Shown here: positions 1 through 64,000 of the stretch, in pieces
How positions within the stretch are numbered: position 1 is the stretch's first letter
How the letters are laid out: each line of letters opens with the position of its first letter
Assembly (NCBI RefSeq): GCF_001613225.1
Contig: NZ_BDBY01000118.1
Coordinates: 1 to 64,000, forward strand
Reading direction: 5' to 3'
DNA from: Nocardia pseudovaccinii NBRC 100343
GTDB taxonomy: Bacteria > Actinomycetota > Actinomycetes > Mycobacteriales > Mycobacteriaceae
Length of the DNA stretch: 64,000 nt
Notes under the pieces: generated by a model
What the model saw: only the letters and a program-made list of their open reading frames with translations
Told to the model about the DNA's origin: nothing
Databases searched by the model: none
Translations under genes and position numbers: made by a program

Positions 1-8
1 GCGAACGC

Positions 9-27
9 GCCGCGCCGTAGGCGCGGC
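9..27. terminator. GC-rich hairpin, possible terminator of an upstream gene
   Basis: An 8-bp perfect stem (GCCGCGCC / GGCGCGGC) with a 3-nt loop is followed by an A/T-richer stretch. There is no clear T-run, so termination is an inference from its position ahead of the first gene. Confidence 0.35.
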
Positions 28-40
28 AAATTAGACAGAG

Positions 41-69
41 CACGGGCAGCGCGGAAGGCGCTGCCCGTG
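41..69. terminator. 12-bp perfect hairpin, possible terminator
   Basis: CACGGGCAGCGC at 41-52 pairs perfectly with 58-69 around a 5-nt loop. It lies directly after the smaller hairpin and upstream of the UPF0182 gene. No T-tract follows, as is common in high-GC actinobacterial terminators. It may end the gene to the left of the window. Confidence 0.45.
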
Positions 70-190
70 TCACAGCCCGATTCCGTAGAGTGGGCCGAAA
101 CGGTCCCTTTGGACCACCTGCAACATCGGACTGCGGTGTCACGGCCGAGAACATCGGTGCGCGCGCCGCCGGACCTTGGAGAGTGGCATC

Positions 191-3100
191 GTGGGCATGC
201 GGCCCCCCACCGGCTTACCTTCGTTGTCCCGACGCAGCCGAGTGCTGCTGGTGGCGGCCATCATTCTGGCGGCGCTGTTGCTGCTGGGACCGCGGCTGAC
301 CGACACCTATACGAACTGGTTGTGGTTCGGCGAGGTCGGTTTCCGCAGCGTCTATCTCACCGTGCTGCGCACGCGGATCCTGTTGTTCATCGCCGTCGCG
401 CTGTTCGTCGGTCTCGTCGTCTGGTTGGCGCTGTTGCTGGCCTACCGGACCAGGCCGGTATTCGTGCCGGTAGCGGGGCCGAACGATCCGATCGCGCGCT
501 ACCGCACCACCGTGATGAGCCGGCTCAAGCTGTTCGGCATCGGCATCCCGCTGCTGCTCGGCGTGCTCTCCGGCTTGGTGGCGCAGTCGAATTGGGTCAC
601 CGTGCAGCTGTTTCTCAATGGTGACTCGTTCGGCCAGAAGGATCCGCAGTTCGGCCTCGATGTCGGTTTCTACGCCTTCGACCTGCCGTTCTACCGGATG
701 GTGCTGAACTGGCTGTTCGTCGCGGTGGTCATCGCGTTCTTCGCCAGCCTGGTGACGCACTATGTCTTCGGCGGTCTGCGCCTGACCGGGCGTGAGGGCA
801 CGCTGACCCGGCCCGCGCGCATCCAACTCGCGGTGATCGCCGGAATCTTCGTGCTGCTCAAGGCGATTGCCTACTGGTTCGACCGCTACGAGCTGCTGTC
901 GAGCAGTCGTAAGGAGCCGACCTTCACCGGTGGTTCCTACACCGATATCAACGCCGTGCTGCCCGCGAAGCTGATCCTGCTGTCCATCGCGGTGATCTGT
1001 GCGATCGCCTTCTTCGCCGGTATCGTGCTGCGCGATCTGCGGGTGCCCGCGATGGCGGCCGCGCTGCTCGTGCTCTCCTCGGTCCTGGTCGGCGCGGTAT
1101 GGCCGCTGGTCGTCGAGCAGTTCTCGGTGCGCCCGAACGCCGCCGACAAGGAGAGTGAATACATCGAACGCAATATCGCCGCGACCAGGCAGGCGTTCGG
1201 CATCACCTCGGACAAGATCGAGTACAAGGACTACAAGGGCGACAGTTCGAAGAGCCCGCTGGAAGTTCCGGTCGATGCGGCGACCATCGGCAATGCCCGC
1301 CTGCTCGACCCGAATATCTTGTCGCCTACCTTCACCCAGCTCAAGCAGCTGAAGAACTTCTACGGCTTCCCGGAGTCGCTGGATATCGACCGCTACACCC
1401 TCAACGGCGATACCCAGGACTACATCGTGGCCGCCCGCGAACTGCACCCGTCGGCGCTGAGCGGTAATCAGACCGACTGGATCAATAAGCACACCGTCTA
1501 CACCCACGGCAACGGCTTCGTCGCGGCGCCCGCCAACCGGGTCAACCGGCCGCAGTACGAGGACCCCAACGCCAATACCGGCGGCAGCAGCGACAGCGGC
1601 TACCCGATCTTCCTGGTCAGCGACCTGTTCAACTCGACCGACCAGCAGCAGATCAAGGTCGAACAGCCGCGCGTCTACTACGGCGAGCTGATCTCGCAGT
1701 CCAATCCGGACTACGCGATCGTCGGCGCCGTGAACGGTTCGCAGCCGCGCGAATACGATTCCGACACAGCGCAATTCACCTACAACGGCAAGGGTGGCGT
1801 GTCGATCGGGAACTGGTTCAACCGGTTGGCCTTCGCGGCCAAGTACACCGAGCGCAATCTGCTGTTCTCCTCGGCTATCGGGGACAACTCCAAGATCATC
1901 TTCAACCGTAGCCCGCGCGAGCGGGTTCAGAAGGTCGCGCCCTGGCTGACCACCGACGGCAATGCCTATCCGGCAGTCGTCAACGGCCGGATCCAGTGGA
2001 TCGTCGACGCGTACACCACGCTGGACAACTACCCGTACGCGCAGACCACCTCGCTGGAGGGCGCGGTCGAGGACAGCATCGATAAGAAGACCGGAAGGCT
2101 GTTGCCGCGCAAGGAGGTCAGCTACATCCGCAACTCGGTGAAGGCCACCGTCGACGCCTACGACGGCACGGTGACCCTCTACGAGGTGGACCCCACCGAC
2201 CCGGTGCTGAAGGCCTGGCGCGGTGTGTTCCCTGGCGCGGTCAAGCCGCAGAGCGAGATCTCGCCGGAACTGCGCGCGCACTTCCGCTATCCCGAGGATC
2301 TGTTCAAGGTGCAGCGCGAAATGCTGACCAAGTACCACGTGGACAATCCGCGAGAGTTCTTCACCAACAACGCTTTCTGGTCGGTCCCCAGCGATCCGAC
2401 CACCGAGGGGGGCACCTTCAATCAGCCGCCGTATTACGTGCTGCTGGGCAACGCGTCGGCGAACAATAAGCCGGTGTTCAATCTGACCAGCGCCATGGTC
2501 GGCTACAACCGGCAGTTCCTGTCCGCCTATATTTCGGTGCGCTCGGATCCGGACGGCTACGGCAAATTCACGATCTTGCAATTGCCGACCGATACGCAGA
2601 CACAGGGTCCGCAGCAAACGCAGAACAGTATGACGACGGCGCCCGAAGTCTCCAGTCAGAAAACGCTGCTGTCGAACTCGAACAAGATCAGATATGGCAA
2701 TCTGCTGACCTTGCCGATCGCCGACGGCGGAATCCTTTATGTGGAGCCGTTTTACAACGAGCGAAATACCGGGGCAGGCAGCTCCACGTTCCCGCAGCTG
2801 CTGCGGGTACTGGTGAGCTATCGCGATGTGGCGGGCAGTGTGAAGGTCGGTTTCGCCTCCACCCTGGCCGATGCGCTGAATCAGGTACTGCCGGGGACCG
2901 GTTCGCTGGCGACCCCGTTCGGCGGTGATCCGGCCAGCAGGCCGAAACCGGGTACCACGCCACCGACGGATCACGGCGCCACGGCGCCGACGCAGGGCAC
3001 AACACCGCCGACACAGGGCACCACGCCGCCGCCGGCGACCGGGTCCGCCGCCAAGGATGCGGCGGCCGCCGAGCTGAGCAAGAAGATCGAGAGTGTGCGA

Positions 3101-3193
3101 AATGCCATGAAGTCCGGGAACTTCCAGGACTTCGGCAAGGCGCTGGAGGAACTGGACGCCGCAGTGAAGGCGTATCAGGACGCCGGTCGCTGA
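191..3193 (+). CDS. UPF0182 family integral membrane protein
   Basis: A protein of about 1000 residues belonging to the conserved actinobacterial UPF0182 family (M. tuberculosis Rv0064 type); the function is unknown. Hydrophobic segments fill roughly the first 310 residues (about seven helices). A large extracytoplasmic domain follows, then a Pro/Thr/Gly linker with repeated T-P-P-T-x-G-T units near residue 930. A charged helical tail containing LSKKIESVRNAM closes the protein. GTG at 191 is chosen because GGAG at 178-181 sits about 9 nt upstream; TTG at 176 and ATG at 197 are alternatives. It is monocistronic, with a strong hairpin directly after the stop. Family assignment is firm; any role is open. 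Confidence 0.9.
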   Translation: MGMRPPTGLPSLSRRSRVLLVAAIILAALLLLGPRLTDTYTNWLWFGEVGFRSVYLTVLRTRILLFIAVALFVGLVVWLALLLAYRTRPVFVPVAGPNDPIARYRTTVMSRLKLFGIGIPLLLGVLSGLVAQSNWVTVQLFLNGDSFGQKDPQFGLDVGFYAFDLPFYRMVLNWLFVAVVIAFFASLVTHYVFGGLRLTGREGTLTRPARIQLAVIAGIFVLLKAIAYWFDRYELLSSSRKEPTFTGGSYTDINAVLPAKLILLSIAVICAIAFFAGIVLRDLRVPAMAAALLVLSSVLVGAVWPLVVEQFSVRPNAADKESEYIERNIAATRQAFGITSDKIEYKDYKGDSSKSPLEVPVDAATIGNARLLDPNILSPTFTQLKQLKNFYGFPESLDIDRYTLNGDTQDYIVAARELHPSALSGNQTDWINKHTVYTHGNGFVAAPANRVNRPQYEDPNANTGGSSDSGYPIFLVSDLFNSTDQQQIKVEQPRVYYGELISQSNPDYAIVGAVNGSQPREYDSDTAQFTYNGKGGVSIGNWFNRLAFAAKYTERNLLFSSAIGDNSKIIFNRSPRERVQKVAPWLTTDGNAYPAVVNGRIQWIVDAYTTLDNYPYAQTTSLEGAVEDSIDKKTGRLLPRKEVSYIRNSVKATVDAYDGTVTLYEVDPTDPVLKAWRGVFPGAVKPQSEISPELRAHFRYPEDLFKVQREMLTKYHVDNPREFFTNNAFWSVPSDPTTEGGTFNQPPYYVLLGNASANNKPVFNLTSAMVGYNRQFLSAYISVRSDPDGYGKFTILQLPTDTQTQGPQQTQNSMTTAPEVSSQKTLLSNSNKIRYGNLLTLPIADGGILYVEPFYNERNTGAGSSTFPQLLRVLVSYRDVAGSVKVGFASTLADALNQVLPGTGSLATPFGGDPASRPKPGTTPPTDHGATAPTQGTTPPTQGTTPPPATGSAAKDAAAAELSKKIESVRNAMKSGNFQDFGKALEELDAAVKAYQDAGR

Positions 3194-3201
3194 TCCAACT
3201 A

Positions 3202-3241
3202 GAACGGCCCCGTCACCCGGATTCGGGTGACGGGGCCGTTC
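3202..3241 (+). terminator. Strong terminator hairpin after the UPF0182 gene
   Basis: A perfect 18-bp stem (3202-3219 with 3224-3241) closes a 4-nt GATT loop, starting 8 nt after the stop codon. Only a short T-containing tail follows. It may serve both the UPF0182 gene and the convergent Rpf-domain gene. Confidence 0.8.
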
Positions 3242-3302
3242 TCATCGACGTCGAACCGACGTCCACCTCGGCGCCGTTGCCGAGTGACGTCCGATTCCTA
3301 CG

Positions 3303-4379
<1,077 letters not shown>

Positions 4380-4409
4380 TTGCCTTTCGTGCGTAGACGT
4401 GTGTAATGT
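4380..4409 (+). promoter_or_regulatory. Promoter of the initiator tRNA gene
   Basis: TTGCCT at 4380-4385 and TAATGT at 4404-4409 are separated by 18 bp and end 12 nt before the first base of the tRNA. They fit a housekeeping sigma -35/-10 pair. Identification rests on sequence and position only. Confidence 0.6.
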
Positions 4410-4421
4410 TGTGTTTACCGA

Positions 4422-4495
4422 CGCGGGGTGGAGCAGCTCGGTAGCTCGCTGGGCTCATAACCCAGAGGTCGCAGGTTCAAATCCTGTCCCCGCTA
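4422..4495 (+). tRNA. Initiator tRNA-fMet (CAT)
   Basis: A full cloverleaf of 74 nt can be drawn. The acceptor starts CGCGGGG and its first pair is a C-U mismatch, the initiator hallmark. The anticodon stem CTGGG/CCCAG has the three G-C pairs of initiator tRNAs around the CAT anticodon at 4456-4458. The T arm contains GGTTCAAATCC. The CCA end is not encoded. A promoter sits immediately upstream and a strong terminator downstream, so it is a single-gene transcript. Confidence 0.97.
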
Positions 4496-4501
4496 CGAGG
4501 G

Positions 4502-4537
4502 AAACGACCCGGAACTCAAGTGTTCCGGGTCGTTTTT
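4502..4537 (+). terminator. Rho-independent terminator of tRNA-fMet
   Basis: The stem AAACGACCCGGAAC (4502-4515) pairs perfectly with 4522-4535 around a 6-nt loop and runs into five T's, giving a textbook intrinsic terminator 6 nt after the tRNA end. Confidence 0.92.
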
Positions 4538-4708
4538 CATTTGGTGCTCGAGCGCGTATTGGGAACCGTGGCGAGGCTTGTTGTGGCCTCCTGTTCGCCG
4601 GTCGGTGTGAGCCTGCGATAGGTCAGGGGCAAGTCGCTGATCGAAGCTCGGTGACCGTCTGCGACGGCTGCTGCAGCTACGTCTGTGCGTGGCGCTAGGG
4701 CGACTTGG

Positions 4709-5816
4709 TCAGGCTGCGGACGTGTGGCCATGCTTTGGTGAGTGTGAGTAGCTGGTGTAGTTCCGTGGTGAGGTCTCGTGTGCCGGGTTGGATTTGGTGG
4801 CGGGGGTGGGCTGGGTCGTGTTCGGCGGTTTTGGTGGTGATGGCTTCGGCGATGTGGCGGGGGTAGGTGTGTGGGTCGGCGTCGGTGGTGGCGAGGTTGT
4901 CGGGTTGTGGCTGTAGCGCTTGAGGTGGAGCAGGCTGTCGCGGATGTCGATGGTCATGCGGTGCAGGTGGATGGCGGGGTCTGTTCGGTGGTCGTGCCGT
5001 TTTTCGAGGACGATTTCGGGTACGGCCGTGATCGGTCCACATCGGGTGCAGGCGGCGGCAGTATCGGCTGGTGCGGTCCCATCCGGTGTGGGTGAGCAGG
5101 GTGCTGATCAGCGGCACGGTGACAGTGGCGGGAGCGCCGACGGCTGAGAGCAGGAAGCCGCTCCAGGCTTTCCAGTGCATCTCGGGATCGAATGCCGGGT
5201 GGCCTGTCATGACACTGATGGCTGTCTCGAGCGGGTATATAACCGCTACGATCCCCAGGTCCACCGTGGTGCCCAGGACCGCTGGTGTACAGTGCCCGTT
5301 CCTGCCAGTGGTGGCCCCTGCGGCGCGCATCTCGCGCATGCTTACCCGGCTGAGGAGCATTGCTGTGGCGCCGAGCGGCAGTGAGAACGCGACGCAGGCC
5401 ATGACAGTGGGCCAGCCCAGGGTTGGGTCGATCAACTGGTCAGCGTGGCGGGCGGGTGTGCCCGCGATCAGGATGACGGCGGTGGCGGTGATCGTGACGA
5501 GGTAGTAGCGCCGTTGCCTGCGTCACGTGTCGGCGGGGTCGGCGCCCGCCCGCAACTTGGCGAAGCCGTAGATATTCGACATGGTCAGCAGGGTTGCTCC
5601 CGGTGAGAGCTGCCGGGCGATGTTGACCACGTCGCTGTCGTCGCCGGGCAGCAGCCAGGTCAGTGACTGTTCGAACCATGCGTCCCGTAATAGGTTTTCG
5701 CAGAGACCGGCGGCGAGCGCGCGGTTGATGAGCCAGTCGACGTTGTTGTCCCGTAACGGCCACCACCGACCGGTGAGCACCAATGTGAGACCTGTCGGGA
5801 CGGGCCAGGTGATCAG
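4709..5816 (-). pseudogene. Broken MAB_1171c-family membrane protein gene
   Basis: The reconstructed product matches the MAB_1171c-type putative transporter family. Its N-terminal helix contains LITWPVPTGLTLVLTG, about seven membrane segments follow, and the C-terminal soluble part has AVPEIVLEKR and MTIDIRDSLLHL. Three lesions are visible. No start codon lies in frame near 5816. A TGA interrupts the frame at 5523-5525, between ADPADT and RRQRRYYLV. A frameshift near 5030 moves the sequence from RRLHPMWTD into the frame reading ITAVPEIVLEKR. In relatives this gene follows a small toxin-like gene, as the fragment upstream does here. Function of the intact family is unknown. Confidence 0.8.
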
Positions 5817-5837
5817 ACCGGGACCGGGGCGGTCATC

Positions 5838-6044
5838 TCAGCGATGCCGGTTTCGGAAGTCTTGGCGGCGGGCGATCCACAGGCCGCCTCCGTTCCCCAA
5901 GAGGGCGCCGATGTCGATGGGGCACAACGTGATCGGCCGTTCCCGGTATTCTGCCACCCGCGCGATGTATTCCGTTATGTCCCACGGGTCGGGGATCGGT
6001 ACCAGGCGACCCAGCTCCTCGAATCGCGCGGCGAGATCCACCAT
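5838..6044 (-). pseudogene. N-terminal fragment of a toxin-like (ImmA/IrrE-type) gene
   Basis: A 68-codon reading frame starts MVDLAARFEELG and contains IPDPWDITEYIARVAEY and PITLCPIDIGALLG followed by GGGLWIAR. This resembles the beginning of the roughly 150-190 residue toxin-like proteins encoded just upstream of MAB_1171c-type membrane proteins in actinobacteria. It stops shortly after LWIARRQDF, so the catalytic or C-terminal part is absent. The frame runs straight on toward the broken membrane-protein gene, suggesting an internal deletion. Family assignment is by pattern memory and should be held loosely. Confidence 0.45.
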
Positions 6045-6212
6045 TACGCCTTCCCTCGTCGATCACCTGACCCATGCCGATATTGCGGTGAGCGTAGTCG
6101 CTGACGGAGCACTGTCACGGACATGGCTTGTCGCGCAAGCATTCTCGCATCCGCCTTCGATGGATCAGCCGCAACATCATCGGCCTTGATTCGCTCACTG
6201 GGCGAGCCGGAA

Positions 6213-6848
6213 TCAAATTGTCGTTCGACCTGAATCCTCGAGGTACGCGACGATCGCGTTGGTGAGCCCGCGGCGGGCCTTGTCGAGGTCGGAGTAGGTG
6301 CCGAGCTGGCGTTCGGAGTTTATGCCACGCATGGCGCCGGGAATCAGCGCTGCGATCTCCTCGACGCGGCCGGGGTCCACGCCGAGGTCCGCGAAGGCGT
6401 TTTGGCAGGTTCGGAGCCAGCCGTGGCCCCAGGATGCGAGTTCGGCGGCGGTGCGCGGGTAGAGCTGTTCCAGTTCGGTGTGATCGCGCGGCAACGCGGC
6501 ACGAAGGTTCTCGATCGCGCGGGAGTCGGGGGAGGTGAGTCCCGCGTAGAGCGTGTCGATGATGCCCGCGACTCGCTGACGAAGCGGTGCCGCGGTGTCG
6601 GTGAAGGTGAGCATTTCGGCTCGCCGCTCGGCGGTGTAGTGCAGCACGGCGGCCCAGAGTCCGTCGTTATCGCCGAACTGATATTTGACCGCGCCCCAGG
6701 TGGCGCCGATCTCGCGGGCGATCTTGCTGGCCGATACCGCGCCGGGGTCTCCGGTGGCCAACGAGCGCACCGCCGCTTTCAGCATGTTCTCCCGGGTGGC
6801 ATCGCCACGGCGGTTCGTGCGTCGCGCATAGCTATCCCGGTCGGTCAC
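6213..6848 (-). CDS. TetR family transcriptional repressor
   Basis: About 211 residues with an N-terminal helix-turn-helix at roughly residues 15-60 (TRENMLKAAVRSLA, then ASKIAREIGATWGAVKYQF) and an all-helical ligand-binding domain. GTG at 6848 is preferred. The longer frame to an ATG at 6917 would run into the first half of the palindromic operator and adds an atypical Cys/Pro-rich extension. It is divergent from the Rieske oxygenase operon, with a 41-bp inverted repeat between them, so it most likely controls that operon and itself. Confidence 0.85.
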   Translation of the reverse strand: MTDRDSYARRTNRRGDATRENMLKAAVRSLATGDPGAVSASKIAREIGATWGAVKYQFGDNDGLWAAVLHYTAERRAEMLTFTDTAAPLRQRVAGIIDTLYAGLTSPDSRAIENLRAALPRDHTELEQLYPRTAAELASWGHGWLRTCQNAFADLGVDPGRVEEIAALIPGAMRGINSERQLGTYSDLDKARRGLTNAIVAYLEDSGRTTI

Positions 6849-6921
6849 TTTCCAGATGTTAGCTGGTGGCGCGCACCCGGCCGCATTCGAATCCCTGCCC
6901 GCTGAGCGGTTTTTCATAGTT

Positions 6922-6962
6922 TCACAGTACCCACTATGATAATTTCATAGCGGTCACTGTGA
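6922..6962. promoter_or_regulatory. Imperfect palindromic operator, probable TetR site
   Basis: TCACAGTACCCACTATGA (6922-6939) and TCATAGCGGTCACTGTGA (6945-6962) are inverted copies matching at 15 of 18 positions, separated by TAATT. The site lies between the divergent repressor and oxygenase genes, ending 22 bp before the oxygenase start. That is where a TetR dimer pair would block transcription. Confidence 0.65.
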
Positions 6963-6984
6963 TCTGCCGGGAGAGGACACCGAG

Positions 6985-8001
6985 ATGGCGAAACCGCCGC
7001 TATCGATGCAGCCGACGGGATGGTTCCAAGTCGCGTGGTCGGCCGAGATCGCCGTCGGCGCGGTCCACCGGATGACGTACTTCGGCCGGGAGCTGGTGGC
7101 ATGGCGGGCGCAGTCGGGCCTGCTGACGGTGATGGATGCCTACTGCGAGCATCTGGGCGCTCATCTCGGATTCGGCGGTCATGTCGAGGGCGATGTCATC
7201 GAATGCCCGTTCCATGGCTGGCAGTGGAACCACGAGGGCCGCAACGTCTGCATTCCGTACGAGAAGCATCCCAATCGGGGTAGGCGCATCCGTACCCACC
7301 CGGTCGTCGAGCGCAACGAATCGGTCTACATCTGGCACGACGTCGAGGGTCGCCCACCCTTCTTCGAAGTGCCCGACGTGTTCACCGGATTCGGCGACGA
7401 CAGCAGCTCGGCCGACTACTACCCGCAGGCCACTCTGTTCCGCGAGCGACTGGAACTTCATCCGCAGTACGTGCTCGAAAACGGTGTCGACTTCGCGCAT
7501 TTCAAGTTCGTGCACCAGACGCCGATCGTGCCGGTGTTCACCCGGCACGACTTCGACGAACCGGTGTCCTACGTCGACTTCACCATCACCTTCGAAGGCG
7601 ATGACGGGCAGTCCATCGAGGATGTCAATAGCGGCGTCGAGGCGATCAACGGCGGACTGGGCGTTGCGGTGACCAAGAGTTGGGGCATGGTGGACAACCG
7701 GACCATTACGGCGGTCACCCCCGTCGACGACAGCACCTGCGATGTTCGTTTCAGCGTGTACATCGGCCGTCGGCCCAGCTCTGATCCGGCGAAGGCCGAG
7801 CAGCGAGCCCAGGCGTTCGCTCGAGAGGTCATTCGCCAGTTCACCCAGGACGTCGATATCTGGCAGCACCAGCGCTACTCGGATCCACCGGCACTGTCCG
7901 GAAGTGAGTACGAGGGCTTCACCGCCATCCGCACCTGGGCCGAGCAGTTCTACCCGATCCCGACCCAGGATCAACGCATCCAGAAAAGCAGGCATCAATG
8001 A
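6985..8001 (+). CDS. Rieske non-heme iron oxygenase (KshA-like)
   Basis: 338 residues forming the terminal oxygenase of a Rieske-type ring hydroxylase. The [2Fe-2S] ligands are visible as C54-x-H56 in YCEHLGAH and C74/H77 in ECPFHGW. The mononuclear iron motif follows in ENGVDFAHFKFVH near residues 167-177. Overall layout resembles single-component oxygenases such as 3-ketosteroid 9-alpha-hydroxylase KshA, acting on steroid-like or hydrophobic substrates; the substrate is not deducible. ATG at 6985 has the RBS GGAGAGG upstream. No ferredoxin reductase is nearby, so electrons must come from a partner elsewhere. The stop overlaps the next gene (ATGA), indicating an operon. Confidence 0.85.
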   Translation: MAKPPLSMQPTGWFQVAWSAEIAVGAVHRMTYFGRELVAWRAQSGLLTVMDAYCEHLGAHLGFGGHVEGDVIECPFHGWQWNHEGRNVCIPYEKHPNRGRRIRTHPVVERNESVYIWHDVEGRPPFFEVPDVFTGFGDDSSSADYYPQATLFRERLELHPQYVLENGVDFAHFKFVHQTPIVPVFTRHDFDEPVSYVDFTITFEGDDGQSIEDVNSGVEAINGGLGVAVTKSWGMVDNRTITAVTPVDDSTCDVRFSVYIGRRPSSDPAKAEQRAQAFAREVIRQFTQDVDIWQHQRYSDPPALSGSEYEGFTAIRTWAEQFYPIPTQDQRIQKSRHQ

Positions 8002-9098
8002 ACGCACCAACCAAAGCGCCGATCCGGGTGTTCCAAGTCGCCACCGGCAATGTCGGAACCGAGATGATCAAACGAATCGGCAACCATCCGGATCTCGAAC
8101 TCATCGGATTGCATTGCTACACACCGGAGAAGATCGGCCGCGACGCCGGCGAGATCGCCGGTCTGGCGCCGAACGGCATCATCGCGACCGGCTCGGTCGA
8201 CGAGATCATCGCCGCCGCACCCGATGTGCTCACCTTCCACGGCGTATTCCCCGACGAGGACCTCTATGTCCAGGTGCTCGAAGCGGGCATCGACATCGTC
8301 ACCACCGCGGACTGGATCACCGGTTGGCATCGCGACACCAACCACCCGCATCCGTCGGGTAAGCCGGTGACCCAGCTCCTGAGCGAGGCGTGCGCGAAGG
8401 GTGGATCGACCTTCTACGGCACCGGCATGAATCCCGGCCTGAACCAGGTCCTCGGAGTGGTGTGTTCCGCCGACGTCGCCGAGATCGAGAGCATCATCAC
8501 CCTCGAATCCGTCGACGTGTCGTGCCACCACTCGAGGGAGACCTGGATCGAGGTCGGCTACGGGTCACCTGTCGAAGATCCGAGCATCCCCGGCAAGCTG
8601 GAGAAATACACCAGTGTCTTCGCCGACAGCGTGCTGATGATGGCCGACTGCTTCGGTCTGGAACTCGACGAGGTGAAGTTCACCTATGAACTCGGCGCCT
8701 GCACCAAGGATGTCGACCTGGGCTGGTACCGGCTGCCGAAGGGCTCGCTCGGCGGTAATCACATCAAGTACCAGGGCATGGTCGACGGCGTTGCGCGGAT
8801 CGAGACGCATCTGGAGTGGCAGATGACACCGCACACCGACCCGAGCTGGAATATCAAGGGCTGCTACATAACTCGGATCAAGGGCGATCCGTGCATTTAC
8901 AACAAGCACATGATTCTCCCGAAGCCCGGCGTCGACCTCGCCAACCCGGACAACTTCGCCTCGATCGGCATGACCGTCACCGGATTGCCCGCACTCAACG
9001 CGATCGCGTCCGTTGTCGCCGCCCCGCCGGGACTGCTGACCAGTGCAGACCTCCCGCTGCGCGGATTCGCCGGTCGGTTCAAGAACCCCCGCGACTAG
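7998..9098 (+). CDS. NAD(P)-dependent amine dehydrogenase-like oxidoreductase
   Basis: 366 residues with an N-terminal Rossmann fold (VFQVATGNVGTEMIK, residues about 10-24), followed by the DapB-like region seen in 2,4-diaminopentanoate dehydrogenase and the related uncharacterised actinobacterial proteins. The family includes NAD(P)H-dependent amine dehydrogenases, but many members have no proven substrate. The 4-nt ATGA overlap with the Rieske gene implies translational coupling and a shared substrate pathway. A plausible role is reduction or oxidation of the hydroxylated product; that is inference. Confidence 0.75.
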   Translation: MNAPTKAPIRVFQVATGNVGTEMIKRIGNHPDLELIGLHCYTPEKIGRDAGEIAGLAPNGIIATGSVDEIIAAAPDVLTFHGVFPDEDLYVQVLEAGIDIVTTADWITGWHRDTNHPHPSGKPVTQLLSEACAKGGSTFYGTGMNPGLNQVLGVVCSADVAEIESIITLESVDVSCHHSRETWIEVGYGSPVEDPSIPGKLEKYTSVFADSVLMMADCFGLELDEVKFTYELGACTKDVDLGWYRLPKGSLGGNHIKYQGMVDGVARIETHLEWQMTPHTDPSWNIKGCYITRIKGDPCIYNKHMILPKPGVDLANPDNFASIGMTVTGLPALNAIASVVAAPPGLLTSADLPLRGFAGRFKNPRD

Positions 9099-9124
9099 GA
9101 AACGGGGCGCACCCACTCGTTTCC
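9098..9124 (+). terminator. Weak hairpin after the two-gene operon
   Basis: GGAAACG (9098-9104) pairs with CGTTTCC (9118-9124), with an inner GGG/CCC pairing, directly after the stop codon. The following sequence is modestly T-rich. It may separate the oxidoreductase from the downstream monooxygenase. Confidence 0.4.
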
Positions 9125-9226
9125 CTTCTCAACTTATAACGCACCCGGGGGATTGCGGCAAGGCCCGGGTCGTGCTGCAGAATCGCTGGCCGAGGCCAGA
9201 ACCTGCGTGAGATGGGAAGTAACCGA

Positions 9227-10792
9227 ATGCATGTGACCGACACCGATGTGATCATCGTGGGTGCGGGCCCGACCGGGTTGATGCTGGCCGCCGAGCTGCG
9301 TCTGAGCGGTATGCGACCGCTGGTGTTGGAGCGTAAGTCGCAGCCTCGGGACATCCCGAAGGCCGGTGGTATCGGCGGGCGGATTCTGGAACTGCTGCGC
9401 TACCGCGGCCTGTTGGAACGCTGTGAAGCAGCCAATACCGACCCCATCCCGGCTCCTCGCTTCCCGTTCGGTGGTGTGCACGTGGACTTGACGCGGCTGC
9501 CGGATCCACCGCTGCACGCGCTGCCACTCGCACAGCATCGACTCGAGCGTGTGCTCGCCGAACGGGTCACCGAACTGGGCGTCGACATCCACCGCGGACA
9601 CGAGGTGGTCGGGGTGAGCCAGGACGGCGCCACGGTGACCGCGGACGTGCACGGGCCGGACGGACCGTATCGAGTGACTGCCCGATATCTCGTGGGCTGC
9701 GACGGTGGGCACAGCCGGATCCGCGATATGGCGGGCATCGCATTCCCTGGCACCACATATCCGGAGGTCAACCGGCTGGTCCAGGTCGCCGTGCACGATT
9801 CGGTGACCGTGCTCGACAACGGCGACCTCGACGTCCCCGGGTTCGGCAAGATCCGTGCGGGATTCACGCAGACGGATCGCGGTATGTTCGCGAACGGGTC
9901 GACCACCCCCGGACTGCTCGGGCTCTTCACCACCGAAGACGAGTCCACCGAATACGACGACGACGAACCGATGACCCTGGCCGAGTTCCAGGACAGCGTC
10001 CGCCGCGTGCTCGGCGCGGATCTTCCACTGGGAGAACCGATTCGGCTGTCGCGCTTCACCTTCAAGGATCGACTGGCCGAACGGTACCGCGCCGGGCGGA
10101 TCCTGCTGGCCGGCGATGCGGCTCACCTGTTCCCCGCCACGGGTGTGGCGATCAATGCGGGCATGCTCGACACGGTCAACCTGGCCTGGAAACTGGCCGC
10201 CGACATCGAGGGCTGGGCGCCGGACGGTCTGCTGGACACCTACCACGAGGAACGCCACCTCGCGGGCGAGCGGACACTGCTGCACACTCGGGCCCAGGTG
10301 GCATTGCGGCGCGGACAAGATCCGGCCGCCGAAGCACTTCGGCAGGTCTTCCAGGAACTGCTTCTGGACGAGCAGCCATTGCGCCGCGTGGGAGCGCTCA
10401 TCGCGGGCACCGATATCCGCTACCCGCTACCCAATCCCAACGAACACCCCTTGACCGGCGCCTTCGCGCCCGACCTCACCCTGCACACCGACGAAGGCGC
10501 CACCAGCGTCGCGGAACTCATGCACACCGCACGGCCGATCCTGCTCATTCTCGCCGACCGGCCGGAGCTGCGCGAGATCGCCCGCGACTGGCAGCATCGC
10601 GTCGAAATCCACACCGCCGCAACCGATCACCGACCAGCCGATGCCCTGCTGATTCGCCCTGACGCTCATATCGCCTGGGTGGCAGGCGTCGGCGAACCCA
10701 TCGATACCGCCGCGCCCACGCTGCGAGAAGCGCTCGCTGGCTGGTTCGGTGCGCCTCTCGAAACACCGGTGCCCGCCGATCAGCCCGGCTGA
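9227..10792 (+). CDS. FAD-dependent aromatic/polyketide monooxygenase (PHBH fold)
   Basis: 521 residues of the p-hydroxybenzoate hydroxylase-type flavoprotein monooxygenases, closest in style to PgaE or rifampicin-monooxygenase proteins. The dinucleotide-binding motif VGAGPTGLMLAAEL is at the N-terminus. The DG motif GCDGGHSRIR lies near residue 165. The FAD ribityl-binding GD motif is LLAGDAAHLFPATG with the following NLAWKL helix. A thioredoxin-like C-terminal domain (about residues 400-520) is present. ATG at 9227 is preferred over ATG at 9212 because GGGAAG is 7 nt upstream. NADPH-dependent hydroxylation of an aromatic substrate is expected; the substrate is unknown. Confidence 0.88.
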   Translation: MHVTDTDVIIVGAGPTGLMLAAELRLSGMRPLVLERKSQPRDIPKAGGIGGRILELLRYRGLLERCEAANTDPIPAPRFPFGGVHVDLTRLPDPPLHALPLAQHRLERVLAERVTELGVDIHRGHEVVGVSQDGATVTADVHGPDGPYRVTARYLVGCDGGHSRIRDMAGIAFPGTTYPEVNRLVQVAVHDSVTVLDNGDLDVPGFGKIRAGFTQTDRGMFANGSTTPGLLGLFTTEDESTEYDDDEPMTLAEFQDSVRRVLGADLPLGEPIRLSRFTFKDRLAERYRAGRILLAGDAAHLFPATGVAINAGMLDTVNLAWKLAADIEGWAPDGLLDTYHEERHLAGERTLLHTRAQVALRRGQDPAAEALRQVFQELLLDEQPLRRVGALIAGTDIRYPLPNPNEHPLTGAFAPDLTLHTDEGATSVAELMHTARPILLILADRPELREIARDWQHRVEIHTAATDHRPADALLIRPDAHIAWVAGVGEPIDTAAPTLREALAGWFGAPLETPVPADQPG

Positions 10793-10807
10793 TCGGCCGT
10801 TGTCCCG

Positions 10808-10849
10808 CACCACTTCTCCCGCCATTTCCCACTGACGGGAGAAGTGGTG
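10808..10849 (+). terminator. Terminator hairpin after the FAD monooxygenase
   Basis: A perfect 14-bp stem (CACCACTTCTCCCG at 10808-10821 with 10836-10849) encloses a 14-nt loop, 16 nt downstream of the stop codon. No T-run follows. It probably ends the monooxygenase transcript. Confidence 0.6.
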
Positions 10850-11037
10850 ACGCTCCCGAGGATCCCGGTGCTGAGCGCGGTTACGGTGCGGGAGTGCGGT
10901 TTTCATGTGCGCAGCGTCGATGGTGGAGATTTCGGCGAGACGTCACCGGCGCCGCACCGATGTGGCGTCGGCGATAGCCCGTGGAAAGCGTGCGAAGTGG
11001 ACGTTAGGTGAACAACTGGTTTCGCAAAGGTATTGCT

Positions 11038-11055
11038 ACGCAACAATAGTTGCGT
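11038..11055. promoter_or_regulatory. Perfect inverted repeat upstream of the membrane protein
   Basis: ACGCAAC-AATA-GTTGCGT is a 7-bp perfect inverted repeat in a locally A/T-rich stretch, about 94 bp before the preferred ATG at 11149 and 13 bp before ATG 11068. It could be an operator or a small hairpin; no adjacent divergent regulator is seen. Confidence 0.3.
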
Positions 11056-11148
11056 CATGCTGAAGGCATGGCCAGACGGTCGAAGAGGCGGCCGGTCCGG
11101 CCGAGGTGGGGATCCGAGGATCCGAAGGGGTGCTGTCCGCGCCCCGGT

Positions 11149-13416
11149 ATGTCCCATGCAATTCGTTGGCGGCGACGCGTCGGCTGGGTGCTGGCCGTCA
11201 TCTTCGTCCTATTCGTCTTTCCCGGACTCGTCGGCGCGGTGGCCAACGCGCAGTACCTGGCCGCGGCGACCGGCAGCGGTGTCTCCGAAATCGACGGCCT
11301 CAGTTGGATGCACATCCGCGATTCGTCCGGAGTGCCGCTGGCGAACTACGCCTTCGCGACCGACCACGGCGGGGTGCTGGACCCGGGCTCGACGATCCTC
11401 TGGGCGATCCTCGGCTTCGAATTCATCGGCTATATCGCCATCGTGACAACCGCGATCTGGTTGATCGGCAATGCGCTGAGCTTCCAGTGGCTCAATATGT
11501 TCGGCTCGGCATTGACCGGCGTCGCGGACCGGCTGACCGGTCAGATCGCGACACCGATGCTGCTGATCACCGCCGCTACCATCGGCGCGTTCTGCGTCGC
11601 GTGGTTCTGGTTGCGTGGCTATCACGCCAAGGCGATGCTGCAGGTCGTCACGATGCTCGGTGTCGCGGTGCTCGGTCCGGTATTCCTGGCCGAGCCACTC
11701 GGCGATGTGCTGTCCTCGGACGGATTGCTCGCCAAGGGCAGGGATTTGGGAATTTCGGTCGCGGCCGGGCTGAACGGCAACAACAACCCGAATCCGAACC
11801 AACTGGTGACGACCATGCAGCGCGATCTGGCGGACAACTTCGCCCGCGGCCCGGTGCAGGTGTGGAATTTCGGGCATGTGGTCGACGAGCAACCGGCCTG
11901 CCGGTCGGTCTGGTCCACGGGGATGACCGCGGGCGACGACGAACGGGTTCGCAAGGGCATGCAGAGCTGCGGTGATTCCGCCGCCTACGCCAAGGCCCAG
12001 AATCCGACCATGGGTCAGGTCGGTACCGGTCTGATGCTCTTGATCTGCGGCGGCATCCTGTTGGCCTTCGCGGTGGTGCTCGGCATCAGGGTCATCAAGG
12101 CCGCACTGGACGCGATCTACCACGGGTTCATGTCGATATTCGGTTTCGCAGCAGGCGGATTCGTCTACGGACCGACGCAGACCTTTCTGGTCCGCAATCT
12201 CGTCGACAGTATTGTCGCGGCGGGCCGAATGACCGCGTACACCATCTTCCTCGGCGTCTACGTGCTGTTCATGGGCAATCTGTTCGCGCAGGCGAAGGGG
12301 CAGACCATGGCGGTGATCGTCATCGCGGGCACCGTCGAGATAGGGGCCATCTCCCAGCTGAAACGGCTGAACCGCAGCCTCAGCCGGGGCAACGACTGGA
12401 TCGCCAACCGGTTCGCGCTGGCGATCCAGGGGCGTCCGGTCACCGCGGGCAGCGGCGGCGTCGCGCTGGGGATGGGCACCTCACGTTCCGGGGGCAGTAT
12501 GTCCGGATCCGGGCTCATCACCGGCTTGGCCGCGATCAATACGGCCAATACCTCGCCGGTGCTGGCCTGGCTGGCGATGAAGACGCCCAAACCGCTGGAT
12601 CCCAATGCGAGACTGCGGAAAGAGGCCGAGCTGATCAATATGCGCATCGCGGCTTCGCATATGACACTCGACCAGCAGGAGGAACTGCGGGCGGCGCGAA
12701 AGGTCCTCGACGCCAAGGCCACATCGCGCGCGGCAGAGTTCGGCGGCATCCACGATCACGTGGGCGCTGCCCATGCGTGGGACGGTCTCGGCGATATGGA
12801 TGCCAGTTACCAGGGCAAGATGGGCTCGCTGACCCGGCTCGATCTCGACGCGAAGAAGATCGGCAATATCGCCGCTGTGCATTCCATTCAGAAGGCGAGC
12901 ACGCCACCGAACCCGTTCGAGTTCGCGCCGCGGGCGAAGGCGCAAGCCGCCTTGCAGGCGGCGGTGAACCGTCCAGGTTCGGCCATCGCCCCCGAATTGG
13001 CCGGCCAGGCGCATGTCGCGGCCTACAACTTCCGCAACAACGCCCCGGTGGCCGCCCCCAACGCCGCCATCGATCATGGGCTGGTGAACGACGTCACGGC
13101 CGCGATCCAGAACAACCAGGCGCTCGACACGGCCATCGATCCGGATCGTTGGAGCACGGCGGACAAGGCGACGTTGCAACACATCGGAAGGAATCTCGCG
13201 AGCGACTATTTCGATGCCGTGCACACCTGGGCGTACGACTCGACGGATCAAAATCTCGCCGCGGCCATGACCAGACTCGAACATGCGCACATGTTCGATG
13301 GCCTCACCGACGGCCTGGTCAATGATCCGTGGGGAGGCTTGCGGATGCGGAACCTGAGCATCCAACCGGATGATCCATTCGCGCAGGCGAGCTGGCGAAG
13401 TCTGGGCCAACCCTGA
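11149..13416 (+). CDS. Orphan TrbL/VirB6-like polytopic membrane protein
   Basis: About 755 residues. TM1 is at 12-33, further helices lie at about 81-107, 130-155 and 165-190, a soluble segment with paired Cys spans about 240-300, and helices follow at about 305-330 and 350-420. A long hydrophilic Ala-rich tail (about 480-755) follows. The layout of a polytopic core plus a long cytoplasmic tail recalls TrbL/VirB6-type channel proteins of conjugation systems, but no other type IV secretion gene is in the window, so the assignment is tentative. Start options are TTG 11050, ATG 11068 and ATG 11149. The last is taken because the membrane segment follows directly; no strong RBS decides it. Confidence 0.6.
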   Translation: MSHAIRWRRRVGWVLAVIFVLFVFPGLVGAVANAQYLAAATGSGVSEIDGLSWMHIRDSSGVPLANYAFATDHGGVLDPGSTILWAILGFEFIGYIAIVTTAIWLIGNALSFQWLNMFGSALTGVADRLTGQIATPMLLITAATIGAFCVAWFWLRGYHAKAMLQVVTMLGVAVLGPVFLAEPLGDVLSSDGLLAKGRDLGISVAAGLNGNNNPNPNQLVTTMQRDLADNFARGPVQVWNFGHVVDEQPACRSVWSTGMTAGDDERVRKGMQSCGDSAAYAKAQNPTMGQVGTGLMLLICGGILLAFAVVLGIRVIKAALDAIYHGFMSIFGFAAGGFVYGPTQTFLVRNLVDSIVAAGRMTAYTIFLGVYVLFMGNLFAQAKGQTMAVIVIAGTVEIGAISQLKRLNRSLSRGNDWIANRFALAIQGRPVTAGSGGVALGMGTSRSGGSMSGSGLITGLAAINTANTSPVLAWLAMKTPKPLDPNARLRKEAELINMRIAASHMTLDQQEELRAARKVLDAKATSRAAEFGGIHDHVGAAHAWDGLGDMDASYQGKMGSLTRLDLDAKKIGNIAAVHSIQKASTPPNPFEFAPRAKAQAALQAAVNRPGSAIAPELAGQAHVAAYNFRNNAPVAAPNAAIDHGLVNDVTAAIQNNQALDTAIDPDRWSTADKATLQHIGRNLASDYFDAVHTWAYDSTDQNLAAAMTRLEHAHMFDGLTDGLVNDPWGGLRMRNLSIQPDDPFAQASWRSLGQP

Positions 13417-13515
13417 GGGTTGGCGGCGGTTGCCGTGGGGCACTAGAACCTTACGGCCCGTCAGTTATGGTGTGGGCCTATCGTTCGAGTACACCGAATG
13501 ATCGCGAGGCTCACC

Positions 13516-14367
13516 GTGCGGGACAGCGCTCCCACCACCTATCAGGAACTACGCGCCCTCCTGCAGCAGCGCCTGCCCGAACTGGCCGACGGCCAACAGC
13601 GCATAGCCAGGCTGGTATTGGACGATCCGGAGGGAACCGCATTCCGCAGCATCGGCCAGAGCGCCGAACTCGCGGGCGTGCACCGTTCCTCGCTGGTGCG
13701 TTTCGCGACCATGCTGGGCCTGCCCGGCTATCCGGGCCTGGTCCAACTCTGCCGCAGACAACTCGCGGCCGAGGCGTATCTGGTGCGTAGACCCGCCGAC
13801 GCGCCACCGCCGAGCTCGAACGACGAGTTCTTCACCGCGATAACCGAATACGACACCAACAATATGTCTCGTACCTTCGCGCGGATCGATCGCGGCGACT
13901 GGGACCGGGCGGTCGAGACGCTGGCGCACGCCTCCACCGTGCACGTCATCGGGCTGCGGCGTTGTCTCGCGATCGCCTATGCCGCCACCTACCAGCTGCA
14001 GCTGGTGCGCCACCGGGTCCGCCAGCTCGGGGCGACCGCCCGGGTGCTGACCGACGAACTGCGCGATATCGAGCCCGGCGACGCACTCATCGCGGTATCG
14101 ATCCGGCGCTACAGCAGTGACACCGTCCGTGCGGTCGAATCGGCACGCCGTCGCGGCGCCACCACCATCGCACTCACCGATGACGCGTCCTCCCCGCTGG
14201 CCCGCATCGCCGATGTGACCTTCTATGTCGGAACCGGCTCCCTCACCGTCCTGCGCACCCTGACCGCCTTCACCGCCTTGGTGCACGCCATGGTCACCGC
14301 CGTCGCGATGCGCCTGGGATCCGTCGGCGCCGATACCGACATCCTCGACGATCAATTGCTCGACTAG
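13516..14367 (+). CDS. RpiR/MurR family transcriptional regulator with SIS domain
   Basis: About 283 residues. An N-terminal RpiR helix-turn-helix (residues about 10-80: QQRIARLVLDDPEGTAF, SAELAGVHRSSLVRFA) is followed by a sugar-isomerase (SIS) domain at about 110-250 (VHVIGLRRC, DALIAVSIRRYSSDT, ALTDDASSPLARIAD). Members sense phosphosugars and regulate sugar or amino-sugar genes. GTG at 13516 is favoured by GAGG about 8 nt upstream; ATG 13498 is the alternative. It lies 41 bp upstream of the HAD/GH65 operon in the same direction, so it probably regulates disaccharide phosphorolysis; this is inferred from position. Confidence 0.85.
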   Translation: MRDSAPTTYQELRALLQQRLPELADGQQRIARLVLDDPEGTAFRSIGQSAELAGVHRSSLVRFATMLGLPGYPGLVQLCRRQLAAEAYLVRRPADAPPPSSNDEFFTAITEYDTNNMSRTFARIDRGDWDRAVETLAHASTVHVIGLRRCLAIAYAATYQLQLVRHRVRQLGATARVLTDELRDIEPGDALIAVSIRRYSSDTVRAVESARRRGATTIALTDDASSPLARIADVTFYVGTGSLTVLRTLTAFTALVHAMVTAVAMRLGSVGADTDILDDQLLD

Positions 14368-14408
14368 TCGCGCCGTTTGCGGCTGCTGTCCCCGGGTACC
14401 GCTGGGGT

Positions 14409-15173
14409 ATGACGCCAAGCCATGATCTCCGGGGGCTCGGATTGCCCGAAACGATCTCGGTGGCGCTGTTCGACCTCGACGGTGTGTTGACCGATACCGC
14501 GGCGGTGCACCGGCGGGCGTGGAAGGCGGTCTTCGACGAGTTTCTGGCCGGACGCAGCCCCGGCCCGTTCCACCCGTTCACCGATGCCGAGTATCTGGGC
14601 TATGTGGACGGACGCTCGCGGGCGGACGGTATCCGGGAGTTCCTGAAGTCGCGCGGGATCACGCTGCCGGAGGGGGACCCCGATGCGGCGGAGGGGGAGC
14701 CGACCGTGCATGGGCTCGGCAATCGGAAGAATCGGCTGCTCCTGTCGTTTCTCGAACGCGACGGGGTGCACGTCTATCCGGGGTCGCTGGACTATCTGAA
14801 CGGGGCACGCGCGGCCGGGTTGCGGACGGGTGTGGTTACCGCTTCGGCGAATGCCCATGAGGTGTTGGCGGTCGCGGATCTGACCCGGTTCGTCGATGTG
14901 TGTATCGACGGGGTCGAGATCGCCGGCCGCGGCCTGCGCGGCAAACCCGCGCCGGACGCATTTCTCGCGGCCGCGGAGGCACTCGACGCCAAGCCGGAAC
15001 AGGCCGCGGCGTTCGAGGATGCCATCGCCGGGGTGACGGCCGGTCGGGCCGCGGACTTCGGATATGTGGTCGGCGTCGATCGAGTGCGTGATGGCACGCA
15101 GGCCGAGGCATTGCGTCGGGCGGGTGCGGATGTGGTCGTCACCGATCTGGCCGAGCTCGGGCCACCGCAATGA
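14409..15173 (+). CDS. Beta-phosphoglucomutase-type HAD hydrolase
   Basis: 254 residues of the haloacid dehalogenase superfamily. Motif I is FDLDGVLTDT with nucleophile D22 and acid/base D24. A helical cap covers about residues 40-120, and the late motif FEDAIAGVTAGRA supplies the acidic Mg2+ site. The family interconverts beta-glucose-1-phosphate and glucose-6-phosphate. Its ATGA overlap with the downstream GH65 phosphorylase supports that reaction, because such phosphorylases release beta-glucose-1-phosphate. Confidence 0.9.
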   Translation: MTPSHDLRGLGLPETISVALFDLDGVLTDTAAVHRRAWKAVFDEFLAGRSPGPFHPFTDAEYLGYVDGRSRADGIREFLKSRGITLPEGDPDAAEGEPTVHGLGNRKNRLLLSFLERDGVHVYPGSLDYLNGARAAGLRTGVVTASANAHEVLAVADLTRFVDVCIDGVEIAGRGLRGKPAPDAFLAAAEALDAKPEQAAAFEDAIAGVTAGRAADFGYVVGVDRVRDGTQAEALRRAGADVVVTDLAELGPPQ

Positions 15174-17515
15174 CTACCGACTGCCGTGGCTTCGAGATCG
15201 CGCCATGGCACTTGCGTTGGTGTGGACTGGATCTCGAGGCATTGCACCGAACCGAGTCGATCTTCGCACTCGCCAACGGACATCTCGGGCTGCGCGGCAC
15301 CTTTGAGGAGGGAGAGCCGGTGGGCAAGCCGGGGACCTACCTCAACGGCTTCTACGAAAAGCGCCAATTGCCTTATGCCGAAGCGGGATACGGCTATCCG
15401 GAGGATGGTCAGACCCTCGTCAATGTGACCGACGGGAAGATCATCCGGCTGCTCGTCGAGGACGAGCCGATGGATATGCGCTACGGCGAGGCCGTCGAAC
15501 ACGAACGGGTGCTGGACTTCCGGTCCGGCACGCTGCGGCGCAACACGGTCTGGACCTCGCCGACCGGCCGGTGCGTGCGCATCCGCTCGGAACGGCTGGT
15601 GTCGTTCACCGAACGCGCCCTTGCCGCGATCCGCTACGAAGTCGAACCGCTCGACGACGATCTCGAGCTGGTCATCCAATCGGATCTGCTTGCCAATGAA
15701 CCGGTTCCGGCCTCGCACAACGATCCTCGGCTTGCCGCTGCACTCGACCACCCACTGGTGGCGGACTTCTGCGCGGCCCGTGATTTCGCCGCGGTGCTCG
15801 TCCATCACACCCGGCGCTCCGGGCTGCACATGGCCGCGGCCATGGACCACGAACTCGAGGTCGACGCGACCCCGCGCTGTGGTGTGCACGCCGAGGAGGA
15901 TCTGGCACGCTTGACGATCGCGGTCGATGTCGCGAAGGGCCAGCGCGTGCGGTTGACGAAATATCTCGGCTACGGATGGTCGAGTCGACGCTCGGTACCG
16001 GCGCTGCGGGCCCAAGTGGACGCGGCATTGGCCGCGGGTCTGGAGACGGGCTGGGATACGTTGCTGGCCCGGCAACGTGAGTACCTGGACAACTTCTGGT
16101 CCACCGCCGATATCGAGATCGACGGGGATCCCGAACTCCAGCAGGCAGTCCGATTCGCGCTGTTCCATGTACTGCAGGCGGGTGCACGCGGCGAGACCCG
16201 CGCGATACCGTCCAAGGGGCTGACCGGGCCGGGCTATGACGGCCATTCATTCTGGGACACAGAGACTTTCGTATTGCCGGTATTGACTTACACGATGCCG
16301 GTGGCGGCGGGCGACGCACTGCGTTGGCGGCACGCCACCCTCGACCGGGCCCGGCAGCGCGCACACGAACTCGGCCACACCGGAGCGATGTTCCCGTGGC
16401 GCTCCATCAACGGCGACGAGGGTTCGGGCTATTGGCCGACCGGTACGGCGGCCGTGCACGTCAATGCCGATATCGCCGATGCGGTGGTCCGATATCTCGC
16501 CGCGACCGGCGACGAGCACTTCGAAAGAAGCTGCGGTGTCGAGCTTTTGGTGGAGACCGCGCGCTCGTGGGTGAGCCAGGGCCATTACGACACGGCGGGG
16601 AACTTCCGGATCGACGGCGTGACCGGTCCCGACGAATACTCCGCACTCGCCGACAACAACATCTATACGAATCTGATGGCGCAGCGCAATCTCGCCGAAG
16701 CCGCCGAAGCCTGTGTGCGCCAACCGGATATCGCCGAGCAGTTGGAAGTCGACGCGGAGGAGATCCGCGGCTGGCGCGACCGCGCCAAATGTATGTACCT
16801 GCCCTATAACGAGGAACTCGGGGTGCACGAGCAATCCGAGGGCTTCACCGAACATGCCCGCTGGGACTTCGCCGCGACTCCGCCGGAGAAGTATCCGTTG
16901 ATGCTGCATTACCCGTACTTCGATCTGTATCGCAAGCAGGTCGTCAAACAGGCCGACCTGAGCTTGGCAATGTACTTGTGCCCCGACGCTTTCACGCCCG
17001 AGCAGAAGGCGCGCAACTTCGATTACTACGAGGCATTGACCGTCCGCGATTCCTCGCTGTCGGCTGCCGGTCAGTCCGTTATGGCCGCCGAGGTCGGCCA
17101 CCTCTCGCTCGCCTTCGACTATTTCGCCGAAGCCGCACTGACCGACCTGCACGATCTGCATCACAATGTCGCCAACGGCCTGCATATGGCCTCACTCGCC
17201 GGAGCATGGCTCTGCTGCGTCTTCGGTTTCGGCGGCATGCGTGACCACGGTGGTGAATTGAGTTTCGCACCACGACTTCCCGCGAATATCGAGCGCCTGG
17301 CCTTCCGGATCATCTGGCGCGGCAGTGGTATGGCCGTCGAGATCACCGGCGATTCCGCGACTTATCGGCTGCTGTCCGGAGATTCGTTCGTCCTGCGTCA
17401 TCACGGTCGCTTTACGACGCTCGGCAATGTCGCGGTGACGCTGCCGATTCCGCGGCAATCCGATCGACCCGAGCCATTGCTACCCGAGGGGCGGGCGCCG
17501 TATCGGCGGGGGTAG
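15170..17515 (+). CDS. Glycoside hydrolase family 65 (disaccharide phosphorylase-like)
   Basis: 781 residues with the GH65 order: N-terminal beta-sandwich (about 1-270), helical linker, (alpha/alpha)6 barrel (about 330-700) and a small C-terminal beta domain. The catalytic acid is E489 in VTGPDEYSALADNN. Barrel landmarks include KGLTGPGYDGHSFWDTE and WRSINGDEGSGYWPTGTAAVHVN. GH65 enzymes phosphorolyse trehalose, maltose, kojibiose or nigerose; the exact substrate cannot be read here. With the overlapping phosphoglucomutase it forms a cytoplasmic route from disaccharide to glucose and glucose-6-phosphate, likely trehalose or maltose turnover. No signal peptide is seen. Confidence 0.92.
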   Translation: MTTDCRGFEIAPWHLRWCGLDLEALHRTESIFALANGHLGLRGTFEEGEPVGKPGTYLNGFYEKRQLPYAEAGYGYPEDGQTLVNVTDGKIIRLLVEDEPMDMRYGEAVEHERVLDFRSGTLRRNTVWTSPTGRCVRIRSERLVSFTERALAAIRYEVEPLDDDLELVIQSDLLANEPVPASHNDPRLAAALDHPLVADFCAARDFAAVLVHHTRRSGLHMAAAMDHELEVDATPRCGVHAEEDLARLTIAVDVAKGQRVRLTKYLGYGWSSRRSVPALRAQVDAALAAGLETGWDTLLARQREYLDNFWSTADIEIDGDPELQQAVRFALFHVLQAGARGETRAIPSKGLTGPGYDGHSFWDTETFVLPVLTYTMPVAAGDALRWRHATLDRARQRAHELGHTGAMFPWRSINGDEGSGYWPTGTAAVHVNADIADAVVRYLAATGDEHFERSCGVELLVETARSWVSQGHYDTAGNFRIDGVTGPDEYSALADNNIYTNLMAQRNLAEAAEACVRQPDIAEQLEVDAEEIRGWRDRAKCMYLPYNEELGVHEQSEGFTEHARWDFAATPPEKYPLMLHYPYFDLYRKQVVKQADLSLAMYLCPDAFTPEQKARNFDYYEALTVRDSSLSAAGQSVMAAEVGHLSLAFDYFAEAALTDLHDLHHNVANGLHMASLAGAWLCCVFGFGGMRDHGGELSFAPRLPANIERLAFRIIWRGSGMAVEITGDSATYRLLSGDSFVLRHHGRFTTLGNVAVTLPIPRQSDRPEPLLPEGRAPYRRG

Positions 17516-17533
17516 CGGTACGAAGGAGCGGGC

Positions 17534-18961
17534 ATGCCATCGTTCACCGAATCCGAGTACTGGTTGGGCAGACTGGTTTTCCAGCACGGTCTGGCCGTCA
17601 TCTATTTGATCGCCTTTGTCGCGGCGGCGCGGCAGTTCCGGGCACTCATCGGTGCGAAGGGGATGTTGCCGGTGCCCCGATTCGTCCGGCGGGTCGAATT
17701 TCGCCGGGCGCCCAGCATCTTTCATTTCCACTATTCGGACCGGTTCTTCGCCGTGATGGCGTGGTCCGGTGCCGCGCTGTCGGCCGCGGTGGTGGCGGGT
17801 GCGCTGAATCTGGTGCCGCTGTGGGCGGCGATGCTGATGTGGGCGGTGCTGTGGGCGCTGTACCTGTCGATCGTCAATGTGGGGCAGGCGTGGTATGCGT
17901 TCGGATGGGAGTCGCTGCTGCTGGAGGCCGGATTCCTGGCGATCTTCCTCGGCAATGATCGGGTCGCGCCGCCGGTGCTGGTGTTGTGGCTGGCGCGGTG
18001 GCTGCTGTTCCGGGTGGAGTTCGGCGCCGGTCTGATCAAGATGCGTGGCGATTCCTGCTGGCGCGATCTGACCTGTCTGTATTACCACCACGAGACCCAG
18101 CCGATGCCCGGCCCGCTGAGCTGGTTCTTCCACCGCCTGCCCAAACCGCTGCATCGCGTGGAGGTGGCGGCCAACCATTTCGCCCAACTTGTCGTGCCCT
18201 GGGGACTTTTCGCGCCGCAGCCGGTGGCGAGCGTGGCCGCCGCGTTCATCATCGTCACGCAGTTGTGGCTGGTGCTTTCCGGCAACTTCGCCTGGTTGAA
18301 CTGGGTGACGATCGTATTGGCCACCACCGTGATCGATGTGTCCTCGGCGAAAGCGATACTGCCCGTGCCAGCTCCGCCGTCGATGCCCGCGGCGCCACCG
18401 TGGTTCGCCGGTCTGGTGCTCGCGTGCACCGTCGCGGTGGTTTTGCTGAGCTACTGGCCCGCCCGCAATCTGCTTTCGCGCCAGCAGCGGATGAATGCGT
18501 CCTTCAACCCCTTGCACCTGGTCAATACCTATGGCGCGTTCGGCAGTATCGGCCGGACCCGCGAGGAGGTGGTGTTCGAGGGCACCGACGAGGAGGAGAT
18601 CACCGACCAGACATTGTGGCGGGAGTACGAGTTCAAGGGTAAGCCGGGGAATCCGCGCCGATGGCCACGACAATGGGCGCCGTACCACCTCAGGCTGGAC
18701 TGGCTGATGTGGTTCGCCGCGATCTCCCCGTCCTACGCCCGCAGCTGGCTGCTCGCTTTCGTCGAGCGACTGCTGCGCAACGACCCTGCGACGCTGCGAT
18801 TACTGCGCAGCTGCCCCTTCCCCGACTCGCCACCGACATATGTGCGGGCGCGAATCTACCTGTACCGCTTCGCAACTCGTGCCGAACTCCAGCAGGAGCA
18901 CATGCTGTGGCGGCGCACGCTGGTCGGTGAGTACCTCCCGCCGATGGCGCTCGGTCAGTAG
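17534..18961 (+). CDS. Lipase maturation factor family membrane protein
   Basis: 475 residues matching the LMF1/LMF2-type family (DUF1222). Motifs include VFQHGLAVIYLIAF, IGAKGMLPVPRF, FHYSDRFFAVMAW, FGWESLLLEAGFLA and RWLLFRVEFGAGLIKMRGDSCW. Several membrane helices occupy residues 15-330, followed by a soluble C-terminal part. In animals the family helps fold dimeric lipases in the ER; in actinobacteria its role is not established. It begins 18 bp after the GH65 stop, so it may be in the same transcript. A convergent NTF2-like gene overlaps its last 7 bases. Confidence 0.85.
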   Translation: MPSFTESEYWLGRLVFQHGLAVIYLIAFVAAARQFRALIGAKGMLPVPRFVRRVEFRRAPSIFHFHYSDRFFAVMAWSGAALSAAVVAGALNLVPLWAAMLMWAVLWALYLSIVNVGQAWYAFGWESLLLEAGFLAIFLGNDRVAPPVLVLWLARWLLFRVEFGAGLIKMRGDSCWRDLTCLYYHHETQPMPGPLSWFFHRLPKPLHRVEVAANHFAQLVVPWGLFAPQPVASVAAAFIIVTQLWLVLSGNFAWLNWVTIVLATTVIDVSSAKAILPVPAPPSMPAAPPWFAGLVLACTVAVVLLSYWPARNLLSRQQRMNASFNPLHLVNTYGAFGSIGRTREEVVFEGTDEEEITDQTLWREYEFKGKPGNPRRWPRQWAPYHLRLDWLMWFAAISPSYARSWLLAFVERLLRNDPATLRLLRSCPFPDSPPTYVRARIYLYRFATRAELQQEHMLWRRTLVGEYLPPMALGQ

Positions 18962-19356
18962 TAAGTGCGGCCGCTGGGGCCGCCGGAGGCCGACCAGACC
19001 TCGGTGATCTGCCCGGCGGTGACGCGCAGGATATCGGTACCGCTCACCTCGATCTGCTCGCCATCCGGTCCGGTGAACGACGCACCGTACGGCCTGGCCA
19101 CGAATCCCGTTCGGGTGTCATCCATTTCGACGACCGGCTCACCCTGGGTGGTGAATCGGATTCCGGGACGCTGCGCGCGGAATCCGGCGACCTTGGCGGC
19201 AAGGGTCTGTGGGTCGCGGATTGTGTCGTACTCGCTCGCGCCCGGCTGGGCGTAGCGGAGGGTGAATTCGGGGGCCATGATCTTGTGCGCGAGCGCCAGG
19301 TCGCCGTTCCACATCGCGGTCCATTCATCGAACAGGGTGATGCCGAAGTCGCGCAT
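18955..19356 (-). CDS. SnoaL/NTF2-like small protein
   Basis: 133 residues with the nuclear-transport-factor-2-like cone fold (MRDFGITLFDEWTAMWNGDL at the start, FTLRYAQPG, then EVSGTDILRVTAGQITEVW). Members are enzymes or ligand-binding proteins acting on small hydrophobic compounds. It is divergent from a PadR regulator with clear operator repeats between, so it is presumably the PadR target. Substrate unknown. Confidence 0.8.
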   Translation of the reverse strand: MRDFGITLFDEWTAMWNGDLALAHKIMAPEFTLRYAQPGASEYDTIRDPQTLAAKVAGFRAQRPGIRFTTQGEPVVEMDDTRTGFVARPYGASFTGPDGEQIEVSGTDILRVTAGQITEVWSASGGPSGRTYY

Positions 19357-19372
19357 CCATACTCCTCAATAG

Positions 19373-19433
19373 TCTCATTGATACGGTCTCGATGGCAGTA
19401 ATTTATAGTCTCAGTGAGACGGTGTCAATGAGA
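19373..19433. promoter_or_regulatory. PadR-type operator repeats between divergent genes
   Basis: TCTCATTGATACGGTCTC (19373-19390) and GAGACGGTGTCAATGAGA (19416-19433) are inverted copies matching at 16 of 18 positions. A third palindrome, GTCTCAGTGAGAC (19408-19420), overlaps the right copy. The block covers the shared promoter region of the NTF2-like and PadR genes, consistent with autoregulation and target repression. Confidence 0.65.
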
Positions 19434-19443
19434 TTGAGGAGCC

Positions 19444-19998
19444 ATGGCGGATCTCGGGCCGCAGGACCACATCGTGCTCGGGCTCATCGCCCGGCACGGA
19501 CCGCTGACGCCCTATGAGTTGAAGGCCAAGCTCGAGGAGAGCGTCGACTACTTCTGGCCGGTGCCGCATGCGCAGCTCTATCGGATTCCTGTGCGCCTGG
19601 CCGAGCAGGGGTTGCTCGACGAGGAGGCCGAGGAGGGCGGGCGGCGGCGTCGACTTTTCCATCTGACCGATAAGGGCCGGGCCGAGCTGAAGCGCTGGCT
19701 CGCCGATCCGCAGAGCCCGCCCGCCGAGACCCGGGATCCGGCACAGCTCAAGCTCTTCTTCGCGGATCTGGGCGCGCCGGGCGATGTGGTCGACCTGGCG
19801 AACAGCGAGGCCGCGGAGCATCGTCGCCTGCTCGAGCTGTATCGATCGCTGTACGCCGACATAGATTCGAGCGACAAGCTGCGCGCGGTCTCCCGCGCGC
19901 GCATCCTGCGGCTCGGCATCCTGCACGAACAGGCCTATGTCGAGTTCTGGGAAGACCTCGCCGCCGACCCCGAATATCGGGACCGGCGGCGGAAGTAG
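19444..19998 (+). CDS. PadR family transcriptional regulator
   Basis: 184 residues. The N-terminal winged helix (residues 1-85: DHIVLGLIARHGPLTPYELK, FWPVPHAQLYRIP, then a wing rich in Arg) is followed by the PadR C-terminal dimerisation helices. ATG at 19444 has GAGGAG just upstream. PadR proteins usually repress a neighbouring gene responding to phenolics or drugs. The inverted repeats in the divergent intergenic region support regulation of the NTF2-like gene. Confidence 0.9.
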   Translation: MADLGPQDHIVLGLIARHGPLTPYELKAKLEESVDYFWPVPHAQLYRIPVRLAEQGLLDEEAEEGGRRRRLFHLTDKGRAELKRWLADPQSPPAETRDPAQLKLFFADLGAPGDVVDLANSEAAEHRRLLELYRSLYADIDSSDKLRAVSRARILRLGILHEQAYVEFWEDLAADPEYRDRRRK

Positions 19999-20004
19999 CC
20001 GGAG

Positions 20005-20658
20005 TCAGGCGCGGCGGGCGTGCTTGACGAAGCGGACGCTGAGGGCGATCAGCGGGGTGAAGAAGATGATCGACAAGACCGGCGAGAGCCAGGCCATGGT
20101 GTGGATGGGGAGTTGGTAGGCCAGCAGGATGCGGACCGTGGCTTCGGCGACAAGGCCGACGCCCCATGCCATGGCGAGGGTGTTGAAGCCACGGCGCTTG
20201 GCGGGGTTCGCCTGGTAGGACGCTTCGAATTCGGCGAGTTTGGCCGGTCCGGCGGCCGCGAGTGCCTTGCGCGCGGACAGGTAGGTCAGCGGTTTGCCGA
20301 CCACGGTGCTGATCAGGAAGGCGATACCGACGATCGCGGTGCCCGCGGAATCCTTGACGATCATCATGCGGGGATCGCCGCTGATGAGCGAACCGATCAG
20401 ACCGAAGGCGAAGACGCCGAGCATGATCGCGGCGAACGGCTCGAGGCGCCGCGTCCGGATCGTCTCGATGATCAGCACCGCACCCGAGAACAGGGTGCCT
20501 GCGAGCAGGCCGGTGAAGTCGCTGTAGCCGAGGCCGGTCAGCAGGAAGTACGCGCCGATGGGCACCGCGACATCACGGGCGATCGGGGCGAGTACGCGGA
20601 TCAAGCTGAAGCGCGGCGCTGCGGTCGGCTCCGCCGCGGGCTGTGCGGTGGTCGTCAT
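20005..20658 (-). CDS. VC0807-like multi-pass membrane protein
   Basis: 217 residues with about six hydrophobic helices spread over the protein (for example VPIGAYFLLTGLGYSDFTGL, LISTVVGKPLTYLSA, LSPVLSIIFFTPLIAL). It resembles the VC0807/intracellular-septation-like membrane family, whose function is not known. ATG at 20658 is chosen over a longer frame because GGAG lies 8 nt upstream. It is convergent with the PadR gene and followed upstream by the lipase on the same strand. Confidence 0.7.
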   Translation of the reverse strand: MTTTAQPAAEPTAAPRFSLIRVLAPIARDVAVPIGAYFLLTGLGYSDFTGLLAGTLFSGAVLIIETIRTRRLEPFAAIMLGVFAFGLIGSLISGDPRMMIVKDSAGTAIVGIAFLISTVVGKPLTYLSARKALAAAGPAKLAEFEASYQANPAKRRGFNTLAMAWGVGLVAEATVRILLAYQLPIHTMAWLSPVLSIIFFTPLIALSVRFVKHARRA

Positions 20659-20779
20659 TACGGGTGCTCCTGGCTGGTGATTCGGCTGTGCACTACGCGA
20701 AATGACGTTACGGATCGGCGCTCGGCTACAAATCTGCCAACCATCATGGGTCCGGCATGACAACTGTCATGCCCGCCGC

Positions 20780-22102
20780 CTACCGATGCAACTGGCGGAT
20801 CGGTCTGCGTGCGAGCATGCGCACGAGGAGTACGGCGAAACGCAAGTGGCCCAGTGCCTCTCGCTTCGTGAAGGCCACCGACCACACCGTTTTCGTACCC
20901 GCCGAGGGCAGCGGGCGATGGTCGAATCGGTCCGCCAGCCAGTTCATGGTGACCGGCGCGCCGATGAACAACAGCGGCATATGCAGGCTGAGGCGGTCGC
21001 GCAGATAGTGCACATGCGCGCCGCGGACCGTGTAGCGGGCAACGTGCTGGTCGATGTCGTCGACGGCGATCAGCTCATCGTTTACGCCCTGGATGACCAG
21101 CATCGGCATGGCAGGCGCCTGCACACCGGGACGGATATCGGCCATGATCTGCTGCAGGCCGGGTTCGGCGAGCAGGTCGGCGAAGGTGCGGTGGCTGTAA
21201 TGGTCGACGTTTTTGCCCATCAAGCGGAACAGCAGATGCAGTGTGGTCCGCGATTCGGCATCGGTGAGCAGATCGAGGAATTCGGTCTTCACATGGGCGC
21301 GCAGGATGCGATCCAGATCCGCGTAGGCGCGGCGCAGTCCGGCCACGCACACGGTCGCGAAACCGGCGAAGAAGGTGCCGTTCAACCGCGCGAAGGCCGA
21401 ACCTGGATCGCCGACCGGTGAGCCGGCGACCGCGCCGACGATATCGAGTTCCGGTGCGTATCCGGCCGCCAGTTCCGCGGCCCACGCCGTGGCGAGGCCG
21501 CCGCCCGAATAACCCCACAGCGCAACGGGAGTCGTCTCGCTCAGGCCGAGCGGTGCGAAGCGCAGGCTCGCCCGGATGGCGTCCAGGGATCGGTAGCCGG
21601 GTTCGCGCGGCACGCCGAAATGTCCGGCCAGCCCGCCGTGATCGGGCACCGAGATCGCCCAGCCGCGGGCCAGCGCGTAGGTGATGACGGGTAGTTCGAT
21701 CTGCGGAATCGAGCCGAGTGCCCGCGCGCCGCGCCGCAGTGCGTACGAAGGCAGACATTTCGAGCTGACGCCGTCGATGGCGCACTGGAACGAGACCAGC
21801 GGCCGCGGCTCGCGCGGGTCGGCGCCCCACGGCAGCAGCACCGTGGTCACCGCCGCCTCCGCGGTGCCGTGGAAGTTGCTGGTGCGGTACAGCAGCTGCC
21901 AGGCCGAAAACCGCAGTGGTACACGGCCGAACAGTGCCAGTTCGACCTTGCGTGTCCGCAGGATGGTGCCGGGGGCGAAGCGTGCGAATCCGGCGGGCGG
22001 CCGATAGAACCGATCCAGCTCCGGCGGTTGCGGCCGACCAGCACGAAACATTTCGGCAATCGGGTGCGCCGATTCCCATCCGGCGTCGGCCTGCACGCTC
22101 AT
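20780..22102 (-). CDS. Lipase family protein (secretory-lipase, alpha/beta hydrolase fold)
   Basis: About 440 residues of the fungal/actinobacterial secretory lipase (LIP) family. The nucleophile elbow is LWGYSGGGLATAWAAE (Ser near residue 195). FAPGTILRTRKVELALFG and ISVPDHGGLAGHFGVPRE are family landmarks, and DRLSLHMPLLF carries the likely catalytic His. It hydrolyses ester bonds of lipids. No classical signal peptide is evident at the chosen ATG (22102, with AGGA upstream), so export is uncertain. It stands alone on the minus strand, divergent from the PucR-like regulator. Confidence 0.85.
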   Translation of the reverse strand: MSVQADAGWESAHPIAEMFRAGRPQPPELDRFYRPPAGFARFAPGTILRTRKVELALFGRVPLRFSAWQLLYRTSNFHGTAEAAVTTVLLPWGADPREPRPLVSFQCAIDGVSSKCLPSYALRRGARALGSIPQIELPVITYALARGWAISVPDHGGLAGHFGVPREPGYRSLDAIRASLRFAPLGLSETTPVALWGYSGGGLATAWAAELAAGYAPELDIVGAVAGSPVGDPGSAFARLNGTFFAGFATVCVAGLRRAYADLDRILRAHVKTEFLDLLTDAESRTTLHLLFRLMGKNVDHYSHRTFADLLAEPGLQQIMADIRPGVQAPAMPMLVIQGVNDELIAVDDIDQHVARYTVRGAHVHYLRDRLSLHMPLLFIGAPVTMNWLADRFDHRPLPSAGTKTVWSVAFTKREALGHLRFAVLLVRMLARRPIRQLHR

Positions 22103-22401
22103 TCCTGTACATCCTTTCGAGGGTGCACCGGCACGGTGTTTTATTTGAAATGACGCCGGAATACCGATACTCAACGTAGCAATGCGGGGGTGGGAAAATA
22201 ATTGTCCCGAAGCACAATTGAGGCGGGTGTTTTTCTCCGGCTCGCGGTGTTGACGGTGACCGTCGTCACCCGGTACTACATGGGAACACGCAGGTGAGCA
22301 GCGTCATGCGAGTTCTGCTGTCACTGCACGCGGACGAGAAGAATCCGCGAAAATCTTGTGTTCGGAGACAAATGCCGAGCGGTTACGGGATTTATCGATA
22401 A
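22103..22401. other. Divergent intergenic region, lipase / PucR-like regulator
   Basis: Nearly 300 bp without coding potential, A/T-richer than its surroundings near 22130-22210 and 22330-22400. It must hold both promoters. No convincing palindromic operator was recognised. Confidence 0.4.
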
Positions 22402-23670
22402 ATGGCCGCGTTGGGTAACGTGCAAGTCATGTCCGTTGTTCTGCCCCCGCTGTCCGGAAACGCGCCGATAATCGCCCGACTGGTCCGTCGGTTACCCGAA
22501 ATCGCCGAACGCATGCTCGAGGCGGGCCTGGGCTCCACGCCACCGGCCGCGGATCTGCCGGACGGGCATTTCACCGGCGAGGTGCTACCCGCGATCGCCG
22601 GATGCGGCCAGGCCTTCCTGCGCGCGACCCAGGAGCAGCGGGTGTTCACCGGAGCCGAGGTGATCGAATTCGTCGGCCCGGTGGCCGAGCGACATGCCGA
22701 GGACCGAATTCCGTTGGGGCTGTTGATGCATGCCGTGCACGGCTCCGGTCAGGTGATCCTGCAGGAGGCGGCGGCGGTGGCCACGCCGGAGGATATGAAC
22801 GATCTGATCGCCTTCGGCGCCCGGCTGCTCGATCTGCTGCGGGATATCAATGTCGCGGTAGTGGAGGCGTATACCGATGTGGAGCAGTCGATCTACCACG
22901 CCGAACGCGAGGCGCGCCGGGCGCTGTGCTCGGCCCTGCTGCGTGGCCAGCCCGCGGAGGAACTGGCGGCGCGCGCGGATGTCGTTCTCGCGGAACGCTA
23001 TACGGTGCTCGCCATCCATATCCGCCCGGACGATCACCCGATCGTGGTCGCCGATCTGCTCACCCGTCGCCGCATCCGGGTGCTGCAGCGGGCATTGGAC
23101 GGCATCGCCGGAACCAAGGCCTTGAGCACATTCGACGGCACGACCGGAATCGCACTGCTGCCGAGCGGTTCCGAATCCAAGGAGTATGAGCGGCTGGCCG
23201 CCGAACTCACCGACCAGTTCGGTGTCGATGTCTTCCTGGCCGAACGTCGCGCGGTCGAACGGGATCTGCTGCCGCATGCGGTACAGGAGGCGACCGATCT
23301 GGCCGAACTGGCCCGGTTGCTCAACCGGCCGCGCGGACTGTACGACCTGGATGATCTGCTGCTCGAGTATCAGCTGACCCGGCCGGGTCCGGCGCGGGAC
23401 CGACTGGCCGACCGCATTGGCCCGCTGCTGTTGCGCTCGCACCTGTTCGAAGCACTGGAGGCGCATCTGCGGCACGGGTCCGATCGCAAGGCGGCTGCCG
23501 CCGAAGTGCATGTGCACCCCAATACCTTCAGCTACCGGCTCAAGCGCGTCGCCGAACTCACCGGTATCGATCCGAGTGAGCCCAATGGCTCGCGGTTGCT
23601 GGCGGCGGCGCTCACGGTGCATCGCTTCTATCCGGTGGGTGAAGCGGCGGAGATTGTCGAGGGGGAGTGA
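22402..23670 (+). CDS. PucR/CdaR-type transcriptional regulator
   Basis: 422 residues. The N-terminal helical region (about 1-160, the RsbRD-like sensory region common in actinobacterial PucR proteins) is followed by a GGDEF-like middle part. The PucR C-terminal helix-turn-helix lies at about 355-415 (LEAHLRHGSDRKAAAAEVHV, HPNTFSYRLKRVAELTG). ATG 22429 is an alternative start (MSVVLPPLSGN); neither has a strong RBS. It may control the divergent lipase; the inducer is unknown. Confidence 0.85.
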   Translation: MAALGNVQVMSVVLPPLSGNAPIIARLVRRLPEIAERMLEAGLGSTPPAADLPDGHFTGEVLPAIAGCGQAFLRATQEQRVFTGAEVIEFVGPVAERHAEDRIPLGLLMHAVHGSGQVILQEAAAVATPEDMNDLIAFGARLLDLLRDINVAVVEAYTDVEQSIYHAEREARRALCSALLRGQPAEELAARADVVLAERYTVLAIHIRPDDHPIVVADLLTRRRIRVLQRALDGIAGTKALSTFDGTTGIALLPSGSESKEYERLAAELTDQFGVDVFLAERRAVERDLLPHAVQEATDLAELARLLNRPRGLYDLDDLLLEYQLTRPGPARDRLADRIGPLLLRSHLFEALEAHLRHGSDRKAAAAEVHVHPNTFSYRLKRVAELTGIDPSEPNGSRLLAAALTVHRFYPVGEAAEIVEGE

Positions 23671-23864
23671 TCGCTTTGGCGCGGGCACATCAGGGCTGGC
23701 CACGCATCGAGGCCTGCTCGGATCCGCGCTGTGGTATCGCCGCGGTGGCGCCGCTGCCGCCGACCGTCGTGCCGGGATGAACCGTGTACCGCGCTGAACC
23801 GTGAGGTGGGGGAGATACTTGGGCCGCAACCGTCGCCGCGGTCACGAACTCCGGGAGTTGCCTC

Positions 23865-24326
23865 ATGTCGACGATCAACGGGCTACCCGCCCATGTGCTG
23901 CTGGTGCACCTCATCGTGGTCTTCGTGCCGCTGACCGCGGTGCTGCTCATCTTGTCGGCACTGTGGCCTGCGGCTCGTCGGCGGCTGATCTGGCTGGTCA
24001 CGGCCCTGGCCGCGATCACTGTCGCCCTGACGCCGGTGACGACCGAAGCAGGTCAGTGGTTCCAGCGCAAACTCGGCGGATCCCCCGCCATCGATAAGCA
24101 TGCCGACCTCGGCAACACGATGATCTACTTCGTGGTACCGCTACTGCTCGTCACGGCATTGCTCATCGTCGTCCACCTGCGCGACGAGCGTGGGCGTCCG
24201 GTGGGGCGCGCGGTCACCGTGCTGGCGGCGGTATTGGCGATTGCCGCAGGCGGTGCGGCGACCACCCAGGTGTACCGCGTGGGGGACTCCGGCTCGCACG
24301 CGGTGTGGGGTGCGCAAGCGCTGTAG
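23865..24326 (+). CDS. DUF2231 family membrane protein
   Basis: 153 residues with four hydrophobic helices and the family's characteristic start (INGLPAHVLLVHLIVVFVPL) plus a conserved loop (KHADLGNTM). The His-rich first helices suggest haem or metal binding has been proposed for the family, but no function is proven. It is monocistronic and has a GGGAGTTGCC region before the ATG. Confidence 0.8.
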   Translation: MSTINGLPAHVLLVHLIVVFVPLTAVLLILSALWPAARRRLIWLVTALAAITVALTPVTTEAGQWFQRKLGGSPAIDKHADLGNTMIYFVVPLLLVTALLIVVHLRDERGRPVGRAVTVLAAVLAIAAGGAATTQVYRVGDSGSHAVWGAQAL

Positions 24327-24476
24327 CGGGCCACACTGGACTTCCCCGACGCCGAGTTTCCCCGCAGGACAACCAGTTTCGCATCGAGTTGCTCGCTTGG
24401 TCGCATATCCAGGGAGTATCGCGCAAAGGCCAAAAGCTTGTGTGAGATAGCGATCGGATGTGCCACCGCCACAGTG

Positions 24477-25301
24477 TCAGTCGGACTTGGAAAGGCCGAA
24501 GATGCGGGTGGCGTTGCCGGAGAGGAACAGGTCGCGGCATTCGTCGTCAAGGCCGAGGTCGTCGAGGCCCGCGAGGGCGCGCTGTGGCGGGATCATCGGG
24601 TAGTTGGTGCCGAAGAGGACCTTGCCGCGGCCGTGGGACTTCAGGTACGTCACCAGCTCCGGCGGATATCTGCGCACCGTGTAGGCGGAGGTGTCGATGT
24701 AGACGTTCGGGTATTTCGTCGCCATCGCGATCATCTCGGTGGTCCACGGATAGCCGATATGGCCGCCGACGATGACAAGTTCGGGGAACTCCAGTGCGAC
24801 ATCGTCGAGATATGGAATCGGGCGGCCGGTTTCGGAGGTGCGCAGCGGGCCGGTGTGGCCGACCTGTGTACAGAACGGGATGCCGAGGTCGACGCATTCG
24901 GCGTAGAGCGGGTAGTAACGCCGGTCGTTCGGCGGCAGGCCCCACAGCCACGGCACGATCCGCAGCGCCTTCATCCCGAGTTCGGTGACCGCACGGCGGA
25001 GCTCGCGCACCGCGACCATCGGCTTGCGCAGGTCCACCGACGCGACGCCGACCAAGCGCCCACCGGATTCCGCTACGAATCCGGCCACCTCGTCGTTGGA
25101 GATCAGCACGCCCTCCGGCCCGTACCAGGCGCTGATCAATGCGGTATCGACACCGCCCGCATCCATGGCGGCGAGCGTCGTGGAGACCGGCGGCGGCTGG
25201 TCCGGGATGGTGTCGCCGGTCCAGCGGCGCAGCGAGTCCAGCATTTCGTGCTGGAGCAGCCGTACCGTCGGATGCTGGGCCCACGCATCGATGATCGCCA
25301 T
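24477..25301 (-). CDS. Amidohydrolase-2 family protein with altered metal site
   Basis: 274 residues with the TIM-barrel amidohydrolase (ACMSD-like) pattern. Strand 1, normally D-A-H-x-H, reads IIDAWAQHPT, so the first His is Trp and the second is replaced. QVGHTGP and IVGGHIGYPW retain two His residues. The final LFGTNYPM has Asn where Asp is usual. This W-x-Q variant is shared by a group of actinobacterial proteins, so it may be a diverged subfamily rather than decay. Substrate unknown. Starts at ATG 25301, with GTG 25304 adjacent. It is 19 bp downstream of the SRD5A-like gene on the same strand, so probably co-transcribed. Confidence 0.8.
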   Translation of the reverse strand: MAIIDAWAQHPTVRLLQHEMLDSLRRWTGDTIPDQPPPVSTTLAAMDAGGVDTALISAWYGPEGVLISNDEVAGFVAESGGRLVGVASVDLRKPMVAVRELRRAVTELGMKALRIVPWLWGLPPNDRRYYPLYAECVDLGIPFCTQVGHTGPLRTSETGRPIPYLDDVALEFPELVIVGGHIGYPWTTEMIAMATKYPNVYIDTSAYTVRRYPPELVTYLKSHGRGKVLFGTNYPMIPPQRALAGLDDLGLDDECRDLFLSGNATRIFGLSKSD

Positions 25302-25320
25302 CACGTCACTGTATGACGCC

Positions 25321-26112
25321 TCAGATAACGAAGGGAATCAAAGCCTTTCGATCGGCCGGATAGTCGGCGAACTTCTCGCGATACCACTTGTGCGTGGCGA
25401 ATGCGCGCGGCACCAGATTCCCCGCGGTGATCAAGAAGATCACCACGCCCGCCAGGGACCAGGTGAGCAGGGCGAACCCGGCCCAGGCGATCAGTTCGGC
25501 GAGATACGCGGGGCTGCTGACGAGGCGGAAGCCCGCGCCGTGCGGGATGCGGTATTCGGTCGCACCCGGATTGTCCTTATCGCGCAGATCGCGCACGATC
25601 GATTCGGAGCTGACCAGCAGCGCGAAGCCGCCCAGGTAGATGACCAGACCGATCAGGAAGCGCGGATCGATCAGCCAGTCGGTGCCGTATTGGTGCAGGT
25701 AGTCGTGACTGAAGAGGGCGCCGTTGAGGTAGCCGTGCAGCGCTGTGACAAACATGCCCGCGGCGATTACCGAGACATTGAAGCTGCTGCGCTTGCCCGG
25801 GACCTGTCGGATCGACAGCGGGAAGAACCAGCCGCGGTTGCCGTAGTGCAGCAGCCAGATGGCCGCGAGCACCAGTGCGGTCGGCTCGAAGCGGTCCGGG
25901 CCGGTTAGATAGAACACCGCGAAGACAACCGTCGCGGGAATCTCCATCAACCACCAGCCGAGCTTCGGATTTAGGTTGAAGCCCATCTTGGTGGTGCCGA
26001 AACGGCCGTAGGGACTCTGCGCGAAAAGGCCGCCGATCAGCACGAATGCCGCGAAGGCGAAGCCGATCGTCAGCACCGTGTCGTAGGCGGTGTTGCCGGT
26101 GTACCAGTCCAT
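25321..26112 (-). CDS. Steroid 5-alpha-reductase (SRD5A) family membrane protein
   Basis: 263 residues with six or seven membrane helices. The C-terminal signature matches the 3-oxo-5-alpha-steroid 4-dehydrogenase domain: HGAGFRLVSSPAYLAELIAWAG, then THKWYREKFADYP and RKALIPFVI at the very end. Mid-protein LLHYGNRGWFFPLSIR is also family-typical. Eukaryotic members reduce the 4,5 double bond of 3-ketosteroids with NADPH; bacterial members are proposed to act on sterol intermediates. A KstR-type palindrome lies 59 bp upstream, shared with the divergent NTF2-like gene, supporting a steroid role. Confidence 0.88.
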   Translation of the reverse strand: MDWYTGNTAYDTVLTIGFAFAAFVLIGGLFAQSPYGRFGTTKMGFNLNPKLGWWLMEIPATVVFAVFYLTGPDRFEPTALVLAAIWLLHYGNRGWFFPLSIRQVPGKRSSFNVSVIAAGMFVTALHGYLNGALFSHDYLHQYGTDWLIDPRFLIGLVIYLGGFALLVSSESIVRDLRDKDNPGATEYRIPHGAGFRLVSSPAYLAELIAWAGFALLTWSLAGVVIFLITAGNLVPRAFATHKWYREKFADYPADRKALIPFVI

Positions 26113-26170
26113 AGGCGTCCTTGTCGACCAGGGCGCCGAGCACTTCTCACCGAACCCCCGGCGCCGAAAT

Positions 26171-26184
26171 TAGAACATGTTCTA
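26171..26184. promoter_or_regulatory. KstR-type operator, perfect 14-bp palindrome
   Basis: TAGAACATGTTCTA is a perfect palindrome and fits the published mycobacterial/rhodococcal KstR consensus TNNAACNNGTTNNA at every fixed position. It sits between the divergent SRD5A-like and NTF2-like genes, 31 bp before the latter's start, in position to repress both. KstR is the TetR repressor released by cholesterol-derived intermediates. Confidence 0.75.
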
Positions 26185-26215
26185 CCATGTGACGCAGTAG
26201 CTAGGAGGAATTGCC

Positions 26216-27022
26216 ATGCCGCTGGATTCCAGAGCCGAAGACCTGATCGCGGCCGTTCAGGCGTCACCGCGTGCGGTGGCGGCACACGACAAGGTGGCCT
26301 GGGTCGACCTGTTCACCACCGATGCCACCGTCACTGATCCGGTCGGTTCCCGCCCGCATATCGGCCGCGCGGCGATCGAACGGTTCTACGACACCTTCAT
26401 CGGACCCAACACCATCGCCTTCCGGGTCGACCACGACTTCGTCGGCCTGTCCACCGTGGTGCGTGACTTGCTGATCCGCACCACCATGTCGACCGGCGCC
26501 ACCGTGGCGGTGCCCATGCACCTGCGCTACGACCTCGTCGAGGACGACGGCGTCTGGAAGATCACCCGGCTGGCCGCTCATTGGGAGTTGGCCGCGATGA
26601 TCGTGCAGTTACTGCGCACCGGACTGCCCGGACTCGGCGCGGCGCTGAAATTGGGTCCGCAGCTGATCGCGAATCAGGGCTTCGACGGCATGCTCGGCAT
26701 GATGCAGGCGCTGCGCGGTATCGGCCGATCGGGCAAACGCGCTGCGGCCCAGGTGTTCGCGGCCGCCGCGGCCACGGATATCTCGCGGGTTCGCCGCCTG
26801 CTCAGCGAGCGCACGATTATCGAACTTCCGGCCGGAACCAGGATTTCGCTGGAGGAGTTCACCAATCGGGCTCGGAATATGCAGTGGGACAAGCTGATCG
26901 CCGCCGGACGCACGGTCAGTGCCAGCGTCCGGCTCGAATCGGCCCAAGGTGTCGCCTTCGTCGAATTCGCCCCGGACAGTCGTCGAATCACCGCTATCCG
27001 CATATTCATTCACTCGGTCTAG
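26216..27022 (+). CDS. Two-domain NTF2/ketosteroid-isomerase-like protein
   Basis: 268 residues. Residues about 1-125 are a SnoaL/NTF2-like domain typical of ketosteroid isomerase relatives (WVDLFTTDATVTDPVGSRPH, IGRAAIERFYDTFIGP, YDLVEDDGVWKITRLAAHW). A helical linker follows at about 125-185. A second, shorter alpha/beta segment (VRRLLSERTIIELP onward, ending RRITAIRIFIHSV) looks like another NTF2-type unit. AGGAGG precedes the ATG. The KstR box upstream and the SRD5A-like neighbour argue for isomerase or binding activity on a ketosteroid; this is inference. Confidence 0.78.
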   Translation: MPLDSRAEDLIAAVQASPRAVAAHDKVAWVDLFTTDATVTDPVGSRPHIGRAAIERFYDTFIGPNTIAFRVDHDFVGLSTVVRDLLIRTTMSTGATVAVPMHLRYDLVEDDGVWKITRLAAHWELAAMIVQLLRTGLPGLGAALKLGPQLIANQGFDGMLGMMQALRGIGRSGKRAAAQVFAAAAATDISRVRRLLSERTIIELPAGTRISLEEFTNRARNMQWDKLIAAGRTVSASVRLESAQGVAFVEFAPDSRRITAIRIFIHSV

Positions 27023-27068
27023 AGGTGGTCCGCGACGACGGTGAGCCGCCGCGGCCATCATGACGAAG

Positions 27069-27968
27069 CTATGCGGCGATCGATCCCTCGCGCGCTGGTT
27101 CGGGCAGGACCTCCTCGGCCTGCGCCGCTTCGGACCAACCGGGCGGCCCGAAGATGTAACCGAGCCGCCCACGCCACGTATTCGCATGGCGCACATCACT
27201 GATCAGCGCACCGAGCTCGTGGTAGTTGACCTTCAGCGGGTTATCGGTGCCGATGTTCTTGGTGAGGCCGTAGCGGATGGGTTCGCTCTCCGCGGCGAAG
27301 CTGCCGAAGAGCCGGTCCCAGATGATGAAGACACCACCGTAGTTCTTATCGATATACGGCTGATTCGAACCGTGGTGGATGCGGTGGTGCGCCGGGGTGT
27401 TGAACAGGAACTCGATCGGGCGCGGCAGGGTCCGGATGCGCTGGGTGTGGATCGGGAACTGATAGAGCAGCCCGATGGTCTGCAGCAGGAAGATCATCCA
27501 CGCGGGCAGGCCGATCAAAGCCGCAGGCACCCAGGCGAATCCGCGCACGATGGTGGCCGCCGGATGCACCCACGGCAGGCGGATGGCGGTGGACAGATTG
27601 AAGTACTGACTGGAGTGGTGGACGCTGTGCGCGGTCCACAGCAGCCGCACCCGATGGTCGGCGCGGTGCGCCCAGTAGTAGCAGAAGTCGGTGACCACCA
27701 GTCCGAGCACCCACACCCACCATGTGGTCGGCGACAGGTGCAGCGGAGTGATCGCGGCCGCGACCACCACCGCCGAGAACGGAATCAGATACTGCAGCAC
27801 CGGCTTCAGGAATCGGCCGAGCAGATAGGTCGCGACGTTGGAGGCCATATCCCGTCCGGAATGACCGTTAGCGGGACGATCCGGATCGCGGCGATAGTCG
27901 ATCCACTCCACGAACATGAATACGGCGAACGCCGGTAAGGCGTAGATAAATAACTGCGCACCGATCAC
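27069..27968 (-). CDS. Sterol desaturase / fatty acid hydroxylase superfamily protein
   Basis: 299 residues, four hydrophobic helices and the di-iron histidine boxes of the superfamily: WAHRADH, HSVHHSSQYFN and AHHRIHHGSN, in this order, plus NYHELGAL near the C-terminus. Members hydroxylate or desaturate sterols, fatty acids or carotenoids at the membrane. GTG at 27968 is preferred because GGAG lies about 6 nt upstream; the longer frame to 28028 has no hydrophobic or conserved content. It is convergent with the NTF2-like gene, and the neighbourhood suggests steroid or lipid modification. Confidence 0.88.
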   Translation of the reverse strand: MIGAQLFIYALPAFAVFMFVEWIDYRRDPDRPANGHSGRDMASNVATYLLGRFLKPVLQYLIPFSAVVVAAAITPLHLSPTTWWVWVLGLVVTDFCYYWAHRADHRVRLLWTAHSVHHSSQYFNLSTAIRLPWVHPAATIVRGFAWVPAALIGLPAWMIFLLQTIGLLYQFPIHTQRIRTLPRPIEFLFNTPAHHRIHHGSNQPYIDKNYGGVFIIWDRLFGSFAAESEPIRYGLTKNIGTDNPLKVNYHELGALISDVRHANTWRGRLGYIFGPPGWSEAAQAEEVLPEPAREGSIAA

Positions 27969-28177
27969 GATGGCTCCTCCGCTCTGCTGCTTCAACGCCA
28001 CGTTACGGGCGCTGGCCTGGGCAAACATCGCGCTGCCGAGGGATTAGCGATCCCCCGGGCGGGGGATGCGCCGCGGCTGGCGCCCGGGCAGAGTTCGGTC
28101 CGAGGAATACGGGCGAACGCTGGGTAGGATCGCCCGCGGACGTCTCGACCCGGACTGCGCGAAGGTGGTGCGAACTG

Positions 28178-29347
28178 TTGGATGTGAGCAGATCGCTCGC
28201 CCGCCAATCGCTGGTCGTCGCTGGGGCGGCGGCTGCGGTCGATGCCGCGATGTTGACGTTGAACGGGATCTTCGCGGTGGCCCCATGGCAGGCCACCGCG
28301 GTGCTTATCGCCATCGTCGTGGCCGATCTCGCACTGGCCGCGCCGCCGCGCACCGCCGGTGCCGTTGCCGTGATCCAGGTGGCGCTGCGACTGGCCGAGG
28401 CCCTGATGCTGCACCGGCACGGCTTCGCCGCACGTTTCGCCGATGTCGGATTCCTGGTGGCGGGATATCGGGCGGGCGCCTGGATGGTCGGTCCGAAGTC
28501 CGTGCTGACCGTCACCGCGATGTCCGCTGGCTTCGCGAGCGCGCATCTGCTGATCAGCAGCAATACCTCGCACGATTGGCGGCTGCTGCTGGCCTCTACG
28601 GTATCGGCCGGGGTGGTGCCGTGGCTGGTCGGCCGGTATACGGCAGCGCGCGGCGCGTATATCGCGGATCTGGAGCAGCAGGCCAAATTGCGCGAACAGG
28701 AGCAGCGGACCGCACTCGCCCGTGCCGTCGCCGAGGAACGCGCCGCCATTGCCAGGGATCTGCACGATGTGATCTCCCATCACGTCAGCGCCATCGGCAT
28801 CCACGCCGGTGCGGCCCGAATCGCCATGGCCGACACCGGGAATGCCGCCGCAGCTCGATCGCTGACCGCGGTGGAATCGAGTAGCCGCGCGGCCATGGTC
28901 GACCTGCGCCGCCAGCTCGATCTGCTACACGGACGCGAGGAGGACGGCCAGCGGCAGCCCGGACTCGCCGATATCGAGGATCTGCTGGAGCGGGTACGCG
29001 CGGCCGGTCTGGCCGTGGAATTCACCGTGCGCGGTGCGGTCGTCGAGCTGCCGGATTCGCTGAACCTGACGCTGTATCGCATCGTGCAGGAGATGCTGAC
29101 CAATGCGTTGCGCCACGGCGACGGCGCGCACGCACGGCTGATCGTGGACTATCAGCCGAACCGGGTGGTGCTGGAGTCGATCAATCCGCTCGCCGACACC
29201 GCCGCGGTGGGCGATACCGCGGAGCACCGTGGACTGAGCGGTATTCGCCAACGTGCCGAATTATTCGGCGGCGAACTGCGATTCGGTCCGGACCAGACGC
29301 AAAACCATTGGCACACCAGGGTTTCCCTGCCGATCGGAGGTTCGTGA
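28178..29347 (+). CDS. Two-component sensor histidine kinase (HisKA_3, NarL-partner type)
   Basis: 389 residues. Four to five hydrophobic helices (about 10-155) form the membrane sensor. A short coiled coil then leads to the dimerisation/phosphoacceptor region EERAAIARDLHDVISHHVS, whose first His after DL is the phospho-site. The ATPase domain shows QEMLTNALRHGDG (N box) and GLSGIRQRAELFGG (G box). It starts at TTG 28178 (or GTG 28184) with GAAGGTGG upstream. Its stop overlaps the start of the response regulator (GTGA), so the pair is translationally coupled. The signal is unknown. Confidence 0.9.
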   Translation: MDVSRSLARQSLVVAGAAAAVDAAMLTLNGIFAVAPWQATAVLIAIVVADLALAAPPRTAGAVAVIQVALRLAEALMLHRHGFAARFADVGFLVAGYRAGAWMVGPKSVLTVTAMSAGFASAHLLISSNTSHDWRLLLASTVSAGVVPWLVGRYTAARGAYIADLEQQAKLREQEQRTALARAVAEERAAIARDLHDVISHHVSAIGIHAGAARIAMADTGNAAAARSLTAVESSSRAAMVDLRRQLDLLHGREEDGQRQPGLADIEDLLERVRAAGLAVEFTVRGAVVELPDSLNLTLYRIVQEMLTNALRHGDGAHARLIVDYQPNRVVLESINPLADTAAVGDTAEHRGLSGIRQRAELFGGELRFGPDQTQNHWHTRVSLPIGGS

Positions 29348-30006
29348 ACGCACCGGTCCGGGTATTGATAGCCGACGACCACAGCATGTTCCGCTCCGGA
29401 CTGCGCGCGGTCGTCGACAGTCAGACCGATCTCGAATGCGTCGCCGAGGTCGGCGACGGCCGCGGCGCCGTCACCGAAACCGCGCGGCTGCGCCCGGATG
29501 TCGCGATTCTGGATGTGCGCATGCCGAAGCTGGACGGACTCGCGGCCACCGCGGCGATCGTCGCGGCGGGCGGCACCCGCGTCCTCGTACTCACCACCTA
29601 CGACAGCGATGCCAACCTGTACCGGGCGCTGCAGGCGGGAGCCAGCGGATTCCTCTTGAAGAGCCTGCCGCCGGAGGAATTGGTGGCCGCCATCCGGATC
29701 GCGGCTCGCGGTGACGCCCTGATCGATCCGTCGATGACCCGACGGTTGATATCCCGGTTCGCGGGCACGCTCGCCCCGCCCGACACCCCGCCCGAGGTGG
29801 AACAACTCACCGCGCGCGAGCGAGAAGTGTTGCTGCTCTTGGCCGATGCGCGCAGCAATGCCGAGATCGCCGCGACACTCGGCGTCGGCGAAGAGACGAT
29901 CAAAACCCACGTATCCCGGGTACTCGCGAAACTAGGTGTGCGCGACCGCATTCACGCCGTCGTCTACGCCCACAAGCACGGCCTCGTCCCTCCGCGCAAC
30001 CACTAG
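29344..30006 (+). CDS. NarL/FixJ-type response regulator
   Basis: 220 residues. The receiver domain (about 1-120) has the acidic pair in VLIADDHSMFRSG, phospho-acceptor Asp in DVAILDVRMPKLDG and the Lys in GFLLKSLPPEE. The LuxR-type helix-turn-helix (about 150-215) reads LTAREREVLLLLADARSNAE through HVSRVLAKLGVRDR. GTG at 29344 has GGAGG 5 nt upstream and overlaps the kinase stop. Cognate partner of the upstream kinase; targets unknown. Confidence 0.93.
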   Translation: MNAPVRVLIADDHSMFRSGLRAVVDSQTDLECVAEVGDGRGAVTETARLRPDVAILDVRMPKLDGLAATAAIVAAGGTRVLVLTTYDSDANLYRALQAGASGFLLKSLPPEELVAAIRIAARGDALIDPSMTRRLISRFAGTLAPPDTPPEVEQLTAREREVLLLLADARSNAEIAATLGVGEETIKTHVSRVLAKLGVRDRIHAVVYAHKHGLVPPRNH

Positions 30007-30103
30007 CAGGGCCAACGCACTCGCACCAAGCTTGCTGGCCCGACTATCCCGACACCGTTGCGCGTGGTTAACCTGGCGACCCGTTCGCGCGATAATCTCC
30101 AGT

Positions 30104-30138
30104 GAAGCCCCGGACCATCCCCTTCGGCCCGGGGCTTC
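30104..30138 (+). terminator. Terminator hairpin after the two-component operon
   Basis: GAAGCCCCGG (30104-30113) pairs perfectly with CCGGGGCTTC (30129-30138) across a 15-nt loop, about 100 bp downstream of the response regulator and just before the next gene. No T-run follows. Confidence 0.6.
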
Positions 30139-30177
30139 GCCGAGCAGCGGGACTCATCGCATGGCACGCTGGCACCC

Positions 30178-30585
30178 GTGTCTGAATCGCCGAATCTCAC
30201 AGGTCAGGGCCGGATTGCGTCGGTACTGCGTTTTGCGACCGAGCTCATTGCCTGGGTCGCGACGCCATGGGCGCTGGCCGGGTATTCGGTTGTGCTGGCC
30301 GTGCTTTCGGTGGTTGTACTGATCGGGCTGCCCGCCGTGTTCGCCACACCGGGTGATAAGAAGCAGGTGCTCGTCGCCGTACCGGGGTGGGGCACCATCG
30401 CGCTTGTGGTGTTGCAGCTGGTTGCGGCGGTCATTGCCGCCTGGGTGGCCTGGCCGGTGTGGCTTGCCGTCCTCGTCGGTGTGCTGGCAGTGCTGACGGT
30501 GATCGCGGAGTTGCCGCGCTGGCGCTGGCTGTGGGGCGGCAGTTCGCTATCCGGTGATGGTGGCGCGGACGAAATTGTGGTCTGA
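30178..30585 (+). CDS. Small four-helix membrane protein of unknown function
   Basis: 135 residues beginning at GTG 30178. Hydrophobic segments at about 20-55, 65-85 and 87-110 (LAVLSVVVLIGLPAVFA, LVAAVIAAWVAWPVWLAVLV) are followed by a Trp-rich end (PRWRWLWGG). It resembles small uncharacterised actinobacterial membrane proteins and was not matched confidently to a named family. Its 3' end overlaps the convergent broken phosphatase gene by 39 bp. Confidence 0.65.
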   Translation: MSESPNLTGQGRIASVLRFATELIAWVATPWALAGYSVVLAVLSVVVLIGLPAVFATPGDKKQVLVAVPGWGTIALVVLQLVAAVIAAWVAWPVWLAVLVGVLAVLTVIAELPRWRWLWGGSSLSGDGGADEIVV

Positions 30586-31253
30586 GAGGCCGTCGACCGC
30601 CACTACCGACGCGTCCTGAACGCGCGTGCCGCGCACGATCACATGGTCGATGAACTGTGATTTGGTGCCTGAGGTGCGCGGACGGGTCGGCGCGGAGGCG
30701 GGTGGCAGTTCGGCGATGGTGAAGTCGGGGCCGAGTGCGGTTGCCACGGCGGTGCGGTCGATATTGAAGTCGCCGAGAAGCACTGTAGTGCGGTCTGGTG
30801 CGGCGAGTTCGGCCAAACGGGCCAGCTGGCGGGCGCGACGCAGATCACCGGTCACGTGGGTGTCACGATGACCACGCCCGCCGTTTCGACCGCCAGTGCG
30901 CCATTGCCGGGATCGTTTTCGAAGGATTCGGCCGCGATTTCTCGGCCCGGTTCGTCGAGGACCAGGACGAGATGTTCGGTGGGATCTTGCAGCGGGGTGG
31001 TTCCGTTGCGTGGTCGCGGGACGCGCGGATAACGCAAGGCATGAATGTCCTTGTCGGACAGGGCTGATCGCAGACTCGCCAGTTGATCGCCGCTGACCTC
31101 CTGTAGCGCGATGACCTGTTCAGGTCGTTCGGCGATCCAGGCGGTCACCGCGGCAATGCGCGCCGCCTCATCGGGCCAGCGGGTCGCGATATCGGAGCCC
31201 CAATTCTCGTCGTGCACGCGGTGCAGGACATTCCAACTGGCCACAGTGATCAC
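30547..31253 (-). pseudogene. Frameshifted endonuclease/exonuclease/phosphatase family gene
   Basis: The first reading frame (31253 down to 30852) gives MITVASWNVLHRVHDENWGS, IALQEVSGDQL and ends GVVIVTPT at a TGA. The second (30855 down to 30547) continues VTGDLRRARQLARL, TTVLLGDFNIDR and ends with GLSDHNFVRATITG. Together they make one complete EEP-fold hydrolase with its conserved N (SWNVL), E (LQE), D/N (GDFN) and DH (SDH) residues. Loss of one base in the run near 30860 (the protein should read VVTTHVTG-like) is the simplest explanation. A sequencing error cannot be excluded. Confidence 0.85.
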
Positions 31254-31271
31254 AGCTCACGATGCTAGTGC

Positions 31272-31372
31272 TCATCTGCCCGGAAGTTCGCGCGCGAATT
31301 CCGCCATGGGCACCTGCAACATTTGCCACCGTTCGGTGGGCCTGCGCGGCGGTGCGTCGAGATCGACCAGCA
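31272..31372 (-). pseudogene. C-terminal gene fragment of unknown origin
   Basis: On the minus strand about 33 codons read LLVDLDAPPRRPTERW then QMLQVPMAEFARELPGR before a stop. Codon choice looks coding, but no start and no family are recognisable. It abuts the aldehyde dehydrogenase fragment in a different frame, so it looks like the tail of another deleted gene. Confidence 0.35.
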
Positions 31373-31374
31373 AA

Positions 31375-31645
31375 TCCGGTGGCGACCGTCTTGGCGAGCC
31401 GGACGGCCTCGTCCACATCGGTGACCGGATAGAGAGCGACCAGTGGTCCGAAGGTTTCTTCACGGGCGCAATCCATTTCGGGGGTCACACCGGTCAGCAC
31501 CGTAGGCTCGAAGAAGATGGGACCGAGATCCGGCCGTACCCTTGCCGCCGGTAACGACCGTCGCGCCTTTGGATTTCGCGTCGGCGAGATGTTTGGAAGC
31601 GATAGCCAGTGCGGCTCCGAGGTCCGAAGTCGCCGCGACGCCAGG
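31375..31645 (-). pseudogene. Aldehyde dehydrogenase gene remnant
   Basis: About 85 codons of a succinate-semialdehyde-type aldehyde dehydrogenase remain. One frame reads ASKHLADAKSKGATVVTGG, and after a frameshift near 31535 the next reads PDLGPIFFEPTVLTGV, EETFGPLVALYPVTD and DEAVRLAKTVATGF. The catalytic Cys/Glu regions and both ends are missing. It is a deletion product of a once full-length gene. Confidence 0.8.
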
Positions 31646-31729
31646 CGTCGGGCTGGCGGGAAATTACCTGCGTGGTGCGCCGCTCGAGGTGTCGTGTTGC
31701 TCTGGTATCTGGGCGGCCGAAAAGCGATC

Positions 31730-31887
31730 TCCATAACGCCCCCGGGCAGCGACCAATTACCGGAGTCGCTGCGGCGCTGCATCAGGATCGCGCCACGGTC
31801 ATCGACAACCAGCGCCGATCCTCCCGGAACCAGACTGTTGGCCTTGGGTGCGTTCGGGTCTCGGTAATAATCACGCCGTCTGCTCAT
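31730..31887 (-). pseudogene. 5' fragment of a Nudix hydrolase gene
   Basis: The first 52 codons match Nudix proteins (RRDYYRDPNAPKANSLVPGG, ALVVDDRGAILMQRR, NWSLPGGVMEI). The sequence is cut exactly where the Nudix box should begin, so no active enzyme is possible. The same frame runs on into aldehyde dehydrogenase debris, giving a chimeric 239-codon open frame that should not be called a gene. Confidence 0.8.
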
Positions 31888-31929
31888 ATGGGTTACTGGA
31901 GAGTGAAGGCTATCCCGGGTTCTTCGTCG

Positions 31930-32343
31930 CTACCGCATTTCCTCGCCTAATGCATTGACGGCAGCATTTTTCGGCCACTTGGCCGCCATTTCGCGGTGGA
32001 GGACTCGGATGAATCCACTCAGTCGGGAGCCGGGAGTAGCAACTCCGACTCGCAACGCATCCGACGCGCGTCGGCCGGCCGCTTCAGGTTCTCCGATACC
32101 GGCCAGCGCACAAGCCAATTCGGCGACATACCAGGTTGCCTACTCGGATGTGAGCAAATCGGGATCGAAGCCAGTCAAGCCGCGCTCCAGCGACACCACC
32201 GCCTTATCCCACCGCCGGGCCAAACGGTAGGCCAAACCGCGCTGCATCTCGATCAGCGAGTCGGAGTAGAAGTACTGGGCATCGGGTCGATCGGAGTCCC
32301 CGCGGGCGATCAGCTCGGCAGCTTCGTCGAGTTTGGCCTCCAG
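31930..32343 (-). pseudogene. Tail of a TPR-containing transcriptional regulator gene
   Basis: About 137 codons read LEAKLDEAAELIARGDS, YFYSDSLIEMQRGLAYRLA, WDKAVVSLERGL, then an in-frame TAG at 32140-32142. Translation resumes ATWYVAELACALAGIGEPE to AAVNALGEEMR. This is the C-terminal tetratricopeptide part of XRE-type regulators common in actinobacteria. The N-terminal DNA-binding part is missing and the upstream edge ends abruptly near 32343. Confidence 0.7.
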
Positions 32344-32372
32344 TCACATTCACGCCCATACCGGACATCGCC

Positions 32373-32768
32373 GTGATCGCAGACCGCACACCGCAACCAC
32401 ACACACAACCACCTGGATCTCCGGCACTCGACGCGATCCAGGACTGGGTGGCTACACTTGAGGCCACCGCCGGTCCCGGCTGGCACGTGCGACGTGAACC
32501 CAACCCGCCTTACGGCTGGAATCTGCTGAGCGAGCAGGGCATGACTGTTTGCAGTGGCAGCCTCGACCGGCTCGAGCAGTGGCTCGAGCGACGTCGGCAT
32601 GATGCGACGACACCGCTCCGAACCCATCTCGCCATCGACACAACCCTTCATCGAAAGGATGATCCCTCTTTAGGTGCACCGCCAAATTGCTTGCTGTCAA
32701 AGCGCATTCGAGCTACGCCCACAGGCTGGGTAACCTCGATACGCGGCGATGAAGCGTCGACGCCCTAG
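32373..32768 (+). CDS. Hypothetical protein
   Basis: 131 residues from GTG 32373. The central part (ALDAIQDWVATLEATAG, PGWHVRREPNPPYGWNLL, GSLDRLEQWLERRR) looks like a folded alpha/beta domain with good coding codon use. The C-terminal third is low-complexity and could be read-through. No family is recognised. It lies in a region of gene debris and could itself be a remnant. Confidence 0.4.
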   Translation: MIADRTPQPHTQPPGSPALDAIQDWVATLEATAGPGWHVRREPNPPYGWNLLSEQGMTVCSGSLDRLEQWLERRRHDATTPLRTHLAIDTTLHRKDDPSLGAPPNCLLSKRIRATPTGWVTSIRGDEASTP

Positions 32769-32947
32769 CGGTGGAGGTCGAGCTCCCGTCGATCACCGAG
32801 CCTGCGACGCCGGCTCAGCTCGACCGTGCAGCCAGCGCGATAGCCGTACGACTTGGATTCGGCCAACGGCGGCCACCGCGCAAACCTTCGATCGCGCCGC
32901 AGTGACCGAGCGCGGCGCGATCGAAAAGGGCCGGGAACGCACCACCG

Positions 32948-33043
32948 GCCGAATACGGCGACCTGCTCGCCCGGGGCGGCTTTCAGCTGCGCCGGGTGGT
33001 CGCCACGGCCGGGCCGCATTCGGTTATCGAGCGGTACCGGTCT
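32948..33043 (+). pseudogene. 3' remnant of an O-methyltransferase gene
   Basis: About 30 codons read AEYGDLLARGGFQLRRVV and ATAGPHSVIE. This is the characteristic end of SAM-dependent O-methyltransferases (final beta-hairpin with S-V-I-E). Nothing upstream in any frame continues the enzyme, so only the tail is left. Confidence 0.5.
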
Positions 33044-33242
33044 AGAACTCGCCGCTGGTCGCCGGGTCGGCCAGTGCGCCCTCCGCGGTTCGTAATCGGT
33101 CGGTGAGCGCCGTGAGCAGGTCCATGGACTCGGTGGATAGTCCGAGCGCCAGCTGTACCAGGCGGCGGAGTGGCAAGCTCTTGATCTGACCGGCCACCAG
33201 AAGGTCGTGGTCACCAGGTCTGTCGAGGTAGTCGAGATTCAC
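33042..33242 (-). other. Short open frame, possible gene fragment
   Basis: 66 codons reading MNLDYLDRPGDHDLLVAGQI and LPLRRLVQLALGLSTESMDL on the minus strand. It has plausible coding codon use but no recognised family, and it lies among remnants. It could be a small gene or the end of a deleted one. Confidence 0.3.
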
Positions 33243-33500
33243 GGCGCGGTTCTCACAATCTGTCAGCTGCGTCCGGATTACCCGTCGCTCCAGCGGTTAC
33301 TCGCGCTACAGCAGGTACGGCCATCGGACCTCGATGCGCAGGTCATGCGGTTCGAACACCCCGGCACTGTGACACACGTCGCACAGGCCCCTTCGCTGTG
33401 CCGTGGTCGAATGTTTCGCGGTTGATCATGGACATTAGCGTCTAATATTCCGGCAAGCGGAGGCTACCCCTCCGACCGACCCCTACCGAAGGGCAGAACA

Positions 33501-34649
33501 GTGGCGTTCGCGGACTATCAGAACGAGATCTACTTCGCCGCTCTCGGCGGGCATGCCCCGGAGTTCCCGATGGACTTCGCGACGCTCGAGGCGAAGGCAT
33601 CGGCCGCACTGCCCGCGACGCTGTACTCCTATATCGCGGGCGGAGCCGGTGACGAGCTGACTCAGCGGCGCAACGTCGAGGCCTTCGAGGACTGGGGTGT
33701 GGTGCCGCGGATGCTCGCCGGTGCGACGGAGCGCGATCTGTCGGTGCAGGCTTGGGGAATCACCTTTTCCAGCCCGATCTTCATGTCCCCGGTCGGCGTG
33801 ATCGGCTTGGTCGGCGATAAGCACGGTGATATCGCGGTCGCCGAGGCAGCGGCGAAATCCGGTGTGCCCGCGGTCTTCTCGACGCTCATGGAGGATCCGC
33901 TGGAGGACGTCATCGGCCACGCCGGTGCGACGCCGAGCTTCTTCCAGCTGTACACGCCGAAGAATCGCGACTTGGCCGCGAGTCTGGTGAGCCGGGCCGA
34001 GGCCGCCGGATATCGCGGCATCACGGTCACCTTGGACAGCTGGGTTCCGGGCTGGCGGCCGCGTGATCTGTCGATCGGGAACTTCCCGCAGCTGCGCGGC
34101 CATGTGCTGAAGAACTACACCTCCGATCCGGTCTTCCAGAAGATGGTCGGCTCGGACGATCCGCAGTCCATCGTGCTGCACTGGGTGCAGACCTTCGGAA
34201 ATTCGCTCACCTGGGGCGATCTCGAGTGGCTTCGATCGCTGACCGAACTGCCGATCGTCCTCAAGGGCATCTCCCATCCCGAAGACGCGCGCCGCGCGAT
34301 CGATGCGGGCGTCGACGGCATCTTCTGCTCGAACCACGGTGGGCGCCAAGCCAATGGCGGTCTCAGCTCGCTGGAGACACTGCCCGGGGTGGTCGAAGCC
34401 GTCGCCGACCGCGTGCCGGTGCTGTTCGATTCCGGTGTGCGCTCGGGCAGCGATGTGATCAAGGCGCTCGGCCTGGGTGCGACGATGGTCGGCATCGGCC
34501 GCCCGTACGTGTACGGCCTTGCGCTGGGCGGGGTTTCGGGTCTGGTACACGTGCTGCGGATGATTCTGGCGGAGGCCGATCTGCTCATGGCGGTCAACGG
34601 CTATCCGGATATCGCGGCAGTGCGCGAGAATATCCGGCCGAGGCGCTGA
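33501..34649 (+). CDS. FMN-dependent alpha-hydroxy acid oxidase, lactate 2-monooxygenase-like
   Basis: 382 residues with the TIM-barrel fold of FMN alpha-hydroxy acid dehydrogenases. ATLYSYIAGGAGDELTQRRN is at the N-terminus. The catalytic His is in GIFCSNHGGRQANGG, with the active-site Lys in PIVLKGISHPEDARRA and the FMN phosphate loop in LFDSGVRSGSDVIKALGLGA. The sequence style matches lactate 2-monooxygenase, which decarboxylates lactate to acetate; oxidation to pyruvate is the alternative. GTG at 33501 has GAAGGGCAG upstream. A GGAGG/CCTCC hairpin lies in the leader around 33460-33476. Confidence 0.88.
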   Translation: MAFADYQNEIYFAALGGHAPEFPMDFATLEAKASAALPATLYSYIAGGAGDELTQRRNVEAFEDWGVVPRMLAGATERDLSVQAWGITFSSPIFMSPVGVIGLVGDKHGDIAVAEAAAKSGVPAVFSTLMEDPLEDVIGHAGATPSFFQLYTPKNRDLAASLVSRAEAAGYRGITVTLDSWVPGWRPRDLSIGNFPQLRGHVLKNYTSDPVFQKMVGSDDPQSIVLHWVQTFGNSLTWGDLEWLRSLTELPIVLKGISHPEDARRAIDAGVDGIFCSNHGGRQANGGLSSLETLPGVVEAVADRVPVLFDSGVRSGSDVIKALGLGATMVGIGRPYVYGLALGGVSGLVHVLRMILAEADLLMAVNGYPDIAAVRENIRPRR

Positions 34650-34650
34650 A

Positions 34651-35277
34651 TCACGGTGTCATCAGGCTGATCAGGAATCGGGTCAGTACCTCGGTGATCC
34701 CGGCGAGGTCGGTCTGCTCGTCACCGGTGCTCCACTGGTGTACCAGCGCGAGCAGTGCGCCGACGTATCCGGTCACGGCGGTGTGGAACCCGCCGGGTGG
34801 CACGAATTCGGGTCCGAGCGCTCGCCGCATCTGGTCCTCGAAGAATGCCGTCCACAGCGCCCGCTGCTCCATCCTGCGCTGCTCGACCCGCTCACCGACC
34901 CCGACGACCTCCACATGCGCGATCCGGGCCACCCGCGGGTCACGCCCGATCGACTCCGCATAGGCCCGCACCGCCGCCTGCGCCAGACCGACCGCATCAC
35001 CCGAGGCCGCCGCCGTCGCGGCGGTGACCGCCTGCCTGGCCTCGGTCTGGATCCGGTCGTACACCGCGATCAACAGATCCTCGCGGTTCTCGAAAAGCTC
35101 ATAGAACTGGCTGCGCGCCAATCCGGCTGCCCGGCACAGTGCGGTAACCGAACTGTTCTGGTAGCCGCTTTCCCCGAATACCGCCACCCCGGCGGCCAGA
35201 AACTGCTCTCGCCGCTGCGCACGGCGGTAGGCGACGGGCCGTCCGTCGTACATCCGCGATGAGCCGCCAGCAGTCAT
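34651..35277 (-). CDS. TetR family transcriptional regulator
   Basis: About 208 residues. The helix-turn-helix is at about 20-65 (RREQFLAAGVAVFGESGYQN, VTALCRAAGLARSQFYELFENRE), followed by a helical effector domain. ATG 35277 is taken; ATG 35253 (MYDGRPVAYRR) is equally possible, with no decisive RBS. It is tail-to-tail with the lactate monooxygenase and head-to-head with the GT87 gene, so the latter is the likelier target. No operator palindrome was obvious in the short intergenic gap. Confidence 0.85.
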   Translation of the reverse strand: MTAGGSSRMYDGRPVAYRRAQRREQFLAAGVAVFGESGYQNSSVTALCRAAGLARSQFYELFENREDLLIAVYDRIQTEARQAVTAATAAASGDAVGLAQAAVRAYAESIGRDPRVARIAHVEVVGVGERVEQRRMEQRALWTAFFEDQMRRALGPEFVPPGGFHTAVTGYVGALLALVHQWSTGDEQTDLAGITEVLTRFLISLMTP

Positions 35278-35368
35278 CCGAGGACAGTACCGGTCTTGCC
35301 GAGCGGTGTGCGCCGCACGAGGAGTGCCACTACCGTGGGGCGGCGAGTCCGGACCCCGATCGCTGGAG

Positions 35369-36652
35369 ATGAGCGTGCCTGTATCGACGATCGAGAATGC
35401 GGCGGCGCCGACCGCGGCGCCGACCGAGCCCGAACGCCGCACCATCCCCACGACCGCGTTCTGGGTGATCTCGGTCCTCGGGACGGTCGCCGGTGCGTAC
35501 TACATCCACCAGGTGCGCGAAACGATGCAGGTGATGATGCATCTGATGGATCTGGGCGTCTATCAGATCGCCGGGCACCGGGTGGTCGACGGCGCCTCCA
35601 TCTACGACATGCCGCTGCTCGGCCACACCCGCGGCGTCTGGGAGTTCGTCTACACACCGTTCGCCGCGCTGCTGTTCGTGCCGCTGGTGAATCTGCACGG
35701 TGACGTCTTCACCTATGTCGGTGCGTTCGGCAACTTCGCCATGCTGACGGCGTCGGTGTGGGCGGCACTGTCGATGCTCGGCTATCGGCGCGACCTGCGG
35801 CTGGTGCTGCTGGGCGTGCCGATCGCCGGACTGCTGATGTGGTGCGAGCCGGTGCGCGAGACCATGGCCTTCGGTCAGATCAATATCTTCCTGCTGTTGC
35901 TGGTCCTCGCCGATATGGCACTGCCGGATACCTCGCGCTGGAAGGGCGTGCTGACCGGGATTGCGGCGGGCATCAAACTCACCCCAGCCTTCTTCGTGGT
36001 CTATCTGCTGGTCACCCGCAGGTATCGGGCCGCTGGGACGGCCATCGGTGCGTTCGTGGCGACCGTTCTGATCGGTCTCGCGGCCATGCCCAAGGATTCG
36101 CTGACCTTCTGGAGCGGCGCATTCGCCGACCCCAAGCGCGTCGGCGTACCGGAGAATCCACGCAACGAATCGCTGCGCGGCCTGCTCGCGCGGACCGTCG
36201 GCGTCCAGGGTGTGCACCAATTGCTCTGGCTGGCAGGCGCTTTCGCCATCGCGGCGGCCTGCCTGTACCTGGCACGCCGGTTGTCGCTGACCGGATATGA
36301 ACTGCCCGCGGTGGTACTGGTCGGACTCACCACCACCGCGGTGTCCCCGTACAGCTGGGTCCATCACTGGGTCTGGCTGGCACCGCTGCTGGTCTATCTG
36401 GCTGATCTGGCCTTGCGCAGACGCGGTGTGGTCGCGTCGATCGGTCTACTGGTCGCAGGGGTGGTCGCATCGGGTGGTGTCATCGCCTTCTTCGACCCGA
36501 CGATGAGCAGCATTTACGACTATCCCGCAGGCAGCCATCTCGCGACATTCGTCCACAACGGATACATCTGGCTCACACTCGTATTATTCGCAGCCGCAGC
36601 CGTTCAGCTGCGACGTTCGGCACGTGACGCGCTACCCGCCGTGGCGCGATAG
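35369..36652 (+). CDS. GT87 family mannosyltransferase (polyprenol-phosphate-dependent)
   Basis: About 427 residues with ten or so membrane helices of the GT-C fold (DUF2029/GT87). Landmarks are the first loop DLGVYQIAGHRVVDGASIYD, then VWEFVYTPFAALLFVPL, KLTPAFFVVYLLVTRRYRAA, NESLRGLLAR and SPYSWVHHWVWL. The acidic residue before the first loop and these motifs match actinobacterial alpha-(1->2) mannosyltransferases that build LM/LAM or related glycolipids on the outer membrane face. ATG 35369 is used; GTG 35375 is better spaced from GGAG (35365-35368). Confidence 0.85.
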   Translation: MSVPVSTIENAAAPTAAPTEPERRTIPTTAFWVISVLGTVAGAYYIHQVRETMQVMMHLMDLGVYQIAGHRVVDGASIYDMPLLGHTRGVWEFVYTPFAALLFVPLVNLHGDVFTYVGAFGNFAMLTASVWAALSMLGYRRDLRLVLLGVPIAGLLMWCEPVRETMAFGQINIFLLLLVLADMALPDTSRWKGVLTGIAAGIKLTPAFFVVYLLVTRRYRAAGTAIGAFVATVLIGLAAMPKDSLTFWSGAFADPKRVGVPENPRNESLRGLLARTVGVQGVHQLLWLAGAFAIAAACLYLARRLSLTGYELPAVVLVGLTTTAVSPYSWVHHWVWLAPLLVYLADLALRRRGVVASIGLLVAGVVASGGVIAFFDPTMSSIYDYPAGSHLATFVHNGYIWLTLVLFAAAAVQLRRSARDALPAVAR

Positions 36653-36658
36653 CCAGCG

Positions 36659-38404
36659 TCAGGACTCGGACGCGGGAGCCTGCGCCCTGTCCTGTTCCGC
36701 GACCGCTGCGGCGTGTTTGGCGCCCGAGCCCCAGCCGACGTGCAATTCGCTGCGCATGCGGTCGACCATGTGCGGGTAGTGCAGCTCGAATGCGGGTCGC
36801 TCGGAACGGATTCGGGGCAGTTCGTAGAAGTTGTGCCGCGGCGGCGGGCAGGTGGTGGCCCACTCCAGCGAGTTGCCGTAACCCCACGGATCATCGACGG
36901 TGACCACTTCGCCGTAGCGGTAGCTCTTGAAGACGTTCCAGATGAACGGCAGCATCGACGCACCGAGGACGAAGGCGCCGATGCTGGAAACCGTATTGAG
37001 CGCGGTGAATCCGTCGCCGGGCAGGTAGTCGGCGTAGCGGCGCGGCATACCCTCGGCGCCCAGCCAGTGCTGCACCAGGAAGGTCAGGTGGAAGCCGACG
37101 AGTGTGGTCCAGAAGTGCCACTTGCCGAGGCGTTCGTCGAGCAGTCGGCCGGTGATCTTCGGGAACCAGAAATAGATGCCCGCGAACGTCGCGAACACGA
37201 TGGTGCCGAAGAGCACGTAATGGAAGTGCGCGACGACGAAGTACGAGTCGGTCACGTGGAAGTCCAGCGGCGGCGAGGCCAGGATGACACCGGACAGACC
37301 ACCGAACAGGAACGTCACCAGGAAGCCGACCGAGAACAGCATCGGCGTCTCGAAGGTCAGCTGGCCGCGCCACATGGTGCCGATCCAGTTGAAGAACTTC
37401 ACACCGGTCGGGACGGCGATCAGGAAGGTCATGAAGGAGAAGTACGGCAGCAGCACGGCGCCGGTGGCGTACATGTGGTGTGCCCACACCGCGATCGACA
37501 GCGCGCCGATGGACAGCGTCGCGTAAACCAGTGTGGTGTAACCGAATAGCGGCTTGCGGCTGAAGACCGGGAAGATCTCGGTGACGATCCCGAAGAATGG
37601 CAGCGCGACGATATACACCTCGGGATGGCCGAAGAACCAGAACAGGTGTTGCCAGAGCAGGATGCCGCCGGTGGCCGGATCGTAGATATGGCCACCGAGG
37701 TGGCGGTCGTAGGCCAGCGCCATCAGCGCTGCGGTCAGAATCGGGAAGGCGAGCAGGATCAGGATGCTGGTGACCAGGATATTCCAGGTGAATATCGGCA
37801 TACGGAACATGGTCATACCGGGAGCACGCAGGCAGATCACCGTGGTGATCATATTGACGCCGCCGAGGATGGTGCCGACACCGGAGACCGCCAAGCCCAT
37901 GATCCACAGATCCGCGCCCGCTGTCGGTGCGTGCTCGATGGTGCTCAGCGGGGTGTAACCGGTCCAGCCGAAGTCGGCGGCGCCGCCGGGCGTGACGAAG
38001 CCCGCCGTGGCGATGGTCGCACCGAACAGATACAGCCAGTAACTGAAGGCATTGAGCCGGGGGAACGCCACATCCGGCGCACCGATCTGCAGCGGCAGCA
38101 CGCAGTTGGCGAAGCCGAACAGGATCGGCGTCGCATAGAACAGCAGCATGATCGTGCCGTGCATGGTGAACAGCTGGTTGAACTGCTCGGTCGACAGGAA
38201 CTGCATACCTGGGCGGGCCAGCTCGCCGCGCATCAGCAGCGCGATGAGACCACCGATGAAGAAGTAGGTCATCGCGGTGGTCAGATACATGACCCCGAGC
38301 ACCTTCGGATCGGTGGTCGTGATCATTTTCCAGAAATAGGAGCCCTTCGGCCCGACCCGCTGCGGATAGGGCCGAACTACCTCGAGTTGAGTAGTGGTAC
38401 TCAC
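36659..38404 (-). CDS. ctaD: Cytochrome c oxidase subunit I (aa3-type)
   Basis: 581 residues, twelve predicted membrane helices, complete for the family. Haem/copper ligands are visible: [12 protein letters not shown] (low-spin haem His), [17 protein letters not shown] (CuB His with the cross-linked Tyr), [10 protein letters not shown] (two CuB His) and [14 protein letters not shown] (haem a3 and a His ligands). It is the proton-pumping core of the terminal oxidase in the cytoplasmic membrane. GTG at 38404 with GGAAGG upstream; subunits II-IV are not adjacent, as usual in actinobacteria. The copper-handling genes a few kb away (CtaG, P-type ATPase) fit its metal needs. Confidence 0.97.
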
Positions 38405-38601
38405 GGGCCGTCGCCACCTTCCGATCGCCGAGCAGCCTTGTCCGGATTATGCGCCTTTTCGGTCTCCGACATGCGCGGTTTGCCCCATTGCCGCCGTCAT
38501 GTCTGCTGCCACGGTATGAGCCCGGCTGCGACCACGGTGGGATGTGCGCCGGTCACGCGCGCCGTAGCTTGGATTACGTCAATCGGGGACGTTGGAGCGC
38601 A

Positions 38602-39903
38602 ATGAAGAGCTTGATGCGATGGGCGATGCTGCACGGCACGCCGGGACTGTTTCTTCGGCTGCAGGCTCGTCGCGGTGATCCGCTGGGCGTGCTGCTCTCG
38701 GACCCGCGGGCGAGGGAGAATCCATATCCCTACGGTGACCGGATCCGCGAGCAAGGGCGCATTGTGCGCACCCCGTTCACATGGGCCAGCGCCGATCACG
38801 AGATCTGCCGGAATATCCTGCGCGACAAGAATTTCGGTGCGACACCGCCCGAGAGCCTGCAGCTGCCGCGACCGATGCGCGCGCTGATGCGGGCCAGCGA
38901 TCTGAAACTGGCCAGTCCGGTCGAACCGCCGTCCATGCTGGTGGTCGACCCGCCGGAGCACACCAGATACCGCAAAACCGTCGCGCAGGCCTTCACCCCG
39001 CGTGCGGTCGACCGGCTGCACGACCGGATCGTCGAGGTGACCGACGAACTGCTCGACGGACTGGCCGGACGTGATCGGGCGGACCTGATCGGAGATTTCG
39101 CCGTCCGGCTGCCGATCGCGATCATCACCGAAATCCTGGGCGTACCCGTCGAGAAACGTGACTTCATGCTCGAGGTCGGGCATGCGGGCGCACCGCTGCT
39201 CGATATCGGGGTTTCGTGGCCGGTGTTCCGCAATGCGGTGGCCGCACTGCGGCGCAGTCAGGACTTCCTGGTCGGGCATATCGAGCGGCTGCGCAGTGCT
39301 CCGGGTGACAACATTCTGAGTGATCTCGCCACCGGCGGTCAGCTCAGCGCTCCCGAACTCATGGCCACCGCAACCCTTGTCGCGGGCGCCGGTTTCGAGA
39401 CGACCGTCAATCTGATCGGCAATGGTGCGATGCTGCTGCACCAGCATCCGGACCAGCTCGAACTGCTGCGTGCCGACCCGGAACGCTGGCCCGGTGCGAT
39501 CGAGGAGATGCTGCGCTTCGACTCTCCGGTGCAGATGACCAGTCGAACGGCCCTGTGCGACACCGAGATCACCGGTGTGCGGATTGCCGAAGGGGAGATG
39601 GTCTCGCTGCTGCTCGGCTCCGCCAATCGGGATCCGGCGGTATTCGCGGACCCGAACACCTTCGATATCGACCGCCCGAATGCCAGGGACCACCTGTCGT
39701 TCAGCAGCGGTGTGCACGCCTGCCTCGGCGCCAGTCTGGCCCGGATGGAGGGCGCGATCGCACTGCGGACTTTGTATGAGCGGTTCCCCGATCTTCGGAT
39801 CGTGGGTGACGCGCCGCACCGTGGATTGGCGAATCTGCGTGGCTACCAGCGCATTCCGGTTGCGCTCGGCTCCGCCCGCACACAAGATCCGGTGTCGCTG
39901 TGA
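38602..39903 (+). CDS. Cytochrome P450
   Basis: 433 residues, full length for a soluble bacterial P450. The oxygen-binding I helix reads LVAGAGFETTVNLIG. The K-helix ExxR is EEMLRF (E and R with two residues between). The haem-thiolate loop HLSFSSGVHACLGASLAR holds the Cys ligand near residue 378. The C-helix WxxxR-like region and PPEHTRYRKTVAQAFTP are also present. ATG 38602 has GGAG 5 nt upstream; the longer frame from 38449 lacks similarity. It is divergent from ctaD. No ferredoxin or reductase is adjacent; substrate unknown. Confidence 0.93.
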   Translation: MKSLMRWAMLHGTPGLFLRLQARRGDPLGVLLSDPRARENPYPYGDRIREQGRIVRTPFTWASADHEICRNILRDKNFGATPPESLQLPRPMRALMRASDLKLASPVEPPSMLVVDPPEHTRYRKTVAQAFTPRAVDRLHDRIVEVTDELLDGLAGRDRADLIGDFAVRLPIAIITEILGVPVEKRDFMLEVGHAGAPLLDIGVSWPVFRNAVAALRRSQDFLVGHIERLRSAPGDNILSDLATGGQLSAPELMATATLVAGAGFETTVNLIGNGAMLLHQHPDQLELLRADPERWPGAIEEMLRFDSPVQMTSRTALCDTEITGVRIAEGEMVSLLLGSANRDPAVFADPNTFDIDRPNARDHLSFSSGVHACLGASLARMEGAIALRTLYERFPDLRIVGDAPHRGLANLRGYQRIPVALGSARTQDPVSL

Positions 39904-40027
39904 ACGCCGCGAACGTTGGTGTGCCGCATATCACGAGTAACGGCTAATGCTTGGCTAACGATTGTCCGGAGTGTGGGGACGCACCTGGTCACCGCATTCG
40001 GATCGAGCCGCAGGGAGGGCATTGCCG

Positions 40028-40312
40028 ATGGATACCGCAACGGCCCCAACGTTTTTCGAAGAGGTCATCGAATCGCTGGACGCACTGCCCGGCTGCACCT
40101 TCCGCTTCGACGATGTGCCCTGCCGACATCGCGCCGAATGGCATATCCGCAAACGCCCATGCTGTCGGCGCAGCGGCGTCGACCTCATGTGCGACACCTG
40201 CTATTTCCGCATCCACGGCTTCTTCGCCATGGGCGTGCGATTCCAATGCGCCGGTTGCGGTGCGCTCTCGGACACCTTCGGTGCCATGTACCCCGTCGCC
40301 GTCCGGCTGTGA
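40028..40312 (+). CDS. Small Cys/His-rich probable zinc-binding protein
   Basis: 94 residues with a dense metal-ligand pattern: GCTFRFDDVPCRHRAEWH, KRPCCRRSG, LMCDTCYFRIHGF, and FQCAGCGALSD. The two C-x2-C pairs plus flanking Cys/His look like a zinc ribbon. ATG 40028 with GGGAGGG about 11 nt upstream is preferred to the longer frame at 39962. Family not recognised. It lies between the P450 and the CtaG-type gene; a role in metal sensing or as a small DNA- or RNA-binding protein is possible but unproven. Confidence 0.65.
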   Translation: MDTATAPTFFEEVIESLDALPGCTFRFDDVPCRHRAEWHIRKRPCCRRSGVDLMCDTCYFRIHGFFAMGVRFQCAGCGALSDTFGAMYPVAVRL

Positions 40313-40435
40313 CCCCTACCGGATCCGCGATGTGAGCTGCGTCGCATCGCCCGCGGCTCGGGAACCAACATCGGGCAGCGGCCGACCTGTGTGCGGGGGC
40401 TGGCACCTCCATTGCCCATTCGGTACCGAGGATTG

Positions 40436-42391
40436 GTGGAATACGTGCAGGTCAAGCGCTCGCTCGACCACCTCGTCTGGCTGATCGCGGCACTCGTCAC
40501 CGGGGTGCTCGTGCTGCTGTCGGTGCTCGCGGCCGGAGATATGCCCTACCGGTCGGCGGGTATCGCCTATCCCGGATTCCTGGATGTCCTGCTCTATGTC
40601 GCGCTGCGGCTGGTCGCCGCGCTGTCGGGCGCGCTCACCCTCGGCGCGTTGATCTACGCGCTCTGCTGCACCGTTGTCACCGCGCGCGGCCGGGTCGATG
40701 TGGACGGGTATGCCGGGGTCCGGGTGGCGGAGCAGGCGAGTCTCGGGTGGCTCGTCTCGGCGCTGATCCTGATTCCGGTGAGTGCGGCGAATGCGGGTGG
40801 GCTGTCGATGAGTGCCGCGCTGGAGCGGGGTGCGATCGGCGCGCTGATCGATGCGAGCGAGAAGCCGAAGGCCTGGATCGTGGTGGCGGTGCTGGCCGGT
40901 GTCGTCGCGCTGGTGACGCGGCTGACGTTGGCGTGGACCGTACTGGTGGTGCCGACCGTGCTGGCGCTGATCGCGGTACTACCGCCCGCAATGGTCGGCA
41001 ATGCGGGGGAGGGGCCGAATCACGACTTCGGCACCGGCGCGATGATCATCTTCCAGCTGGCGGTCTCGGTGCTTCCGGGGCTGGCGTGGTGTGTGGCGGC
41101 GCAGGTGCGGCGCAACGGTTTCCAGGTAGCGGCCGCGGTTCGGCGATACGTGCTCATCGGGTCGCTGTGTCTAGGCGCGGCAACGCTCAGCGGGTTGGTG
41201 CTCGGAGCCATCCTGCTGCCGTGGTCGGCGCTGTTCGGCACCGGCTACGGTCGGCTCGCCCTGGTGGTTGTCGTATCGGCGGTCGCCATCGCGATCATGC
41301 TGAGAAGGATTACCGCCGAACATGTTTCGAGCGCCGTGATCTCAGGAACCGGCGCGCTGTCCGTGGTGGCGACTGCCGCGTTGGTATCGATGGCCGTCCA
41401 ACCGGCTCCGGCTTTCGCCGATCGCTCGTTCACCGCGCAGGAGGTGTTCCTCGGTTTCGATCTGCCGGCGCAGGCGGACCTCTGGCGGCTGACGACCACG
41501 TGGCGCTTCGATATCGTCCTCGGTACCGCCGCCATCGTCGGGATCGTGCTATACGCCACCGGAGTGCTGCGGCTGCGGCGACGCGGCGACAACTGGTCGC
41601 CATGGCGCACGCTGTCGTGGACGAGCGGCTGTGCGGCCCTGCTGATTTCGACATCCTCGGGCATCGGTGCCTACGGCTACGCCATGTTCAGCATGCACAT
41701 GATCACGCATATGGCGCTCAATATGTTCGTACCGGTGCTGCTGGTGCTCGGTGCGCCGGTGACCCTGCTGTTGCGCACCGTGCCCGCCGCCCCCAAGGAC
41801 GCGGTTCCCGGTGTGCGCGAATGGGTTCTGTGGATTCTGCATTCCCGCCCGACCGCGATGCTGGCCCACCCCGGCACCGCGATCACGGCCTTCGTGCTCT
41901 CGCTCTACGGCCTGTACTTCACGCCGCTGTTCCAGAACCTGATCCGATACCACTGGGGGCACGTCTTGATGAACGTGCACTTCCTGATCATCGGCTATCT
42001 GTTCTACTGGGCCATCATCGGCATCGACCCGGGTCCGCGCCGACTGCCGCATCTGGGTCGGCTCGGTATGTTGTTCGCCATCATGCCTTTTCACGCCTTC
42101 TTCGGCGTCGCGGTGATGTCGATGAACACCGTCATCGGCGAGCGCTTCTACGGACAACTCCAATTGCCTTGGCATATGGACCTGATGGCCGATCAGCGGG
42201 TCGGCGGCGGCATCGCCTGGGTCTCCGGTGAGATCCCGATCCTGCTCGTGGTCGGTGCGCTGCTGACCCAGTGGGTTGCCCAGGATCGCCGCACCGCGGT
42301 GCGCACCGATCGCAAGGACGACGAGTACGGAGACTCCGAACTCGCCGCCTACAACGCCATGTTGGAGAAGTTGGCGCAGTCGCGCCGCTGA
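40436..42391 (+). CDS. CopD/CtaG fusion: copper transport and cytochrome oxidase assembly protein
   Basis: About 651 residues with some fourteen membrane helices. The N-terminal half (about 1-300) has the CopD-like copper-resistance arrangement; the C-terminal half is the CtaG (caa3 assembly) domain. CtaG motifs are the His-bearing MFSMHMITHMALNMFVPVLL, FQNLIRYHWGHVLMNVHFLI, MPFHAFFGVAVMSMN and PWHMDLMADQRVGGGIAW. These place copper for insertion into cytochrome c oxidase. GTG 40436 follows GAGGA closely; GTG 40445 is an alternative. It is convergent with the copper P-type ATPase, one base apart. Confidence 0.9.
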   Translation: MEYVQVKRSLDHLVWLIAALVTGVLVLLSVLAAGDMPYRSAGIAYPGFLDVLLYVALRLVAALSGALTLGALIYALCCTVVTARGRVDVDGYAGVRVAEQASLGWLVSALILIPVSAANAGGLSMSAALERGAIGALIDASEKPKAWIVVAVLAGVVALVTRLTLAWTVLVVPTVLALIAVLPPAMVGNAGEGPNHDFGTGAMIIFQLAVSVLPGLAWCVAAQVRRNGFQVAAAVRRYVLIGSLCLGAATLSGLVLGAILLPWSALFGTGYGRLALVVVVSAVAIAIMLRRITAEHVSSAVISGTGALSVVATAALVSMAVQPAPAFADRSFTAQEVFLGFDLPAQADLWRLTTTWRFDIVLGTAAIVGIVLYATGVLRLRRRGDNWSPWRTLSWTSGCAALLISTSSGIGAYGYAMFSMHMITHMALNMFVPVLLVLGAPVTLLLRTVPAAPKDAVPGVREWVLWILHSRPTAMLAHPGTAITAFVLSLYGLYFTPLFQNLIRYHWGHVLMNVHFLIIGYLFYWAIIGIDPGPRRLPHLGRLGMLFAIMPFHAFFGVAVMSMNTVIGERFYGQLQLPWHMDLMADQRVGGGIAWVSGEIPILLVVGALLTQWVAQDRRTAVRTDRKDDEYGDSELAAYNAMLEKLAQSRR

Positions 42392-42392
42392 T

Positions 42393-44702
42393 TCAGCGCG
42401 CGAACCGAACCCGCCGCAGCCGCAGGCTGTTCGAGACCACGAAGAACGACGAGAACGCCATGGCCGCACCGGCGATCAGCGGATTCAGCAGGCCGAGTAC
42501 GGCCACCGGGATGGCGACCACGTTATAACCGAAGGCCCACACCAGATTTCCCTTGATGGTGCGCAGGGTGGCGTGCGCGAGTCCGATCGCATCGGCAACG
42601 GCCGCTAGATCGTCGCGGACCAGGATGACATCGGCGGCCGCGATCGCGACATCGGTACCCGCTCCGATGGCCATCCCGAGGTCGGCGGTGGCCAGCGCGG
42701 CGCCGTCATTGATGCCGTCGCCGACCATCACGATCCGCCGCCCCTGCTCCTGCATGCGGGCGATCAGTTCGACCTTGCCCTCCGGAAGCAGTTCGGCGAC
42801 GACCTCATCGATACCGATCTCATCCGCGACCGACTGGGCGGCGTAGGCATTGTCACCGGTGAACATCATGACGCGCAGACCGAGCGTATGCAGCCGGGCG
42901 ACGGCATCGGCTGCTGTGTCCTTCACGGTATCGGCGACCGCGATCACCGCGCGGGCGGCACCGTCGATCACCACGAGCACCGCGGTGCGTCCGGCGCGTT
43001 CTTCTCGGCGCACTGCACGACTCAGTGTCTGCGGCACATCGATCCCGCGATCGTTCAGCAGACGCAGGCGGCCGACCATCACCTCACGACCCGCCACCAG
43101 ACCGCGTGCACCCAGACCCGGTAGCGCTGTGAAGGATTCGACCTCCGGCAATTCATCGAGCACGGCCCTGGCGTGCCGGGTGACGGCTGCCGCAACGGCA
43201 TGTTCGGAGGCTGCCTCGACCGCCCCCGCCAGTCGCAGCACCTCGTCCTCGGTCACCGAATCCGTCACTGTCATCCCGACGACGCTCATCACGCCGTTGG
43301 TGACGGTCCCGGTCTTGTCCAGCACCACGGTGTCCACATCGCGAGTGGCCTCGAGCGCCCGATGCCCCTTGATGAAGATGCCCAGTTGCGCACCGCGCCC
43401 GGAGGCCACCATCAGCGCGGTCGGAATCGCCAGCCCCAGCGCGCACGGACACGCGATCACGAGCACCGCAAGGGCGGCCGAGGCGGCCCGGTCCACACCG
43501 GAACCGAGCAGCCACCAGGTTGCGAAAGTGCTTGCCGCCACGGCGAAGACGAACGGCACGAAGACCGAGGAGACCCGGTCGGCCACGCGCTGCATGCGCG
43601 CCTTCCCGGTCTGCGCCTGCTCGACCAATCGGATCATGCCGGAGAGCTTTGTATCCGCGCCCACCGCGGCCGCCTCCACGACCAGCCGACCGGTGAGTGC
43701 GGTAGTGCCGCCGATCACCGCCATCCCCTCGGTCACCTCGACCGGAATGGATTCGCCGGTCATTGCACTGGCATCCACGCTCGACTCGCCGGAGACCACG
43801 AGACCGTCGGTGGCGATGGTCGCACCGGGGCGAACCACGAACCGCTGTCCCTCGACGAGTTCGCCGATGGGGACCCGCATTTCGCGATTGTCGCGGGTCA
43901 GCACCGTGACCTCGCGGGCGCCGAGCGCGGCGAGGGCCCGCAGCGCACTGCCCGCCGAACGCTTGGCCTTCGCCTCGAAATACCGTCCGGCGAGTACGAA
44001 TGTGGTGACGCCCGCGGCGGCTTCGAGGTAGATCGAATCGCCGGACCAGAACGCGTCCCACACGCCCTTCGGGACGTCGGTCCGGTCCGCGTGCAGGAAC
44101 ATGGTGTCCAGCGACCACAGCGTCGCGGTCGTCACGCCGACCGATACCAGCGTGTCCATGCTCGCGGTGAAATTCCTCGCGCCCGCCAGTGCTTTTCGAT
44201 GAAATGGCGCGGCCGCCCAGACCACAACGGGCAGCGCCAGCACGGTCAGGATGATCTGCCAGCCGGTGATCCTGGTGGCCGGGACCATCGCGAACATCAC
44301 CGACAGATCGGCGAGGGGAAAGAACAGCAGCAGCGCGACGACCAAGCGGCGGAACAGATCCCGGACCGCCGCCTCCTCGGGGGCGGAGGATACGGGTGCG
44401 GTGCTATCGGTTCTCGGTTCCGCGCCATAACCCGCCGCGACTACCTCGGCGCAGAGCTGATCGGCCGAAATGTGCTCGGCCGCATCGACGGTGGCGACGC
44501 CTGTCGCGTAGTTCACCGAAGCGAGTACGCCGTCGACCTTGTTGAGCTTGCGTTCCACTCGGTTCGCGCAGGCGGCACAGGTCATTCCGGATACCGCGAG
44601 CGAAATGCGGGTGGTCGCAGCCTCGGGACGGGTGGCGAGATCAGACCCACCCGTCGCCCGACCGCCACCCCTCATCGAATCGCTGCGCAATGCTGTGTTC
44701 AT
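42393..44702 (-). CDS. Copper-translocating P1B-type ATPase (CtpA/CtpB-like)
   Basis: About 769 residues. An N-terminal heavy-metal domain (about 35-100) has the copper-binding [19 protein letters not shown]. Eight membrane helices follow, with the ion-site motif [13 protein letters not shown] in helix 6. The actuator loop holds GESIPV, the phosphorylation site is DKTGTVTNG, and the nucleotide domain includes the H-P region (SEHAVAAAV) and [19 protein letters not shown] motif and C-x2-C domain indicate Cu(I). Export to the envelope, feeding oxidase assembly, or detoxification are both possible. ATG 44702 is used; ATG 44674 is the alternative. The 3' end abuts the CtaG gene. Confidence 0.94.
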
Positions 44703-44718
44703 CCAATTCCGTTCGGTC

Positions 44719-45501
44719 TCAGGCGGCGGGATCTTGGGTCGAGCGGAGATGGCCGGTGCGGCGGCCGAATCGCGCGCCGGGCGGCAGGACGAGTTCGGTG
44801 GGCGCGGGATTGCTGGTCCGGGTCGGCGGTGAGATTTCCGGTCGGCGGGTGCGATGCACCACCACGACCAGCACCAGCGCGGCGACCAGAATGCCGTGCG
44901 AGAGCACCCGGGAGATCGGCACGACACCGGAATACAGATCACCGATGACAAAGGCGGTGAGCGCGGTCACCAGCACGCCGAGCACCGGGAGCACACCGGA
45001 GGTGGCGTACGGCCGAAGTGCGCAGTAGATGAATCCGATGCCGATCGCCAGGCTCCATGCCGTCGACTCGTTCATCAGGTGCCGAGTCATTTCGGCGCCG
45101 TGGTGATGGGTCATACCGAAGTCGAATCCGGCGAACTGACCGATTGCGAGCGCGCACTGCACGATTCCGAGCAGGCCGAGCAGCAGCCGGGTCCAGCCGC
45201 CCCCGGAAAGTGATGTCCACCACCCCGCTCTGCGCGGGCGTTGCAGGTCCGCGGCGGCGAATATGGCGTCGGTGAGGTCGGGTGCGTACGCCGAACCGCC
45301 GCGCAGCAGGCGCGAGGTTTCCACGGCGGCCGCGTACCAGGAACAGCACTGCGCGCACTGTTCCAGGTGTTCGTCGACGCGTACCGCGGGCACGGTTTCG
45401 CGTTCGCCATCGATCCGGGCCGACAGCGCGGTCCGGCATACCTTGCACTCCACATCCAGATTGTCGTCTGCCGGAACCACAAAGTTCCCAGGGTTGCGCA
45501 C
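44719..45501 (-). CDS. Membrane-anchored zinc-finger protein, candidate anti-sigma factor
   Basis: 260 residues. The N-terminal cytoplasmic domain (about 1-75) has paired Cys ([15 protein letters not shown]) and the anti-sigma zinc-binding signature [12 protein letters not shown], i.e. H-x3-C-x2-C. It is followed by five or so hydrophobic helices (about 95-225) with [18 protein letters not shown] between two of them. Its gene starts 17 bp from the divergent sigC gene and lies 16 bp downstream of nothing but upstream of the copper ATPase on the same strand, so both may share a transcript. Binding of SigC is an inference from family and position. GTG 45480 is an alternative start. Confidence 0.78.
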
Positions 45502-45518
45502 GGGTTATTCTCGAGCCC

Positions 45519-46085
45519 ATGCCGACGCCCGCCGAGGATGACGAGACGACTCAGCTGGCACTGGCGGCGGCGCGTGGGGATCGACGAGCCCTGGAAGCTT
45601 TTATCCGGGCCACCCAGAAGGATGTCTGGCGGTTGCTGGCCCATCTCACCGAGCTGTCGCGTGCCGACGATCTGACACAGGAGACCTATCTGCGCGCGCT
45701 GGGCAGCATCAAGCGCTTCGAGGGTCGCTCCAGCGCTCGAACCTGGTTGCTGTCCATCGCGCGTCGCGTCGTCGTCGATCAGGTGCGGATGGCCGTGGCC
45801 CGGCCGCGTATCGCGCAGGGTGTCGATTGGGTGGCGGCGGCCGACCGTCAGGTGGGTCGCCGCGATGGGCTCGCCGACATTGTCGAGCTGAAGCTATTGC
45901 TCGACGATCTGTCCGCCGAGCGGCGGGAGGCGTTGGTGCTGACGCAGGTGCTCGGGTTGTCCTACGCCGAGGCGGCGGCGGTGTGCGGGTGTCCGGTGGG
46001 GACGGTGCGGTCCCGCGTAGCACGCGCCCGTGAGGAGCTCGTCGCCGCAACGCGCTTCGGCGGGAAGCGCCGCGCGAACGGCTGA
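45519..46085 (+). CDS. sigC: ECF sigma factor SigC
   Basis: 188 residues with sigma region 2 (LALAAARGDRRALEAFIRAT, DDLTQETYLRALGSI, SSARTWLLSIARRVV) and region 4 (LDDLSAERREALVLTQVLGL, SYAEAAAVCGCPVGTVRSRV). The run ALEAFI-x-ATQ-x-DVWR and the VCGCPVGT-x-RSRVARAR segment are nearly those of M. tuberculosis SigC, hence the symbol. In M. tuberculosis SigC has no adjacent anti-sigma gene and has been linked to copper acquisition. Here it is head-to-head with a membrane zinc-finger protein and next to copper genes. ATG 45519 is the only sensible start before the family region. Confidence 0.88.
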   Translation: MPTPAEDDETTQLALAAARGDRRALEAFIRATQKDVWRLLAHLTELSRADDLTQETYLRALGSIKRFEGRSSARTWLLSIARRVVVDQVRMAVARPRIAQGVDWVAAADRQVGRRDGLADIVELKLLLDDLSAERREALVLTQVLGLSYAEAAAVCGCPVGTVRSRVARAREELVAATRFGGKRRANG

Positions 46086-46393
46086 CGGCTTCCGCTGGGT
46101 GCGAAGCCTTAGAGGGGAATGGCTGTTTCGCGGGCGGCCGAAGGCTGTGTGGCCGATGCAATCGGTCGTCGGCGCGCGGCCGCGCGAATGGCTGACGACA
46201 TCCGCTGAGTATGAACCTCTACCGGCGAGCGGCTGTGCAGTGGGCGACCAAAGGCTTTGCGGCGTAAAGCAATCAGGTCGTCGGTGAGTGTGAAAGGCTG
46301 TCTCCGGGCTTCCGGTCAGTACGAATCCTCACAAGAAGTGGCTGTTTGGTGGGCAGCTAAAGGCGCTGCGGCGTAACACAATCGGACGACACC
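46071..46393. repeat. Three imperfect 106-110 bp tandem direct repeats
   Basis: Unit 1 is about 46071-46180, unit 2 about 46181-46285 and unit 3 about 46286-46393. Shared blocks recur in order: GAAnGGCTG, a TCCG(C/G)T-x-AGT-x-GAA segment, GGCTGT-x-GGG, AAAGGC/CCGAAGGC, and AATC-GG-CG(T/A)CG at the end. Unit 1 starts in the last codons of sigC and unit 3 covers the last codons of the convergent ABC ATPase. The region otherwise has no gene. Origin and function are unknown. Confidence 0.7.
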
Positions 46394-47185
46394 ATCATCA
46401 TGCAGCTCGGCAGTAGCATTGACACCGAAGACATTCCGCAGCAGCTCTGGGGTCATGACCTCGAGCACCGCACCGGCCGCGACGACCTTGCCGTGGTCGA
46501 GCACGACCAGCTGATCGCAGCAGCGCACGGCCAGATCCAATTCGTGCAGCACGGCCAGCGTTGTGATGCCGGTCGAGCGGACCAGGTCGAGCAGTTCGAA
46601 TCGGGCACGCACGTCGAGATGATTGGTCAGTTCGTCGAGCACGAGCAGGCGCGGTTGCTGTGCGAGTGCTCTGGCCAGCAGCACTCGCTGACGCTCACCA
46701 CCCGATAGCGAGCCGATCGGGCGTTCGGCGTAGCCGGTGACATCGGTGCGCGCCATGGCATCCGCGACCGCCGCATGATCGGCGGCGGTATCCCGGCTGA
46801 ACAGCGCATGATGCGGACTACGACCGAGCCAGATCAGCTCCGCGACCGTCAATTCCGCTGCGCCCGAACCATTCTGGAGCACTGTGGCCGTGGTGCGCGC
46901 CGCCGCGCGCGCCGACATCGCACTGATATCGGCGCCGTCGATCAGCACCATGCCCTGCACGGGCCGCAGCGAGCGATAGATGGTGCGCAACAGCGTCGTC
47001 TTTCCGCTCCCGTTCGGCCCCACCACCCCGACGAACGCCCCCGGCGGCGCCTGCAACGTCACCCCATCCAGCACCCACGCGCCCCCGAATCCGATCGTCA
47101 CCCCCACCACCGACAACTCGGCGATCCGGGCACCGTGTGTCTCCACCGGGCGCCCACCCGACTTATGGACGGGGTGCCCGGTCAT
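46316..47185 (-). CDS. ABC transporter ATP-binding protein, FecE/BtuD type
   Basis: 289 residues. Walker A is GVVGPNGSGKTTLLRT, the signature is SLSGGERQRVLLARAL and Walker B is LLVLDELTNHLDVR, with the H-loop in LHELDLAVRCC. It powers a FecCD-type importer together with the next two genes. It overlaps the permease gene by 4 nt (ATGA). The last 20 or so residues (LAAHQTATSCEDSY and just before) are encoded within the third copy of the downstream direct repeat and look like an add-on compared with the usual end shortly after VVRLCYA. Confidence 0.92.
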   Translation of the reverse strand: MTGHPVHKSGGRPVETHGARIAELSVVGVTIGFGGAWVLDGVTLQAPPGAFVGVVGPNGSGKTTLLRTIYRSLRPVQGMVLIDGADISAMSARAAARTTATVLQNGSGAAELTVAELIWLGRSPHHALFSRDTAADHAAVADAMARTDVTGYAERPIGSLSGGERQRVLLARALAQQPRLLVLDELTNHLDVRARFELLDLVRSTGITTLAVLHELDLAVRCCDQLVVLDHGKVVAAGAVLEVMTPELLRNVFGVNATAELHDDGVVRLCYAAAPLAAHQTATSCEDSY

Positions 47186-48231
47186 GCGGGGCCTCCCTCA
47201 CGCCGGAGTAACCAGAGGAAGAACGGCGCGCCGAAGGCGGCGGTGAAGATGCCGAGCGGGAGTTCGTTGGGGGCGTCGATGGTTCGTGACAGCAGGTCGA
47301 CCAAGACCAGATATGCCGCGCCGACTAGAGCGGCAAGGGGGAGTACCCGACGGTGGTCCATGCCGAAGACCAGACGTATCAGATGCGGAATCATCAAGCC
47401 TACGAAGCCGATTCCACCCGCTACCGCAATCAGCACGCCGGTCAGCAGCGAGGCCAGAACCAGCAGGGTGATCCGGGTGGTGCGGACATCGACGCCGAGC
47501 GCGGTCGCCTGTTCATCGCCGGTGCCGAGCACATTGAGGCGTCGACCGAAGGCCAGCACGACGGTCACGACAACGAGGACCACAAGCGTCACCGGTCCGA
47601 GTCGGGACCAGCTCGCGCCGGAGACACTGCCCATGGTCCAGAACATCACCGCGCGCAGCTCGTTCGGGGTGGCCCGCAACTGGAGGTAGTTCGTCGCCGC
47701 CAGCAGTAGGTATCCGACGGCGACACCTGCGAGAACCAGACGGGTCGGAGCCAGGCTGCCGCGCCGCTGTCCGAGTGCGAAAACCACTGCGGCGGTGCCG
47801 ATTGCGCCTACGAACGCGGCCGCCGAAACGCCCATACCGCCGAGTGCGGCACCTGCGGTGACGATCACGGTCACCGCGCCGAGCGAGGCGCCGGAGGACA
47901 AACCGAGCACATACGGGTCGGCAAGCGGATTGTTCACCAGCGCTTGCAGAATCACGCCCGAAATCGCCAGGCCGCAGCCGCAGAGTGCGGCGAGGATGAC
48001 CCGGGGAAGCCGATAGTTCCAGACGATCTGGTCAACGGTGAATCCGACATCCGGTGACTTACTCGATAAGTGGGCGAGGATGACTCGGCAGGTATCGGAG
48101 ACCGAGACTGTGACCGATCCCGCACCGATGGATACCAGCATGACCACGAACAGGATTGCCAGCGATACGGCAATCGCTAGAGGCAGGGGTGTCGTCGCCA
48201 GTAACCGCCGTTGTCGAAGCGTATTCGTCAT
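47182..48231 (-). CDS. FecCD-family ABC importer permease
   Basis: 349 residues, about ten membrane helices of the BtuC/FecCD type. Landmarks are YRLPRVILAALCGCGLAISG, LVNNPLADPYVLGLSSGASLG, FWTMGSVSGASW and GGIGFVGLMIPHLIRLVFG (the ATPase-coupling loop). It overlaps both neighbours by 4 nt, giving a tight three-gene operon read leftward. Likely cargo is a ferric siderophore, haem or a cobalamin-like chelate; sequence alone does not decide. Confidence 0.93.
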   Translation of the reverse strand: MTNTLRQRRLLATTPLPLAIAVSLAILFVVMLVSIGAGSVTVSVSDTCRVILAHLSSKSPDVGFTVDQIVWNYRLPRVILAALCGCGLAISGVILQALVNNPLADPYVLGLSSGASLGAVTVIVTAGAALGGMGVSAAAFVGAIGTAAVVFALGQRRGSLAPTRLVLAGVAVGYLLLAATNYLQLRATPNELRAVMFWTMGSVSGASWSRLGPVTLVVLVVVTVVLAFGRRLNVLGTGDEQATALGVDVRTTRITLLVLASLLTGVLIAVAGGIGFVGLMIPHLIRLVFGMDHRRVLPLAALVGAAYLVLVDLLSRTIDAPNELPLGIFTAAFGAPFFLWLLRREGGPA

Positions 48232-49271
48232 GCGAACTGTTCGGGGTGTACGAGTCTGGCGATCTTGTCCACCGCGATGTCATTGCTCGGTCCGAGGTAG
48301 ATCGAATCCGACAGCACCGTGTAATCGGTGTTCTTGCTCGCGGTCCACTGCGGGAACTGCTCGAGGATCCGCTTGGCCGCGCCATCGATATCGGGATTGC
48401 GGTAGTCGACCACGATGAGTCCATCGATCGGGGTGACGGCGAGCTGCTCCTTGCTGATCGAGACGAAAGTCGTTCCGTCCGTGCGCTTGAACGGATTCAC
48501 CGCATCGGCCCGATCGATGATGTCGTTCCAGATGCCGCCCGCCGCAATGGCCGAAAAGTCGCCCCCATCGCCCATACCCATCCCCGGGTAGATGAGCATC
48601 ACATTCTTCCTGGGCTGTCCGGCCACCCGCACGGATGTCTCGGCGATCTTGTGCTCGATGTCATCGATGAGCTTCGCGGCGCGACCGGGTACATCGAAGA
48701 TCGTCCCGAAATCGCGCAGCATGGCGTAGCTGTCCTCGATGGACGGCATGCCGGTGACCGCGCCGGTCACACCGCAATTGGATCGGGGCACATAGGTATT
48801 GGCGCCCGCACTGGACAGCTCGGCGCGGGTGGCGAAACCCTGATCGGCGGAGAAGCCGCCGCCTCCGGTGGAGATGACGAGATCGGGATGCTGGGCGAGC
48901 ATGGCCTCGCGGGGGATGTCCTGCAGGTTGTTCGGGGTGATATCGCCGGTCGGCAGGGCCGCGATGGCATCGGCGCGACCGGACACATCGGAGGAGCCGT
49001 AGGACTGGGCATTGGCGACGACACGGTCCGCGACACCGAGCGCGACCAGCGACGAAACCTCGCCGATCGAACCGCCGTTCATCACCACGACCCGCTTCGG
49101 TGTCTCGGTGAAGGTGTAGCTCTTACCGCAGTTCTCCACGGTGACGGGATATTTCGTGACGCCCTCGGTCGCGGCGGCAGGTGCGGTGGTCGCGGATTCG
49201 GTGACTGTGGTCGAACATCCGGTGACAGCGACGGCGCCAACGGCCATGGCCAGCGCCGCTGCACGCTTCAT
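48228..49271 (-). CDS. Substrate-binding lipoprotein of the FecB/BtuF-type importer
   Basis: 347 residues. A lipoprotein signal (MKRAAALAMAVGAVAVTGCS) has the lipobox Cys at residue 19, anchoring it to the outer face of the membrane. The Fe3+-siderophore/cobalamin binding fold follows (TPKRVVVMNGGSIGEVSSLVAL, HPDLVISTGGGG, YPGMGMGDGGDF). ATG 49271 has GGAGG 4 nt upstream; the longer frame to 49337 would bury the signal peptide. No IdeR/Fur box or cobalamin riboswitch was recognised upstream. Confidence 0.9.
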   Translation of the reverse strand: MKRAAALAMAVGAVAVTGCSTTVTESATTAPAAATEGVTKYPVTVENCGKSYTFTETPKRVVVMNGGSIGEVSSLVALGVADRVVANAQSYGSSDVSGRADAIAALPTGDITPNNLQDIPREAMLAQHPDLVISTGGGGFSADQGFATRAELSSAGANTYVPRSNCGVTGAVTGMPSIEDSYAMLRDFGTIFDVPGRAAKLIDDIEHKIAETSVRVAGQPRKNVMLIYPGMGMGDGGDFSAIAAGGIWNDIIDRADAVNPFKRTDGTTFVSISKEQLAVTPIDGLIVVDYRNPDIDGAAKRILEQFPQWTASKNTDYTVLSDSIYLGPSNDIAVDKIARLVHPEQFA

Positions 49272-49475
49272 GGGCCTCCGGGTGCGCTCGCCGGTTTCGG
49301 TAGGGCGCATCCGCAGTGCTGTGTACTGCATGGACACTTAGTCGTACGGTGTCACGCTCTGGTTCCCGGAAATTTTTCGCATCCGTTACCGTGTGACGCG
49401 CAGGATCCCTGTACAGACCCGGCCGACCCTGCTTGACTTGTGTGACAGGTCCGACCGGACCGCAGGAGCCAGCGC

Positions 49476-49937
49476 ATGTCGACCCATTTCGCTTATCCGG
49501 CAGGTAGACCCGCTGACCGTGACAAAACGGAACACGGTGAGCGCGTCGATATTTCGACCGTGCCCGGAGCTCGGATCATCCAATTCACGGTGAGCCATCC
49601 GCGTGGCGATGTCACGCTGGTGGTCGTCACGGGCGAGGTCGATCTGTGGACCGCGCCGCGACTACGGGACAAACTATTGCGTGCCTTCGGTTCTCGGGGC
49701 TCGATCATGGTCGTCGACCTGTCCCCGGTCACCTTCTTCGCCGCCGCCGGACTGGCGACCCTGATCGAGGCTCAGGCGGCGGCCGAAAAGGCCGACCGCC
49801 GAATGGTTTTGATCACCACGGTGCGCTGTGTCGATCGGGCCATCGAGCTCACCGGACTTGCCACGAACTTTCGCCGCGTCGGCTCCTTGGCCGCGGCGCT
49901 CGCGGACCCCGCACCGGGATGTGCCGCCCCGGTGTAG
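49476..49937 (+). CDS. STAS-domain protein lacking the phospho-serine
   Basis: 153 residues. A divergent N-terminal extension (about 1-35) is followed by an anti-sigma-factor-antagonist (STAS) domain: VTLVVVTGEVDLWTAPRLRD, IMVVDLSPVTFFAAAGLATL. In canonical antagonists the segment reads F-x-D-S-S-G-L, with Ser phosphorylated by the partner kinase. Here residues 89-91 are all Ala. It may therefore be constitutively active or bind a partner without phospho-control. No partner kinase gene is adjacent. Confidence 0.85.
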   Translation: MSTHFAYPAGRPADRDKTEHGERVDISTVPGARIIQFTVSHPRGDVTLVVVTGEVDLWTAPRLRDKLLRAFGSRGSIMVVDLSPVTFFAAAGLATLIEAQAAAEKADRRMVLITTVRCVDRAIELTGLATNFRRVGSLAAALADPAPGCAAPV

Positions 49938-49949
49938 GGTCCGCGTGAT

Positions 49950-51170
49950 TCAGCGGAACCGCGCCTCCACACGGGCACGCGCGTTCGCGATCCGTTCCTG
50001 CGCCAGCGCCGCCCGTTCCTCAGCCTTGTCGAGACGGCGCAGGGCCCTATCGACCCGCGGCTGTGCCTTCTTCCCACGCCGCTCCGCCTTCTTGGCCAAC
50101 CGCGCGCCGCGCTTCTGCGCCTTTTCCGAGATTTCGGCGCCGCGTACGCGTGCGGTCGAGGCGAGTTCCGGCCCGCGTTCCCTGGCGAGTTCGGCGATTT
50201 CGGTGCCGCGGTGCTGGGCCATTTCAGCCAGGTGCGCGCCGCGTTCCCGCGCGGTCGAGGCGATTCCGGGCCCGCGTTCCTTGGCGAGCTCCGTCAGCTC
50301 GATGCCGCGGTGCTGGGCCTTCTCGGCCAACCGCGCGCTACGTTTCTGTGCTTTGCCCGAGATTTCGGCGCCGCGTTCGCGTGCGGTCGAAGTGAGTTCC
50401 GGGCCGCGTTCCTTGGCGAGCTCCGCGAGGTGCACACTGCGCTCCCGCGCCGCCGCGGCGATTTCCGGCCCGCGCTCCTTGGCGAGCTCCGCGAATTCCG
50501 CCGCCTTCTCGGCCCACTTCGCACCGCGTTCCTTGGCCAGCTCGGCCCATTCCGGACCGTGTTCCCTTACCGTCTCCGCGATATCGGCCCCCCGCTCCTG
50601 CGCGACATCGCCGAGTTCGCGGGCCCGCACGGCGGCATCGTGAGCGCGGCGGCGCAGTGCGTCGCCGGTGGCCGAATCCGTTGCGGTGAACGGCAATGCG
50701 GCCGAAACCGCCGCCGTGGCATTGCTCGCGGCCCGTCGGCCACGCCAGCCGAGCGACGGCCTGCCCTCGGTGTCCGCGCTGGCGATCATCAGACCGCCGA
50801 GCAGACTCACATCCTTGACGAAGGCCTTGCGCTTGGCCGCCTTGCGTTCCGGATCCTTTTCCGCCCAGAAGTCCTGTTCGGTGACCGTCGCGGGAATCAC
50901 CGTCGCGGCCAGGGTGAGCGAGGCCAGGCGCGGAAACTTACCGAGGGCGAGCAGCACACCGGCCGAGACCTGGGTGAGCGCATTGATCCGCACGAACGTC
51001 CCGGGATCCGCTGGCAATTTCGCGGCGATATTGTCGGGCAGCGACTGCTGTCCCTGCTGGACCAGGGCCGATGCCGCTTGGGTGCGCGGCTCGGGGTGGA
51101 CCAGCGCGTCGACCCCATCGGCGACGAACGCGGTCGCCAGCAGTGGTCGGGCAAATCGGCGTAGCAACAT
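49950..51170 (-). CDS. DoxX family membrane protein with long 11-residue-repeat tail
   Basis: 406 residues. The first 140 or so are a DoxX-type four-helix membrane domain (LLRRFARPLLATAFVADGVD, VRINALTQVSAGVLLALGKF, TEQDFWAEKDPERKAAKRKA). Residues about 189-371 consist of roughly sixteen tandem 11-residue units of the form LAKERGPELTS / TARERGAEISG / KAQKRSARLAE / KAQHRGIELTE, with one 7-residue slip. Such hendecads make long amphipathic helices or right-handed coiled coils. ATG 51170 has AAGGGAC upstream; the frame to 51224 lacks similarity. DoxX proteins are linked to redox or sulfur metabolism; the tail's role is unknown. Confidence 0.82.
   Translation of the reverse strand: MLLRRFARPLLATAFVADGVDALVHPEPRTQAASALVQQGQQSLPDNIAAKLPADPGTFVRINALTQVSAGVLLALGKFPRLASLTLAATVIPATVTEQDFWAEKDPERKAAKRKAFVKDVSLLGGLMIASADTEGRPSLGWRGRRAASNATAAVSAALPFTATDSATGDALRRRAHDAAVRARELGDVAQERGADIAETVREHGPEWAELAKERGAKWAEKAAEFAELAKERGPEIAAAARERSVHLAELAKERGPELTSTARERGAEISGKAQKRSARLAEKAQHRGIELTELAKERGPGIASTARERGAHLAEMAQHRGTEIAELARERGPELASTARVRGAEISEKAQKRGARLAKKAERRGKKAQPRVDRALRRLDKAEERAALAQERIANARARVEARFR
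50085..50500. repeat. 132-bp-periodic coding repeats in the DoxX tail
   Basis: The hendecad tail is built at DNA level from blocks of four 33-bp units. The block LAKERGPELTS...IELTE recurs almost intact as LARERGPELAS...KKAERRG, with a three-unit block between them. High nucleotide identity between blocks suggests recent slippage or unequal recombination, so copy number may vary between strains. Confidence 0.65.
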
Positions 51171-51246
51171 GACGTCCCTTTCCTCGATGGCTGAGGTTCG
51201 GGTAACCGCGTTCGGCGCCGTCAAACAACAAGATCAACACCCGGAA

Positions 51247-52110
51247 TCAAGGTTTGACCGGGTGTTCTGTCGCGCCGAACGGCCGTACCTCCGGACTGGA
51301 CAGAAAGGTGGTGATGATGTTCGTTACGGTCTCTGGATCCTCCACCATAGGCAGGTGGCCGCATTCCGTGAGCTGAATTCGGGTGTGCGGATGCAGTGTG
51401 TCGTCGAGTCGGGCGCCGGCCTGGGCCGACAGGATGCGGTTCTGCTCGCCCCAGATGGTGCAGATCGGCGGGAATCCCGGGCCGGGGTGGAAACCATCGA
51501 GGTCGGCATAGGTCGGGAAATCCTGCACCAGGCCGTGCAGCGCCTGCAACCGGCCCTTGTCGCCCCAATGTGCCATGAGACGCGGCGAGTGGTGCAGATC
51601 GCGCCGCCGCCCTTTCGCGCCGAGCTGGTCGGCGACGATCCGGGAGATGACCGCATCCGGCAGCGCCACCCTGCGGGCCACCGGCGCCAGCGGGAGTCTG
51701 GCATCGACCCAGGCCAGACCGGACTGGCGTCCGGCACGCATGGTGTTCCAGGTCAGGGGGTTGCACAGCACCAGAGCGCGCACGTTGTCCGGATGCGTCA
51801 TCGTGTAGCGCAGTGCGGTGGCGGCCCCCAGACAGTTGCCGATCAGCACGACATCGGTGAGTTCCTGTTCGGCCAGGAAGGCCTCGAGCATGCTGACGTA
51901 ATCGGCCAGGTGATAGCCGTCCGCGGGTTGGTCGGATTCGCCGTAACCGGGCAGATCCAGCGCGAATACCTCGTGCTCGTGCCGCAATTCGCCGACCTGA
52001 TCGTCCCAGATGTGGCGCTGGGCGCCCGCATTGTGCAGCAGGATGACCGGTGCGCCGCTGCCGACGCGGTCATAGACGACATCCCGACCGCGATGCGTGA
52101 AGATCGCCAC
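51247..52110 (-). CDS. Alpha/beta hydrolase with Cys nucleophile
   Basis: 287 residues with the alpha/beta hydrolase order: oxyanion region VILLHNAGAQRHIWDDQ, LDLPGYGESDQP, nucleophile elbow VVLIGNCLGAATALRYT, acid region FPPICTIWGEQNRILS and the His in LTECGHLPMVEDPE. The nucleophile position is Cys93, not Ser, as in dienelactone hydrolase. This changes the likely chemistry but leaves hydrolysis possible. Start ATG 52110 with GGAGG upstream. It lies 110 bp downstream of the amidohydrolase gene on the same strand, at the end of the catabolic cluster. Confidence 0.87.
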   Translation of the reverse strand: MAIFTHRGRDVVYDRVGSGAPVILLHNAGAQRHIWDDQVGELRHEHEVFALDLPGYGESDQPADGYHLADYVSMLEAFLAEQELTDVVLIGNCLGAATALRYTMTHPDNVRALVLCNPLTWNTMRAGRQSGLAWVDARLPLAPVARRVALPDAVISRIVADQLGAKGRRRDLHHSPRLMAHWGDKGRLQALHGLVQDFPTYADLDGFHPGPGFPPICTIWGEQNRILSAQAGARLDDTLHPHTRIQLTECGHLPMVEDPETVTNIITTFLSSPEVRPFGATEHPVKP

Positions 52111-52220
52111 GGCGCCTCCTTGCGAGTGGATAGGCGAACACCTGTGTTCGCCAGTAACGCTTAAGGTAGCGCGGATCCGGCGGCGAAGCGAATTGCCAGC
52201 GGGCGGTCGGTACTGCCAGG

Positions 52221-53963
52221 TCAGGCACCCGCCCGGAGGAAGCGACCCGTGCGGCGGGCACCGAGGACCGGTTCCGCTAGGCCCCCGCCGAAGACGTACT
52301 CCCCGCCGACAAGCACCGCGACCACCGTCGCGTCATTGCGGTTGACCATGCGCGACAGGTTGTCGAATACGGCGATCGGTGCTTCGGCGTAGGCCTCGAC
52401 GGACTCGTCCAGATGGGCGGGATCGATGACGACCAGATCGGCGCGATCACCGGGACGCAGGTGGCCCGCGTCGATGCTGTACCAGTCGGCGAGTTCACCG
52501 GTGATGCGATGCACCGCGCGTTCGAGGGACAGGAACGGATGGCCAGCGCGCTCGGCGTCGTACACCCTGCGCAGGAACCGCAACCCGAAGTTGTAGAAGG
52601 CCATATTGCGCAGGTGCGCGCCCGCATCCGAGAAGCCGAGTTGCACACCGGGATCGGCGGCGAATTTGTCGAGCACCTGCGGTCGATGATTGGAAATGGT
52701 TGTGCGCCAACGCACTTTGCCACCGTGCTCGACAACCAAGTCCAGGAAAGCGTCCACCGGATGCAGGCCACCGCGCTCCTGTCCGACCTGACCGAAGGTC
52801 TTGCCGATCACCGAAGCGTCCGGGCACTCCACGATCTCGGCGTCGAAGAAATCGCGATGCCACACCCGCGGCCCGAACTTCTTGTCGTAATCCTTGCGGA
52901 ATCGGCGTCGATAACCTTCGTCGCGCAGTAGTTCCCGGCGCTGCTCCAACTGGTTGGACAGGTGCAGTGCCGCCGCGCCCGAACCGAATTCCTCGAAGAC
53001 CGGCAGATCGATACCGTCGGAGTAGACCTCGAACGGCACCGGCAGATGCTGCCAGCGGAAGTCGCCGCCCAGTCGATCGATCACCCGCGCGATCAACGGA
53101 AAGATCTGGGCGACAGCGGGAATCGCCTTGATATCCGCCGCGGACAGCAGGCTGACCTTGAGCGGTTTGCGGAAGATGCCCAGGCTGCTGGCCGCCATCG
53201 CGATCAGACTCTGCGGCCGGGCCACATCCGGACCGCCCTGTAGTGCGCGGCCGCGACGGCGCAGGATCGCATTGAGCATGCGGCGTTCCCTGGCGGTCGC
53301 ATAGGTCGAGGGCAGGGTGCGTGAGCGGCAGAGCTCGCCGTCGAGCTTGTCGAATAGCAACTGTTGGGAGGACATGCCGACAAAGCCCGCGTCCAATGCC
53401 TCATCGAGTTTCGCTGCCATGGAGGTCAATTCGGCATCGGTCGGCCGAATCTCCTTGCGGGTGGCGCGATCCAGTCCCATCTCGGCAGCCCGGATATCGG
53501 AATGTCCGATAAAGGCGGCCAGGTTCGGTCCGAGCGGGAGTGCCTCCAGTGCCTCGACATATTCGTGTGCCGAAGTCCAGGACTTGATCTCGGCCATCGC
53601 CGCGATGACGTGCTTACGCGGAATGGCCTCCACCCGGCCGAATAGATCACCGGCGTCCGACGCGTCGACGTGCACCGTCGATAACGAGCACGACCCGAGC
53701 AGTACGGTCGTGATGCCGTGCCGGATGGATTCGGCGAGCGCCGGACTCTGCAGCACCTCGACGTCGTAATGAGTGTGGATATCGATCATGCCGGGAATCA
53801 CCCATTTCCCGGCGGCATCGATGACGTGCGGGCAGTCGGTCTCGTCGAGCGGTTCGGCCGAAACTGCGGCTATAGCACCTTCCCGGATACCGAGATGGCG
53901 GATGGCCGACGGCGAGCCGGTGCCGTCGAACCACCGTCCGCCTTTGATGATCGTCTCGTACAT
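52221..53963 (-). CDS. N-acyl-D-amino-acid deacylase-like amidohydrolase
   Basis: 580 residues of the D-aminoacylase/dihydroorotase-like amidohydrolase family. YETIIKGGRWFDGTGSPS at the N-terminus forms the small beta domain, metal-binding HxH is in GMIDIHTHYDVE, and GFVGMSSQQLLF with later FSDAGAHLRNMAFY contribute the remaining ligands. The C-terminal PGDRADLVVIDPAHLDES closes the beta domain. ATG 53963 has GGAGTGAAG upstream and lies 4 bp after the acyl-CoA ligase stop. It may cleave an amide-bound acid within the pathway; the substrate is unknown. Confidence 0.85.
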   Translation of the reverse strand: MYETIIKGGRWFDGTGSPSAIRHLGIREGAIAAVSAEPLDETDCPHVIDAAGKWVIPGMIDIHTHYDVEVLQSPALAESIRHGITTVLLGSCSLSTVHVDASDAGDLFGRVEAIPRKHVIAAMAEIKSWTSAHEYVEALEALPLGPNLAAFIGHSDIRAAEMGLDRATRKEIRPTDAELTSMAAKLDEALDAGFVGMSSQQLLFDKLDGELCRSRTLPSTYATARERRMLNAILRRRGRALQGGPDVARPQSLIAMAASSLGIFRKPLKVSLLSAADIKAIPAVAQIFPLIARVIDRLGGDFRWQHLPVPFEVYSDGIDLPVFEEFGSGAAALHLSNQLEQRRELLRDEGYRRRFRKDYDKKFGPRVWHRDFFDAEIVECPDASVIGKTFGQVGQERGGLHPVDAFLDLVVEHGGKVRWRTTISNHRPQVLDKFAADPGVQLGFSDAGAHLRNMAFYNFGLRFLRRVYDAERAGHPFLSLERAVHRITGELADWYSIDAGHLRPGDRADLVVIDPAHLDESVEAYAEAPIAVFDNLSRMVNRNDATVVAVLVGGEYVFGGGLAEPVLGARRTGRFLRAGA

Positions 53964-53967
53964 GACT

Positions 53968-55647
53968 TCACTCCGCGACGGAATCGGACAGGGCTTCGGC
54001 GATCCCGGCCCGCACGACCTTGCCGGTCGCATTGCGGGTCAGGGGCGTTGTGGTGATCCGCCACTGTGCGGGCACCTTGTAGTACGCGATGCGCTGCTTC
54101 GCGAACTCGGCCAGCTCCTGTTCCGTTGTGGCGGAGCCGTCCTCGACGACAACCAGTGCCGCGATCACCTGGCCGAGATCGTCATCGGGCAGTCCGACGA
54201 CGGCCGATTCGCGCACCGCGGGATGTTCGTCCAGGCACTGCTCGACCTCGGTCGGGTACACATTCTCGCCGCCGCGCAGGATGAGATCCGAACGCCTGCC
54301 GGACAATCGGAGTCGGCCCTGCTCCAGGACACCGATATCGCCGGTGCGCAACCAGCGCTCGGGCGTGATGGCGGCCGCGGTCGCGGCCTCGTCCGCCCAG
54401 TAGCCGAGCATCACATAGGGGCTGCGCACCCAGATCTCACCCTCGACGCCCTCGCCGACGGGTTCGCCGAGCGCATCGCGGATCTGCAGGTCGACCCCGA
54501 TCACCGGGCGGCCGACGGTATCCGGGAAGGCGGCGAGTTCGGCCGGTGCGGCAATGGTCGCCGCGGTACTGCATTCGGTCATGCCGTAGCTGGTCACCAG
54601 CGCGGTCTTGGCGACCGGAAGCTGTTCGCGCAGTTGCTGTTGCAGTGCGGCCGAGGACGGCGCCGAATTGAGCGAGAAGGCGGCAAGCGAGGTCAGATCG
54701 TACTTCGACAGATCCACTTCGAGCAGGCGACTCGCCATGGTCGGCATCGCGCCCCAGTTGCTGATCCGCTCCCGTTCGATCAGCCGCAGAATCCGCTCGG
54801 CATCGAACGCGCCCTGGTAGATGACGGCGGTATCGCCGGTCACCATCCGCGGCAGCACCAGATTGTGCAGGCTGGCGATGTGGAACAGCGGAGAGGTGAG
54901 CAGGAAGCGGCGCCCCTTCGGACTGCCGTCGTCGACGCCACCCTGGAAGGCGGCGGCGAGTGCGTCGTTGAATCGGTGATAGTCGATGACCGCCACCAGG
55001 TTTCGATGCGAATGCACCGCGCCCTTGGGGCGGCCGCTGGTGCCGCTGGTGTAGAGGATGATCGCGGGATCGTCCTCGTCCACCGGAGTATGCGGTAGCT
55101 CCCCTTCGCCGAATTCGGCGATCAGCGCGGGCAGGTCGTGCTCCATGGTGAGCACGGGAACCCGAACGTCCAGCTGCGCCACCTGACCCGCGCGTTTCGC
55201 GTCGACGATCAGGACCTTCGGACCGGTGTGCTCGAGGCCGTAGGCGATTTCGCGCGGCATCCACCAGGCGTTGTAGCCGACCGCGATCGCGCCGAGCGTC
55301 TGTGCCGCCCAGAACGTCACCACCCATTCAGGGGTGTTGGCCGCGAGAATACCGATCCGGTTGCCCTTTTCGACGCCGTACCGGTCTCGCAGTGCACGAG
55401 CCAGGGCGCCGACGGCGGCCGCGTGCTCGGTGTAGGACATTCGCCGGTCCTCGGTGACCAGGTAGTCGCGATCACCCAGGGTAACCGAGGCCGCGAGCAC
55501 TTCGCGCAGTGCGCGGACACGGTCCTCGAGCACCGGAATCGGCGCGCCGAGTACGTCTTCGACCGTCATCTCGAATGATCCGCCGGGACCGGTCAGCCGC
55601 GCGACGGCCTGCGCGGCCATTGCCTGTGGATCGAAAGGCTTTGTCAT
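53968..55647 (-). CDS. AMP-dependent acyl-CoA synthetase
   Basis: 559 residues of the ANL adenylating family. The phosphate loop is [20 protein letters not shown]5 is YGMTECS, A7-A8 covers [20 protein letters not shown] and [17 protein letters not shown], and the A10 Lys is in [14 protein letters not shown]. It activates a carboxylic acid to the CoA thioester using ATP. Start ATG 55647. It lies 20 bp downstream of the alcohol dehydrogenase and 4 bp before the amidohydrolase, so it belongs to one operon. Chain length or ring specificity cannot be read. Confidence 0.93.
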
Positions 55648-55667
55648 AGAAGGAACTTCCTCGTGGT

Positions 55668-56711
55668 TCAGGGCACAAGTACGGCACGGCCGGTAATGAG
55701 CCCGCGCTCCAGTCGGTCGAGGGCCGCGCGGCCGTCCACCAGATCGAAGCGTTCGGTTTCGACGGTCAGCCGACCCGACTGGGCCAGAGCAACGGAGTTG
55801 ATCAGGTCGGATTTGGTGCCGCCGTAGGACTTTCGGATCGAAGCGCCCCACGGCCAGCCCGGACCGCCCGCCGGTCCAGCCGTGATTTCCGGTGTGCCAC
55901 CGCCGAGCCCGATCATGCGGTACGCGCCGTTGGGGGCAACCGATTCCACCGCCAGCCTGGCGGTCGCATCGACACCGACGAAGTCGAAGACCGCGTCGGC
56001 ACCGCGGCCATTCGTGCGGTCCAGGATTTCGCGCGCGGTGTCGGCGCCGGAGAGCAGTCCCTCGGCCGCGCCGCAGCGAGTGGCCAGGGCGAGTTTGTCC
56101 TCGCTGACGTCGACGGCGATCACGTGCGTCGCGCTGGTCGCGGTGAGTATCTGCACCGCGACATGGCCGAGTCCACCGATGCCGATGACGACCGCGACAG
56201 AACCGGGGTACAACTGCTCTCGCGCACCGTTGATGGCGTGATAGCTGGACAGCGCGGCATCGGCCAGCGGCGCGGCCTGCAGGAAATCCAGCTCGCCGAT
56301 GGGTACGAAAGAGCTTGCGGGGATGCGGATGTACTCCGCCATACCGCCGTCCGGACCGAGTCCGGGACACGGCGGCATGGCGGTACGTCCGGCGGCGAGG
56401 CAGACATTCTCATTGCCGCTCACACATTCTCGGCAGACGCCGCACGACCAGCAGAGATAAACAATGCCGCGCTCACCGGCCACCCGACCCTCGACATCGC
56501 TGCCGACCGCCTCGATGGTGCCTGCCACCTCGTGCCCGAGCGTCAGCGGATCCTCGCGCATCTTGAACGGAATATGCAGCACATGCAGATCGGAATGGCA
56601 GATACCCGCGGCACCGACGCGCAGCAGCAGATCAGTCGGACCGATCGCGGGCACCGCGACCTTGCGTAGTTCGAGCACACCGGGTTCGGTGAGCTGCAAT
56701 GCCCGCATCAT
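55668..56711 (-). CDS. Zinc-dependent alcohol dehydrogenase (MDR family)
   Basis: 347 residues. The catalytic zinc site is GICHSDLH and [14 protein letters not shown], and the structural zinc loop is [18 protein letters not shown]. The NAD(P)-binding motif is [17 protein letters not shown] with [10 protein letters not shown] after it. It oxidises an alcohol to a ketone or aldehyde with NAD+. Start ATG 56711 overlaps the stop of the esterase gene (ATGA). Its product could feed the flavin monooxygenase encoded upstream in the same operon; that link is inferred. Confidence 0.93.
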
Positions 56712-57847
56712 CCGCGCACCACCGAAAACACAGCGCGCAGATAGGCATTCGCACGATCGGAGCCGATGAGTCCGGGCGCCATTTTGTTCATGGTGTAGGC
56801 GAAGGTGACTCGATGATCGAGATCGTTGACCACGATGGCGCCGCCGAATCCGGCCCACCAGCAGACCTTCCCGCCGGGCACCTCCGGGGCGGTCTGCGGC
56901 TGGGGGAGTCCGTAACCGAGGCCGAAGCGCAGCGGCAGCAGTAGCGCCAGATCCGCACCGTCGGACTGCTGTTCGAAGATCAGATCGATTGTCTTCTCCG
57001 ATAAAAACCTTCGCCCGCGCAGCTCGCCACCGCAGGCGACCAGTGACTGCACCGCCGCCACGGAATGCGCATTGCCGTGCCCGTTCACCGCGCCGATCTC
57101 GGCCTTCCGCCATGCGGCACTATTGGCCTCCGGAATATCGAGCAGAGGACTGGTGAGCGTTTTGACCAGGATGCTGTCCTGATCGAGCGTGGCCATATCG
57201 AATTCCAGCAGCGGCGGCGGGACGAGTGGTGCGATGCGGTGATGATTTTCCGGTGCGGTGCCGATATGGAAATCGGCATCGAGCGGTCCGGCGAGTTGTT
57301 CGGCGAAGAACTCGCCGAGGGTGCGGCCCGTAATTCGACGGATCACTTCGCCTACCAGATGCCCGTAGTTCAGTGCGTGATAGCCCGATGCGGTGCCCGG
57401 TTCCCACCACGGCGGCTGGTTCGCGAGACGCGCGCTCGCCGCTTCGGCGTCGTAGATATCGGCCAGCTCGATCGGCCGCTCCCAGCCCGAGACTCCGGAG
57501 GTGTGGCCGAGTAAATGGCGAATCTCGATATCGCCCTTGCCGTTCGCGGCGAATTCCGGCCAGTAGTGTGCGACCTGCTGCTGCACATCCAGCTCGCCCC
57601 GGTCCACCAGCAGCAGCGCCGACAGCGCGGTCATGGTCTTGCTGATGGAGAAGACGTTGACCAGGGTGTCCTCGGTCCACGGCACGGTCCGCTCGAGATC
57701 ACGGTGCCCACCCCAGATATCGACGACCGGTTCGCCGTCGACGGTCACGCAGATCGATGCCCCGAGCTCCGCACCCGAGGCGATCTGGTCGGCCAATTCT
57801 TTTCGCACACCGGCGAATTCATCGGTACAGAATCCTGATGTCGTCAT
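56708..57847 (-). CDS. Serine hydrolase, class C beta-lactamase-like (family VIII esterase)
   Basis: 379 residues. The nucleophile is in VFSISKTMTALSALLLV (S-x-x-K), with the conserved Tyr in TASGYHALNYGHLVGEVI and the third-motif region near CWWAGFGGAIVVND. Family VIII esterases of this type hydrolyse short ester bonds and are not true lactamases. ATG 57847 has GAGGGCGG upstream and lies 10 bp after the flavin monooxygenase stop. In a Baeyer-Villiger-style route it would split the ester product. Confidence 0.88.
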   Translation of the reverse strand: MTTSGFCTDEFAGVRKELADQIASGAELGASICVTVDGEPVVDIWGGHRDLERTVPWTEDTLVNVFSISKTMTALSALLLVDRGELDVQQQVAHYWPEFAANGKGDIEIRHLLGHTSGVSGWERPIELADIYDAEAASARLANQPPWWEPGTASGYHALNYGHLVGEVIRRITGRTLGEFFAEQLAGPLDADFHIGTAPENHHRIAPLVPPPLLEFDMATLDQDSILVKTLTSPLLDIPEANSAAWRKAEIGAVNGHGNAHSVAAVQSLVACGGELRGRRFLSEKTIDLIFEQQSDGADLALLLPLRFGLGYGLPQPQTAPEVPGGKVCWWAGFGGAIVVNDLDHRVTFAYTMNKMAPGLIGSDRANAYLRAVFSVVRG

Positions 57848-57857
57848 CGCGCCGCCC

Positions 57858-59225
57858 TCACGCGTTCTCGAGCGCCCTGGCGGGCACCGGCAACGCATTG
57901 CCAGCGGCAGCGGCTCGCTTTGCGCCCCTTGCCATTTCCCGATTCATATCGCGCACATAGGGCTCGAACTCGACCTGGATCGTATGCCGAGGCGAGTTGT
58001 AATACCGTCCGGTGCGACGCTGTTCGGCCGCCGCGATCTCGGCAGTCATCTCCGCCTCCGACGGCGGCAGGTACTTGCCGGTCAGATAGGCCACGACCAA
58101 CTTGCTCTGCTGTTCGGCGAAATTCACCAGCGTCGGCAGCGGTTGGGCCAGACCGAGGTAGAACAGATTGTCCACACCCGGCTTCATCATCTGCTTGAAC
58201 AGCGGGATGCGATTCTGCTCGTCCGGCACCAGTTTCGGATCCGAGAAGAACGGGAAGCTGATGTGATAGCCGGTGGCGCAGACGATGACGTCCACCTCCT
58301 CGGTGCTGCCGTCGGCGAAGCGCACCTGCGTGCCCTCCAGGGCGGTAATGGCCGGTTTGAAGGCGATGTCGCCACAGCCCGCGCGATGCAGGAACTCCTC
58401 ACTCGCCGACGGATGTGCCTCGAACGGTTTGTGATCGGGTTTCGGCAGACCGTAGAACTCCATATCGCCGCGGAACTTGCGCACGAAGCGCTGCTTGAGC
58501 TTCAGGCTGACCTTGCGCGGAATCCACGGCGGCACACTCTGTTTGTCGCCGACCTTGCCGTTCACATACTTCGGCAGCACCCAGACCCCGCGGCGCGCGG
58601 AGACGGTGAGCTTCTCGGCGACGAAGCGCTGCGACAGTTCCGAGGCGATATCCAGACCGGAATTGCCCATGCCGACCACCACGATCTTCTTACCGCGCAT
58701 ATCCACCGGATCGAAGGGATCGTTGTAGGCGTGACTGTGCAGCAGCACGCCGTCGAATTCGCCAGGATAGTCCGGAACGCGCGGATCCCAGTGGTGGCCG
58801 TTGCAGACGATCAGCACGTCGTAGGCCCGGGTGCGGCCATCGCTCGCGGTGACCAGCCAGCTGCCGTCGTCCTGCCGCTCGGCCGCGGTGACCTTGGTAT
58901 CGAACAGGATCTTGTCGCGGAAGCCGAAATGGTCCACGTAATCCTTGAAGTACTGGAACAGCTGGGAATGGTGCGGGAAGTCCGGCCATTCCTCGGGCAC
59001 CGGATAATCCTCGAAGGCGAGCCGGAACTTGCTGGTGTCGATATGCAGCGACTGGTAGCAGGCCGACATCCCATTGGGATTCTTGAAATACCAATTGCCG
59101 CCGACCTCATCGCTCGCCTCGAAGACCTCGAAGGGAATATCGAAGTCCTGCAGGCGTTTTGCGGCGGTGATTCCGGAGGGGCCCGCGCCGATGACGCATA
59201 CCCGGGGCAGATTGCTGTGAGTCAA
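57858..59225 (-). CDS. Flavin-containing monooxygenase (FMO/BVMO class B)
   Basis: 455 residues. The FAD site is VCVIGAGPSGITAAKRLQ and the NADPH site is IVVVGMGNSGLDIASEL. The fingerprint FDGVLLHSHAY fits FxGxxxHxxxY/F, the FMO form rather than the strict BVMO form. VIVCATGYHISFPF is the usual ATG motif. It oxygenates a ketone, amine or sulfide. TTG 59225 is favoured by GAGGAC about 9 nt upstream; GTG 59258 and the longer frame lack an RBS. First gene of the operon divergent from the TetR gene. Confidence 0.9.
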   Translation of the reverse strand: MTHSNLPRVCVIGAGPSGITAAKRLQDFDIPFEVFEASDEVGGNWYFKNPNGMSACYQSLHIDTSKFRLAFEDYPVPEEWPDFPHHSQLFQYFKDYVDHFGFRDKILFDTKVTAAERQDDGSWLVTASDGRTRAYDVLIVCNGHHWDPRVPDYPGEFDGVLLHSHAYNDPFDPVDMRGKKIVVVGMGNSGLDIASELSQRFVAEKLTVSARRGVWVLPKYVNGKVGDKQSVPPWIPRKVSLKLKQRFVRKFRGDMEFYGLPKPDHKPFEAHPSASEEFLHRAGCGDIAFKPAITALEGTQVRFADGSTEEVDVIVCATGYHISFPFFSDPKLVPDEQNRIPLFKQMMKPGVDNLFYLGLAQPLPTLVNFAEQQSKLVVAYLTGKYLPPSEAEMTAEIAAAEQRRTGRYYNSPRHTIQVEFEPYVRDMNREMARGAKRAAAAGNALPVPARALENA

Positions 59226-59341
59226 TTCCGTAGTCCTCGTCCGAAGGATTGCCGTCACGTGGGCGGCACCGGATCCGGTGCGGCGAACCATCCCGCGCCG
59301 CCTGCGGCACGTGGAGTGACGTAGGCAACAAATTAGCACTG

Positions 59342-59375
59342 ACTAGACTTGCTGTCTAGTGAATGACATGATGTC
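59342..59375. promoter_or_regulatory. Palindromic operator in the FMO/TetR divergent promoter
   Basis: ACTAGAC-TTGCT-GTCTAGT (59342-59360) is a perfect 7-bp inverted repeat. A second, smaller palindrome GACAT-G-ATGTC (59365-59375) follows at once. Both lie at the presumed start of the TetR gene and in front of the FMO operon, a typical autorepressor arrangement. Confidence 0.6.
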
Positions 59376-60000
59376 TACCATGCCGACCAAGTCGAACCCG
59401 CCCGGACTGAGCCTGCGCGACGAACAGAAGCTGCAGACCCGCGCCAGACTGATGGACGGCGCCAAGGCGCTGTTCACCGAACGGGGTTATGCGGCGGTCC
59501 GGGTCGACGACATCGCCGCCGCCGTCGGCTGCAGCCGCGCCACCTTCTACCTGCACTTCAGCAGCAAGCTGGAGATCCTGCGCGCCATCGCCGAACAGAG
59601 CACCGCGCCGACCGCACTGCACTTCTACGAGGATCTGGACCGGGTACTCGACACCGGCTCTCGCGCGGAATTCGTGGACTGGGTGACCCGCGCCATCGCC
59701 TGGTTCCACGAATACAAGGACCTGCTGCCCGCCTGGGACGAGGCCACCGCACTGGAGCCGGAATTCCGCGAAATCGCCCGCCGCGGCATTCTGGCCCTGC
59801 CCAATGCCATGACCTCCTACCTCGCCCGCTGGCCCGAAAACCGTCGCGACGAGGCGCGCCTACGCGTGGAACTCCTTGTCGCCCAACTGGAACGCTTCTT
59901 CACCCGCTGGGCCATGCAAGGCACCATCGATGTCTCCGCCGCGCAAGCCGCCGAAGTCCTCACCGACATCTGGTTTCCGGCCCTGCAAGCCCCCGCCTAG
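59371..60000 (+). CDS. TetR family transcriptional regulator
   Basis: About 209 residues. The helix-turn-helix at about 20-65 (QTRARLMDGAKALFTERGYA, DDIAAAVGCSRATFYLHF) is followed by a helical effector domain. Several starts are possible (GTG 59359, ATG 59368, 59371, 59380). The GTG overlaps the main palindrome, so an ATG at 59371 or 59380 is preferred; no clear RBS is present, consistent with a leaderless message. Likely repressor of the FMO operon. It is convergent with the epoxide hydrolase and overlaps it by 4 bp. Confidence 0.88.
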   Translation: MSTMPTKSNPPGLSLRDEQKLQTRARLMDGAKALFTERGYAAVRVDDIAAAVGCSRATFYLHFSSKLEILRAIAEQSTAPTALHFYEDLDRVLDTGSRAEFVDWVTRAIAWFHEYKDLLPAWDEATALEPEFREIARRGILALPNAMTSYLARWPENRRDEARLRVELLVAQLERFFTRWAMQGTIDVSAAQAAEVLTDIWFPALQAPA

Positions 60001-61226
60001 CGGCGGCCGCGGAAGGTGCGGCGAAGGTCCTGGGTCCAGCGGTCCGGGATTTCCCAGGGAATGAAGTGGCCGCCCTGGTCGTGGGCGGTCAGGTTGACGA
60101 GGTTGTACCAAGGGCCGCGGTCGCTGGTGCGGAAGTGCTCGACGCGGTCGGCGGTGGTGACGCCGGGTGGATTCTCGTAGCCGACGAAAGTAATGCCGGT
60201 GGGGGCCTCGATGACGGGGTCGCGATCGTGGGACGGTGTCCAGGGGTACCGGTTGTTATTGGCATAGGTGCGGATCGAGGTGCCGATGGAATTGGTGACC
60301 CAGAAGATCATCGCGTGGGTGAGCAGTTCGTCCTTGTTGAAGACGGTTTCTATATCGCCGCCGTTGTCGCTCCATGCCATCCAGCGCTGGAGTATCCAGG
60401 CGAGCATGCCCGCGGGTGAATCGGAGAGGCCGAAGGCCAGGGTGCTCGGTTCGAGGACGTGCGCGGCGAGGTGGACGCCGAAACGGTGCTCCAGCTCGAT
60501 GATTCGGTCGTAGACAGCCGTCGGCAGGCCGTCCGGAATGGGACGCCCGCCGGTTAGGTCCCAGCCTCGGTCACCGTTGAACAGCGTCAGCTTCTGGCCC
60601 GAACCGATGTGGATGGCGTACAGCTCGTCGGCGTATTTGTGGCCGAGCTGACCGGTGACCAATGCGCCGACATCGCACCCCGCGGCGGCGTATTTCGGGT
60701 AGCCCAGGGTTTCGGTCATGAGGGTGTGCCAGAGGTCGGCGACCTTCCAGAAGTTCATACCCGGATGCTTCGACAGCGGACTGGAGAAGCCGAAACCGGG
60801 GAAAGACGGCACGATCACATCGAAGGCATCGGCGGGATCGCCACCGTACGTACCGGGATCGGCGAGCGGATCGATGACCTTGGCCCAGTGCCAGAACGTC
60901 CACGGCCAGCCGTGGGTGAGGATCAGCGGTATCGGATTCGGGCCGACACCGGGTTTGCGCAGGAAATGCACCGGAACGCCATCGACGTCGACAAGGTAGT
61001 TGTCATAGGCGTTGATCGCGGCTTCGGCCTCGCGCCAGTCGTATTCGTGCTGCCAGTATTCGACGAGTTCTTGCAGGTAGCCGCGGTCTACGCCGTAGTA
61101 GCGGTCGTCATTGCCCACATCGTCGGGCCAGCGCGTCAGCGCGAGCCGGAGTCGCAGATCGGTGAGCACCGCATCGGGCACGTGAATCGGTGACGGCTGG
61201 AGCGGGAACGGGTCGGCGTGGCTCAA
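59997..61226 (-). CDS. Epoxide hydrolase (EHN-type)
   Basis: 409 residues. The N-terminal epoxide-hydrolase lid domain (about 10-110: LRLRLALTRWPDDVGNDDRY) precedes an alpha/beta hydrolase core. HGWPWTFWHW supplies the oxyanion HG-x-P motif, the nucleophilic Asp is in AAAGCDVGALVTGQL, and the catalytic His is in LTAHDQGGHFIPWE. It opens epoxides to diols. TTG 61226 is chosen because GGAGAG is 6 nt upstream and similarity starts there. It is not co-directional with TetR but on the strand of the FMO operon, with its own promoter. Confidence 0.9.
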   Translation of the reverse strand: MSHADPFPLQPSPIHVPDAVLTDLRLRLALTRWPDDVGNDDRYYGVDRGYLQELVEYWQHEYDWREAEAAINAYDNYLVDVDGVPVHFLRKPGVGPNPIPLILTHGWPWTFWHWAKVIDPLADPGTYGGDPADAFDVIVPSFPGFGFSSPLSKHPGMNFWKVADLWHTLMTETLGYPKYAAAGCDVGALVTGQLGHKYADELYAIHIGSGQKLTLFNGDRGWDLTGGRPIPDGLPTAVYDRIIELEHRFGVHLAAHVLEPSTLAFGLSDSPAGMLAWILQRWMAWSDNGGDIETVFNKDELLTHAMIFWVTNSIGTSIRTYANNNRYPWTPSHDRDPVIEAPTGITFVGYENPPGVTTADRVEHFRTSDRGPWYNLVNLTAHDQGGHFIPWEIPDRWTQDLRRTFRGRR

Positions 61227-61299
61227 AGATCTCTCCTGCAACCGCTTCGCGAATCTCGGATGCCTCGACCGTAGCACCGGCGAAATCGCGAGCCCCGAG

Positions 61300-61554
61300 T
61301 CATGCCTCCGGCGGGGAATCCTCCTCGCCGACAGGCGCGTCCGCCTTGGTCGGCACCGCGACCGGCCGCAACAACACCCAGACCAGGAAGGCCAGCGCCA
61401 CCGCTCCCATCCCGAGGCCTGCCCAGAGATTGACATTCACTCCGCCGGTCTTGGCTTCCTCGGCCCCGGTGTCGTGTACCAGTCCGGTCACAACCAAAAC
61501 GACCGCATAGCTGCCAAGCAGTGCGCCGACAATGGTGCGGATATCGAAAAGCAT
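61300..61554 (-). CDS. Small two-helix membrane protein next to the symporter
   Basis: 84 residues with hydrophobic segments at about 7-27 and 43-64 and an acidic Pro/Glu tail (EEDSPPEA). ATG 61554 is 12 bp downstream of the symporter stop with GGAGG upstream, so it is co-transcribed. Similar short proteins accompany SSS transporters in actinobacteria and may be an auxiliary subunit; no function is established. Confidence 0.7.
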   Translation of the reverse strand: MLFDIRTIVGALLGSYAVVLVVTGLVHDTGAEEAKTGGVNVNLWAGLGMGAVALAFLVWVLLRPVAVPTKADAPVGEEDSPPEA

Positions 61555-61566
61555 CGACCGGCCTCC

Positions 61567-63309
61567 TTATCCGACAATGATATTCAGGGCGATGACCAGT
61601 ACCAGCGCGATCCCCGCGAGCAGCACCGGCCGCTGATACCAGGGCAGGCTCGCCTCGTCCGGATCGTGCCGCAGTTCCTTCGGCGTCTCGGAATAAACCA
61701 GCCCGACCAGTTCGGCATCCGGCTTCGACTGCGTCACCTGGGTAACCGCCACGCTGACCACGATATCCACGACGAACGCCACCCCGGCCGCGACGAAACT
61801 CGAACCCTGACCGGACAATTCGAAGACTTCGGTTTTGTGCAGGATGAAAACCACTATCGCCGAGACGGTTCCGAAGACCAGCCCCATCCAACCCGCCGTC
61901 GGCGTCATCCGCTTCCAGAACATACCGAGAATGAACGTCGCGAACAGCGGAGCGTTGAAGAAGCTGAACAGCGTCTGCAGATAGTCCATCATATTGCTGA
62001 AATTGCCTGCGATGAACGCGGTTCCGATCGCCGCGACGGTCGCGCCGACCGTGGCCAGCCGACCGACGTTCAGGTAGTACCCGTCCGGCCGATCCCGCCG
62101 CACATACTGCTGCCACAGGTCATAGCTGAACACCGTATTGAAGGCGGAGATATTGGCCGCCATACCCGCCATGAATGCCGCAAGCAATCCGGCGAGGCCC
62201 ACGCCGAGCAGTCCGTTCGGCAGCACGTCCTTCATCAGATACAGCAGCGCCTGGTTGTAGGTGGCATCACCGGAGTAGTTCGAACCCGTTGTCTCCGCCG
62301 CCTTGTACTCGCTCATCTGCGGTACCAGCACCGCGCTGATCATGCCGGGAATCACCACGATCAACGGAATGAACATCTTCGGATACGCGCCGATGATCGG
62401 GGTACGCCGCGCGGCCGAAATGGAATGCGTCGCGAGTGCGCGCTGCACCTCGACGAAGTTGGTGGTCCAGTAGCCGAACGAGAGCACGAATCCGAGGCCG
62501 AAGACGATGCCGACCACCGAAAGGAAGTTATCGGAAAATCCGCTGAGCGCATTGCCCGGCCAGGATTCCAACTGCGCGCCACCGCCGGGTGACGCGGTCA
62601 CCTTGTCCCGCAGCCCATCCCAGCCACCGGCCTTGTGCAGACCGACCAGCGTCAGCGGCAACAGCGCGGCGACGATCACGAAGAACTGCAACACCTCGTT
62701 GTAGATCGCCGCGGACAATCCGCCGAGGGTGATGTAGGAGAGCACGATCACCGCGGCGACGATCACCGACACCCACAGCGGCCAGCCGAGCAGCACATTC
62801 AGAATCGAACCGAGCAGATACAGATTCACCCCGGCAATGAGCACCTGCGCGATGGCGAAGCTCAACGCGTTCACCAGATGTGCGCCGGTACCGAAGCGCC
62901 GCCGCATGAACTCCGGCACACTGCGCACCTTGGAGCCGTAGTAGAACGGCATCATCACCACGCCGAGGAAAAGCATGGCCGGGACCGCGCCGATCCAGAA
63001 GTAGTGGAAGGTGGGGAAGCCGTATTCGGCGCCATTGGCCGACATGCCCATGATCTCGACCGCGCCCAGATTGGCGGAGATGAAGGCGAGACCGGTCACC
63101 CAGGCGGGCAGCGATCGTCCGGACAGGAAGAAGTCGATACTCGACGAGACCCGCTGCCTGGCCAGCAGACCGATACCGATTACGAAGACGAAATACAGCG
63201 CTACCAGCGCATAGTCGACGGGCTGCGCGTCCAGGCGCAGTGTCGTCTCGGCGTGTACCGAGACGGCATCCAGCGCCGATGTGAAAACGGTCGAATCGGC
63301 AAGCGGCAC
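61567..63309 (-). CDS. Sodium:solute symporter (SSS family, sugar type)
   Basis: 580 residues with about fourteen membrane helices of the LeuT-fold SSS family. Landmarks are SSSIDFFLSGRSLPAWVTGL, FISANLGAVEIMGMSANGAE, GLAGLLAAFMAGMAANISAFN (Na+ site region of helix 8) and the FSFFNAPLFATFILGMFWKR segment typical of SGLT/vSGLT sugar carriers. GTG 63309 has GGAGGGACG upstream; the longer frame is not family-like. It lies 99 bp downstream of galactokinase on the same strand, so galactose or a related sugar is the likely substrate. Confidence 0.9.
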   Translation of the reverse strand: MPLADSTVFTSALDAVSVHAETTLRLDAQPVDYALVALYFVFVIGIGLLARQRVSSSIDFFLSGRSLPAWVTGLAFISANLGAVEIMGMSANGAEYGFPTFHYFWIGAVPAMLFLGVVMMPFYYGSKVRSVPEFMRRRFGTGAHLVNALSFAIAQVLIAGVNLYLLGSILNVLLGWPLWVSVIVAAVIVLSYITLGGLSAAIYNEVLQFFVIVAALLPLTLVGLHKAGGWDGLRDKVTASPGGGAQLESWPGNALSGFSDNFLSVVGIVFGLGFVLSFGYWTTNFVEVQRALATHSISAARRTPIIGAYPKMFIPLIVVIPGMISAVLVPQMSEYKAAETTGSNYSGDATYNQALLYLMKDVLPNGLLGVGLAGLLAAFMAGMAANISAFNTVFSYDLWQQYVRRDRPDGYYLNVGRLATVGATVAAIGTAFIAGNFSNMMDYLQTLFSFFNAPLFATFILGMFWKRMTPTAGWMGLVFGTVSAIVVFILHKTEVFELSGQGSSFVAAGVAFVVDIVVSVAVTQVTQSKPDAELVGLVYSETPKELRHDPDEASLPWYQRPVLLAGIALVLVIALNIIVG

Positions 63310-63408
63310 AGCGTCGTCCCTCCAGGCGATGAAACCGGACGTCGTTCTACTGTGCGTGATTGTGCCGCACGCGCGCGGCACATTCGCGCACAAAAGTTGA
63401 GCGGTTGC

Positions 63409-64000
63409 TCAAACGATGCGGTGCGCCCCCGCTCCCGCGACGACCACGAAGGTGCGCGGCGCCTCGAAACCCGATCGCGCGAACCGATCTCGCACCGTGT
63501 CGGCGACCGACGCGGTGTCGTCCCGATCGACCAGCGCGATCACGCTGCCGCCGAACCCGCCGCCGACCATGCGCGCGCCGTGCGCCCCGGCGTCGAGCGC
63601 GGCCGATACCGCGGCGTCCAGTGCCGGTGTCGAAACCTCGAAATCATCGCGCAGCGACTCGTGCGCCGCGGTCAGGATCGGCCCGATCTCGCGCGGACCC
63701 GCACCACCTCGCAACTTTTCGGCAATCGTGAGCACTCGCGCATTCTCGGTCACCACGTGTCGGGCCCGTCGCCGCAGTACCGCATCGCCGATGCGGTCCA
63801 CGGCGGCCACCGATTCGATATCACGCAGCGCGGGAACGCCGAGTGCCGCGGCGGCCGCCTCGCATTGGGCGCGCCGCCGCGCGTAACCACCATCGATCAG
63901 CGCGTGCGGCTGTCCGGTATCGATCACCAACAGCTCCAGCCCGAATCGATCGAGATCGAACGGAATCTGTTCGTGCGCGACACCGTCGTGCGCGACCAAT
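63409..64000 (-). CDS. galK: Galactokinase, 3' part (runs off the window)
   Basis: The last 196 or more residues of a GHMP-family galactokinase are present; the 5' end lies beyond the right edge. Visible are VIDTGQPHALIDGGYARRRA (the galactokinase-typical segment after the ATP domain), ARHVVTENARVLTIAEKL and motif 3 GARMVGGGFGGSVIAL near the C-terminus. It phosphorylates alpha-galactose to galactose-1-phosphate in the Leloir pathway. Position upstream of the SSS symporter supports a galactose uptake and use operon. Confidence 0.9.
   Translation of the reverse strand, partial: LVAHDGVAHEQIPFDLDRFGLELLVIDTGQPHALIDGGYARRRAQCEAAAAALGVPALRDIESVAAVDRIGDAVLRRRARHVVTENARVLTIAEKLRGGAGPREIGPILTAAHESLRDDFEVSTPALDAAVSAALDAGAHGARMVGGGFGGSVIALVDRDDTASVADTVRDRFARSGFEAPRTFVVVAGAGAHRIV

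Follow-up and report, generated by a model that had tools for sequence, protein, structure and literature searches.

Plin4, whose 33-residue repeats run uninterrupted, needs more than 66 residues to bind lipid droplets and binds better with increasing length; its hydrophobic moment is 0.257 and its hydrophobic, aromatic and charged fractions are 0.35, 0.002 and 0.15, the corresponding values for apoA-I being 0.39, 0.40, 0.065 and 0.35 (PMC5889406). The bacterial droplet proteins MLDS, TadA and LPD06283 are reported to contain an apolipoprotein-type domain and to alter droplet size (PMC5504291, PMC3902926, PMC6176652). Among DoxX proteins, Rv3005c has been described in a complex with SodA and SseA (PMC6930017, PMC8562490), a genetic link has been reported for this redox complex (PMC8846590), and the wording of one text suggests that a different DoxX protein, Rv2617c, is the complex member (PMC10943396).

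Here we analyse a gene of Nocardia pseudovaccinii NBRC 100343 in which a DoxX domain is fused to a long run of 11-residue repeats. Each element is known by itself; their fusion, and its family-wide form of variable length, appear undescribed as far as our literature searches reach, since none of the matches listed, in a search that left most subscription journals outside its scope, concerned an 11-residue-repeat tail on a DoxX protein.

A DoxX-type gene with a repetitive tail

The window, i.e. the whole stretch of 64,000 nucleotides that was analysed (contig NZ_BDBY01000118.1), contains a complete doxX-type gene with the following parts and neighbours:

49950..51170, minus strand: complete doxX-type gene with an 11-residue-repeat tail; translation of 406 aa, ATG start
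51176..51185, minus strand: probable ribosome-binding site GAGGAAAGGG, 5 nt 5' of the ATG, inferred from the sequence
50727..51170, minus strand: DoxX domain, residues 1-148, with four probable membrane helices (Pfam, model, conservation)
50631..50726, minus strand: linker, residues 149-180 (model confidence lowest at 159-164)
50082..50630, minus strand: sixteen 11-residue units, residues 181-363 (profile), regular from residue 192 (position 50597)
50511..50531, minus strand: seven residues (214-220) between units, giving one 18-residue step (unit positions in the profile)
50201..50202, minus strand: site, between residues 323 and 324, of 22 extra residues in the Nocardia vinacea homologue (alignment)
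49953..50087, minus strand: basic C-terminal segment, residues 362-406, net charge +8 (charge count)
51247..52110, minus strand: alpha/beta hydrolase (named by eye), upstream neighbour; a homologue lies near doxX in several Nocardia loci
49476..49937, plus strand: STAS-type protein (named by eye), downstream neighbour, kept in some relatives

The 406-aa open reading frame matches Pfam DoxX (PF07681) over residues 6-97 at 36.4 bits (cut-off 23.6), which bears out the identification of a DoxX membrane protein in an earlier note on this DNA, and the domain is conserved over 25 relatives. Fourteen places in the same genome carry a DoxX domain; a search with the tail found no second tail-bearing gene there, the next match (E 0.012) having stops inside. 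Antisense to the repeats runs an open frame of 271 codons (49828-50643, plus strand), probably an effect of the codon composition of the opposite gene.

We found no constant gene partner across the Nocardia, Rhodococcus and Mycobacterium loci compared. With genes named by eye or from their likeness to known ones, we take the Rhodococcus-type locus to hold uvrA, MBL-fold, HelR-like and stress-type genes near doxX, the Mycobacterium locus to hold pncA-like or thyA/dapA-like genes, and Nocardia to have several locus types. In 16 Nocardia loci (L108-L139), a universal-stress-type gene (named by eye) lies directly upstream of doxX on the same strand, at a distance of 79-84 nt in the 12 loci shown.

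A profile of the 11-residue unit locates 16 units in the tail, the first of them degenerate, and from residue 192 onwards the array is gapless except for the single 18-residue step. The tail matches itself at a lag of 11 with z = 10.8 against shuffles, the best lag being 22. The sixteen or so tandem repeats read from the sequence beforehand are thus confirmed, and their description as strict is nearly right, one step departing from 11.

At the DNA level the repeats are less alike than the earlier note had claimed: the 132-bp blocks that it held to be nearly identical reach 81% at best in an ungapped match, compared with 87% over 99 nt and 92% over 60 nt. Two further 174-nt copies from the repeat search match at 70% and 75%, and Tandem Repeats Finder returned periods of 33, 66 and 99 with matches of 56-84%. 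Codon identity within this array (0.44) is not above that between species (0.46). A recent DNA duplication as the cause of the repeats in this strain is therefore unsupported, both by the 132-nt identity and by codon identity. Over 129 arrays, codon identity is 0.51 within arrays versus 0.46-0.50 between them, and identity within exceeds identity between in 121 of the 129 arrays for residues and in 93 for codons. Homogenisation within arrays is measurable and modest, and at the codon level it is absent from the N. pseudovaccinii array.

Distribution of the tail among relatives

Of 59 genomes sampled from the genus Nocardia, 57 carry the domain, the two misses being one genome that is 78% complete and one (G024) rated 100% complete; across the order, a search at E 1e-10 recovered it in 242 of the 298 genomes sampled. 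The closest named relatives over the domain are N. vinacea (98%) and N. anaemiae (96%). In a weakly resolved tree of the N-domain with many open forks (148 columns, 101 rows), the family occupies one side of a branch. Its tails were taken from 183 loci, duplicates included; 181 have at least 60 residues, the other two being cut by a contig end, and 138 different proteins are left once open-ended and duplicate ones are removed.

The best lag, tested from 2 to 33, is 11, 22 or 33 in 137 of these 138 tails, with z > 5 in 128, so that the repeats are anything but absent from the orthologues, the outcome that the earlier note had named as fatal to its reading. The profile finds 1816 units in the 138 tails against 45 in shuffled tails, a comparison that favours the real tails because the profile was trained on them. 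Named carriers of 11-residue-repeat tails belong to Nocardia, Rhodococcus, Mycobacterium and Aldersonia; the tail is not peculiar to one strain.

The unit itself is not constant across genera. A similar unit is kept in genus g4 (z > 5 in 18 of 24 loci), and genus g5 (L273-L285) has a different 11-mer, in many of its tails approximately DAVEKAKPAIA, with z > 5 in 9 of the 13 loci scored. In genus g6 (Corynebacterium-like, L243-L272, genomes of 2.2-3.6 Mb), the tails are long yet contain just 0-3 units, with z > 5 in 4 of 30, which indicates that the 11-residue unit is not needed for the core function. The g6 tails use words such as YVDDNKDDW... and KPSKLQQFKAKRKV..., end in a basic segment and show little 11-residue period. 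Outside the family, 42 loci were compared, drawn from 41 of the roughly 188 genomes with a match; in 37 of these loci the tail is shorter than 60 residues and mostly a short basic end. Two of the five longer outside tails have a strong 11-residue periodicity in other words (L194 and L225), and these are possibly independent inventions; in L194, a unit of approximately SGLAHGAAHSA follows a DoxX domain.

All 48 relatives compared with Pfam match DoxX at E 0.01 or better, and 26 of the 48 also match SURF4 at that level. The copies at two loci (L063 in genome G027 and L064 in G013) have their domain spread over different frames or truncated where a contig ends, which may reflect assembly errors. 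Ten of the 16 matching plasmid records are from Rhodococcus, each with a relative that aligns with about 83% of the query, the identity being about 45% (45.4% in nine of them).

Gain and loss of whole units

The number of units per tail ranges from 0 to 42 (median 14) in the 138 different family tails and from 4 to 23 in the 60 different tails of the genus sample; the longest array found is that of an N. wallacei record (L126; 42 units, 705 residues). Counts vary between close species. The N. vinacea homologue (L095), whose N-domain is 98% identical, aligns with the N. pseudovaccinii protein over the entire tail apart from one clean indel of 22 residues, which are extra in N. vinacea. In 51 disjoint pairs with N-domain identities of 0.82 to 1.0, the repeat region has 61 gaps, of which 40 have a length that is a multiple of 11. 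Eight of the other 21 are of 4 residues, and 14 of the 21 stay within 50 degrees of the helical phase, an observation for which we claim no significance. The length difference is a multiple of 11 in 57 of 174 unequal close pairs, a set in which pairs overlap and end differences are included, so that we prefer the disjoint pairs. Array length thus changes via gain or loss of whole units. The earlier suggestion that the tail is expanding or contracting stands on this comparison of orthologues, and the argument from DNA identity on which it was originally based does not.

Design of the 11-residue unit

The consensus over the 138 family tails is E-R-G-A-E-L-A-E-T/V-A-R/K, with just a single large hydrophobic residue in each unit. 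The hydrophobic moment is greatest at 98.2 degrees, i.e. 3.67 residues per turn, both in the N. pseudovaccinii tail and as the median of the 129 tails with at least six units. On the corresponding wheel, position 6 (Leu in 61%, Trp in 17%), position 10 (Ala), position 3 (Gly) and position 7 (Ala) form the hydrophobic side. Arg 2 and Arg/Lys 11 flank this stripe, at -51 and +112 degrees from its centre, and the acidic positions 8, 1 and 5 lie opposite (Glu at 178, -150 and -117 degrees), an arrangement that we take to be the class A amphipathic layout.

Trp falls on position 6 in 311 of its 313 occurrences within the 1816 units, and Gly occupies position 3 in 1304 units, which suggests a helix formed on contact rather than a rigid rod. 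Pro occurs at position 4 in 253 units, at position 5 in 91 and elsewhere in only 4. In two neighbouring units, Pro-4 was observed once, versus 42 times (range 23-57) in 1000 within-array permutations, while pairs two units apart number 61 versus 38, four apart 57 versus 31, and three apart 33 versus 35. None of the 1000 permutations was as extreme at spacings of one, two and four units; these figures, from which the relatedness of the proteins was not removed, are not independent evidence per protein because related proteins share patterns. Apolipoproteins carry a Pro punctuation every 22 residues. The DoxX tails resemble them in Pro spacings of 22 or 44 and almost never 11, as well as in the basic residues that flank the stripe and the acidic ones opposite; punctuation of this type concerns only the 253 units with Pro-4, and many tails of genus g5 have Pro in every unit of their different 11-mer. 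Unit-to-unit steps are exactly 11 in 1596 of 1679 cases; the remaining 83 are most often 22 (24 cases) or 18 or 15 (30 cases together). Only three Cys residues occur across the 138 tails. The last 30 residues have a median net charge of +3, at least +3 in 92 of the 138 proteins.

In 33-residue segments, the family has a mean moment of 0.257 and hydrophobic, aromatic and charged fractions of 0.40, 0.03 and 0.36 (Fauchere-Pliska scale, three-turn 11-residue angle), which places the tail within the span of values that PMC5889406 lists for Plin4, synuclein and apoA-I, where the segment length may differ. For the N. pseudovaccinii tail, the moment over 33 residues (0.24) exceeds that of all 300 shuffles (maximum 0.224); over shorter segments of 11 and 18 residues it is 0.265 and 0.242, against shuffle means of 0.233 and 0.181, both within the shuffle maximum.

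The tail thus resembles Plin4 in its long run of 11-residue repeats readable as a three-turn helix, its weak hydrophobicity and a hydrophobic moment of 0.257 in both. It differs in being far more charged (0.36 vs 0.15), in having a net charge near zero where that of Plin4 is positive, in the Trp and Leu of its stripe, in the attached DoxX membrane domain, and in a register that is occasionally interrupted. In composition it is very similar to apoA-I (PF01442; hydrophobic 0.40 and charged 0.36 vs 0.40 and 0.35), from which it differs by its membrane anchor and by showing no sign of secretion. By analogy, the unit design is that of apolipoprotein, synuclein and perilipin helices, and the amphipathic, apolipoprotein- or perilipin-like character first noticed in the sequence gains support from the periodicity and charge layout, from where Trp and Pro are placed, and from the composition.

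The amphipathic 11-residue array is the perilipin-like feature present; the PAT domain of perilipins had no Pfam match in the 406-aa protein (E up to 1) or in the 48 relatives (E 0.01). Pfam Apolipoprotein did not match the 406-aa protein and matched 7 of the 48 relatives at E 0.01 or better (best 5e-4). These matches are not specific because unrelated families match the relatives as weakly (YtxH 4, Myb 3, HTH_35 2, and one Mce4_CUP1 at 2e-6). A resemblance to LEA proteins, also proposed before, found no backing, LEA_4 being absent from the 17 Pfam families listed for the 48 relatives (E 0.01).

Predicted structure and topology

AlphaFold models the N-domain confidently as helical, with long helices at 2-24, 56-76, 80-103 and 107-132 and a helix in the first loop (26-43). 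The tail is predicted to form a continuous helix over 166-405 with moderate confidence, the means per ten residues being 66-91 over 171-360 and 52-73 over 151-230; this long helix may represent the bound state only. A phmmer match to a designed ankyrin repeat (E 0.0026) was taken as low-complexity similarity, the model being one straight helix. In 97 proteins, the mean net charge is +2.1 at the N-terminus, +2.0 in loop 2-3 and +4.5 after helix 4, the two remaining loops having +0.1 and +1.3. The basic residues at these three places predict an N-in/C-in topology and a tail that is probably cytoplasmic; since loop 3-4 is likewise rich in Lys and Arg, the topology is not certain.

Foldseek returned no match below E 0.001, either for the whole model or for the N-domain alone, and a profile of the N-domain found no solved structure at E up to 1. 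The top match of the DoxX domain model is NACHO/TMEM35A (probability 0.95, TM about 0.5), a likeness that has an E of only 0.5 and 16% identity and that we treat as a lead.

Discussion

The reading that we favour, with a probability of roughly one half, is that the protein is a giant amphipathic helix anchored in the inner membrane, lying on its cytoplasmic side and binding lipid surfaces. The DoxX domain would hold a very long helix on the cytoplasmic face, where weakly hydrophobic, nearly neutral 11-residue units, each contributing little binding, would together provide a reversible grip, in the manner of Plin4 and the exchangeable apolipoproteins. The helix would most likely bind the plasma membrane on its inner leaflet, or a nearby lipid inclusion, and the basic end could contribute a further affinity for anionic lipid (or nucleic acid). 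Since a membrane anchor would raise the local concentration, few units could be enough for the tail to lie along the inner leaflet, and with many it could span the tens of nanometres to an inclusion. Such a protein may serve to coat membrane or inclusions, possibly under stress. Our computations establish the domain, the repeats with their stripe and charge layout, their conservation and the turnover of units; helix and topology are predictions, and lipid binding and role are inferred. Several findings weigh against this reading: the single large hydrophobic residue of each unit, the short-segment moment of the N. pseudovaccinii tail, which is little above that of shuffles, the nearly neutral net charge, the missing Apolipoprotein match, the g6 tails that do with so few units, and the Lys- and Arg-rich loop 3-4.

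Hendecad coiled coils share the 11-residue period and the 3.67 residues per turn, and the tails of several DoxX proteins could instead join along the Leu/Ala/Gly stripe into a right-handed coiled coil, forming a rod for holding a cytoplasmic partner or for clustering the membrane domain. The continuous helix of 240 residues in the single-chain model and the steps of 18 and 15 (11+7 and 11+4), which keep the stripe roughly aligned, are consistent with this, yet a stripe of small residues and one Leu, with Trp in 311 and Gly-3 in 1304 of the 1816 units and an Arg just 51 degrees from its centre, is poorly suited to a rigid core, and we regard a coiled coil as unlikely, while keeping it in view.

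Lipid binding may also be stated more ambitiously: the family as a whole would be a counterpart of perilipin and apolipoprotein helices on a DoxX (NACHO-like) anchor, coating or tethering nascent inclusions or membrane patches with a grip set by the number of units. This we offer as a speculation of low probability. More doubtful still is a function specific to inclusions, the protein being a membrane-to-droplet tether, a bacterial perilipin or an analogue of TadA and MLDS. Droplet binding of the tail is possible by analogy, its composition and moment being close to the values tabulated for Plin4 and apoA-I, and the apolipoprotein-type domains of MLDS, TadA and LPD06283 and their effect on droplet size point the same way. 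The lipid-inclusion proteins TadA, MLDS and HBHA of Rhodococcus and Mycobacterium are reported to have an apolipoprotein-type segment, and HBHA also a lysine-rich C-terminus, but the published descriptions compared here mention no DoxX domain for them. The R. opacus droplet study (PMC3902926) does not refer to DoxX in its main text, and literature linking DoxX to lipid droplets was not found in searches that covered few subscription journals. Against a droplet tether stand also the gene neighbours, which are not consistently lipid genes, and the anchor itself: a transmembrane segment cannot easily move onto a monolayer.

The tail might, at the other extreme, be a mostly disordered charged tether whose repeats drift by slippage under little constraint, with a basic end that binds nucleic acid or anionic lipid and an 11-residue unit of little function. 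The low model confidence over 151-230, the positive charge of the last 30 residues and the completely different wording of the tails in genus g6 agree with such a tether, whereas the position-specific composition of 1816 units, the Pro spacing and the 11-residue steps throughout 138 proteins are unexpected from drift, and make it improbable.

There remains the DoxX of the SodA-SseA-DoxX redox complex, with the tail incidental. Three of three mycobacterial genomes have, besides the tailed gene, a separate DoxX gene at what appears to be the place of Rv3005c, which we take from the H37Rv gene order to lie between lppZ and cfp6/ilvB, with neighbours named by eye; here genus g2 is considered to be Mycobacterium from near identity to M. 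gordonae loci. This second DoxX belongs to the same domain family but has an N-terminal extension, no 11-residue-repeat tail and another locus, so the Rv3005c redox complex should not be carried over to the tailed protein. Although the complex was reported for a member of the DoxX family common to both, the identity of the two is very improbable, given that another DoxX gene holds the Rv3005c place (as judged by locus) and that the N-domain lacks Cys in 133 of 138 family proteins.

In mycobacteria, the DoxX annotation therefore does not stand for a single protein: there are at least two, and just one of them is encoded at the place of the redox complex. The best-known giant lipid-binding helices of 11-residue repeats are those of animals (perilipins, synuclein, apolipoproteins), and the same design is found here on a membrane anchor. 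If the tail does bind lipid, the family would offer a natural series, from 4 to 42 units within Nocardia, for relating helix length to lipid binding, and would be a candidate for how Nocardia, Rhodococcus and Mycobacterium organise their membranes or storage lipid.
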